DNA of 36,635 nucleotides from Saprospiraceae bacterium (GTDB lineage Bacteria; Bacteroidota; Bacteroidia; Chitinophagales; Saprospiraceae): the NCBI GenBank assembly GCA_025056735.1, contig JANWVR010000116.1, positions 1 through 36,635 of the forward strand, written 5' to 3'. Shown here piece after piece: positions 1 to 36,635 of the stretch. Below the pieces are notes generated by a model. That model was not told where the DNA came from, ran no database searches, and saw only the letters and a program-made list of their open reading frames with translations. How positions within the stretch are numbered: position 1 is the stretch's first letter; every line of letters begins with the position of its first letter. Made by a program: the position numbers and the translations under genes.

Positions 1-458
1 ATAGCCTCAGCACAGGTCATATCTTCTTGCACTGTGGCAAAATCCGTACTCATGATTCCGCCTGCTGTATCGGGCGGATAAGCACTTAGGGCAATTACAT
101 CCTCGCGCACCGCTTTCGACAAATAGGGCAATAGAGCCGCCTGTTCCTGCTGAGTCAAATGTTGAAACAAATCGGCCCGACTATCCGAAGGCATCTGCTC
201 GAAGATGAGTGCAAAACGCTTCTTGCTCAGCGACTGAAAAAGCAGCAGTTGCCGTTCGAGAGGAAACTCAGCCAGAATAAAGCCCTGTTGCTCTGGCTCA
301 AAAAGGTCTAAAATGCCGGGTAGCTCCACGTCGTCCAGCTGTACGAGCAGCTCGCCTACCTCCACCACGGGCATCTGCTTCAGGGTGGGCACCATTTCGA
401 CCACTTCCTCTGCCGTTATTGGGCCAATGGGCTTTGTCAAGACCTCTACGTTCTTCAT
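1..458 (-). CDS. mgtE: Magnesium transporter MgtE, N-terminal part (cut by left window edge)
   Basis: This is the first ~152 residues of a MgtE-type Mg2+ channel; the CBS remainder and the membrane domain lie outside the window. Translation from the ATG at 458 gives MKNVEVLTKPIGPIT, then a helical, Leu/Glu-rich MgtE N domain (for example LVQLDDVELPGILDLFEP and FEQMPSDSRADLFQHL). The family junction motif YPPDTAGGIMSTDF follows and leads into the first CBS domain. In this family the N and CBS domains sit in the cytoplasm and close the pore when Mg2+ is bound. The start lies 65 bp downstream of the mgtC-like gene in the same direction, so co-transcription is likely. No Shine-Dalgarno is visible; instead two tandem 14-bp repeats precede the start. 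The family call is firm from the motif, but transport function is inferred because the pore is not seen. Confidence 0.9.
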   Translation of the reverse strand, partial: MKNVEVLTKPIGPITAEEVVEMVPTLKQMPVVEVGELLVQLDDVELPGILDLFEPEQQGFILAEFPLERQLLLFQSLSKKRFALIFEQMPSDSRADLFQHLTQQEQAALLPYLSKAVREDVIALSAYPPDTAGGIMSTDFATVQEDMTCAEA

Positions 459-468
459 ATCTTAAGGA

Positions 469-496
469 ATGGAAAATGAAAAATGGAAAATGAAAA
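469..496. repeat. Two perfect tandem 14-bp repeats upstream of mgtE
   Basis: The unit ATGGAAAATGAAAA occurs twice head to tail (469-482 and 483-496), between the mgtC stop and the mgtE start on the minus strand. Read in the mRNA direction it is a pyrimidine-rich TTTTCATTTTCCAT pair ending 10 nt before the ATG. Such a repeat can change copy number by slippage. Whether it matters for expression is unknown. Confidence 0.8.
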
Positions 497-523
497 GTGA
501 GAGGAAGTATTGTCGCTGGCAGT

Positions 524-1258
524 TTACTCCTCACCTTTTCGCTGTTCGCTGACTTCCCAGCTGACCTCTGTGACGCCATATTCCAACGTGAGGAGGCCGG
601 CCAGACGTTCCATATCGGCGTCGTGTTTGCCGTCAGCCAATATTTCGGCTTCGATGTGCGCGTAGGCTGGATTGGTCTCTTCGCTGCTTTTGAGCGAGCG
701 CAGCTGCAGGTGTTCGTCGGATTTAACGGTGTTAAGCAGCAGCACGCGAATGTGGTTTTCGACGTGCTCTTTGCAGCGGATGTTGAAATAGTAGTAATAC
801 AGACTGCTTTCCTCCTCACTGCGAAATGAGCGGCGGCTCAGCCAGGCATTCAGCGGGCGCAATCCGATATGGGCCAGCAATACAGCGAAGGCCACAGCAG
901 TGGCCTGCATCCACAAGCCAGCGCCGGCCAAGGTACCTACGGCGGCAGAACACCAGATGGTAGCTGCTGTATTCAGCCCAATAATGGTGCGCCCGGCTTT
1001 CATGATAACCCCAGCGCCCAGAAAGCCAATGCCCGTAACGATTTGCCCGGCTACGCGCGTAGCATCGCCTCGATAGACACCACCGCCGTCCATGTCGGTC
1101 AGCGTCAGCGACAGGAGTACAAACGCCGCCGAACCAACGGACACTAACGTGTTGGTCTTCAAACCAGCGCTCTTCTGCCGATACTGGCGCTCCACCCCTA
1201 CGAGCGCGCCCAACAGAAAGGCCAGACCTATGCGAAGCAGAAAAATTGTGAACGTCAT
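524..1258 (-). CDS. mgtC: MgtC/SapB family membrane protein
   Basis: 244 residues. The N-terminal half is the MgtC/SapB membrane domain: FLLRIGLAFLLGALVGVER at about residues 4-22, then GLKTNTLVSVGSAAFVLLS, then the family signature QIVTGIGFLGAGVIMK and IIGLNTAATIWCSAAVG. The C-terminal ~90 residues form a soluble ACT-like domain ending in VTEVSWEVSEQRKGEE. MgtC proteins in enterobacteria are linked to growth at low Mg2+ and to inhibition of the F1Fo ATPase; many SapB-type homologues are uncharacterised. I chose the ATG at 1258 because family members begin close to the first membrane helix. The open frame extends upstream to 1405, but those residues are basic, non-homologous and partly upstream of the likely transcription start. 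It lies downstream of a two-component system and upstream of mgtE, all in one direction. Confidence 0.88.
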   Translation of the reverse strand: MTFTIFLLRIGLAFLLGALVGVERQYRQKSAGLKTNTLVSVGSAAFVLLSLTLTDMDGGGVYRGDATRVAGQIVTGIGFLGAGVIMKAGRTIIGLNTAATIWCSAAVGTLAGAGLWMQATAVAFAVLLAHIGLRPLNAWLSRRSFRSEEESSLYYYYFNIRCKEHVENHIRVLLLNTVKSDEHLQLRSLKSSEETNPAYAHIEAEILADGKHDADMERLAGLLTLEYGVTEVSWEVSEQRKGEE

Positions 1259-1373
1259 GGCAGTGCTGCGATTGAACGGTGAAAAACGGTTGCGACGCCA
1301 TGCCATCTTGAGCAGGGCGATGTCTATGAAGAACCTCCGCGCAGTCAGAAACTTTTCGCTTTCAAATGCGCTG

Positions 1374-1381
1374 CAAAGGTC
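1374..1381 (-). promoter_or_regulatory. Candidate -7 element for mgtC-mgtE (7 of 8)
   Basis: The plus strand reads CAAAGGTC, which is GACCTTTG in the transcribed direction, one mismatch from TAnnTTTG. No -33 TTTG lies at the usual 19-21 nt. The phased TTCTAA repeats at 1405-1443 occupy that position instead, as expected for an activator-dependent promoter. The predicted leader to the ATG at 1258 is about 110 nt. Confidence 0.45.
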
Positions 1382-1404
1382 TGCCAGCATTGGCAAATAG
1401 GCCA

Positions 1405-1443
1405 TTAGAACGCTGTTAGAATCGCATTAGAAAAACCTTAGAG
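1405..1443 (-). promoter_or_regulatory. Four 11-bp-phased TTCTAA direct repeats, candidate response-regulator operator
   Basis: On the plus strand TTAGAA occurs at 1405-1410, 1416-1421 and 1427-1432, and the near-copy TTAGAG at 1438-1443. All are spaced exactly 11 bp, one helical turn. In the transcribed direction they read CTCTAA and then three TTCTAA hexamers. The array lies between the histidine kinase stop (it overlaps that stop codon) and the mgtC start. Direct repeats with about one-turn spacing are the usual target shape of OmpR/PhoB-family regulators, and one is encoded about 1.4 kb upstream. Regulator identity is inferred; the repeats are directly visible. Confidence 0.65.
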
Positions 1444-2823
1444 CGCGCGGTCAGCGTATGGTAACTCCACGACGACCGTAGTGCCCTGGCCAGGGGCAGA
1501 GTCTGTGTGGATGCGGCCCCGGTGCAATTCGACAATGCGCGCCGTTAGCGGCAGTCCGATGCCGTGTCCATGAGCACCTGTTCCGTTGACGCCTCGATAG
1601 AAAGGCGTGAAAATATGCGGCAGATCTTCGGGCCGAATACCAATACCTGCATCGGCAAAGGTCAGGCGGATGCAATCCTCGCGCAGTGCTACAGAGATGC
1701 GGCACTCGGGCGGCGAGGAGAACTTGCAGGCGTTCTCAATCAGATTGGCAAAAGCCACTCCCAGCAGGTGGCCATTGCCGCGCACGGTAATGGCCTGCTC
1801 TTGCTCGAAGTTGCCTTCAAAACGGATATCTACCCGATACTCCGGGTTATGTTGCTGCACCTGCTGGCAGGCGTCGAGCAGCGCTTCGTCCACTCGAACG
1901 GGGCTGAGTTTAATCTGGGCGGCGTCGTAACTGGCCCGGGCTAAGTCGAGCAGACTGCTCGATAGGCGGGCCAATCGGCGCGCATCGGCAAGGGCATTTT
2001 GCAAGGCGCGCTGGTATTCCTCTGGAGTTCGGTTTCGCTGGGCGGCCCATTCCAATTCGCTGATCATGGCCGCCAGCGGCGTACGCAGTTCGTGGCTGAC
2101 GTTAGAGACGAACTGCTTTTGCGCCTCAAAAGAGTGTTCTAAGCGGTCAAGCAGCGCATTGAAAGTGTCGGCCAGCTCGGTCAGTTCGTCGCGCTGGTGC
2201 GGGTCGCCTGTCCGCAGGCGCAGGTCTAAGTGAGTAGCTGAGATCAAGCGCGCATTTTCCACCATATTCCGGATAGGCCGTAAGGCCCGCTCAGCAAAGT
2301 AACGCCCGCTGAACCATAAAATAACGACACCCAGCAGCCATAGTGCTGCCAGCGTCTGACCTAAGCGATCCAGTTTGGCGTAGCCGTATTCGTCGTAAGC
2401 AGCCGCCGTCAGCGCATAATCGGCGCCCTCAAACGAAAACTTCAGCCCTACAGCCTGCCATCGGCCCTGGTAAAACTGCACCGTCTGGCCGCTCAGGATG
2501 CTATCGAGCATGGATGCTGTCTCTTTCACCTCGTCTATCTCCACAGCGTCGTGATAGAGAAGCTGATGTCGGCTGTCGTAAATGGCAACTTCTACTTCGC
2601 GAATGACCTTTCGATTGCGGTGATAGATGTCTTGCAGCGTCTGAGGGTTCAGGCGCGCCTCGAAGAAAAGGTTGGCTTTCGTGAGGGCCTCCTTTCGCAG
2701 CAGCGCGTAAAACTCCGCCTCCCGGTTTCGCAGGGCAGAATAGTAGGTGGTGCCGGCAAAGAGCGCCAGGATGGCTGTTGTCAACAGGACAAACCGGAGG
2801 GTAAGTCGAGTTCGGATGGTCAT
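1438..2823 (-). CDS. Sensor histidine kinase of a two-component system
   Basis: 461 residues, an inner-membrane sensor kinase partnered with the response regulator it overlaps. Membrane segment 1 lies at about residues 11-31 and segment 2 at about 157-175, enclosing a ~125-residue periplasmic sensor region. A HAMP-like linker (RPIRNMVENARLISATHLDLRL) follows, then the dimerisation box FVSNVSHELRTPL with phospho-accepting His244, and the ATP-binding N box (LANLIENACKFS) with later G boxes (DAGIGIRPEDLPHIF and GHGIGLPLTARIV). The architecture matches heavy-metal/cell-envelope sensor kinases of the CusS/BaeS type. The ligand is not evident from sequence. The ATG at 2823 overlaps the regulator stop by 4 bp, so the two are translationally coupled. 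The mgtC-mgtE pair follows downstream, which suggests divalent cation or envelope stress as a signal (inference). Confidence 0.93.
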   Translation of the reverse strand: MTIRTRLTLRFVLLTTAILALFAGTTYYSALRNREAEFYALLRKEALTKANLFFEARLNPQTLQDIYHRNRKVIREVEVAIYDSRHQLLYHDAVEIDEVKETASMLDSILSGQTVQFYQGRWQAVGLKFSFEGADYALTAAAYDEYGYAKLDRLGQTLAALWLLGVVILWFSGRYFAERALRPIRNMVENARLISATHLDLRLRTGDPHQRDELTELADTFNALLDRLEHSFEAQKQFVSNVSHELRTPLAAMISELEWAAQRNRTPEEYQRALQNALADARRLARLSSSLLDLARASYDAAQIKLSPVRVDEALLDACQQVQQHNPEYRVDIRFEGNFEQEQAITVRGNGHLLGVAFANLIENACKFSSPPECRISVALREDCIRLTFADAGIGIRPEDLPHIFTPFYRGVNGTGAHGHGIGLPLTARIVELHRGRIHTDSAPGQGTTVVVELPYADRAL

Positions 2824-3503
2824 TCCACTTTCAGAATAAAACCCATGCCGGGGCGGGTGTGAATAAGTTTTTGCGCAAAACCTTTATCCACTTTGTTGCG
2901 CAGATAATTGATGTACACATCAATGAAGTTGGTGCCTGTATCGAAGTGGATACCCCAAACGTTTTCGGCGATTTCGGCGCGCGTCAGCACGCGGTTGGGG
3001 TTTCTCAGGAAATACTCTAAAAGCTTGAATTCTTTGGGCGTAAGGCGGATTTCCCGGCCTTCGCGCCGGACGGTGAGCGTATCGAGGTTCATTTCCAAGC
3101 CGTTAAAAGTGAGCAAGGCGCCGCCCGGTTCAGGGCGCTCTGCGTAGCGGCGCAGCAGGGCGCGAATGCGAGCGACGAGTTCGCGCATTTCAAAGGGTTT
3201 CACCAAATAGTCGTCGGCGCCAGCATCTAAGCCGCTAACCTTATCGTCGGTAGCGCCTAAAGCCGTCAGCATCAGAATGGGGAGCCGGGGGCGTGCTTTT
3301 CGGAAGTGCTTACACAGTGTCAGGCCATCGAGGGCAGGCAGCATCACGTCCACGATGAGCGCATCGTAGTCGTTCTGTAGAGCCATTTCGCGGCCCTGCA
3401 GGCCATCGGGCGCATGCGCGACGGCAAAGCCCTCTTCTTCGAGCCCTCGGCGAAGGAGGGCCGACACGCGGGGGTCGTCTTCGATGATGAGGATGCGGTG
3501 CAT
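2820..3503 (-). CDS. OmpR-family DNA-binding response regulator
   Basis: 227 residues. Receiver domain: acidic pair Asp9/Asp10 (ILIIEDDPRVSALL), phospho-acceptor Asp52 (IVDVMLPALDG), Thr80 (LMLTALG) and Lys102 (DDYLVKPFEM). The C-terminal winged helix of the Trans_reg_C type contains EIRLTPKEFKLLEYFLRNP, RVLTRAEIAENVWG and FIDVYINYLRNKVDKG. The ATG at 3503 is used because it begins MHRILIIEDD, the normal start of the receiver fold; an in-frame ATG five codons upstream adds only MWATI. The start sits about a dozen nucleotides after a strong intrinsic terminator, so its promoter is not obvious. The likely target is its own operon or the repeats before mgtC. Confidence 0.95.
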   Translation of the reverse strand: MHRILIIEDDPRVSALLRRGLEEEGFAVAHAPDGLQGREMALQNDYDALIVDVMLPALDGLTLCKHFRKARPRLPILMLTALGATDDKVSGLDAGADDYLVKPFEMRELVARIRALLRRYAERPEPGGALLTFNGLEMNLDTLTVRREGREIRLTPKEFKLLEYFLRNPNRVLTRAEIAENVWGIHFDTGTNFIDVYINYLRNKVDKGFAQKLIHTRPGMGFILKVE

Positions 3504-3514
3504 GATTGTCGCCC

Positions 3515-3554
3515 ACAAAAAAACGCTGCTCCGGCCACAGGCCAGAGCAGCGTT
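3515..3554 (-). terminator. Intrinsic terminator after the Oar-like receptor
   Basis: AACGCTGCTC (3522-3531) pairs with GAGCAGCGTT (3545-3554). After one C/A mismatch the inner GGCC/GGCC closes an ACA loop. In the minus-strand transcript the hairpin is followed directly by a run of T (plus-strand A run at 3517-3523). It ends only ~12 nt before the response-regulator start codon. Confidence 0.9.
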
Positions 3555-3601
3555 GCTAAGAAAATGTGGGGCACGAGCGTAAGGGTCGGCCCGATTCGTT
3601 T

Positions 3602-6600
3602 TTAATTAAACGTGTAGCGGATGCCCACCTGGAGGTTCCACACGTCGTTGATAGTGGCGCTCCAGTCGGTAGTGCGGCGCGTCGTTGGATTAAGCAGCTG
3701 GCTGGTAACGCGATAAACCGGCACGCCGTCCTGGCCCACGCTGCGGCTGGTCAGCGGTACGTTGGCGATAAGGCGTTGACCCACGCCCCAGTTCGAGTTG
3801 ATCAGGTTGCCTACGTTGAACACATCTACGCGGAACTGCAATGCGTTGCGCTTGCCGCCCACGGTGATGAAGAAATCGCGCGATACAGCTAAGTCGAAGC
3901 GGTGCAGCATGGGGCGCAGGCCGCCGTTGCGCTCCGTGTATTTACCGCGGCGGCTGCTCAGATAGGGGTCATTGTTGATGTACTCCTCAAAGAAGGCCTC
4001 TTGTTGCGCAGGAGTGTAAGTTATGTTGTTGCTCGTGAATTGCTCAAAGCGTAAATCAGAGGCCTTTTCCGGCACAAAGAGCAGGTCGTTACCAGCCACG
4101 CCATCGCCGTTCATATCGCCGGCGTAGGTGTAGGAGAATCGGTTGCCCTGAATGCCTTCGTAGCCGATGGTGAACTGCGTAGAGCCGCCGCGCTTCTCGC
4201 CGAAGTTGGTGCGGTAGCTGAGCAGGCCGATGAGGCGATGCGGTATGTCGTTGTCGGCAAAGGCCAGGTCTAAGCGGTTGTTGCCGTTGACCGAGCGGGC
4301 GCTTCTCCAAGAACCTATGGCAATAGAACCAGCACTCATTAAGTCGCGAGCGCGGCTGTACGTATAGGCAAACATACCGTAAAGGCCTTTACGTTCGGGA
4401 TACTCCAACTTAAACGTGGCGCCAATATAGTCCCCCTGGTTTGTTGTAGTAAGCACGGTGAGACTGGATACATTTCTGGCCATGCGAGTAGCTGGCGTAA
4501 ATTCTTGTGTAGTGCCTATAGCACCCGGATAGCGCAAACGGCGGTCTGGCCCCTTAAAGGTGTCAATGTGTGGCCTAGAGTTGGCATTATAATACAAGAC
4601 GGCGTTGAGGTTCCGCGTATAGATTAGTTCGGCTGTGGCTACCAAATTTAAGGGTAGTTTCTGATCTATTGCAAAACTAGCCTTGATTACCTGAGGGAAG
4701 CGATAGTTCTCATCTGTGTGAGCTATCTCGAATGTTGAAGGCAGACTCGGCTTTTCCGGCGTGAACATTTTAATTACTTCCTCCGTGGGTACTAATGGGA
4801 ACTTTCTCGTATTAACATTAGACGTATCAATAAAACCCGTTAGCACACCATTGTTGCCAATCTGGTTAGACAGCCATACAAACGGAGGGCGACCTGTGAA
4901 GATGCCTACGCCGCCACGAATTTGAGTCGTCTTTTTTCCCGTTACATCATAATTGAAGCCCAATCGTGGCTCCCACAAAAACTGAGGCTTCGGCAGGACG
5001 CCGGTATTCACTTTGAGTGGATTTCCGTTCAAGTCAATAAATGTGGAGTCTTTAATAACCGCGTTGGTGAGCGCTTGCGGACTGCTCAGGGTGATATAGC
5101 TGCCGCGCACACCTGCTGTTAAAGTGAGATTGCCAAGGCTGATCTGGTCTTGCGCGTACAAATCGTACTTGCTTGCAACTAATACCTGTAGCGGATCTGC
5201 GCCACCCGGCAAAGCAGAATAGCGATACTGGAAGCGAGCCACACGCACAGAGTCCCCGCGCACAGCGCCGAAGAAATCTTCCAAGGAATTGAAAACATAA
5301 ACCCCATGAGAACCTGGGAAGAAGAGGTTATTCGACTTAAAACGCTCATAATTAGCGCCCACCGTGAAAGTGTGCCTCCCGGCGTAGATCGAAACGTTAT
5401 TCGTAATGTGAAGGGTGCCGTAGTTCAGCCGGTTCTTCGGCGTAAAAGGATCGAAGCCCGCCGAAATGTAGGTCAGGTTGTCTTTCAGAATGTCCACCGT
5501 CGGGAAGAGCTGGCCAATGTAGCCACGGTCTTCGTTCTGGTAGTCGTAGCCCACGCTGAGCAGGTTCGAGATGCGGTCGCCGAACATGGAGTTCAATTCC
5601 GCTACGATCGAGCGCGTGTTATCTTGCTGGAGGTAGCCTGAGTTCTGGAACGACATCGAGTTGATGTTCGTCCGGCGGTTACCGAAGCCTAACGAAGAGC
5701 TGTTGCTGATATTGATCTCGGCATCCGAGTCGTGGTGCGTGTAGCGGAGCATCAGCTTGTGGCGGTCGCTGAGGTTGAAGTCTAAGCGAGCCATAAACTT
5801 GCGCGAGTTGGTCGCTAAATTGTAGGCCTCGTAAGGGCCAGTAACATAGCCAAAACGGTTAAAAAGCACCCTGCTAACAGAGTCTATGTCTCTCTTGAGC
5901 ACGCGCGTTACTTGGCCCGGGTTTGTGCTGCCGTTGGCTACCCAGGGCGTCGCAGGCTCTGTTTTGCCTACTACTTCGCCACTGAGAAAGAAAAAGACCT
6001 TGTTCTTAATTATAGGGCCGCCTACGCGAGCGCCGTAGATGTTTTCGGAAAACTGTGTAGAAGTTACGCTCGCATCACGCGCTTTATTTCCGTACATATT
6101 CGCTGAGCGGCGGAAGCCGTAGACCGAGCCTTTTAACTCGTTGGTGCCCGAGCGCGTAACGGCGTTAATACCGGCGCCCACGAAGCCCGTCTGACGCACG
6201 TCAAAAGGCGCCACGTTAACCTGTACCTCTTCGATAGCATCTAAAGAAATGGCCGTCGAACCCGTACGACCGCCGGCTTGAGCTTCAGCACCCAAACCAA
6301 AGCCGTTGTTGAACACCGAACCGTCAATGGTGAAGTTGTTCAGACGCGCGTCCTGGGCGCCAAACGAACGACCGTCGCCGTTAGGGTTGTACTTCGTAAC
6401 CGAGCTGATAGCGCGGCTACCAATGGCCGGCACCGACGTTACCACGCGCTCCGAAAACGTCGAAGCTGCACCTGTGCGCTCCGAAGAGAACAAATCGGCG
6501 CGCTCCGCGCGAACCACTATCTCTTCCAATGCAACGCCAGCATCTTTCAACTGGAAATCCACGTTGGAAGCCACACCTAAGTTAGTGTAGATGTTCTCCT

Positions 6601-6904
6601 TCGTTTCAGACTCAAAACCGGTGTACGTGGCCGTAACCGAGAACGGGCCGCCTACGCGCACTGCAGGAAGCGTGTAACGTCCAGAAGCATTTGTAGTCGT
6701 GCCATAGCGCGTGCCCGAGGGAACGTGTGTGGCAACCACGGTAACCCCGATGAGTGCTTCGCCGCGGGTATCCGTAATCGTACCCGTAATGGTGGAAGTG
6801 GTCACCTGTGCAAAAGCCGTCAAGCTGCCCAGCAGCAGCGCTGCCAGCAAAAGACCTTTCCGGGCCCGCACAACCATTCGATAGGTAAGCGTAGCAAAAT
6901 TCAT
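3602..6904 (-). CDS. Oar-like TonB-dependent outer-membrane receptor
   Basis: 1100 residues. Signal peptide about residues 1-32 (basic start, LLLAALLLGSLTAFA, cleavage before QVTTS). A carboxypeptidase-regulatory-like domain follows (STITGTITDTRGEALIGVTV ... TYTGF, about 35-100). The plug then has the Oar-type region RLNNFTIDGSVFNNGFGLG and AIEEVQVNVAPFDVRQTGF, and leads into a C-terminal beta-barrel ending in an aromatic strand (LQVGIRYTFN). Proteins of this family are large outer-membrane receptors; Oar of Myxococcus is needed for development and export-linked signalling, but substrates in Bacteroidota are mostly unknown. The gene stands alone, with its own -7 element at 6946-6953 and a terminator at 3515-3554. 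The family call is secure; the substrate is unknown. Confidence 0.92.
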   Translation of the reverse strand: MNFATLTYRMVVRARKGLLLAALLLGSLTAFAQVTTSTITGTITDTRGEALIGVTVVATHVPSGTRYGTTTNASGRYTLPAVRVGGPFSVTATYTGFESETKENIYTNLGVASNVDFQLKDAGVALEEIVVRAERADLFSSERTGAASTFSERVVTSVPAIGSRAISSVTKYNPNGDGRSFGAQDARLNNFTIDGSVFNNGFGLGAEAQAGGRTGSTAISLDAIEEVQVNVAPFDVRQTGFVGAGINAVTRSGTNELKGSVYGFRRSANMYGNKARDASVTSTQFSENIYGARVGGPIIKNKVFFFLSGEVVGKTEPATPWVANGSTNPGQVTRVLKRDIDSVSRVLFNRFGYVTGPYEAYNLATNSRKFMARLDFNLSDRHKLMLRYTHHDSDAEINISNSSSLGFGNRRTNINSMSFQNSGYLQQDNTRSIVAELNSMFGDRISNLLSVGYDYQNEDRGYIGQLFPTVDILKDNLTYISAGFDPFTPKNRLNYGTLHITNNVSIYAGRHTFTVGANYERFKSNNLFFPGSHGVYVFNSLEDFFGAVRGDSVRVARFQYRYSALPGGADPLQVLVASKYDLYAQDQISLGNLTLTAGVRGSYITLSSPQALTNAVIKDSTFIDLNGNPLKVNTGVLPKPQFLWEPRLGFNYDVTGKKTTQIRGGVGIFTGRPPFVWLSNQIGNNGVLTGFIDTSNVNTRKFPLVPTEEVIKMFTPEKPSLPSTFEIAHTDENYRFPQVIKASFAIDQKLPLNLVATAELIYTRNLNAVLYYNANSRPHIDTFKGPDRRLRYPGAIGTTQEFTPATRMARNVSSLTVLTTTNQGDYIGATFKLEYPERKGLYGMFAYTYSRARDLMSAGSIAIGSWRSARSVNGNNRLDLAFADNDIPHRLIGLLSYRTNFGEKRGGSTQFTIGYEGIQGNRFSYTYAGDMNGDGVAGNDLLFVPEKASDLRFEQFTSNNITYTPAQQEAFFEEYINNDPYLSSRRGKYTERNGGLRPMLHRFDLAVSRDFFITVGGKRNALQFRVDVFNVGNLINSNWGVGQRLIANVPLTSRSVGQDGVPVYRVTSQLLNPTTRRTTDWSATINDVWNLQVGIRYTFN

Positions 6905-6945
6905 ACGATGAAAAAGTTTGGTGAACAGTTGTTTAGAACTGAGGG

Positions 6946-6953
6946 CAAAAGTA
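6946..6953 (-). promoter_or_regulatory. -7 element for the Oar-like receptor
   Basis: Plus-strand CAAAAGTA is an exact TACTTTTG on the minus strand and lies 42 nt before the ATG at 6904. No TTTG is found at the normal -33 spacing, so only half of the promoter is recognisable. Confidence 0.6.
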
Positions 6954-7112
6954 TAAGGAGTATGTTAAGTTGCGATTAAGTTTAAATCACCGTCAACCGA
7001 CCGATTGATAGATACAATATTTCAAATGAGTGGCATAAAAGGGTGCTCAAAAAAACAATATTTTGACTCTTGGGGCATGTCGCCCGCTCAAACGGCTGCG
7101 TCACTCCACACA

Positions 7113-7145
7113 TTTGCCGCTTGAGCGGACTTTTCCTTACTTTTG
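7113..7145 (+). promoter_or_regulatory. Full Bacteroidota promoter for the type IX-secreted protein
   Basis: TTTG at 7113-7116, a 21-nt spacer, and TACTTTTG at 7138-7145 match the -33/-7 consensus exactly. The expected start of transcription near 7150 gives a ~35-nt leader to the ATG at 7185. It is divergent from the receptor promoter at 6946-6953. Confidence 0.75.
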
Positions 7146-7184
7146 AGCCGATTTTAATAACATGTTTTAAATCTTTCCCAAGAC

Positions 7185-8882
7185 ATGAAAAAACATATCC
7201 TCATCCTGCTGAGCGCCTGGTGTTTATCGTGGGCAGCAAATGCCCAGATCGTCCTGACCGAGATCATGTACAACCCGCCCGAGGCGGGCGTGGACTCATT
7301 AGAGTTCCTGGAGTTTTACAACAAGAGCAACGCGCCTGTCAACTTAGAGGGCTGGTATCTCTACGGCGTCAACTTCACGTTTCCCAACGTTGTCCTCAAC
7401 CCTGGGCAGTACATCGTTACGTCCGTGAATGCTACCGCTCTTTTCAATCAACTGGGCGTTACGTCGTTGCAATGGGGGCCTAACAGCGCATTGAGCAACA
7501 CCGGCGAACTGCTCCTTTTGCTCAACCCGGCTGCCGACACCATCTGCCGCGTGCAATACGGAAACGCCGCGCCCTGGCCCACTGAGGCCGCTGGCAATGG
7601 CGCTTCATTAGTATTGTGCAATCCCAACTCCGACCCGAGTCTGCCCTCCAGCTGGCGGGCTGCCACCACTTCCACGGGCGTAACCATCAACAACCGCGTG
7701 ATTTTTGCCAATCCGGGCGCGCCGTCGCAATGCCCTACGGGCGTCGCGGCCAACGACGATGCCGTTGTCGTGCCGGCAGGCGAACCCACCGTGATCAACA
7801 TTCTGCAAAACGACATCCTGCCCGGGCCAGGTGGCTTTGTGGTTACTATTACCGCGGCGCCCAAGCACGGCTCAGTGGTCATCAACCCTAACGGTACCCT
7901 TACCTACACTTCAAGCGCCGGTTACTGCGGCCCCGATAGCCTGACCTACCAGGTCTGTCAGGGTACCGATTGCGCGCAAGCCAAAGTGCGCATCACCGTG
8001 CGCTGCTATCCGCCTTATGCTATCAAGCAAATCAACAAAGTCAACGCCAACGGCGTAGCAGACTCTATCGGTGTTTATTGTCAGCTCACAGCCACCGTCT
8101 ATGGCGTCAACCTGCGCGGTACGGCCGGTCTGCAATTTGCCATGATTGACAACGACCACGACGGCATCACCGTCTTCAGCGCTACGCGCAACTTCGGATA
8201 CACCGTCAAAGAAGGCGATCGCATCGCGGTGCGTGGCGCCATCGGCCAATTCAATGGGCTATTGCAAATCTTTCCAGACACTATTTTCCGCCTCTCGGGC
8301 AACAACCCGCTGCTGCCGCCCATTGAGGTCATCAAACCCGTCGAAAACACCGAAAACAAACTCATCCGCATCCGCAAACTGCGCTATGTGAACATCAACC
8401 AGTGGTCGCCTGGCGTCGGCCCGGGCTTCAACGTCCTGATGGTGTCCGACGACCACCCTAACGACACCGTGCTGGTGCGCATTGACAACGACGTAGATCT
8501 GTACAATCAGGCTCCGCCGCCTGTGCCATTCGACCTAACGGGCATCGGCTCGCAATTCGACACGCTGGCGCCGTTTACTACCGGCTACCAGATCCTGCCG
8601 CGCTACATCCCCGACGTCAGCACCTTAGTGAGCAGCCACGAGGCCGACTTCAGCGCTCACGTGCGCCTCATGCCCAACCCTGCAACCGATGTGCTGCGCC
8701 TGCAATTGGCCGAGACATTTGACCAAATACGCCTCTTTACGGCTGATGGCCGCCTGCTGACCGTCCTATTCCAGCCTCACGGCGAGGTAACGCTACCTGT
8801 GGAAACGCTAGCGCCTGGTGTATACCTCTTACATTTTGAGAAAGACCAGCGCTATTGGACGACGCGTTTCATCAAGCAGTAA
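7185..8882 (+). CDS. Type IX-secreted lamin-tail-domain protein
   Basis: 565 residues. Signal peptide MKKHILILLSAWCLSWAANA, cleaved before QIVLTE. Residues ~20-185 form a lamin-tail-like domain (IVLTEIMYNPPEAG, FLEFYNKSNAPVNLEGWYL, LNPGQYIVTS). About 190-275 is a cadherin/Ig-like module with the family pattern NDDAVVVPAGEPTVINILQN and ITAAPKHGSVVINPNGTLTY. Then comes a region resembling an OB-fold (VYGVNLRGTAGLQFAMIDND, GDRIAVRGAIGQFNGLLQI). The C-terminal ~80 residues are a type A sorting domain (VRLMPNPATDVLRLQL ... LAPGVYLLHFEKDQRYWTTRFIKQ). It should be carried across the outer membrane and anchored or released. No catalytic residues are recognised, so a role in adhesion or as a scaffold is only a guess. 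A good promoter and terminator bracket it as a single gene. Confidence 0.85.
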   Translation: MKKHILILLSAWCLSWAANAQIVLTEIMYNPPEAGVDSLEFLEFYNKSNAPVNLEGWYLYGVNFTFPNVVLNPGQYIVTSVNATALFNQLGVTSLQWGPNSALSNTGELLLLLNPAADTICRVQYGNAAPWPTEAAGNGASLVLCNPNSDPSLPSSWRAATTSTGVTINNRVIFANPGAPSQCPTGVAANDDAVVVPAGEPTVINILQNDILPGPGGFVVTITAAPKHGSVVINPNGTLTYTSSAGYCGPDSLTYQVCQGTDCAQAKVRITVRCYPPYAIKQINKVNANGVADSIGVYCQLTATVYGVNLRGTAGLQFAMIDNDHDGITVFSATRNFGYTVKEGDRIAVRGAIGQFNGLLQIFPDTIFRLSGNNPLLPPIEVIKPVENTENKLIRIRKLRYVNINQWSPGVGPGFNVLMVSDDHPNDTVLVRIDNDVDLYNQAPPPVPFDLTGIGSQFDTLAPFTTGYQILPRYIPDVSTLVSSHEADFSAHVRLMPNPATDVLRLQLAETFDQIRLFTADGRLLTVLFQPHGEVTLPVETLAPGVYLLHFEKDQRYWTTRFIKQ

Positions 8883-8901
8883 CGAGCGCGCAACACCGCT
8901 C

Positions 8902-8954
8902 CAGCGCCTGCGCTCGACCGTTCTCGTGCGGCGTGCGCAGGCGCTGCTTTTTGG
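8902..8954 (+). terminator. Intrinsic terminator after the type IX-secreted protein
   Basis: A 12-bp perfect stem, CAGCGCCTGCGC (8902-8913) with GCGCAGGCGCTG (8935-8946), closes a 21-nt loop and is followed by CTTTTTGG. It lies 19 nt after the stop at 8882. Confidence 0.8.
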
Positions 8955-8960
8955 AAAAAC

Positions 8961-8968
8961 TACTTTTG
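8961..8968 (+). promoter_or_regulatory. Candidate -7 element for the AKR-iscX-kdsC genes
   Basis: Exact TACTTTTG directly after the preceding terminator. It gives a leader of ~110 nt to the ATG at 9083; no proper -33 element is seen. Confidence 0.5.
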
Positions 8969-9082
8969 CTGCGCAAACCCAGAACGCGCTGGCGTGTTAT
9001 GAGCGCCTGACTTCAGTGGCTTAACCGTCGCGCCGTCGCCCGATTTCCTGTCATTCCACCCATTACTTACCTTATATTGCAT

Positions 9083-10102
9083 ATGAAATACCGACTTTTC
9101 GGCAAATCCGGTCTTCGCGTCTCTGAACTTTGCTTAGGCGTCATGACCTTCGGCACCGAGTGGGGCTGGGGCGCCGACTACGAAGGCAGCAAACGGCTCT
9201 TCGATACCTACGCTGAAGCCGGCGGCAATTTTTTGGACACTGCCAACCGCTACACGGAGGGTACCAGCGAGCGTTGGTTGGGCGAGTTCATCCGAAGCGA
9301 CCGCCATCACTTTGTGGTGGCTACCAAATATACGCTGCGCGACCGCCCGGGTGATCCCAACTTTTGCGGCAACCACCGCAAAAACATGATGCGCTCCGTA
9401 GAGGAAAGCCTGCGCCGCTTAGACACCGAATTTGTGGACATCCTTTGGGTGCACGCCTGGGACGGCATTACGCCTACCGAAGAAGTCATGCGCGGCTTAG
9501 ACGACTTAGTGCGCAGCGGCAAAGTGCATTACATCGGTATCTCCGATACGCCTGCCTGGGTGGTCAGCCATGCCAATACCTTAGCCGAGCTGCGCGGCTG
9601 GACGGCTTATGTGGGCCTGCAAATCGAGTACTCGCTGCTGCAGCGCACCCCCGAACGCGACCTGCTGCCCATGGCACGCCACTTCGGCATGGCCGTAACA
9701 CCCTGGGGCGTCATCGGCGGAGGCGCCCTCACGGGCAAATACCTCCGCGGCGAAAGCGGCCGCGTCTCCGAAACCAGCGCCCGACGCAGCGAGCGCGCCA
9801 ACCGCATCGCTGCCGAAGTCATGCGCGTAGCCGACCAACTCGGTGTACCGCCCAGCCAGATAGCCATCAACTGGACGCGCCAACGCGACCCAAGCCTCAA
9901 CGTCATTCCCATCATCGGCGCCCGAAACGCCGAACAACTCCGCGAGTCGCTCGGGTGCCTTCACTTCCAGATACCCCCAGAAGCCTTAAAAGCTTTAGAT
10001 GAAGCCACTGCCATCGAATTGGGCTTCCCACACGACTTCTTAGCTTCCGACAACATCAAAGACGTCGTCTTTGGAAATCAATACCACAACATCATCCGCT
10101 AA
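9083..10102 (+). CDS. Aldo/keto reductase
   Basis: 339 residues, a cytoplasmic NADPH-dependent oxidoreductase of the AKR superfamily, of the kind annotated as general stress or YghZ/IolS-like reductases. The catalytic tetrad is visible: Asp52 and Tyr57 in NFLDTANRYTEGTSERWLG, Lys82 in VVATKYTLR, and His124 in ILWVHAWDG. The TIM-barrel signature RRLDTEFVDILWVH and a C-terminal cofactor region (INWTRQRDPSLNVIPIIGAR) are present. I take ATG 9083; a TTG two codons earlier is unlikely. It leads a three-gene run with iscX 21 bp downstream and then kdsC. The substrate cannot be told. Nothing links it chemically to its neighbours, so the grouping may be only a transcription unit. Confidence 0.93.
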   Translation: MKYRLFGKSGLRVSELCLGVMTFGTEWGWGADYEGSKRLFDTYAEAGGNFLDTANRYTEGTSERWLGEFIRSDRHHFVVATKYTLRDRPGDPNFCGNHRKNMMRSVEESLRRLDTEFVDILWVHAWDGITPTEEVMRGLDDLVRSGKVHYIGISDTPAWVVSHANTLAELRGWTAYVGLQIEYSLLQRTPERDLLPMARHFGMAVTPWGVIGGGALTGKYLRGESGRVSETSARRSERANRIAAEVMRVADQLGVPPSQIAINWTRQRDPSLNVIPIIGARNAEQLRESLGCLHFQIPPEALKALDEATAIELGFPHDFLASDNIKDVVFGNQYHNIIR

Positions 10103-10123
10103 ACCTAACACTTCCGCACGACT

Positions 10124-10372
10124 ATGCCTTTTAACGAAATTGACAACCTGCCCATCACCTGGGACGACCACGAGGACATTGCCATGAAACTCTACGAACG
10201 CTTCGGCGATGAATTCGACGAAAGCAAAATCTACCGAATCCGCTTCACCGACCTGTTGGAATGGATCTTAGAAATCCCCAACTTCGTAGGTAAGCGCGAA
10301 GAATGCAACGAAAGTCATCTGGAGCAAATCCAGGCTAAATGGGTGTACGAATGGAGGGACAACAACTTGTAA
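10124..10372 (+). CDS. iscX: IscX-like iron-sulfur assembly protein
   Basis: 82 residues, small and acidic. The core ITWDDHEDIAMKLYERFGDE, then RIRFTDLLEWILEIPNF, then ESHLEQIQAKWVYEWRD, aligns by eye with the IscX/YfhJ family (E. coli: WTDSREIGEALYDAYPD, RFTDMHQWICDLEDF, ILEAILLVWLDE). IscX binds IscS and iron and tunes Fe-S cluster assembly in the cytoplasm. The protein is longer than the E. coli form (66 residues), with extra N-terminal residues and a FGDEFDESKIYR loop. No other isc or suf gene is in the window. It overlaps kdsC by up to 34 bp. Confidence 0.87.
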   Translation: MPFNEIDNLPITWDDHEDIAMKLYERFGDEFDESKIYRIRFTDLLEWILEIPNFVGKREECNESHLEQIQAKWVYEWRDNNL

Positions 10373-10926
10373 CGTTCAAAGAGCCGGCTCTGCAGCCCGC
10401 AGGCGCCGATGTGGCTGTCGAATTGGTCCATCTTTTCGACAAATTTCGGGCCGTGCGTGCCTTCGCGCTCGATGTGGACGGCGTATTGACCGACAATCGC
10501 GTGCACCTGACCGAAAGCGGCGAACAACTCCGCGTGATGAACATCCGCGACGGCATGGGCATCCGTTTCGCTATTGAAAGCGGCTTCCCTTTTTGCGTCA
10601 TTACAGGCGGACGCTCATTGGGAGTCATCAAACGGCTTAACCTGCTGGGCATTGAACACATTTATTCAGGCGTCACCAATAAATGGCCTGCTTTTGAGCA
10701 GTTTCTAAACACGTGCCAACTCAAACCCGCTGAAGTCTGCTACATGGGCGATGACGTGCTCGACTTGGAAGTGCTCCGAAAGGTAGGCCTGGCCGCCAGC
10801 CCCGCCGATGCTGTGCCTGAAGTGCGCGCTGTGGCCGACTACATCTCGCCGCTGACTGGCGGCAACGGCTGCGTGCGAGACCTGATTGAAAAGGTGCTCA
10901 AGACCCAGGAAAAATGGCGTTTCTGA
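10339..10926 (+). CDS. kdsC: KdsC-like 3-deoxy-D-manno-octulosonate 8-phosphate phosphatase
   Basis: 195 residues, C0-type HAD phosphatase that releases phosphate from KDO-8-P in lipopolysaccharide synthesis in the cytoplasm. HAD motif I is AFALDVDGVLTD (Asp45 nucleophile, Asp47), followed by the KdsC pattern NIRDGMGIR, motif II VITGGRS, the conserved Lys115 and motif IV YMGDDVLDLEV (Asp138/139). The C-terminal GGNGCVRDLIEKV loop, which reaches the neighbouring subunit's site, is intact. The start is uncertain: ATG 10339, ATG 10351, or GTG 10411, which would avoid overlap with iscX and still keep the whole HAD domain. The longest is listed. Confidence 0.9.
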   Translation: MGVRMEGQQLVTFKEPALQPAGADVAVELVHLFDKFRAVRAFALDVDGVLTDNRVHLTESGEQLRVMNIRDGMGIRFAIESGFPFCVITGGRSLGVIKRLNLLGIEHIYSGVTNKWPAFEQFLNTCQLKPAEVCYMGDDVLDLEVLRKVGLAASPADAVPEVRAVADYISPLTGGNGCVRDLIEKVLKTQEKWRF

Positions 10927-11046
10927 GCCAATAGTGCCTACCGACGATTTTTTCTAACTTTTTTCAGCGGTGCAGCGCCAATCGCTAAACAAAACGCTTG
11001 GAGCAACGGTTATAAGGGGCAGTTTTTGCAGGCTAAAACCCAGGTT

Positions 11047-12522
11047 ATGAAAAAGAAGGTCGTCGTTTTGGGAGCGGGCTTCGCCGGTCTTTCAGCAGCA
11101 TGCCATCTGGCGGCAGAAGGCTACGAGGTAACCGTGGTAGAAAAAAACGACATGCCCGGTGGTCGCGCCCGAAAATTTGAGGCTCAGGGTTTTGTCTTCG
11201 ACATGGGGCCCTCCTGGTATTGGATGCCGGACGTTTTTGAGCAGTTTTTTGCTCGCTTCGGCAAAAAGGTGTCGGACTACTACGATCTGGTGCGACTCGA
11301 TCCTTCCTATACCATTTATTTCGGCCCCAACGACCGCATGGACGTGCCGGCGCGCATGGAGCAATTGGAAGCACTCTTCGAGCAAATGGAACCCGGCAGT
11401 GCCCGACATCTGCGCGAATTCTTAGCAGAAGCTGCCTACAAGTATCGCGTTGGCATGAACGAATTTGTGCACAAGCCCAGCCACAGCGTCTGGGAATTTG
11501 CTGACCTGCGCATCCTGACCAGCCTGGTGCGCCTGCACATGTTCAGCTCGCTGGCGCATCACGTGCGCAAGCGCTTCCGCAACGAACGCCTGCGCCAATT
11601 GCTCGAATTTCCTGTGCTCTTCCTCGGCGCCACGCCCGAAAAAACGCCCGCCCTGTACAGCCTGATGAACTACGCCGACTTAGCGCTGGGCACCTGGTAT
11701 CCTATGGGCGGTATGCACAAAATCGTAGAGGGCATGGTCGCTTTAGCGCAAGAACTCGGTGTTAGCCTCCGCCTGAACTGCCCCGTCCAGCAGATTATCG
11801 TGCCCAACGGACGCGCCACAGGCGTGCTGACCGCTAACGGCGAAACCATACAGGCCGACGCCATTGTAGGCGCCGCCGACTACCATCACATCGAAAGCCA
11901 GCTGCTCGACCCATCGCTGCGCCAATACAGCGAGCATTACTGGCAAACACGCACCATGGCGCCCTCCAGCCTGCTTTACTATGTAGGTGTCGGCAAGCGC
12001 CTCAAAAACCTGCTGCACCACAACCTGTTCTTCGACGAAGACTTCGGACGCCACGCCCGTGAAATCTATGAAACGCCCGCCTGGCCCGAACGCCCGCTCT
12101 TTTACGCCAGCGTGCCCTCCATCACCGACCCCTCCGTGGCGCCCGCCGGTAGCGAAAACCTCTTCCTCCTTATTCCTGTAGCGCCCGGCTTGCAAGACAC
12201 GCTCGAAATCCGACAGCGCTACTACGACATTGTCATGGAACGCTTAGAGCGGCACACCGGGCAATCTATACGCGACGCTGTCGTATATTGCCGCTCGTTC
12301 GCCTACTCCGATTTCGTCAACGACTACCACTCCTTCAAAGGCAATGCTTACGGCTTAGCCAATACGCTGTTGCAAACCGCTTTCCTAAAGCCCAAAATGC
12401 GCAGCACTAAAGTAAAAAATCTCTTTTACGCCGGCCAACTCACTGTGCCCGGCCCTGGTGTTCCGCCCTCGCTCATCAGCGGACAGGTGGCCGCCACAGA
12501 AATTAAAAAAGCGCTCGTATGA
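11047..12522 (+). CDS. crtI: Phytoene desaturase
   Basis: 491 residues, FAD-dependent desaturase/isomerase of carotenoid synthesis. It converts phytoene through stepwise dehydrogenation towards lycopene at the membrane surface. The N-terminal dinucleotide-binding motif VVVLGAGFAGLSAACHLAAEGYEVTVVEKND is followed by the family signature MPGGRARKFEAQGFVFDMG and PSWYWMPDVFEQFF. The C-terminal FAD/carotenoid motif is NLFYAGQLTVPGPGVPPS. The start at 11047 puts MKKKVVVLGAG at the N-terminus; the open frame extends a further seven codons upstream without support. The stop overlaps the crtB start by 4 bp (ATGA), so the two are coupled. The upstream gap 10927-11046 holds only a weak 7-of-8 -7 match at 10955-10962 (TAACTTTT). 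Confidence 0.95.
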   Translation: MKKKVVVLGAGFAGLSAACHLAAEGYEVTVVEKNDMPGGRARKFEAQGFVFDMGPSWYWMPDVFEQFFARFGKKVSDYYDLVRLDPSYTIYFGPNDRMDVPARMEQLEALFEQMEPGSARHLREFLAEAAYKYRVGMNEFVHKPSHSVWEFADLRILTSLVRLHMFSSLAHHVRKRFRNERLRQLLEFPVLFLGATPEKTPALYSLMNYADLALGTWYPMGGMHKIVEGMVALAQELGVSLRLNCPVQQIIVPNGRATGVLTANGETIQADAIVGAADYHHIESQLLDPSLRQYSEHYWQTRTMAPSSLLYYVGVGKRLKNLLHHNLFFDEDFGRHAREIYETPAWPERPLFYASVPSITDPSVAPAGSENLFLLIPVAPGLQDTLEIRQRYYDIVMERLERHTGQSIRDAVVYCRSFAYSDFVNDYHSFKGNAYGLANTLLQTAFLKPKMRSTKVKNLFYAGQLTVPGPGVPPSLISGQVAATEIKKALV

Positions 12523-13361
12523 ATCACATCGAACTTTACAACACGACTTGCTCGGCGTGCAGCAGCCTCATCACGCGCCGCTACTCGACCTCGTTTTCGT
12601 TGGGCATACGGCTCTTCCACCCGCGCTTTCGCGCGCCGATTTACGGTATTTACGGCTTCGTACGCTTCGCCGATGAAATCGTGGACACATTTCATCACTG
12701 CGATAAAGCCACCCTCTTGGCGCGCTTCCGCGAAGACACGTATCGCGCCATTGACGAGCGCATCAGCCTCAACCCGGTGCTGCATGCCTTTCAGGAAGTC
12801 GTACATCGCTATGGCATCGAACGCGAACTCATTGATGCCTTCCTGAAAAGCATGGAAATGGACCTCCACAAAAACGCCTACGACACCGACGGCTACCAGG
12901 AATACATCTACGGCTCGGCCGAGGTGGTGGGACTGATGTGCCTGCGCGTCTTCTGCGAGGGCGACGACGCGCGCTATCATACCCTCAAGGAGCCCGCCCG
13001 ACGCTTAGGCGCCGCTTTCCAGAAAATCAATTTCCTGCGCGATATCCGCAGCGACTACGACGAACGCGGGCGCGTCTATTTCCCGGGCGTGGACTTCCAA
13101 CGCTTCGACAACGAGGCCAAACGCCGCATCGAGGCCGACATCCGCGCCGACTTCGACGCCGCCTTAGCAGGCATCCGCCAACTGCCCAAAGGCGCGCGGC
13201 TGGGCGTCTATCTTGCCTACAAATACTACACGCAGCTGTTCGCCAAAATCGAACGAGCTCCCGCCCAGCGCATTGCCCAGGAGCGCTTCCGAGTCTCCGA
13301 CCGCCGCAAAATGCTGCTGCTGTTCAGCTCCACTCTGCGGCATCAGCTCAACTTTCTGTAG
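12519..13361 (+). CDS. crtB: Phytoene synthase
   Basis: 280 residues, trans-isoprenyl diphosphate head-to-head condensing enzyme making phytoene from two geranylgeranyl diphosphates. The two Mg2+/diphosphate-binding aspartate motifs are present: DEIVD at 52-56 and DIRSD at 175-179 within NFLRDIRSDYDERGRVYFP. Conserved YGIYGFVRFADEIVDTF and YGSAEVVGLMCLRVF also fit squalene/phytoene synthases. It is directly coupled to crtI. Its 3' end overlaps the convergent PPK2 gene by 19 bp. Cyclase, hydroxylase or ketolase genes for the final pigment are not in the window. Confidence 0.95.
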   Translation: MNHIELYNTTCSACSSLITRRYSTSFSLGIRLFHPRFRAPIYGIYGFVRFADEIVDTFHHCDKATLLARFREDTYRAIDERISLNPVLHAFQEVVHRYGIERELIDAFLKSMEMDLHKNAYDTDGYQEYIYGSAEVVGLMCLRVFCEGDDARYHTLKEPARRLGAAFQKINFLRDIRSDYDERGRVYFPGVDFQRFDNEAKRRIEADIRADFDAALAGIRQLPKGARLGVYLAYKYYTQLFAKIERAPAQRIAQERFRVSDRRKMLLLFSSTLRHQLNFL

Positions 13362-14125
13362 TATTCAATCGAAAAATCAGCGCCGGGCCGCGGCGGCTCC
13401 ATGGGTACCCTCTCCAGTGCCTCCACCAGTGTCTTGGCGATAAAATAATCCCGATACCAGCGGTCATCCACTGGGCAAATGTACCAGGGAATGGTGCTGT
13501 GGTTGATGGCGTACTCGTAGGCCTCCATAAAGGCGTCCCAATGCTCGCGGTCTTTCCAGTCGTTGGGGTTGTGCTTCCAATGCTTTTCGGGGTCTTCGAT
13601 GCGCTCCAAGAGCTGCTTCTTTTGCTCTTCCTTCGAGATGTGGAGATAAAACTTGAAAATGAGGGTATCGTTGTCAAACGCCAGCAACTCCTCAAAGGCA
13701 TTGATGGCTCGCATGCGCTGCTCGACGCGCCGCTGGTCAATCCAGCCGTACACGCGCTGAACGAGGATGTCCTCGTAATGGCTTCGATTGAAAATAGCGA
13801 TTGTGCCCCGGCGAGGTACGGCCTTGTGAATGCGCCACAAAAAGTCGTGGGCAAACTCCTCCTCCGTCGGCCTTTTGAATGCCGTCAATGTCAGTCCCGT
13901 AATGCGGCAGGCGTCGAACACGCGGTGCACAGCACCGTCTTTGCCACTGCCGTCCATGCCCTGCAATACCACCAGGACGGAATGCTTGCCCTCAGCGTAT
14001 AGGCATTGCTGCAGATCGCCCAGACGCTTGACCAACTTGCGCGTTTCATGCTCGATGTCGTCTTTGTCTAAGCCCTTCGGAGCAGTAGTGGGTATTTCGG
14101 AGAGCCGAATGGTTTTTGTATTCAT
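13343..14125 (-). CDS. ppk2: Polyphosphate kinase 2 family protein
   Basis: 260 residues, soluble PPK2, which transfers phosphate between polyphosphate and nucleotides. Walker A is VLVVLQGMDGSGKDGAVH (Gly56-Lys62), then the PPK2 lid region TAFKRPTEEEFAHDFLWRIH, and the Walker B area IAIFNRSHYEDILVQRV (Asn113-Asp119). The length fits single-domain class I/III PPK2 rather than the two-domain class II. Whether it prefers AMP, ADP or GDP cannot be read. The ATG at 14125 is preferred over the longer frame to 14305, since the extra 60 residues do not resemble the family and a -7 element (14174-14181) falls within them. The 3' end overlaps crtB on the opposite strand. Confidence 0.93.
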   Translation of the reverse strand: MNTKTIRLSEIPTTAPKGLDKDDIEHETRKLVKRLGDLQQCLYAEGKHSVLVVLQGMDGSGKDGAVHRVFDACRITGLTLTAFKRPTEEEFAHDFLWRIHKAVPRRGTIAIFNRSHYEDILVQRVYGWIDQRRVEQRMRAINAFEELLAFDNDTLIFKFYLHISKEEQKKQLLERIEDPEKHWKHNPNDWKDREHWDAFMEAYEYAINHSTIPWYICPVDDRWYRDYFIAKTLVEALERVPMEPPRPGADFSIEYYRKLS

Positions 14126-14173
14126 ACTTATTTGTGTTGGTTGATGTTGCGTTTGTTTTATAATAACTACAGA

Positions 14174-14181
14174 CAAAGATA
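14174..14181 (-). promoter_or_regulatory. -7 element for ppk2
   Basis: Plus-strand CAAAGATA, exact TATCTTTG on the minus strand, about 49 nt before the ATG at 14125. It supports the shorter PPK2 start. Confidence 0.6.
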
Positions 14182-14246
14182 CCTGACGAATATGGGCTGC
14201 AGGGAATGCCCCCTCGCTGTGTCCGAGAAAACGAGAAAGGCGCCCA

Positions 14247-15290
14247 TCAAATGCCTGCATCCCGGCGCCGGGCCAGCCACGCCGATGCCGCCAACGCCAG
14301 CGCACCTTCCAGCAAGACCAATAGGTGGATATCTAAATGCTGTAAGCGCCAGACGACGAGCGTAACGGCCACACAACACCCCACCAGCAGGGCCGATGCC
14401 TGACTGTGGGAAAAACCCTTTTCCAGCAGCCGGTGATGCGCGTGCTCCCGGTCGGCGCGTAAGGGCGAACGACCGCGCAACAGGCGAAGAGCAAAGACTC
14501 GAACCTCATCGAAAAGCGGCACGAACAACACCGCCGCCACAAACGCAGGTCCTGCCGCCAGGCGCCAGGCATGGCCATCGGGTAAAGCTCGATTAAACGA
14601 CAAAAACTGCAGCGCCAGCAGCGCCGCTGCCGCTCCAATAAACATGGAACCCGCATCGCCCATGAACACCCGCACAGGCGAGGCAATGTTAAAATATAAA
14701 AAAGCGCAAAGCGCTCCACCCAGCGCTGCCGCCAGAAGGGCGTAATGCACCTGACCAACGCCGTACATCCATCCGCCAAAAGCAGCGCACGTCCACAGCC
14801 CCAAGCCACCCGCCAAACCGTTGATGCCGTCCACTAAGTTGAAAGCGTTGATGATGCCCACCACGCCCACCACCGAAACTATCAGGACAACCGGCTCCGG
14901 CAAGGCGCCAATACCGGCCAGACCTTCTAAATGCTCCACGCGCATACCCGCCCAGCCGACCAAAAGGGCAGCTACGGCTAGCTGACCCAACAACTTGCGG
15001 CCGGGCGACAGCCGCAGGCGATCGTCTAACCAGCCTACCACCGCTATCAGCGCCAACGACGCCAACGCAGGTGCTAACGAACGGGCGCTCGCCGTACTCC
15101 ACAGTAACACACTGGCCAATGTCCCTACGGCAAACGCCAGCCCGCCCACCAACGGCGCCGGCTCGCGGTGCGCGCTGCGCTCATTGGGAACATCGTAAAA
15201 ACCCATACGCCTGGCCAGCGGAAGAAGGGCAAGGGTAACCACTCCCGTAATCCCCAGCGCCGTAAAAAAGACCCATCCAAAAGGCTGCAT
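14247..15290 (-). CDS. WecA/MraY-family undecaprenyl-phosphate sugar-1-phosphate transferase
   Basis: 347 residues, polytopic inner-membrane enzyme of glycosyltransferase family 4. It moves a sugar-1-phosphate from a UDP sugar to a polyprenyl phosphate to start a surface glycan. Motifs: GWLDDRLRLSPGRKLLGQ (Asp pair for Mg2+), IINAFNLVDGINGLAGG, VFMGDAGSMFIG and the cytoplasmic histidine motif ADREHAHHRLLEKGFSHSQA, all typical of WecA/WbpL/TagO rather than MraY. About ten hydrophobic segments are visible. I use ATG 15290; the open frame begins three codons earlier at a TTG. The candidate -7 at 15325-15332 is 7 of 8 (TACCTTTA). No glycan cluster surrounds it. The exact sugar is unknown. Confidence 0.9.
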   Translation of the reverse strand: MQPFGWVFFTALGITGVVTLALLPLARRMGFYDVPNERSAHREPAPLVGGLAFAVGTLASVLLWSTASARSLAPALASLALIAVVGWLDDRLRLSPGRKLLGQLAVAALLVGWAGMRVEHLEGLAGIGALPEPVVLIVSVVGVVGIINAFNLVDGINGLAGGLGLWTCAAFGGWMYGVGQVHYALLAAALGGALCAFLYFNIASPVRVFMGDAGSMFIGAAAALLALQFLSFNRALPDGHAWRLAAGPAFVAAVLFVPLFDEVRVFALRLLRGRSPLRADREHAHHRLLEKGFSHSQASALLVGCCVAVTLVVWRLQHLDIHLLVLLEGALALAASAWLARRRDAGI

Positions 15291-15350
15291 GTCTATCAAC
15301 TAAGGTGTAGCACACCCGCGGACGTAAAGGTAGAATGACACACTTACCTG

Positions 15351-16835
15351 CTATTCTTTCAACGCCGTTTTTAAGAAATGAACTGTCCGCTCCATGTCGG
15401 TGCTCAAAATACGGTCTTCCTCTACGCGAGGGACGAGCGCTCGGTAACGCGCGCGCAGCGCCTCGATGCGCTCCGACGAACGCACAGGCAGCCGAAAATC
15501 AAGCGCCTGCATGGCCACCATGAACTCAATAGCCAGCAGACGCTCAGTGTTTCGCACCACCTGCACGGCCTTTACGCCCGCATTGGCGGCCATGCTGACA
15601 TGGTCTTCCTGGCCATTGCTGCTGACAATGCTGTCCGCCGAAGCAGGCATGCAAAGCGTTTTGCTCTGGCTGGCAATCGCGGCAGCGGTGTATTGGGCAA
15701 TCATCAGCCCCGAATGCAGCCCGGGCCGGGCCGTCAGAAAGACGGGTAACCCGCGCTGGCCGCTCAAAAGTTGAAAAATGCGGCGCTCGGCAATGCTGCC
15801 AATCTCAGACAGTGCCAGCGCTAAGTAGTCCAAAGCCAGCGCAATAGGTTGCGCGTGAAAGTTGCCGCCCGAAAGAATGGCGTCGCTGTCGGGGAATACG
15901 TTCGGGTTGTCCGTAACGCTGTTGATTTCGGTGAGAACGACCTGCTCCACATGCCAGAGCGCATCGCGGCTGGCTCCGTGCACCTGTGGCACGCAGCGGA
16001 AAGAATAAGGGTCTTGCACATGCTCGCGCGGCATGGCGGCTAAGGGGCTGCCCTCCAGCCAATAGCGAATGCTTTGGGCGACGGTCATTTGCCCGGCATG
16101 AGGGCGGATGCGGTGCAGGCGCTCATCCAAGGGCGCGTGCTGACACAAAAAGGCCTCGTATCCAAGGGCGGCATTCAGGTCGGCCAATTCGAGCAAGCGG
16201 CGGCCTTCAAGCAGGCACCACACCGCATACGCCGTAGAAAACTGGGTACCATTGAGCAGGGCCAACGCCTCCTTGGCCTCAAAGGCCAACGGCCGCCAGC
16301 CTTTGCGGGCCAAAACATCTCTCGCCGGCTGGCGCTGGCCTTCCCACCATACCTCGCCCAGACCCGCCAGCGGAAGACTCAGGTGCGCCAACGGCGCCAG
16401 ATCGCCTGAGGCACCCAGCGAACCCTGCTCGGGCACCACGGGCAACAGGTCTTCGTTGAAAAAGTCTAACAACCGCGTAACCACCTCCTCGCGTACGGCA
16501 GAATGGCCATAACTCAGGCTTTTGGCTTTAAGCAGCAGCATCAAACGCACCATATCGGGCGGAGCAGCAGCGCCCATACCTGCCGCATGCGAAAGCAGGA
16601 GATTCATCTGCAACCGCGCAATATCTTCGTCCGAAATGCGCACATCGCACAGCGCGCCAAAACCCGTGTTTATCCCGTAATAACGGGCATCGCCATCGGC
16701 TAACTTGTGTTGCAAATAGTCATAGCCGGCGCGGAGGCGCAAGCGCGCCTCTTCTGAAAGTCCTAAACGACGGCGATGCTGGAGAATGTCTTCTAAGGTG
16801 TTCAGGTCTAGAGATGTTGGACCAAGCAGATACAT
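15351..16835 (-). CDS. hutH: Histidine ammonia-lyase family enzyme
   Basis: 494 residues, cytoplasmic MIO-dependent ammonia-lyase; HutH turns histidine into urocanate. The MIO triad is Ala142-Ser143-Gly144 in GSLGASGDLAPLAH, matching the numbering of Pseudomonas HutH. Tyr53 in YYGINTGFG, ALLNGTQFSTAYA, FRCVPQVHGA, NSVTDNPNVF and SSNGQEDHVSMAANAG are all in place. I chose ATG 16835 because the usual family N-terminus aligns there and an exact -7 element (16885-16892) would put the longer frame's ATG (16880) at the transcription start. No hutU, hutI or hutG gene is nearby. Histidine as substrate is likely from the motifs, but another aromatic amino acid cannot be excluded. Confidence 0.9.
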   Translation of the reverse strand: MYLLGPTSLDLNTLEDILQHRRRLGLSEEARLRLRAGYDYLQHKLADGDARYYGINTGFGALCDVRISDEDIARLQMNLLLSHAAGMGAAAPPDMVRLMLLLKAKSLSYGHSAVREEVVTRLLDFFNEDLLPVVPEQGSLGASGDLAPLAHLSLPLAGLGEVWWEGQRQPARDVLARKGWRPLAFEAKEALALLNGTQFSTAYAVWCLLEGRRLLELADLNAALGYEAFLCQHAPLDERLHRIRPHAGQMTVAQSIRYWLEGSPLAAMPREHVQDPYSFRCVPQVHGASRDALWHVEQVVLTEINSVTDNPNVFPDSDAILSGGNFHAQPIALALDYLALALSEIGSIAERRIFQLLSGQRGLPVFLTARPGLHSGLMIAQYTAAAIASQSKTLCMPASADSIVSSNGQEDHVSMAANAGVKAVQVVRNTERLLAIEFMVAMQALDFRLPVRSSERIEALRARYRALVPRVEEDRILSTDMERTVHFLKTALKE

Positions 16836-16884
16836 AGCAACCGCAAAACGTACCTCCGAACTCCAGTTCGGAGAGTACATGTGG

Positions 16885-16892
16885 CAAAGGTA
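16885..16892 (-). promoter_or_regulatory. -7 element for hutH
   Basis: Plus-strand CAAAGGTA, exact TACCTTTG on the minus strand, about 50 nt upstream of the chosen ATG at 16835. It lies in the 82-bp gap after the caspase-gene stop. Confidence 0.65.
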
Positions 16893-16917
16893 CGCCCACT
16901 CAAAGATTGCTTAATCC

Positions 16918-19900
16918 TCACTGCACCACCCCTACTGGGAAGTCATTCCCGAACCCATAGCTGGCCGGGTACTGTGGCGTGCCCTTGTAGCGGGCCGTCA
17001 GCTCGGGCACTACGGCCTGGAGGTAGGCATCTATTTCCTTGACGGTGATGCGTTTATCGCCGTTGTCGGCCTTGCCTTTGAGGGCTTCCAGCAGGGCGTA
17101 GGTGAACACGCCGTGGCCCAATTGGGCGAACTCGCTGGCGAATTGCTCGCTGCCGGAAGCGGTAATCCAGTGCGTACCCGTAGCGCGGGCCAGCTGGGCG
17201 ATGGCGCGTTCTTCGGCAGCGCCGCGGGCAGCAGCGCCCTGTTGTTGCAGCGCGCCGGCCGACTGGCAGGCGTCTAAGAGGTAAACTTGTTTTTGGGCAG
17301 GTATTTCCCGGGCGTATTGCTGCAGTTGAGCAGCGCTCAGACCTTGCTGGGCCAGCGCCTCCCAGTTGCCGTACAGTTGCGTAACGTCGTGCGGCACTAA
17401 GTAGTAGCGGTTCTTGTCGTCGAGTACGCCGTGGCCGGCGTAGTAAAAGAGGAAGACGTCTTGAGGGCGGGCCTGCTTTTTTACCTGCTCTAAGGCGGCA
17501 ACAATACCATCGCGGGTAGCCTGCCCGTCCGACACGCGGTGCACGTGCAGGTTGGCAAACAGCCCGCTGGCTCCCTCCTGGAGGGCCTGGGTGAAGGCGG
17601 CAGCGTCGGCGGTGGCGTAGTTGAGGTTGTACTTAGGGTTTTTGTATTGGTTGATGCCGACCACGACGACGTGCAGCTGAAGGGCCGACGGCGTTTTTTG
17701 GGCCTCTTCAGCGGCGGGAGCATACTGGACGCCGATTTCGTCTGGCGCGCTTTCGAGGCGCTGGCTGTTGACGGCGATGGCGCGCAGACGGTTGTCGCCC
17801 GGCGCGAGAGCAATCTCAAACACCGCAGTTTGCGTGGGGGCGCCGCCCTCATCTTCCACTACCAGATTGCGGGTGTTGGACTGCACGAGCTTGCCGTTTT
17901 GGTACAGGCGGATGTCTCTGATCACGTCGTCGGGCGCTGTGGCTTCCACCGAGATTTTGATGCGCTCGGTGCGGACGACGTACTGCGGGATGTTGGTTTT
18001 TTCGTCTTCTACCACCAGGTTGCGCTGCTCCACGGGGATGCCCAGTTTGACTACCGGCGGCTTTTTGAGCCGCTTGATGTCGTCGTCGGAGGGTGGCCGA
18101 TAGTCGTTGAGCAGTTTTTCCAGCAGGCGAGGGTAGTAGAAGCGGTCAGCCAGCGCGTCCAATCCGATGAGGGTCAGGCCCTGTTGGTAGTACATCTTTT
18201 GCATGGCGCCGGGTGTGGCGTCGTAGTGTCCTTGTGGAGTGATGAGGGCCCAGTCGTCGGAGTCGTCGAAGAGGTAGAGCGTGGCCAACTCGCGGGCACG
18301 CGCAAAGTCGTAGAGCACCATTTTGCTCATCAAATTATCCTCATTGGCCGAGGAAGTGAAGGCCACTATGGCATAGTAGCCGTTGGCCATGAGCGCTGCG
18401 CCGTAAGGGACGCCGTTGGGCTGGTAGGGCGGGAGTTTTTTGCCAGTTTTGGTCTCGTACAGCGTCAGCCGGCTGAGGTCGAGGAAAGTGCTGTTGTCGG
18501 GAGCAATGCTGATTTTCAGGCCTTTCGTTTGTGGCATGTCTATGGGCACGGAGCGCAGCGTCTTGCCAGTGGCGGCGTCCAACCAGCGCACGGCGCGCTG
18601 GGTTCGGCCGTTCTCAATGCAGAAAATTTCTTTGCCATCGGCGCTGTATTTGAAGTTGTCGAACTCGCTGCCTTCCAGATGCCACAGTACGGCGCTGTTG
18701 GCCGCGTCCCAGCATTTGACGCCCATAACGGTGTTGTAGGCGCCATAGCAGGCGACTAAGTACCTGCCGTCGGGGCTGAATGCGGCAGAGTATATCTGGT
18801 TGACCTCCCTGCTTTCGGGCTTGTGCAGCAGGTGGGCGATCTGCACCCGGCGGTCGAGGTCGAACACAACAGCGCCGTTGTTGGTCAGGGCGGCAGCCCG
18901 GTTGCCCTGTTCCGAAACGACCAAGCCGTTTTCGGCCACCACATCGCTCACTTTTGCGTACGTTACTGCAGGCGCCGCGGCGTCGAACGACTGAATGGCG
19001 CCGCCAAAAGGCATAAAAACGCTCTGCCCTCTTTTTGATAACGCCGCAAACTTCAGGTTTTCGGAAAAAGGCAGCGTCTTCACCTGCCAGCCGCCGTTCT
19101 GGATGCGCAGAGCCTTTAAGTGGCCTGAAGCGCTTTTGCCGACCAGATAGCCGCTTGCGTCGCCGTTGGCAAACGCTTTCCCTGCTTGAAAAAGCGACAT
19201 TCCCAGCACCAGGATGTCTTGCTGGTTTTTCAGATGCCGGACGGCTAAGGTCGCCCGCTCATTGCTGACGCTGCCGTAGGCGATGTTGGCTTCCTGCTCA
19301 TCTACCGCCATGCGCCTGACGCCAGTGGTCGGCAGCCGGAACGGCCCTTCTATCTTCTTAGCGTCAGCATTCAGGATGGCGTACTGGTCGGCGCCGACGC
19401 GCAGGCACTTGTTGGCGCGCGGAAACGACTCGATGTGGACGACCTGAAAAGGCGCCGTCAGCGCAGCCAGCACCTGATAGGCCGGGCTGTACGTTCTGAC
19501 GGTGCTCTTGCCGCCGCTAAAAACGGAGGCGACAACCTGCCCTTTGGGCAGCACGGTCAGGCAACTACCCTCTACACCCGTCAGGCGACGGCCCTTGCGG
19601 TCGGCCAGCGTGAACAGGTACGCTTCTTTGCTGCCCGCCGCCACTACAATGCCTTTGCCGTCGGCCGTCAGGTGGATGCTCTTGGCGCCCTTTGCAGGCT
19701 CAGCGCCGGCGGCATCCAGCGCTTGCGGCGCTAAGGCCATCTTACCAATGCGCTCCAGCCTGGCCCCGTGCAACGGCGCCCGCCACAGAGCAACTTCGCC
19801 AAAGTTGCCGCCGCCCACATACAGCGTACTGCCGTCTTTGCTGAAGGCGCAACACCGGTAGTCGTACTGCTGCATGCCGTCTTCGTCGGCCTTAGCATCT

Positions 19901-20232
19901 GATTGCCTGATGCTGAAATCCTGCGTATTCAGCCAGTACACCCTGCCATAGGTAACAAATGCCAGCGTCTTGCCATCGGGCGAAATGGCTACCCCGTTGG
20001 GGTTCTCGTATTCGTCCAGCACTACCGTGTGCAGCAACTTCCCGTCGGATAGCCGCCAGATTTTGAGGTTATCGTCAGAGCCATGCGACACGAGCAAGTT
20101 TTTGCCCGGCAGAAAGTACACGCCCCGAAGGTCGAATTTGTCCAACACGGGGAGGACAAGACGCGGAGGCTCTTGGCCCCAAAGCGCGTAAAAAGAAAAG
20201 CAAACCAGAAAACAGAGTGTTAGGCGTTTCAT
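16918..20232 (-). CDS. Exported WD40-like/caspase-domain protein
   Basis: 1104 residues. Signal peptide MKRLTLCFLVCFSFYALWG. Residues ~25-680 carry WD40-like beta-propeller blades (GSDDNLKIWRLSDGKLLHTV, GVAISPDGKTLAFVTYG, AAFSPDGRYLVACYGAYN), enough for up to two propellers. About 700-840 is an Ig-like linker with the octapeptide RNLVVEDE at 737 and 788. The C-terminal peptidase C14 domain starts at LHVVVVGINQY (853), has His934 in FYYAGHG and Cys989 in YLLDACQSAG: an intact caspase dyad. Sensor-type WD40 plus caspase proteins are known in bacteria, mostly cytoplasmic; here an export signal is predicted, so it likely acts in the periplasm or at the outer membrane. Target and trigger are unknown. 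Its upstream gap (20233-20423) shows no consensus promoter. The neighbour upstream is an outer-membrane receptor. Confidence 0.88.
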   Translation of the reverse strand: MKRLTLCFLVCFSFYALWGQEPPRLVLPVLDKFDLRGVYFLPGKNLLVSHGSDDNLKIWRLSDGKLLHTVVLDEYENPNGVAISPDGKTLAFVTYGRVYWLNTQDFSIRQSDAKADEDGMQQYDYRCCAFSKDGSTLYVGGGNFGEVALWRAPLHGARLERIGKMALAPQALDAAGAEPAKGAKSIHLTADGKGIVVAAGSKEAYLFTLADRKGRRLTGVEGSCLTVLPKGQVVASVFSGGKSTVRTYSPAYQVLAALTAPFQVVHIESFPRANKCLRVGADQYAILNADAKKIEGPFRLPTTGVRRMAVDEQEANIAYGSVSNERATLAVRHLKNQQDILVLGMSLFQAGKAFANGDASGYLVGKSASGHLKALRIQNGGWQVKTLPFSENLKFAALSKRGQSVFMPFGGAIQSFDAAAPAVTYAKVSDVVAENGLVVSEQGNRAAALTNNGAVVFDLDRRVQIAHLLHKPESREVNQIYSAAFSPDGRYLVACYGAYNTVMGVKCWDAANSAVLWHLEGSEFDNFKYSADGKEIFCIENGRTQRAVRWLDAATGKTLRSVPIDMPQTKGLKISIAPDNSTFLDLSRLTLYETKTGKKLPPYQPNGVPYGAALMANGYYAIVAFTSSANEDNLMSKMVLYDFARARELATLYLFDDSDDWALITPQGHYDATPGAMQKMYYQQGLTLIGLDALADRFYYPRLLEKLLNDYRPPSDDDIKRLKKPPVVKLGIPVEQRNLVVEDEKTNIPQYVVRTERIKISVEATAPDDVIRDIRLYQNGKLVQSNTRNLVVEDEGGAPTQTAVFEIALAPGDNRLRAIAVNSQRLESAPDEIGVQYAPAAEEAQKTPSALQLHVVVVGINQYKNPKYNLNYATADAAAFTQALQEGASGLFANLHVHRVSDGQATRDGIVAALEQVKKQARPQDVFLFYYAGHGVLDDKNRYYLVPHDVTQLYGNWEALAQQGLSAAQLQQYAREIPAQKQVYLLDACQSAGALQQQGAAARGAAEERAIAQLARATGTHWITASGSEQFASEFAQLGHGVFTYALLEALKGKADNGDKRITVKEIDAYLQAVVPELTARYKGTPQYPASYGFGNDFPVGVVQ

Positions 20233-20423
20233 TTTTTGATATAAAATAGTGATTTTCGCCCTTTAAATGAGGCAATACTTTCTTAAGGCAAAGAAGCGAC
20301 AAATCTCTGACAAAGGCTTAGAGCATTTTTCAGCTAGGTATCGCGACTCTTTACACCTTAAATAAACATAGATGCTACGACAATACCGTGAAGAACGCAT
20401 GAACGAAGATACACGACGCCTCC

Positions 20424-22844
20424 CTAAAAATCCCGCTCCCCATACTCCGTCCGGATGTTCTTAGCGCCCTTGCCGCTGTCGTTGAACCGGTAGCTGAGTG
20501 TCAGTTGGACGATGCGGTCGTACTTGGCGTACTCCGTCGAGGAGTAGAACAGGGTGCTCCGGTTTGTGATGGTTTGCCGGTTGCTGTCGAAGAGGTTCTG
20601 AAAAAGCAGGTCAGCCGTCCAGTTTTTATGGAGCTGATAGCGGACGGTAACATTCGACAGCAGCAGGTCGGTGTCGAAGCCCTGCGCTGTTGCGGTTCGA
20701 GAGACGTAGGTGGTGTTCCACTGGATGCGCCCTTTGGCGTTTATTTTGAAATTGAGGTTGGCGTTCAGGTTGTAATTGAGGCTCTGGGCGTTGTCGGTTG
20801 TGCCGTTCTCGATGTTTTTAATTTGAAAAAGATAGGCATTGGCCGACAGGTAAAGGCTCAGCCATTTATACGGCTGGATGTCGGAAGTAAATTCCATTCC
20901 AGTAGATCGGCTGTCTCCGGCGTTGGTAGAGATGGTCAGCAGGATGATCCGGTTGTAGCTGTCGTTGACGCGAAAGATCAGGTTTGAGGTTCGGTGGTGA
21001 TATCCCGTCAGGGTGAAGGTTGCTTTTGCGCGTTTTTGAACGAGGGCGGCCTCCGCGCTGTGGGTGATTTCGGGCAGGAGGTTGGGGTCGCCTACCCAGA
21101 TGGCTTCGGAGTGTCGGTGGTTTTTGAAGGGTGAGAGCGCTTTGGTGGTAGGTCGGTCAATGCGTTTGGAGTAGCCCATTTTTAGTTCCCGGTCGTTTCG
21201 GAGTTTCCACAGAAGTTGAGCGGAAGGGAAGAGGTCGGTTTGGCGCAATTCGATAGGGCCTTGCCCGCGTTCGTGGGTGAGTGTTCTGTACATATGTTCG
21301 CCGCGCAAGCCTGCCCGGAACTGGACAGGCCCGCGTTGGCCGCTTATCTGCACATAGGCGGCATGAATGCTTTGCCACAGGTCTAAGGCGTCGTTGAATT
21401 CAGGATCTTTTTCCCAGGTATCGGCGAGGATGTTTCGGCGTTCGAACACGAAGTCGCCGCGGTGATGGACGGCGCGCCACTGGTAGCCCGTTTCCCATGT
21501 CAGGTAGTCGGTCAGGCGGCCGCTGTAATCGGCTTGCAAGCGCCAGGCGTCCAACGGGCTGACTTCGTCGGATCGCTCCTGCAGGAGGAGGGCGCCGCCA
21601 GGGCGGTCATTGTCCTGGTTGCGCAGCGGGCCGCCCAGCACGGAGTACTCGTATATGCCGGTCAGCGTCAGTTTGTTTTTCTGGGAGAAGGCCTTGGCAA
21701 CGTCTACGCTGGTCGTGAAGAATTGTCCGGTGCGGACAAAGAGGTTTTGGTTGTAGAACGTTCGCTCCAACGCCTCCTCTGCGAACGTCTGATACAGGTT
21801 TAACGGCTGGGCGGCATTAGCGTACTGACGGTAGTGCAGGTTGGCGATGCGGTCGTTTCGTCGGTAGCCGTAGTAGGCCGCAGCGTTGACCGACGTGGTG
21901 GTGTTTATGGCGTAGTGCGCGCCAGCTCGAATGCCATAGATCTGTTCTCGCGTGGGGCGCTCGCCAAACGATGGCGAATAGGTAACGGTGTCCTGATGGA
22001 GGGTTCTAATCTCGCCTTTCCGATGGCCGCCTATGCCGTACTCCCGATAGTTGGCGGTGATGAAAGCATGGGTTTTGGCGCCGCTGTGATAAAACGTGAA
22101 ATCACTCCCGTACCGATTGACGTGGCTCATACCGATGTTGGCGACGATGCTTCTGCCCGGCGCCATGTTCTTTCTGGTAATAATGTTGATGATACCCGCT
22201 TTGCCCTCAGCGTCTGCGCTGGCAGAGGGCGAGGAAATGATCTCGACGGCCTCAATGACATTAGCAGGCAGCTGCGCCAGGACGTCAGCCGGTGCTAAGT
22301 GGGTGAACTTTCCGTTTACCGTTACCAGAAACTCGGCGTTGCCGCGCATCCGTATTTTTCCTTCGGCATTGATGGTAACGGCGGGCAGGCGTTGCAACAC
22401 GTCCAAGCCTGTGCCGCCGGTGGTATTGCCCAATCGGGCAGCGTCGAAGGTCTGTTTATCTATCTGCACCGAGGTGGCCGAACGCTCAGCCCGCACGGTA
22501 ACCTCCTGCAACCGGTTAGCCTCAGGCCAAAGCAAAAGCGTAACGTAGAGCACTTCCTTGCCTTCTTTTAGTGCTAACACGGTATCCAAAGCCTGAAAAC
22601 CTACGTACTGCACCCGAAGGCGGAGCGTATCTGCGGGCGTACTGCTCAACTGAAAGTTGCCCTTTTCGTCGGCTACCACCCCCTCCAAAGTCCTGTGGTG
22701 AGGGTCCAGGAGCATTACAGTGGCATAAGGCAGGCTTTCGCGAGCAAGTCTGTCTGCAACTGTTCCCTTAAGGGTAATGCGGCTCTGGGCACAAAGAACG
22801 AACGGAAAAAAGAAGAAAACCACCCATGTAATGTTCTTGCGCAT
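20424..22844 (-). CDS. Outer-membrane beta-barrel (TonB-dependent receptor-like) protein
   Basis: 806 residues. Signal peptide MRKNITWVVFFFFPFVLCAQ. A carboxypeptidase-regulatory-like domain follows (ITLKGTVADRLARESLPYAT ... VQYVGFQAL), then EVTVRAERSATSVQIDKQTF and the plug (TGGTGLDVLQRLPAVTINAE, KIRMRGNAEFLVTVNGKF, IEAVEIISSPSASADAEGKA). The barrel ends VQLTLSYRF before a 16-residue tail. This matches the OMP_b-brl_3 type of receptor common in Bacteroidota, which lacks a SusD partner. Cargo is unknown. The ATG at 22844 is preferred; one at 22868 adds only MSSSNSGS. It lies 191 bp upstream of the caspase-protein gene in the same direction, and may or may not be co-transcribed. Confidence 0.9.
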   Translation of the reverse strand: MRKNITWVVFFFFPFVLCAQSRITLKGTVADRLARESLPYATVMLLDPHHRTLEGVVADEKGNFQLSSTPADTLRLRVQYVGFQALDTVLALKEGKEVLYVTLLLWPEANRLQEVTVRAERSATSVQIDKQTFDAARLGNTTGGTGLDVLQRLPAVTINAEGKIRMRGNAEFLVTVNGKFTHLAPADVLAQLPANVIEAVEIISSPSASADAEGKAGIINIITRKNMAPGRSIVANIGMSHVNRYGSDFTFYHSGAKTHAFITANYREYGIGGHRKGEIRTLHQDTVTYSPSFGERPTREQIYGIRAGAHYAINTTTSVNAAAYYGYRRNDRIANLHYRQYANAAQPLNLYQTFAEEALERTFYNQNLFVRTGQFFTTSVDVAKAFSQKNKLTLTGIYEYSVLGGPLRNQDNDRPGGALLLQERSDEVSPLDAWRLQADYSGRLTDYLTWETGYQWRAVHHRGDFVFERRNILADTWEKDPEFNDALDLWQSIHAAYVQISGQRGPVQFRAGLRGEHMYRTLTHERGQGPIELRQTDLFPSAQLLWKLRNDRELKMGYSKRIDRPTTKALSPFKNHRHSEAIWVGDPNLLPEITHSAEAALVQKRAKATFTLTGYHHRTSNLIFRVNDSYNRIILLTISTNAGDSRSTGMEFTSDIQPYKWLSLYLSANAYLFQIKNIENGTTDNAQSLNYNLNANLNFKINAKGRIQWNTTYVSRTATAQGFDTDLLLSNVTVRYQLHKNWTADLLFQNLFDSNRQTITNRSTLFYSSTEYAKYDRIVQLTLSYRFNDSGKGAKNIRTEYGERDF

Positions 22845-23146
22845 GCTTCCCGAATTGCTGGACGACAACCGCCGAAGTGAAGCGGTTTTGAGTCTTTTCT
22901 ATGCAGATGAAACAGCTTCTCCATCAAAGAGACCTCTCGCTTTGCTACATATGACCCATAAGGCGATGTGCTCACCCTTCTACAGACGAAAACCGTGCAG
23001 TAAAGCAAGATGTGAGCGGCGTCGTCCAGGCTTGAAAGGCCAAAAACCTGGGAGAAAACGCCTATTCATCCTGAAAAAGCGCCTCATTTCACACGGCCTT
23101 CAACATTAACTCAGCCCGACGGTAGCGCGCCGGTATAGTCTCGGTC
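22845..23146. other. About 300 bp between lgt and the beta-barrel gene, no gene seen
   Basis: No convincing open frame; a 110-codon frame on the plus strand has no recognisable domain. No exact TAnnTTTG element was found on either strand; CAAAGAGA at 22925-22932 is a poor match. A small hairpin, AACCGC/GCGGTT at 22867-22887, lies near the start of the beta-barrel gene and could affect its translation. No terminator with a T run was found after lgt. Confidence 0.5.
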
Positions 23147-24361
23147 TCAGGCAGCGCTGCTCGCTGCTCTGATCTTTCTGCTTCGCCGCCAATACAACAC
23201 CCATACAACCCCTATAGCCAGCACACTGACGACAAACAATATCGAAGAAATAATCTCTGCCTGGCTCAGGCGCATCCCCCACACCTCGTGGTGCACATTG
23301 ACGCGGATTTTTTCAATCCAGAACCGCTCTACGGCGGCGAGCGCCAAGTAGAGGAAGAACAGCATGCCCGGCACGCGCAGGCGTTTGCGCAAGACCCATA
23401 AGATGACAAAAATGACGGCCATCATTAGCGTCTCATAGAGAGGCGTAGGGAACACCGGCATTGAGAGTTCCATGCAATAGCGCCAGGTACAGCCCTCGAT
23501 AGGCGTGCTCGACACCGGGTCGGTGTAGGCAGTGTTGAGCACGTGGTGCGGGTAAGTGCTGGCCCACCAGCTGTCAGGCAGCCAGCTGAGCCAGTCGGGT
23601 TTGGGCGCCTGATTGACGATACCCCAGTCGCCATCGCCGCTGAGCTGGCAGCCTATGCGCCCGACGCCGTAGCCCGCCGTCAGAGCGGGTGCAACGGCGT
23701 CAGCAGCCGGCAAAAATGGGATGCCGTGCCGCCACATGTACGCAACCACTGCCACAAAACCCAGCACTAAGCCGCCGTAAAACGCCAGCCCCCCGCCCGA
23801 AAACAGCGCGCCTGCAGGGTCGTTCAGAAAGGCATTCCAGTTGTCAAACAGGTCGAACACCTTAGCGCCTACAATACCGCCTATCGCTGCCCACACCGTG
23901 ATGTCGCTGATGCGATCGTGCGGCCAGATCTCTTTCTCGACAGCAACGGGCTTTTGCTTACGCTTGCGCCAGCCCTCCCACCACACAAGCCCGCCCAACA
24001 ACACGGCGCCTACAATCGCCGCTGGCCAGTGCATTTTATCGGAAAAAATAACCGCCGCCGGGTCAAGCTGAAACTCCTCTAAGTTCTGAGCAGCATAAAA
24101 ACCTTTGCCGCCCAGCAATAACCCCAGCAGCGCGTTGCTCGCTATTTCTGAAAGCGAGGGCGGCTTGCCTTCTTCCACCGTTATTTTCGTAGGCTTGAAT
24201 ACGCCTTCGCGCGCTTTGCGTTTCAGCTCGTAGTAGTACAGCAAAGCGCTGACCAAAAAAGAAATGGCTAAAAAGAAGCCAAACGTCTTAAAAATAGACA
24301 GCCAGTTATCTGGCTCGGTACCAAATAGGGCGTGGGCGATGTAAGACAGATCTGGGTACAT
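23147..24361 (-). CDS. lgt: Prolipoprotein diacylglyceryl transferase
   Basis: 404 residues, polytopic inner-membrane enzyme that attaches diacylglycerol from phosphatidylglycerol to the lipobox cysteine of prolipoproteins. Family features: the sequence VGAKVFDLFDNW, GGLAFYGGLVLGFVAVVAYM, the signature TAGYGVGRIGCQLSGDGDWG with its key Arg, and a C-terminal FPTPLYETLMMAVIFVILWVLR. It is much longer than E. coli Lgt (291 residues), with an extra ~90 residues before the core that include a charged loop (ELKRKAREGVFKPTKITVEE). Such long forms with RIGCQLSGDGDWG are known in Bacteroidota. ATG 24361 is chosen because the exact -7 element at 24387-24394 falls inside the longer frame (24400). Confidence 0.9.
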   Translation of the reverse strand: MYPDLSYIAHALFGTEPDNWLSIFKTFGFFLAISFLVSALLYYYELKRKAREGVFKPTKITVEEGKPPSLSEIASNALLGLLLGGKGFYAAQNLEEFQLDPAAVIFSDKMHWPAAIVGAVLLGGLVWWEGWRKRKQKPVAVEKEIWPHDRISDITVWAAIGGIVGAKVFDLFDNWNAFLNDPAGALFSGGGLAFYGGLVLGFVAVVAYMWRHGIPFLPAADAVAPALTAGYGVGRIGCQLSGDGDWGIVNQAPKPDWLSWLPDSWWASTYPHHVLNTAYTDPVSSTPIEGCTWRYCMELSMPVFPTPLYETLMMAVIFVILWVLRKRLRVPGMLFFLYLALAAVERFWIEKIRVNVHHEVWGMRLSQAEIISSILFVVSVLAIGVVWVLYWRRSRKIRAASSAA

Positions 24362-24386
24362 GCTGGTAAAAATAACCGACCGCCCA

Positions 24387-24394
24387 CAAATGTA
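24387..24394 (-). promoter_or_regulatory. -7 element for lgt
   Basis: Plus-strand CAAATGTA, exact TACATTTG on the minus strand, 26 nt before the ATG at 24361 and inside the 48-bp gap after the upstream membrane-protein gene. Confidence 0.6.
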
Positions 24395-24409
24395 AGCCAC
24401 GCGACGAAG

Positions 24410-25252
24410 TCAGGTGTGGAAAAAAATCAATGCCATTAACTGGATAGCCACTGCTGCGGCTAAGAGCCCTCTCGTAAGGCGAGGGAAAAAATAGCTTCCA
24501 TAGGCGAAAAACCGGTCCCAGGCCGGAAACAATAACAGCAGCAAAAGCGCGTATATCGGCAAGAGCTGAAGAGGCGTCAGAGCGTAAAGACCGCTGAAAT
24601 ACAGCATCAAAGCAGTCATCGAAAAGGTGAGCGCCCGTCGAGCATAGAGACCCACATCGGTTTTTTTGAACAACAACAAAAGGCCAGGTAAAGGCAGGCA
24701 GAAAAAAGGATGAACCAGCGGTTGCCAGAGCAAAGCAGCATTGGGCGTTCCATCGGGCTTAATGAAAAAATAACGCAGCGACCACGCTGTCAGCCCTGCC
24801 GGGCCGGACAGGACGCCGTTGCCAGCCCCCCAGACCCAACCCGCCGCGCCCACCACCATTCCTGCAACAACTACCCACCGCCAGCGCGAATGCTCCGATA
24901 ACAACACTACGGCCAACGGCGCCAACACGAACAGCAGCGAAGGCATTAGCCAGGACGCCAGCACCCCCGCCGACACAAAAGCCAGCACCCAGCCCCCCTG
25001 GCCACTATCCATTGAACGGGCGAAAAACGCCACCGACCACAGCACCAGCCCTACAGCCCCCAACAGCGCCGGCGCCTGCCGCACCGCCGCCCAGAAAACG
25101 GGTGACAAGACCAACGCTATAGACATATAAAGGTAGCGGCTACGCGCGTAAACCCCCGGCGATAGCGCGCGCAAAGCGGCTTCAAAACCCAACAGGGCCA
25201 TCGCAACGGCGACCGATCCTATCGCCCACGCCGGCAGCAGCCAGGTTTCCAT
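24410..25252 (-). CDS. Polytopic membrane protein of unknown function
   Basis: 280 residues with about seven to nine hydrophobic helices (WAIGSVAVAMALLGF at the start, ALLGAVGLVLWSVAFFA, LFVLAPLAVVLLS, VVVAGMVVGAAGWVWGAG, LLLLFPAWDRFFAYGSYFF, LLAAAVAIQLMALIFF at the end). No catalytic or transport motif is recognised. The short HSRWRWV loop and RSRYLYMSI segment recall uncharacterised membrane proteins of Bacteroidota. It lies between dcd and lgt, all on the minus strand with short gaps (62 and 48 bp), though lgt has its own promoter. No function is proposed. Confidence 0.75.
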   Translation of the reverse strand: METWLLPAWAIGSVAVAMALLGFEAALRALSPGVYARSRYLYMSIALVLSPVFWAAVRQAPALLGAVGLVLWSVAFFARSMDSGQGGWVLAFVSAGVLASWLMPSLLFVLAPLAVVLLSEHSRWRWVVVAGMVVGAAGWVWGAGNGVLSGPAGLTAWSLRYFFIKPDGTPNAALLWQPLVHPFFCLPLPGLLLLFKKTDVGLYARRALTFSMTALMLYFSGLYALTPLQLLPIYALLLLLLFPAWDRFFAYGSYFFPRLTRGLLAAAVAIQLMALIFFHT

Positions 25253-25314
25253 CCGTCAAAATTGGTTGTACAGTCGGCGGAATAGGCATGCCCAATCGAG
25301 AAGACTATTACACA

Positions 25315-25851
25315 TTACACAAAGTTTTTCCACATCATACTTTCCACAGGCCTGTCGCTGCGCTGGTTGTATTTGGCGTTCGGCTTGCGGTTATAGTAGT
25401 TTTCGATGTCGCCATCTACCCGAAAATAGATCAGCTGCCCGATAGGCATACCCGCATATACGCGCACGGGCTGTACGCACGAAATCTCCAGCGTCCAGTG
25501 GTTCGAGAAACCCACATCGCCCTTGCCAGCAGTAGCGTGAATATCAATGCCCAGCCGGCCCACGCTGCTCTTGCCCTCCAGGAAAGGTACGGTGCCGTGC
25601 GTTTCGGTGTACTCCTCCGTAACGCCCAGATACAGCGTGCCGGGCTGCAGAACAAAGCCTTCTTCAGGTATTTCTATCAAATCAACGGGATTATGCCGGC
25701 GCGCATCCAGCACGCGATCGCGATAGATGGCCAGATACTTACCCAGATGAACGTCGTAAGAATTGGTGCCCAGACATTCGCGCCGAAACGGCTCAATCAC
25801 AATCTCGCCAGCAGCAATGGCCTCGAGGATTTTCTTGTCAGTCAGGATCAC
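25315..25851 (-). CDS. dcd: dCTP deaminase
   Basis: 178 residues from a GTG start (VILTDKKILEAIAAGEIVIEPF), homotrimeric dUTPase-fold enzyme that makes dUTP from dCTP for thymidylate synthesis. Motifs: SYDVHLGKYLA, GKSSVGRLGIDIHATAGKGD with the invariant SSxxR, WTLEISC with the catalytic Glu region, and GMPIGQLIYF near the C-terminus. The longer frame to ATG 25953 adds 34 residues unlike the family and spans an exact -7 element at 25884-25891. The GTG gives a ~27-nt leader and the normal family N-terminus. Confidence 0.92.
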   Translation of the reverse strand: MILTDKKILEAIAAGEIVIEPFRRECLGTNSYDVHLGKYLAIYRDRVLDARRHNPVDLIEIPEEGFVLQPGTLYLGVTEEYTETHGTVPFLEGKSSVGRLGIDIHATAGKGDVGFSNHWTLEISCVQPVRVYAGMPIGQLIYFRVDGDIENYYNRKPNAKYNQRSDRPVESMMWKNFV

Positions 25852-25883
25852 AGCAGGTACAGTTGTATGAAAAAAATGGCGTG

Positions 25884-25891
25884 CAAAGGTA
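25884..25891 (-). promoter_or_regulatory. -7 element for dcd
   Basis: Plus-strand CAAAGGTA, exact TACCTTTG on the minus strand. It places transcription start near 25878, just before the GTG start at 25851. The 10-mer CAGCAGGTAC flanks it at 25851-25860 and 25911-25920. Confidence 0.65.
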
Positions 25892-26031
25892 TCGGACGGT
25901 CGGTTGTTGTCAGCAGGTACGCAAGCAGGTAAGCATCTAAATAAAAGGGACATAAACGCCCAGCGCGGTCCGGCGCTGCCATTTCCAGATGAAGACTGAA
26001 GGGGTCGGAGGTGTCCAGACCTTGACTAAAT

Positions 26032-27381
26032 TTATGCTGCGGGGGCGTCCTCTTCCACAAAATGCACACCCATTGCTTCCAGCTCAGCCATGACGGGTTC
26101 ATACACTTCGGCATCGGTGGGTATGCGCACGCCTGTAGGCGCCGTTGCGCCAGCAAGCAAGCGCCGGGCGAAAATGCCCGCTGGCCAGCCTACCAGCCGC
26201 GCCATGGCCGTGTGCACGCTGTCGTCGCCCTTAGCCACTAACGTAGAGGTCAGGCGGCGCTGGCGCCCTTCCAGGACGTATTCAAAAATATGCTGCATAA
26301 TAACCATGTCGCGGTCGTGGGGCTGCATGGCCCACTTTTCCAACAACAGATGCTCTAAAGCCTGGGCGGGCGAAGCGTTTTTCAGGCCAATGGGCCGCTC
26401 CTCAAAAAGGCCCAACCATTCCAGCTGTTTTACCACCGCGCTGCTGTCTCCTTCTTTCAGATTCAGCAACCGCGCCACGCGCTCCTGCAGCGAGCCAGCG
26501 CCGCCGCCATTCCCCAAAAGCGCCTCCACTAAGCCGGCATAGGTCATGGTCTCGCTGTTCGGCACGATAAAACTGGACTCGGTAAGCCCCAGCCGCACCA
26601 GTGCATTCCATCCATCGCAAAAGCCGCGGTGGCGAATCGTGCCGCGAAACAGCGTCTCTGCCTCTTCAAGGCCGTAAGCCGACCGATATTGCAGCGAGTC
26701 TCGATTGGCATACACCTCCCACTCGCCCATGTTGGGCACCTGGATGAGGCGATACTGCTCAAAAAGGCGCTGATATGGAATGAAGCGCAGGCGGCCGCCC
26801 TCCAGATACTGCGCGACGCCCTGGCCGGCCAGCACTACATTGCGCGGATTCCAGCTGAATTTGTAGTGCCAGGGGTTGTCGTCGCTTTCCAGCGCCACTA
26901 AGCCGCCGGTGGACGAGTAAAAGGCCGTAATGCGCCCCTCCTGCGCCCGGATGTGCCGGATGCGTTGCACAGCACTCATGTGATCAATGCCAGGGTCGAG
27001 GCCGAGCTCGTTCATGAACACCAACCCGCGCGCCCGGGCCTCTGCATCGAGCGCGCGCAAGGCTTCGGACACGTAACTGGCCGTAACCAAATGCTTGCCC
27101 AGCGCCAGACAGTCGCGCGCCACTTCCACGTGCAGCGCTGGCGGCAACAACGAAACCGCCACGTCGCACGCCTCCACCAAAACGCGCCGCGCCGAGACAT
27201 CCGCAGCATCTAAGCCCACCGCCTCTCCGCGCAGATGACCGCCCACCTTCTGACGGGCCAATTCCGCCTGCGCGTCAGCCACCACCACGCGGTAGTCGCC
27301 CGCCGAAGCATGCTCGAGCAGGTAGTCAATCAGCGCCGTTGCCGAGCGCCCGGCGCCCAAGACCAGTACTTTTTTTTTCAT
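26032..27381 (-). CDS. Saccharopine dehydrogenase-like oxidoreductase
   Basis: 449 residues. N-terminal Rossmann motif VLVLGAGRSATALIDYLLE (residues 5-23) for NAD(P). Then DVAVSLLPPALHVEVARDCL, LVTASYVSEALRALD and the Lys9-type region MNELGLDPGIDHMSAVQRI, and STGGLVALESDDNPWHYKFSW, the substrate-domain signature. The C-terminal half contains YRSAYGLEEAETLFRGTIRH. This is the saccharopine dehydrogenase (glutamate-forming) family; in fungi and some bacteria it works in the alpha-aminoadipate/saccharopine route of lysine metabolism. No lysine:2-oxoglutarate reductase is in the window, so the direction (making or degrading lysine) is not known. It has its own -7 element at 27404-27411 with a leader of ~17 nt. 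Confidence 0.88.
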   Translation of the reverse strand: MKKKVLVLGAGRSATALIDYLLEHASAGDYRVVVADAQAELARQKVGGHLRGEAVGLDAADVSARRVLVEACDVAVSLLPPALHVEVARDCLALGKHLVTASYVSEALRALDAEARARGLVFMNELGLDPGIDHMSAVQRIRHIRAQEGRITAFYSSTGGLVALESDDNPWHYKFSWNPRNVVLAGQGVAQYLEGGRLRFIPYQRLFEQYRLIQVPNMGEWEVYANRDSLQYRSAYGLEEAETLFRGTIRHRGFCDGWNALVRLGLTESSFIVPNSETMTYAGLVEALLGNGGGAGSLQERVARLLNLKEGDSSAVVKQLEWLGLFEERPIGLKNASPAQALEHLLLEKWAMQPHDRDMVIMQHIFEYVLEGRQRRLTSTLVAKGDDSVHTAMARLVGWPAGIFARRLLAGATAPTGVRIPTDAEVYEPVMAELEAMGVHFVEEDAPAA

Positions 27382-27403
27382 AAGCGTTCCGACAAATATG
27401 GCG

Positions 27404-27411
27404 CAAAAGTA
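27404..27411 (-). promoter_or_regulatory. -7 element for the saccharopine dehydrogenase-like gene
   Basis: Plus-strand CAAAAGTA, exact TACTTTTG on the minus strand, 22 nt before the ATG at 27381. It leaves no room for a long leader. Confidence 0.65.
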
Positions 27412-27479
27412 GGCTTTAGGCGTTGGGCGAGGATTGCCTCACCTTTAGAGCAATCCTTGCGCAAGGAAGAGAAAGGCGC

Positions 27480-27517
27480 AAAAACAAATAAGGCGCGCTT
27501 CTATGTTGAAGCGCGCC
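27480..27517 (-). terminator. Intrinsic terminator after clpB
   Basis: GGCGCGCTTC (27492-27501) and GAAGCGCGCC (27508-27517) form a perfect 10-bp stem with a TATGTT loop. In the minus-strand transcript it is followed by TTATTTGTTTTT. It lies 42 nt beyond the clpB stop. Confidence 0.88.
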
Positions 27518-27558
27518 CGGTTTACTCGATGGCCCAAGAGGGCTGTACTTCGCCTTAT

Positions 27559-30192
27559 TTAAACCTCCAGATGTCGCGTAACGATCTCCTTTCCGTTCAT
27601 CAGCGAACGCCGCCCGAAGACTAAGCCAGCGCCGTCGGCATCTACCAGCACCGTGTCGCCCTTGACGTAGTTGCCGGCCAGCACGTGTTTGGCCAATTCG
27701 TTGACAAACTCGCGTTGCAGCGTGCGCTTGAGCGGGCGAGCGCCGTACTGCGGGTCGAAGCCCTGCTCCACTAACCACTGCGCAGCGTCGGGGGTCAGCT
27801 CGACCTTCAGCTCCTGGCGAGCCAACATCTCGCGGATGTCTTCAAGCAGGATATTGAGGATGGCCTGCATCTGGCCCTTGAGCAACGGATGGAAGACAAT
27901 GACTTCATCAATGCGGTTGAGGAATTCGGGCCGCAGGTTTTGCTTCAAAGCATCCATGACCTCCTCTTTGGCGCGCTCGTAGGCCTTGTGCAGGTCGCTG
28001 TAGTCCTCAAACATTTGCTGAATGCGGTCGCTGGCTAAGTTCGAGGTCATGATGATGATTGTATTCTTGAAGTTGGCCGTACGGCCTTTATTGTCGGTCA
28101 GGCGGCCGTCGTCGAGCACCTGCAAGAGGATGTTGAACACGTCAGGGTGTGCCTTTTCGATTTCATCGAGCAGCACGATGGTGTAGGGGCGCCGCCGGAC
28201 GGCCTCTGTCAGTTGACCGCCTTCGTCGTAGCCCACGTAGCCCGGGGGCGCGCCCACGAGACGGGAGACGCTGTGGCGCTCCTGGTATTCGCTCATGTCA
28301 ATGCGCACGATGGCGCGCTCGTCATCGAAGAGCACGTCGGCCAGCGCTTTGGCTAATTCGGTCTTACCCACCCCCGTTGGGCCGCAGAAGATGAAGGAAC
28401 CGATAGGTTTATCCGGGTCGCTCAGGCCAGCTCGGCTGCGCCGGATGGCATCGGAGACGGCAGCAACGGCCTCGTCCTGGCCCACGACGCGCTTATGCAG
28501 CTCGTCTTCTAAGTGCAGCAAGCGTTCGCGTTCGCCGCGGAGCATCTTGGCCACCGGGATGCCCGTCCAACGCGCAATGACTTCGGCAATGTCGTTGGCC
28601 GTAACGGCCTGGTGGGTCATGCGGTTTTCGGGCGACAAATCGGCCAGTTTAGCCTCGGCAGCCTTTAGTTCGGCCTCCTGGGCAGGCATCTCGCTGTACT
28701 TGATGCGCGAAGCCAGCTCGAAGTTCCCTTCGCGTTCGGCGCGCTGGTATTGCAGTTGCAGGTCTTCCAACTTTTGCTTGCTGGCCTGAATGGCCTCGGC
28801 AATCTGGCGCTCTTGCTGCCACTTGCTGCGCAGGCTGTCGAGCTTTTCGCGCAGGTCCTCGATCTGCTTGGTCAGCGTTTCCAGCTTGCGCTCGTCTTTT
28901 TCGCGCTTGATGGCTTCGCGCTCGATTTCGAGCTGGCGCAGGCGGCGGTCGAGTTCGTCCACTTCCTCAGGCACCGAGTCGAGTTCGAGGCGCAACTTGG
29001 CCGCGGCTTCGTCCACTAAGTCAATGGCCTTGTCGGGCAGCTTGCGCTCGCTGATGTAGCGGTGCGACAACTCGGCGGCGGCGATGATGGCCTCGTCGAG
29101 AATCTGCACTTTATGGTAGTTCTCGTAGCGCTCGCGCAGCCCGCGGAGGATGGAGATGGTGTCTTCCACGCTGGGCTCGTCCACATAGACGGACTGGAAG
29201 CGGCGTTCCAGCGCCTTGTCGCTCTCAAAATACTTCTGGTATTCGTCGAGCGTGGTGGCGCCGATGGTGCGCAGTTCGCCGCGCGCCAGGGCAGGCTTCA
29301 GGATGTTGGCGGCATCCATAGCGCCCTGGCCACCACCCGCGCCTACAAGGGTGTGAATTTCATCAATGAACAGGATCACCTGCTCGTTGGACTCAATGAC
29401 CTCATTGATAACGGCCTTCAGGCGCTCCTCGAACTCGCCCTTGTACTTGGCGCCGGCAATGAGGGCGGCCATATCTAAGGCGAAAATGCGCTTGGAGCGC
29501 AAGTTTTCGGGCACATCGTGGCGCGCAATGCGCCAGGCAATGCCTTCCACAATAGCCGTTTTACCCACGCCCGGGTCGCCGATGAGAATGGGGTTGTTCT
29601 TTTTACGGCGGCTCAGAATGTGCAGTACGCGGCGGATTTCTTCATCCCGACCAATAACAGGGTCCAACTTGCCCGCCTCAGCCATTTCGGTGAGGTTAAC
29701 AGCGTATTTGTTCAGCGCGTTGTAGGTCTGCTCAGCACCCTGGTCGGTTACCTGCCGGCCCTTACGCAGCTCTTTCACAGCCTTGCTCAGCGCCTCAGGG
29801 GTAGCGCCTTCCTCGCGCAGCAGGCGAGCGGTCTTGTCGGAGCCTTTGGCGATACCCAGCAGCAAAATTTCCAACGAGATGTATTCGTCGCCGTATTCTT
29901 TAAGCAGTCCTTTAGCAGCCGTAATGGCCCGATTGGCATCCGGCGTCAGGTATTGCTTGTCGGCACCCTTCACTTTGGGTATCTCCCAAATGAGCTGATT
30001 GAGGCGCTCTTCGATGCGTTTCGCGTTAGCGCCTACTTTGCCCAGCAGAAATTTGACCACCGAATCGTCCACCTCCAGCATGCCCTTGAGCAAGTGGGAG
30101 GTATCCACGTTCTGTTGCTCGTAGCCGGCGGCAATTTGCTGTGCCTGAGCCAACGCCTCTTGCGCTTTGATGGTGAAATTATCGTACGTCAT
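27559..30192 (-). CDS. clpB: ATP-dependent chaperone/disaggregase ClpB
   Basis: 877 residues, full-length ClpB/Hsp104. It rescues aggregated proteins with DnaK in the cytoplasm. Order: N domain ([20 protein letters not shown] ... TSHLLKGML), first AAA+ module with Walker A GDPGVGKT at 205-212 and Walker [15 protein letters not shown], a coiled-coil middle domain at about 400-540 ([20 protein letters not shown]) that marks ClpB rather than ClpA/C, and the second AAA+ module with [14 protein letters not shown] near 610, [20 protein letters not shown] and [14 protein letters not shown]. It is monocistronic between a promoter at 30267-30274 and a terminator at 27480-27517. Two inverted repeats lie in its upstream region. 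The ATG at 30192 gives the standard N-terminus. Confidence 0.98.
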
Positions 30193-30200
30193 ACTTTAAA

Positions 30201-30226
30201 AAAAAGGCCTCTCTTTAAGAGAGAGC
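30201..30226 (-). promoter_or_regulatory. Hairpin plus T run immediately before clpB start
   Basis: In the mRNA direction CTCTCTTAAAGAGAG forms a small hairpin followed by GCC and a run of nine T, ending only 6 nt before the clpB ATG. It looks like a weak terminator or attenuator in the clpB leader, or the 3' end of the rsmE transcript. The AT-rich stem would melt with heat. Which role applies is not decidable by eye. Confidence 0.45.
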
Positions 30227-30266
30227 GCTGTTTTTGGGTAAAAAATTCCTTTGGGCATTTGCCCTG

Positions 30267-30274
30267 CAAATTTA
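30267..30274 (-). promoter_or_regulatory. -7 element for clpB
   Basis: Plus-strand CAAATTTA, exact TAAATTTG on the minus strand. The predicted leader to the ATG at 30192 is ~69 nt and includes the hairpin/T-run element. No TTTG at normal -33 spacing. Confidence 0.55.
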
Positions 30275-30295
30275 TTTCCAGCCCATTGGAGGGCC

Positions 30296-30314
30296 TCATT
30301 TTGCGCCAAAATGA
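30296..30314. promoter_or_regulatory. Perfect 8-bp inverted repeat upstream of clpB promoter
   Basis: TCATTTTG-CGC-CAAAATGA is a perfect dyad centred ~31 bp upstream of the -7 element, at the -33 region and just above. It is not the CIRCE sequence. It looks like an operator for a dimeric regulator of a heat-inducible gene; the regulator is unknown. Confidence 0.5.
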
Positions 30315-30405
30315 CATCTTTTTGTTTATTTGAATGACTTTTTGGCGTATTCGTTCAATTCTGAAGGTTGTTCCGTCAGGGTTTCGCTTCTGCTCCACGA
30401 CTAAG

Positions 30406-31137
30406 CTAATCTCGAGCCACACTGTCTTCGTCCGCGACCAGAAGCCGATAAGCGGCGGCTGCCAGCATTCCAGCCGTCTCTGTGCGCAGGCGGGAGGCGC
30501 CCAGGCTAACGGCAGCGAACCCGTGGGTCTGAGCCAACGCAACCTCTTCGAGTGAAAAATCGCCCTCCGGGCCAATGAGGATGAGTGTGTCGGTGCGCGG
30601 TCGCAAGAGCGTCTGCAGCGGTTGGCGCGGCCCTTCGCCGCACCAGGCGATGGCGCGGATAGGCTCTTCAGCGTGCCGCACTACCTCCGCCAGCGGTGTC
30701 AGCGGGTGCAATTGCGGCATCCAGGCCTGAAAGGACTGCTTGAGCGCGGCAATGAGGATTTTTTCCAACCGGTCCATGCGCAGCGCCGTGCGTTCCGAGC
30801 GCTGACACAGCAACGGCGTGATGCGCCACACACCCAACTCAGTGGCTTTTTCTAAGAGCCATTCGAAGCGATCTATGTGCTTTGTGGGTGCTATGGCCAA
30901 GTGTAGCCGCCCGGGCGGAGGCGGCACAGCATGGGTCTCTAAAATGCGCACATAGGCTTGACGCTTAGACGCTTCGACTAACTCGGCCTCATAAAAGGTG
31001 CCCCGACCGTCGGTCAGACGCACGCGCTCCCCTATACGCCCGCGCATGACGGTGAGCAGGTGCCGACTTTCCTCTTCGTCTAAGGCCAGGAATTCGCCGG
31101 AGGGTTTTGCAATGAAATAAAGCTGGTCGTCGCGCAC
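30406..31137 (-). CDS. rsmE: 16S rRNA m3U1498 methyltransferase RsmE
   Basis: 243 residues from a GTG start. SPOUT methyltransferase that methylates N3 of U1498 in 16S rRNA. The N-terminal PUA-like part contains QLYFIAKPSGEFLALDEEES and HLLTVMRGRIGERVRLTDG. The trefoil-knot domain has LAIAPTKHIDRFEWLLEKAT and ELGVWRITPLLCQRSE, then the SAM-site signature ILIGPEGDFSLEEVALA and SLGASRLRTETAGMLAAA. The open frame extends to an ATG at 31197, but that codon overlaps an exact -7 element (31195-31202), so it cannot be in the transcript. The GTG at 31137 is the first usable start and gives the family N-terminus. Confidence 0.92.
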   Translation of the reverse strand: MRDDQLYFIAKPSGEFLALDEEESRHLLTVMRGRIGERVRLTDGRGTFYEAELVEASKRQAYVRILETHAVPPPPGRLHLAIAPTKHIDRFEWLLEKATELGVWRITPLLCQRSERTALRMDRLEKILIAALKQSFQAWMPQLHPLTPLAEVVRHAEEPIRAIAWCGEGPRQPLQTLLRPRTDTLILIGPEGDFSLEEVALAQTHGFAAVSLGASRLRTETAGMLAAAAYRLLVADEDSVARD

Positions 31138-31194
31138 AAGTTTACAAGTAGGGCGTAAGAATGGCTTATTAAAGCAAAAAACGGCCGTGCGCTG

Positions 31195-31202
31195 CAAAAG
31201 TA
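31195..31202 (-). promoter_or_regulatory. -7 element for rsmE
   Basis: Plus-strand CAAAAGTA, exact TACTTTTG on the minus strand. It gives a ~50-nt leader to the GTG start at 31137 and rules out the upstream ATG. Confidence 0.6.
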
Positions 31203-31247
31203 GCGTTGCATCGTGCAGCGGCCTCCCAGCAAGTATCTCTATAGAAC

Positions 31248-31255
31248 TACCTTTG
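31248..31255 (+). promoter_or_regulatory. -7 element for panD
   Basis: Exact TACCTTTG, 67 nt before the ATG at 31323, divergent from the rsmE promoter. No -33 TTTG at normal distance. Confidence 0.55.
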
Positions 31256-31322
31256 CGGGTCGGTGGTTACTATAAGGCGCTCTTTGCGTTAAAAGCATCC
31301 ACCTCCGAAACGGACGCAAACC

Positions 31323-31679
31323 ATGTTTATCCAGGTTTTCAAAAGTAAAATTCACCGCGTGCGCGTTACGCAAGCGGACTTAAATTATATCGGGAGCATC
31401 ACTATTGACGAAGACTTGCTCGATGCTGCCAACATCATGGAGGGCGAGCGCGTGCAGATTGTCAACAACAATAACGGCGCGCGCTTTGAGACCTACGTCA
31501 TCCGCGGCGAACGCGGCAGTGGCGTCATCTGTCTCAACGGCGCCGCCGCACGGTTGGTGCAGGTAGGAGACATCGTCATCATCATCTCCTATGCCTTCAT
31601 GACACCTGAAGAAGCCCGCAACTTTCGCCCTATCGCCGTATTTCCCGATGAAAACAACCGCTTAGTCAAACCTACCTGA
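31323..31679 (+). CDS. panD: Aspartate 1-decarboxylase
   Basis: 118 residues. Pyruvoyl enzyme that makes beta-alanine from L-aspartate for pantothenate and CoA. The proenzyme self-cleaves between Gly24 and Ser25 in [19 protein letters not shown], and Ser25 becomes the pyruvoyl group. The conserved [34 protein letters not shown] and [12 protein letters not shown] match E. coli PanD closely. Length is normal. It stands alone or with the small exported gene downstream (121-bp gap). No other pan gene is present. Confidence 0.97.
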
Positions 31680-31799
31680 ACTGGTCCTTCGGGTTTTGCC
31701 TGTTAAATTCCATTTGAATGGCATGGCGGTTGGGCAAGAAAGCGCTAATTTCGCCGCACTTTATTCATTTTACTTTTTTCACAAAAAAGACCTGTCATC

Positions 31800-32174
31800 A
31801 TGCGCAAACTACTTCTTTTTGCTACGCTGTTCTGGATTAGCTTGACCTCTTCGTTCGCGCAGCGAGTGCCTAAGATAGAGGTTTACTTCCAGCGCCATCA
31901 TTCTCAGCAAGATTTGAACAACATTAAAGAAGAACTGGCCGTCATGGGCATCGAATTGCAATACGAGCGGGTGGAATTCGATGAACGCGGCCATCTGACA
32001 GGTCTGGGCATCCGGGTGGATTGTAAGGACGGCTTTTCCGGTAGTGCTCACATGTCGCCTGTGCCCGAAGATTTATCCTTTGGGTTCGTTCGGGACTATC
32101 GCGAGGACTCTGCTCTGCCTTTTGCCATCGGAGCTATAGGAGAAAAAAAGCGCGATAAAAAGAAAAACGAATAA
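31800..32174 (+). CDS. Small exported protein of unknown function
   Basis: 124 residues. Signal peptide MRKLLLFATLFWISLTSSFAQ, then a compact mixed domain: VPKIEVYFQRHHSQQDLNNIKEELAVMGIE, then LQYERVEFDERGHLTGLGIRV and CKDGFSGSAHM, ending in a Lys-rich tail EKKRDKKKNE. The pattern of a helix about resolving 'which residue list comes later', followed by FDERGHLTGLGI, resembles by eye a small repeat domain found at the C-termini of some M56/BlaR-like proteins of Bacteroidota; I cannot confirm that. One cysteine follows the signal peptide, but there is no lipobox. A near-match -7, TACTTTTT, lies at 31771-31778, and a strong terminator follows. Confidence 0.72.
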   Translation: MRKLLLFATLFWISLTSSFAQRVPKIEVYFQRHHSQQDLNNIKEELAVMGIELQYERVEFDERGHLTGLGIRVDCKDGFSGSAHMSPVPEDLSFGFVRDYREDSALPFAIGAIGEKKRDKKKNE

Positions 32175-32200
32175 GTCGGACTCGAGGGTTTCCGTAGATG

Positions 32201-32244
32201 CACACGAGGCCAACCATTTTAGGTTGGCCTCGTGTGTTTTGTTC
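32201..32244 (+). terminator. Strong intrinsic terminator between convergent genes
   Basis: A 15-bp perfect stem, CACACGAGGCCAACC (32201-32215) with GGTTGGCCTCGTGTG (32222-32236), loop ATTTTA, then TTTTGTTC on the plus strand. It ends the small exported gene and abuts the tsaD stop at 32243. There is no T run in the minus direction, though the stem alone may still stop tsaD transcripts. Confidence 0.92.
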
Positions 32245-33253
32245 AGGACCAAAATCCGCGCGTGTATGGCGTTACCTCTTGCCCGCAGAATTCGCCGCGT
32301 AAGTACTTGAAGTGAGCAGCCATGCCAATCATAGCAGCGTTGTCGGTGCAGTACTCAAACGCCGGGATATACGTACTCCAGCCCTCCTGGCGTCCCATTT
32401 CTTCGAAGCGGCGACGCAGTTCTGAATTGGCGCTGACGCCACCGGCTAAGGCCACCTGCCGAATGCCCGTCTGACGCGCGGCGCGCCGTAGGGTCTTGAG
32501 CAGCGCGGACACGATAGCGTGCTGTACAGAGGCACAGAGGTCTGCCAAATTTTTCTCCATGAAATGCGGGTCGGCGGCCGTGTGCTCGCGCAGAAAATAA
32601 AGGATAGCCGTCTTCAAGCCGCTGAAGCTAAAGTTCAGACCGGGCACATGCGCCTCCGGCAAGGCAAAGCGCAGCTGCCCTTGCTGCGCCCAACGGTCAA
32701 TGGCCGGGCCAGCTGGGTACCCTAAGCCGAGCAATTTACCTGCCTTATCGAAGGCTTCGCCGGCGGCGTCGTCCAACGTTTGGCCCAGCACTTCCATATC
32801 GTTCGTATCGCGCACCAGCACAATCTGCGTATGGCCGCCGCTGACCGTCAGGCAGAGAAAGGGAAAGGTGGGTTTCGGGTCTTCAATAAAATGCGCCAGC
32901 ACGTGCGCCTGCATGTGGTTGACCTCAATAAGCGGTATGCCCAGACTTAGGGCAAATGCCTTAGCAAAAGAGGTGCCCACTAAAAGCGAGCCCATCAGCC
33001 CTGGCCCGCGGGTGAAGGCCACTGCCGACAACTCTTCTTTCGCCACACCAGCCCGCCGAAGTGCTTGCTCCACTACCGGGATGATGTTGGCCTGATGCGC
33101 CCGCGATGCCAGTTCAGGTACCACACCCCCGTACTGCCGGTGCGCCTCCTGATTGGCGGTGCAGTTCGAAAGCACTTTGCCATCGCGCAGCACCGCAGCA
33201 GAGGTGTCGTCGCAAGAAGATTCTATAGCCAGTAAGGTTACCCCGTTGCGCAT
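32243..33253 (-). CDS. tsaD: tRNA N6-threonylcarbamoyladenosine transferase subunit TsaD
   Basis: 336 residues, ASKHA-fold metalloenzyme that attaches threonylcarbamoyl to A37 of ANN-decoding tRNAs, with TsaB/TsaE/TsaC (not in window). N-terminal LLAIESSCDDTSAAVLRDG, then EAHRQYGGVVPELASRAHQ, the iron-binding His113 and His117 in VNHMQAHVLAHF, SGGHTQIVLVRD, DDAAGEAFDKAGKLLGLGYP and the C-terminal ALAGGVSANSELRRRF and YCTDNAAMIGMAA are all intact. Essential in most bacteria. Its exact -7 element lies at 33283-33290, 30 nt upstream. Confidence 0.98.
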   Translation of the reverse strand: MRNGVTLLAIESSCDDTSAAVLRDGKVLSNCTANQEAHRQYGGVVPELASRAHQANIIPVVEQALRRAGVAKEELSAVAFTRGPGLMGSLLVGTSFAKAFALSLGIPLIEVNHMQAHVLAHFIEDPKPTFPFLCLTVSGGHTQIVLVRDTNDMEVLGQTLDDAAGEAFDKAGKLLGLGYPAGPAIDRWAQQGQLRFALPEAHVPGLNFSFSGLKTAILYFLREHTAADPHFMEKNLADLCASVQHAIVSALLKTLRRAARQTGIRQVALAGGVSANSELRRRFEEMGRQEGWSTYIPAFEYCTDNAAMIGMAAHFKYLRGEFCGQEVTPYTRGFWS

Positions 33254-33282
33254 GAGTGCATTAAGCAGTGAAATACGTTCGA

Positions 33283-33290
33283 CAAAGGTA
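33283..33290 (-). promoter_or_regulatory. -7 element for tsaD
   Basis: Plus-strand CAAAGGTA, exact TACCTTTG on the minus strand, giving a leader of roughly 25 nt to the ATG at 33253. Confidence 0.65.
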
Positions 33291-33411
33291 GGCGGACAAA
33301 ATGTCTTTCCTCTTTGTTAAAAAAAAACACGCTATTTGGCCATAAAGCAGCGAAGCATACATCTATCTGTATCTTAATACGTGTTTTTTGAAATTTTTTT
33401 CAACCAAAAGC

Positions 33412-33442
33412 TTGTTTTTTCCTAAAAAAGCACATATCTTTG
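33412..33442 (+). promoter_or_regulatory. Full promoter for the small exported gene at 33468
   Basis: TTG at 33412-33414, a 20-nt spacer and exact TATCTTTG at 33435-33442. The leader is only ~20 nt. Confidence 0.72.
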
Positions 33443-33455
33443 ACGCTGAATAAAA

Positions 33456-33461
33456 AGGAGG
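33456..33461 (+). promoter_or_regulatory. Perfect Shine-Dalgarno AGGAGG
   Basis: AGGAGG ends 6 nt before the ATG at 33468. It is unusual here: most genes in the window lack any such site, as is normal for Bacteroidota. Confidence 0.7.
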
Positions 33462-33467
33462 CCCGCC

Positions 33468-33905
33468 ATGAAGTACATTCTTTCACTTTTCGTGAGTCTG
33501 GCATTAGTGGCCAGTCCGGCTTTGGCACAAACGCCGGGAAAAATTTTTTCTAAGTCCTTCAATGCCGATGGTGTTAGTAAAATTAAGTTCGAGCTGCCGG
33601 GCGCTGTTGATTTGAAAATCTGGAACCACCCTACCATACGCATCGAGATAGTCGTGGTTATGCCAGCCGGCAATGAGTCTATGCTAGACCAGTTGGCTAA
33701 AGTGGGCCGCTACGATTTGAAGAGCGATCTGAATGCTGATGTTTTAACCATTTCCGCTCCAAATCTGCATCGCGTTGTCAAGGTGAAGGGAGAGGAGCTT
33801 CGTGAGACGGTAACATATGTAGTGTTTATGCCCAAAGACATCGAGGTAGAAATTGCCAGCGCATTAGCCGCGCCGGGTGTGGTGGGCTTGCAGAAAAAGC
33901 CGTAG
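33468..33905 (+). CDS. Small exported protein of unknown function
   Basis: 145 residues. Signal peptide MKYILSLFVSLALVASPALA, cleaved before QTPGK. The mature part is beta-rich: FSKSFNADGVSKIKFELPGA, VDLKIWNHPTIRIEIVVVMP, then YDLKSDLNADVLTISAP and TVTYVVFMPKDIEVEIAS. The alternating pattern (X-ADGVSKIKFELPGAVDLKIWNH, then PKDIEVEI) recalls the beta-helix 'putative adhesin'/DUF4097-like proteins, which begin with an N-terminal 'v..l.v.....v.i...' repeat. It is shorter than those and lacks their repeats. Strong promoter and ribosome site suggest abundant expression. Two hairpins follow the stop. Confidence 0.72.
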   Translation: MKYILSLFVSLALVASPALAQTPGKIFSKSFNADGVSKIKFELPGAVDLKIWNHPTIRIEIVVVMPAGNESMLDQLAKVGRYDLKSDLNADVLTISAPNLHRVVKVKGEELRETVTYVVFMPKDIEVEIASALAAPGVVGLQKKP

Positions 33906-33912
33906 GTTTTAT

Positions 33913-33928
33913 TACGCCTTTGGGCGTA
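33913..33928. terminator. Small hairpin after the exported gene
   Basis: TACGCC/GGCGTA stem (33913-33918 with 33923-33928) around a TTTG loop, 8 nt after the stop. No T run follows, so it may protect the 3' end rather than terminate. Confidence 0.35.
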
Positions 33929-33937
33929 TGGCATGTT

Positions 33938-33983
33938 CGTCGCCTTCTTGCGCTATAAGCGCGAGAAGGCGACGTCATTTTCA
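33938..33983 (+). terminator. Long stem-loop, likely terminator
   Basis: A 16-bp stem with one T/G pair: 33938-33953 (starts CGTCGCCTTCT) with 33959-33974 (ends AGAAGGCGACG), loop TATAA, followed by TCATTTTC. The T run is short, so termination strength is uncertain. Confidence 0.7.
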
Positions 33984-34003
33984 GGCACTTTCCATGGGCA
34001 TTG

Positions 34004-34036
34004 TTTGGCTGCACACTGGTGCTGTTGACATCTTTG
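34004..34036 (+). promoter_or_regulatory. Candidate promoter for the EVE-domain gene
   Basis: TTTG at 34004-34007, a 21-nt spacer and CATCTTTG at 34029-34036 (7 of 8). It fits the ATG at 34070 with a ~28-nt leader, and makes the longer frame from 34001 implausible. Confidence 0.55.
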
Positions 34037-34069
34037 CCCACGAGAAAGTTCATCAATGTAAAAGGCAGC

Positions 34070-34483
34070 ATGCAGTACTGGCTCATCAAATCCGAACCCG
34101 ACGTTTACAGTTTTCAGCAATTGGTCGCCGACGGCTCGACGCGCTGGGACGGTGTACGCAACTATCAGGCGCGCAACCACTTGCGCTCCATGCGTGTGGG
34201 CGATTTGTGTTTGTACTACCACAGCAACATAGGTCTGGAGGTTGTGGGAGTAGCGCGGGTTATCCGCGAGCACTATCCCGACCCTACAGCGGAAAAAGGC
34301 GACTGGTCGTCGGTGGACGTGGAGCCAGTACGCGCGCTGGAGCGTTCCGTGCCGCTGAGCGAGATTAAAGCGCATCCAGCCCTTCAGCAAATTGGCCTGG
34401 TGCGCAACCCACGCCTGTCGGTGATGCCGCTGACCGAAGCAGAATTCCGCCTATTGCTGGAGTTGGGCCAGACGCGCCTCTAA
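34070..34483 (+). CDS. EVE-domain protein
   Basis: 137 residues, one EVE domain of the PUA-like superfamily, which binds modified bases in nucleic acids; the human homologue is THYN1. Signature: YWLIKSEPDVYSFQQL, WDGVRNYQARNHLRSMRVGD, LCLYYHSNIGLEVVGVARV, YPDPTAEKGDW and the C-terminal RNPRLSVMPLTEAEF. The start at 34070 gives MQYWLIKSEP, the usual N-terminus. It is a free-standing form of normal length. No restriction enzyme or methylase is adjacent, so a link to DNA modification defence is not supported here. The stop overlaps the convergent glycosyltransferase stop. Confidence 0.94.
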   Translation: MQYWLIKSEPDVYSFQQLVADGSTRWDGVRNYQARNHLRSMRVGDLCLYYHSNIGLEVVGVARVIREHYPDPTAEKGDWSSVDVEPVRALERSVPLSEIKAHPALQQIGLVRNPRLSVMPLTEAEFRLLLELGQTRL

Positions 34484-36081
34484 GGCAGGCGAAACACGAT
34501 GAAGTGCGGCGTTTCCTCCAGCACCTGCCCCTGCCGGTACAGGCGTTTCACCAAGGCCAGTTCAGGGTCGGCATTCAACGTCGGGAGTGCCGTTTTTTCT
34601 AAAAACAGGATGGGTTTTGTGCGCCGGGCTTCCGCCTCTACAAAAGTCTCATGCGGGCCCATCTCGCGCCGAACAACCCAGTCGAGCGGCAGCGGCGGGC
34701 GGGTGCGCGTCAGGAAATTGGCCTGAGGGAACGCAGGCAATACGGTGAAGTTCGGGCCATACCGCTTGGCCAACGCAGCCAAATCCGCGTAAAGCGCTGC
34801 CTTCGTCGGCGTGGTATAGATGCCGTATAGCGCCGGGAAGGTCTGTCCCAAAGGCGCGGTCATGGCGTCGCGCGCTCCATCCCGATAGACCCATTTATAG
34901 CCCTGATAAAACGCCAGAAACAGCAGCAAAGACACAGTTGCGCTTCCATAACGGGCAAGGTCTGGCGTCAATGCCGACAGACGGCGAGAGATGTCCCACA
35001 AAGCGAATGCCCAGGGCGCACTGAAGAGGATAGGCAGATTATACCCCCAACTGACGGCAGCACACCAACTCAGGGCTGCCAGCGCCGCATAGCGTGCCAG
35101 ATACGAACTCGACCACTCGCCACGCTGCCAACACCAAAAGGCATAGGCATTGGAGACCCAGAACAGCAAACGCGCCTGCGCAAAAGGCGCCACAAACGCG
35201 CAGCGCACACGCACCTCCCACACAAAGGCAACACCCAAAACCAGCAACCATATCGCCCAGGCGCTAAACGCCCACACTGCTCGAGGCTTTTTTAAATCAA
35301 ACCAAACGGTAGCCGCCAACAGCAGCGCGCTGACCACCGCCAGCCAGGGCCGAATGCGGAAATAATCCAACACGCCGTGCTGCCATGCCTGCGCCAGCGA
35401 AGCCGCGCCGGTAGTCATGCGCCAAAAGCCCTCCCAAAGGCCGGATATCTTCAAATAAACGGCAAAAACACTCCAACCTAACGCCAACCCAAACGCTACG
35501 GCAGCGCCGCGTCGCCATGCGTACGCCCATGCTGCCGTGCCTATGCCTATGACCGCTAAAGGATAAAACGATTGCTTGCACAACATGGCCGCCGACAGCA
35601 GCACACCTGCCAGAACGGCCGCCGGGTAGGACGAAAAGCGAAAGAGCCACCAAAAGCCCAAAGCGCCCCAAAACAGGCCATCCACCGTGTGCCAGGCCGC
35701 CGCCGGATAGTGATGCGCCGAGAGCAAAAAGGCCAACACTGCTACCTGCCAGCGTTCCCGCCCGGAGGGCAAAAGGACAGCGACACCCAATACGCAATAG
35801 ATGGCTACTTTATAGTAAAACAGCAAGCGCTCGCCCCATACAGCCCAAGACTCTGGCAGCAGAAACAACTCTAATACACGCATCCACACGGGCAACGGAG
35901 GACGCACATACACAATATCGGCGTACAAGACCTTACCGCTCAGTACCTGCCAGGCAAGCCCTGTAAGAAATCCACCGTCGGTCTCATTGATGCCATAACG
36001 CCCGTAAAAGAGCGCATAAAAAAGCGGTAGCAAGGCCAAAACGCTCACCCAGCCGTAGCGAGTCTTCCAGTTTGTTTTCAT
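34480..36081 (-). CDS. GT-C-like polytopic membrane glycosyltransferase
   Basis: 533 residues with about ten to twelve membrane helices. The first luminal loop has the acidic motif INETDGGFLTGLAWQVLSGK (Glu33, Asp35) followed by VLYADIVYVRPPLPVWM, the usual layout of ArnT/PMT/GT39-83-like enzymes that take sugar from a polyprenyl phosphate. Later ALPLGQTFPALYGIYTTPTK-like luminal segments and a soluble C-terminal tail follow. Acceptor and sugar are unknown; Bacteroidota carry many such proteins for O-glycosylation or LPS decoration. It could share a pathway with the WecA-like enzyme 20 kb away, but nothing shows this. A -7 element (CAAATGTA at 36202-36209, minus) lies 120 nt upstream. Its stop overlaps that of the EVE gene. 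Confidence 0.8.
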   Translation of the reverse strand: MKTNWKTRYGWVSVLALLPLFYALFYGRYGINETDGGFLTGLAWQVLSGKVLYADIVYVRPPLPVWMRVLELFLLPESWAVWGERLLFYYKVAIYCVLGVAVLLPSGRERWQVAVLAFLLSAHHYPAAAWHTVDGLFWGALGFWWLFRFSSYPAAVLAGVLLSAAMLCKQSFYPLAVIGIGTAAWAYAWRRGAAVAFGLALGWSVFAVYLKISGLWEGFWRMTTGAASLAQAWQHGVLDYFRIRPWLAVVSALLLAATVWFDLKKPRAVWAFSAWAIWLLVLGVAFVWEVRVRCAFVAPFAQARLLFWVSNAYAFWCWQRGEWSSSYLARYAALAALSWCAAVSWGYNLPILFSAPWAFALWDISRRLSALTPDLARYGSATVSLLLFLAFYQGYKWVYRDGARDAMTAPLGQTFPALYGIYTTPTKAALYADLAALAKRYGPNFTVLPAFPQANFLTRTRPPLPLDWVVRREMGPHETFVEAEARRTKPILFLEKTALPTLNADPELALVKRLYRQGQVLEETPHFIVFRLP

Positions 36082-36201
36082 CGTGCGAGACGCAAAAGAG
36101 CGAGCGACCCGTCATGCAATAAGGCGCCCGCTCTCGTATGGCGACGCCCGCGCTTGCTTCGGGCGGGCGGAACGGCGGCGGCTCTAAAGCCACCGCTGAG
36201 G

Positions 36202-36209
36202 CAAATGTA
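36202..36209 (-). promoter_or_regulatory. Candidate -7 element for the membrane glycosyltransferase
   Basis: Plus-strand CAAATGTA, exact TACATTTG on the minus strand, just after the nuclease-domain stop. The leader would be ~115 nt and includes a GC-rich hairpin region (about 36145-36170, CGCCCG with CGGGCG). Confidence 0.45.
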
Positions 36210-36228
36210 CGCCATCGAGAGCAAACCC

Positions 36229-36635
36229 TTAGGCACCCATCTCCTCGGCCACCCAGCGCTCGATGTTTCGCGTCTGCGAGGACAACTGCACGCCCACGCC
36301 CACCACCGGCTTGCCCAGATGCCACCACGCCTCGTAGTAACGCTTCTGCCTGATTTGCTCCAAAGCCACCTCCGCCGCCTCGTCCAACTTGAACTCCAAA
36401 ATGTACACCCGACCCGACGTCTCCACCGCGCAGTCCATCCGCCCATCCGACGTGCACACCTCGCTGTGCGCCCGCACGCCCAGATATCGAAACACCAAGT
36501 AAATGGTCGCATGAAAAAACCGCTCCGGCCACTTCTCGTGCAGCCAGTAGGGCACACCGCTGAACACGCCGCGCAACAGCCGAAACACCTGCTCCAAATC
36601 GCCCGCCTCAAAGGCGCGCTTCAGGCCGATGGCCA
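36229..36635 (-). CDS. PD-(D/E)XK nuclease-domain protein, C-terminal part (cut by right edge)
   Basis: The visible 135 residues read AIGLKRAFEAGDLEQVFRLL, GVPYWLHEKWPERFFHATIY, LVFRYLGVRAHSEVCTSDGR, then MDCAVETSGRVYILEFKLDE and YYEAWWHLGKPVVGVGVQLS, ending RNIERWVAEEMGA. This is the PDDEXK_9 (DUF1703) C-terminal domain. The catalytic Asp is in GRMD, with Glu and Lys in the EFK motif. It normally sits behind an AAA-ATPase-like domain, which would lie to the right of the window. Such genes are multi-copy in many Bacteroidota genomes. Their role is unknown, and nuclease activity is inferred from the fold only. Confidence 0.87.
   Translation of the reverse strand, partial: AIGLKRAFEAGDLEQVFRLLRGVFSGVPYWLHEKWPERFFHATIYLVFRYLGVRAHSEVCTSDGRMDCAVETSGRVYILEFKLDEAAEVALEQIRQKRYYEAWWHLGKPVVGVGVQLSSQTRNIERWVAEEMGA

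Follow-up and report, generated by a model that had tools for sequence, protein, structure and literature searches.

PhoPQ is described as controlling mgtA and mgtC in enterobacteria (PMC11825808), and the PmrA box as a pair of head-to-tail half-sites, CTTAAT and CCTAAG, five bp apart (PMC3973317). Within the Bacteroidota, the OmpR-type regulator PhoP of Riemerella anatipestifer has been studied by DAP-seq; its motif, present in 579 of 583 peaks and likened to that of ArcA, has TTTAACA as its most conserved bases, and the study compares the protein with phosphate systems (PMC9603813). An iron-stimulon study reports mgtA (BT0988) among the changed genes, and the available portions of that article make no mention of the array-linked regulator considered here (PMC10434189). 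Two further articles proved irrelevant as precedents in their available portions, the shared sequence being a primer in one (PMC3646045) and the repeat lying within tolC in the other (PMC10197871). In the open-licence literature, which leaves subscription journals largely outside, we found no description of how Bacteroidota sense Mg2+, nor of a circuit that joins a regulator to a four-copy repeat array such as the one described below.

A repeat array between a two-component system and mgtC

The window, by which we mean the whole stretch of 36,635 nucleotides that was analysed, carries the genes of interest on its minus strand. In the direction of transcription, an OMP gene (3602-6904) precedes the gene for an OmpR/PhoB-type response regulator of 227 aa (2820-3503; Pfam Response_reg and Trans_reg_C), which is followed by that for a sensor histidine kinase of 461 aa (1438-2823) with a predicted PDC-like periplasmic sensor, HAMP, HisKA and HATPase domains. 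Then come mgtC (524-1258), whose 244-aa product belongs to the MgtC family (Pfam MgtC 125.5 bits, MgtC_SapB_C 72.5 bits), and the 5' part of mgtE (3-458; Pfam MgtE_N 61.2 bits), which leaves the contig at its end. The receiver and winged-helix Trans_reg_C domains of the regulator both score above cut-off (Pfam 103.2 and 88 bits, respectively); its phospho-acceptor, Asp52, is conserved, and D52, T80, K102, E8 and D9 are invariant in 37 sequences. A strong intrinsic-terminator-like hairpin (3522-3554, minus strand; a 15-bp stem with 10 G-C pairs, then a T run) ends about 18 nt ahead of the regulator ATG; expression of the regulator and kinase genes may therefore rely on read-through or on a promoter near the hairpin.

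Between the kinase gene and mgtC, the minus strand reads CTCTAA-N5-TTCTAA-N5-TTCTAA-N5-TTCTAA from 1443 down to 1405, in exact 11-bp steps. The distal copy, CTCTAA (copy 1, 1438-1443), was read directly and is TTCTAA in the relative L014; copies 2 (1427-1432), 3 (1416-1421) and 4, the proximal one (1405-1410), are all TTCTAA and were identified by direct reading, by a genome pattern search and in relatives. On the plus strand, the same letters appear as TTAGAA at 1405-1410, 1416-1421 and 1427-1432, and as TTAGAG at 1438-1443. Direct reading thus confirms the three exact and one near-exact hexamers at 11-bp steps of the original prediction. The kinase stop codon (1438-1440) falls within the distal copy. 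Coding constraint is nonetheless an unlikely origin of the repeats, because only that copy overlaps the stop and the array begins past the end of the kinase gene in many relatives.

Allowing up to two mismatches, the hexamer pair occurs five times in the window, three of them at the array, against 1.26 expected, and five pairs were reached in 1 of 100 shuffles of the window. The genome search for TTCTAA-N5-TTCTAA that had been proposed with the prediction placed the exact pair at the array alone, as two overlapping matches, in the 3.74 Mb host genome. The four-copy pattern with up to three mismatches likewise occurred once in this genome, at the array, with no further site and none for the reversed control. 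Pairs with up to two mismatches were not enriched (154 places, compared with 152 in the control), and we therefore see no sign of a large host regulon of weak hexamer pairs and reject that idea.

Bacteroidota promoters have a consensus of -7 and -33 elements. Downstream of the array lies GACCTTTG (1374-1381, minus strand), which agrees with five of the six specified bases of TAnnTTTG, a consensus by which we take it to be a Bacteroidota -7 element; direct reading, the alignment with L014 and the spacing scan all point to it. It begins 23 nt past the last copy, and this spacer (1382-1404, minus strand), defined by the spacing scans, contains no -33 element. Because the longer ORF from 1405 begins upstream of this promoter, mgtC probably starts at the ATG at 1258, and mgtC and mgtE are the probable first and second genes of the operon controlled by the array.

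Recurrence of the array and its promoter geometry

Among eight MgtC loci from relatives, two (L014 and L015) have homologues of both the regulator and the kinase, together with an array. L014 is close to the window (MgtC 95%, regulator 91% and kinase 90% identical) and has four exact TTCTAA copies. L015 is more distant (64%, 67% and 55%, respectively); its array, directly after the kinase gene, consists of four in-phase copies, CTCTAA, TTCTAA, TTCTAT and CTCTAA, and is followed in order by TolC-, HlyD-, MgtC- and MgtE-type genes. In both, 23 nt separate the last copy from the -7 element. The other six loci (L016-L021; MgtC 33-49% identical) lack a regulator homologue, and the scan applied to them showed no three-copy array. 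The two relatives that keep the regulator-kinase pair thus keep four in-phase copies after it, and the repeats pass the conservation test set with the original prediction.

We then gathered loci by kinase similarity, independently of the array. The first 43 comprised the 18 best of a scan of 396 genomes of the order (including the window, L014 and L015) and the 25 next-best, among the matches listed; order-scan loci were taken by rank, passing over G071, one of G291 and a fragment in G269. A scan of GTDB species genomes contributed 80 named loci among the matches listed; together with 80 further second-tier loci, this gave 201 distinct loci once the duplicates L128 and L163 were dropped and near-identical ones (e.g. 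L193/L195) retained. Kinases whose best local tblastn match to that of the window reached 40% identity or more were counted as close homologues, by a threshold of similarity and not of orthology. A regulator gene lies just upstream of the kinase in 78 of the 82 close loci and in 194 of all 201.

Scanning the 250 nt past the kinase end for three in-phase TYTAA copies (at least 14 of 15 matches) at periods of 6 to 24 gave matches at period 11 in 110 of the 201 loci, whereas other periods gave 0-3, except for 18 at the harmonic, 22. The scanned stretch starts some codons late in six of these loci (L136, L148, L185, L207, L246 and L287), where the tblastn match extended beyond the stop codon of the kinase. 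For the first 43 loci, 0.08-0.24% of shuffled sequences passed the threshold, and at period 11 no kinase coding DNA did. Upstream of the regulator gene, period 11 gave 18 matches on the opposite strand (other periods, 0-2) and three on the same strand, which is not above background. When the promoter was added to the criterion (four TCTAA copies with a -7 element after 23 nt; a minimum of 21 matches out of 26), 49 of the 82 close loci had the combined unit directly after the kinase and 18 had it at another place in the fetched locus; it was absent from 15, seven of which end short downstream, and reversed sequences yielded none. Among the 18 are seven Chryseobacterium loci, where the array lies 1-2 kb downstream of the kinase, before mgtC. 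One locus, L159, is on a contig labelled Beijerinckiaceae; its kinase is 49% identical to that of the window, its array is weaker, and it is probably a wrongly binned Bacteroidota contig.

Searches that began from the site led to the same neighbourhoods. The three-copy pattern occurred at 65 places in 38 of the 396 genomes of the order (reversed pattern, 16), and seven of the 36 regions fetched for such places have a regulator-kinase pair just upstream (L057-L060, L062, L065 and L067). These pattern counts are inflated by 11-bp tandem microsatellites with in-phase TCTAA (L081, L082, L083 and L086), which are probably unrelated to the array. A strict pattern of four copies, 20-26 nt and TAnnTTTG, run on 395 genomes of the phylum, matched 10 places in nine genomes and nowhere in the control; every match spans 69 bases, which corresponds to a spacing of exactly 23 nt. 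A kinase lies within 1.5 kb of five of the 10 sites, and a kinase and/or an MgtC or HlyD gene accompanies nine, the exception being L297. The idea formed at the single locus is supported; its scope was too narrow, as the layout recurs across the phylum.

Several of these loci have features of their own. L297 and L298 are two full arrays with -7 elements on one contig, 2.4 kb apart; the downstream array precedes an MgtC-like sequence matched in two places, and no neighbour was recognised within 1.5 kb of the upstream one. In genus g54 (L075, L076 and L077), arrays stand before genes that by eye resemble those of large outer-membrane receptors, the kinase match is on a different contig from the array, and the array of L077 has an MgtC gene and a probable mgtE immediately upstream. 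A conserved array of four TTCTAAGG/ATCTAAG copies is shared by two genomes of the host genus (L068 and L071, near position 5000); it stands some 300 nt ahead of a gene that is SusC-like by eye and has no evident -7 element at 23 nt.

The distance between array and promoter proved constant. In a free spacing scan of 44 close-group arrays, requiring at least five of six bases of the -7 element, this element follows the last copy at 23 nt in 36, at 12 nt in four (an extra in-phase copy being counted) and at 22 nt in one. For second-tier arrays (n = 65), the commonest offsets were 11 (30 arrays) and 22 (14 arrays). The consensus of 67 arrays is tTCTAATaAntTTCTAATanntTTCTAannnttcTCTAACnGC, with TActTTTGCa at 23 nt from the last TAA and with the proviso that selection of these arrays favours the form with four TCTAA copies and a -7 element at 23 nt. 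None of the 67 has TTTG or TTG at a distance of 18-21 nt ahead of the -7 element, and their promoters are therefore without a -33 element, as the original prediction had stated for the one before mgtC. The spacers between array and -7 element often hold a hairpin (e.g. L091, L093 and L150), in some cases followed by T runs. Stems of six or more were found in the spacers of 15 of the 67 arrays, compared with 1.9 in shuffles, and the hairpin is probably a terminator of the regulator-kinase operon that overlaps the next promoter. A search for known RNA elements gave none at gathering score in 10 loci, and one sub-threshold row in window positions 1-7000.

Downstream genes and the proposed circuit

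As first gene we took the longest of the ORFs that lie on the same strand, have 80 codons or more and start no more than 600 nt from the -7 element, a definition under which shorter ORFs may precede it. After the 67 arrays, the first genes encode MgtC (24), P-type cation ATPases (19), outer-membrane efflux proteins (13), HlyD-type adaptors (8), MntP (2) and a TonB-dependent receptor (1). All 12 of the 19 ATPases that were scanned with NCBIfam are of the Mg2+-translocating MgtA type (1241-1297 bits; cut-off 610.75), and nine of the 12 are in records of Bacteroides, Prevotella, Pedobacter, Mucilaginibacter and Chitinophagaceae. By position, the predicted operator thus stands before genes of the mgtA and mgtC types. 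Second-tier first genes, of which 49 of 56 were scanned, encode mainly efflux proteins (10/49) and universal stress proteins (8/49); 13 loci of both tiers gave no ORF. At L057, L058 and L062, a second-tier regulator-kinase pair and a related array precede what appear by eye to be universal-stress-protein-like genes and a bestrophin-like channel gene.

Enterobacterial Mg2+ regulons also include small membrane proteins. Leaders of about 540-600 nt separate the array from mgtA in L092, L093, L097 and L191; right before mgtA they contain an ORF of 65-69 codons with a hydrophobic, probably membrane-bound product, and they hold further small ORFs, some beginning MFK.

Conservation and linkage support the view that the repeats are the operator of the adjacent OmpR-type regulator, as predicted. 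We consider it highly probable that the array is the operator through which the regulator encoded at 2820-3503 activates mgtC and mgtE under Mg2+ scarcity or a related divalent-cation stress. From the array, its conservation, linkage, phase and spacing and the genes downstream, all read from sequence, we infer binding by the regulator, its stoichiometry, activation and the signal as follows. The kinase (1438-2823) would sense a periplasmic signal, most likely such scarcity or stress, and phosphorylate its partner, which would occupy all four half-sites head-to-tail, two dimers probably lying along the same face of the DNA. Head-to-tail binding of such half-sites, five bp apart, is shown for this protein family by PmrA (PMC3973317). 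The bound regulator would recruit RNA polymerase to this promoter, where the -7 element is present and the -33 element missing; given the constant spacing of 23 nt, it would sit just upstream of polymerase, as an activator. The output here would be mgtC and mgtE, and in other Bacteroidota mgtC, mgtA or TolC/HlyD-type export genes; in L015 it would be the export genes followed by mgtC and mgtE.

A residue of the recognition helix, Tyr or Phe, tends to go together with a C or T in the array. Across 114 rows the counts were Phe/T 27, Phe/C 2 (L217 and L281), Tyr/T 9 (L116 among them) and Tyr/C 76 (Fisher 2.8e-16, uncorrected for the tree); the rows come from 126 array loci, leaving out 11 without a parsed helix and one with a short kinase. 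The kinase tree has only four residue changes and three independent pairs on supported branches, of which on average 1.7 go the same way, 0.0 the other way and 1.3 show no difference. With so few changes and pairs, the association is not significant after tree correction.

Other readings of the same locus have to be weighed. With the same operator and regulator, the signal might be transition-metal excess, manganese or envelope damage, MgtC and MgtA being part of a general cation-stress response; we regard this as rather unlikely, since 43 of the 67 first genes encode MgtC or a P-type cation ATPase, every ATPase tested (12/12) is of the Mg2+ type, and even at L015 mgtC and mgtE follow the TolC/HlyD genes. 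The bound regulator could instead act as a repressor, holding mgtC and mgtE off until the signal removes it, and a protein on the proximal copy could block polymerase because that copy ends 23 nt from the -7 element. Repression is improbable, since all 67 promoters are devoid of TTTG or TTG at the -33 position, which activator dependence would predict, and since array and -7 element keep a constant phase. Such constant phase is typical of polymerase contact by OmpR/PhoB activators.

The main binder might also be another OmpR-type regulator of the same cell. Second-tier paralogues adjoin similar arrays, so cross-binding between paralogues is conceivable, and in some genomes (L076 and L077) the array and the regulator-kinase pair are on different contigs. 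Nevertheless, the position of the array in most close loci, directly after the kinase (49/82) or elsewhere in the fetched locus (18), makes another binder very improbable, and a change of the helix residue tends to go with a change of the array base, in three independent pairs that are too few for a test. Finally, we give practically no credence to a functionless product of chance or slippage. Some three-copy matches in the order are indeed 11-bp microsatellites (L081-L083 and L086), but direct reading shows the spacers between the window copies to be non-repeated, and recurrence across the phylum, the constant promoter distance and the zero control matches argue strongly against it.

Beyond activation of mgtC and mgtE by the adjacent regulator, we lean, on balance, towards a wider interpretation. 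The Bacteroidota form a major bacterial phylum in gut, soil and water and would have their own ancient two-component system for Mg2+ stress, not PhoPQ by family and convergent with it in targets (mgtA, mgtC and mgtE), perhaps with a PhoQ-like sensor fold; its four-half-site operator would lie 23 nt upstream of a promoter lacking the -33 element (22 nt in paralogues), and, within the family so enlarged, a Tyr/Phe switch at one position of the recognition helix would set the half-site as TTCTAAT or TTTTAAT. The regulator, its sensor, a predicted operator with exact geometry and a set of targets are here named together. The constant array-promoter distance would offer a clean natural example of activator-dependent transcription at the unusual Bacteroidota promoter. 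The correspondence of Tyr/Phe with C/T provides a testable rule for predicting the sites of a large uncharacterised regulator family and, if true, the switch would be a simple code of protein-DNA specificity.

Comparison with known systems

In its domains, its conserved receiver residues and the head-to-tail half-sites spaced about 11 bp close to the predicted target promoter, the regulator agrees with the OmpR/PhoB type that has a direct-repeat operator. Its best NCBIfam subfamilies, and those of the kinase, are of the CzcRS/CopRS/SilRS kind, and export genes follow the array in several relatives; both proteins nevertheless score below the cut-offs for heavy-metal membership (TIGR01387, regulator, 229.8 against 279.2 bits; TIGR01386, kinase, 210.3 against 292.55 bits).

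PmrA/BasR belongs to the same structural family as the window regulator (BasR, 110 bits), and the YTAA core of the PmrA box matches the TYTAA core found here. The PmrA box as described has two half-sites, however, whereas the array has four, and the targets differ. The positions of PmrA His193 and His195 in the residue list of PMC3973317 are Tyr and Asn in the window regulator, which falls short of the PmrA equivalog (NF007928, 157.9 against 330 bits). Riemerella PhoP comes from the same phylum and its TTTAACA motif contains TTTAA; the motif as a whole differs, and no four-copy 11-bp array is reported in the available portions of its study (PMC9603813).

Neither PhoP nor PhoQ appears in the Pfam result or in the best 25 NCBIfam rows per protein; for the window kinase, Pfam gives HAMP, HisKA and HATPase with no sensor family, and PhoQ is not in the best 25 of 84 NCBIfam rows. 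Our comparison with PhoPQ accordingly concerns targets, with no claim to family membership by sequence: the circuit would work like PhoPQ, because PhoPQ is described as controlling mgtA and mgtC in enterobacteria. The system described here departs from enterobacterial PhoP/PhoQ in having four half-sites, a hexamer of its own and, 23 nt away, a -7 promoter of the Bacteroidota kind, and some of its arrays precede TolC/HlyD export genes.
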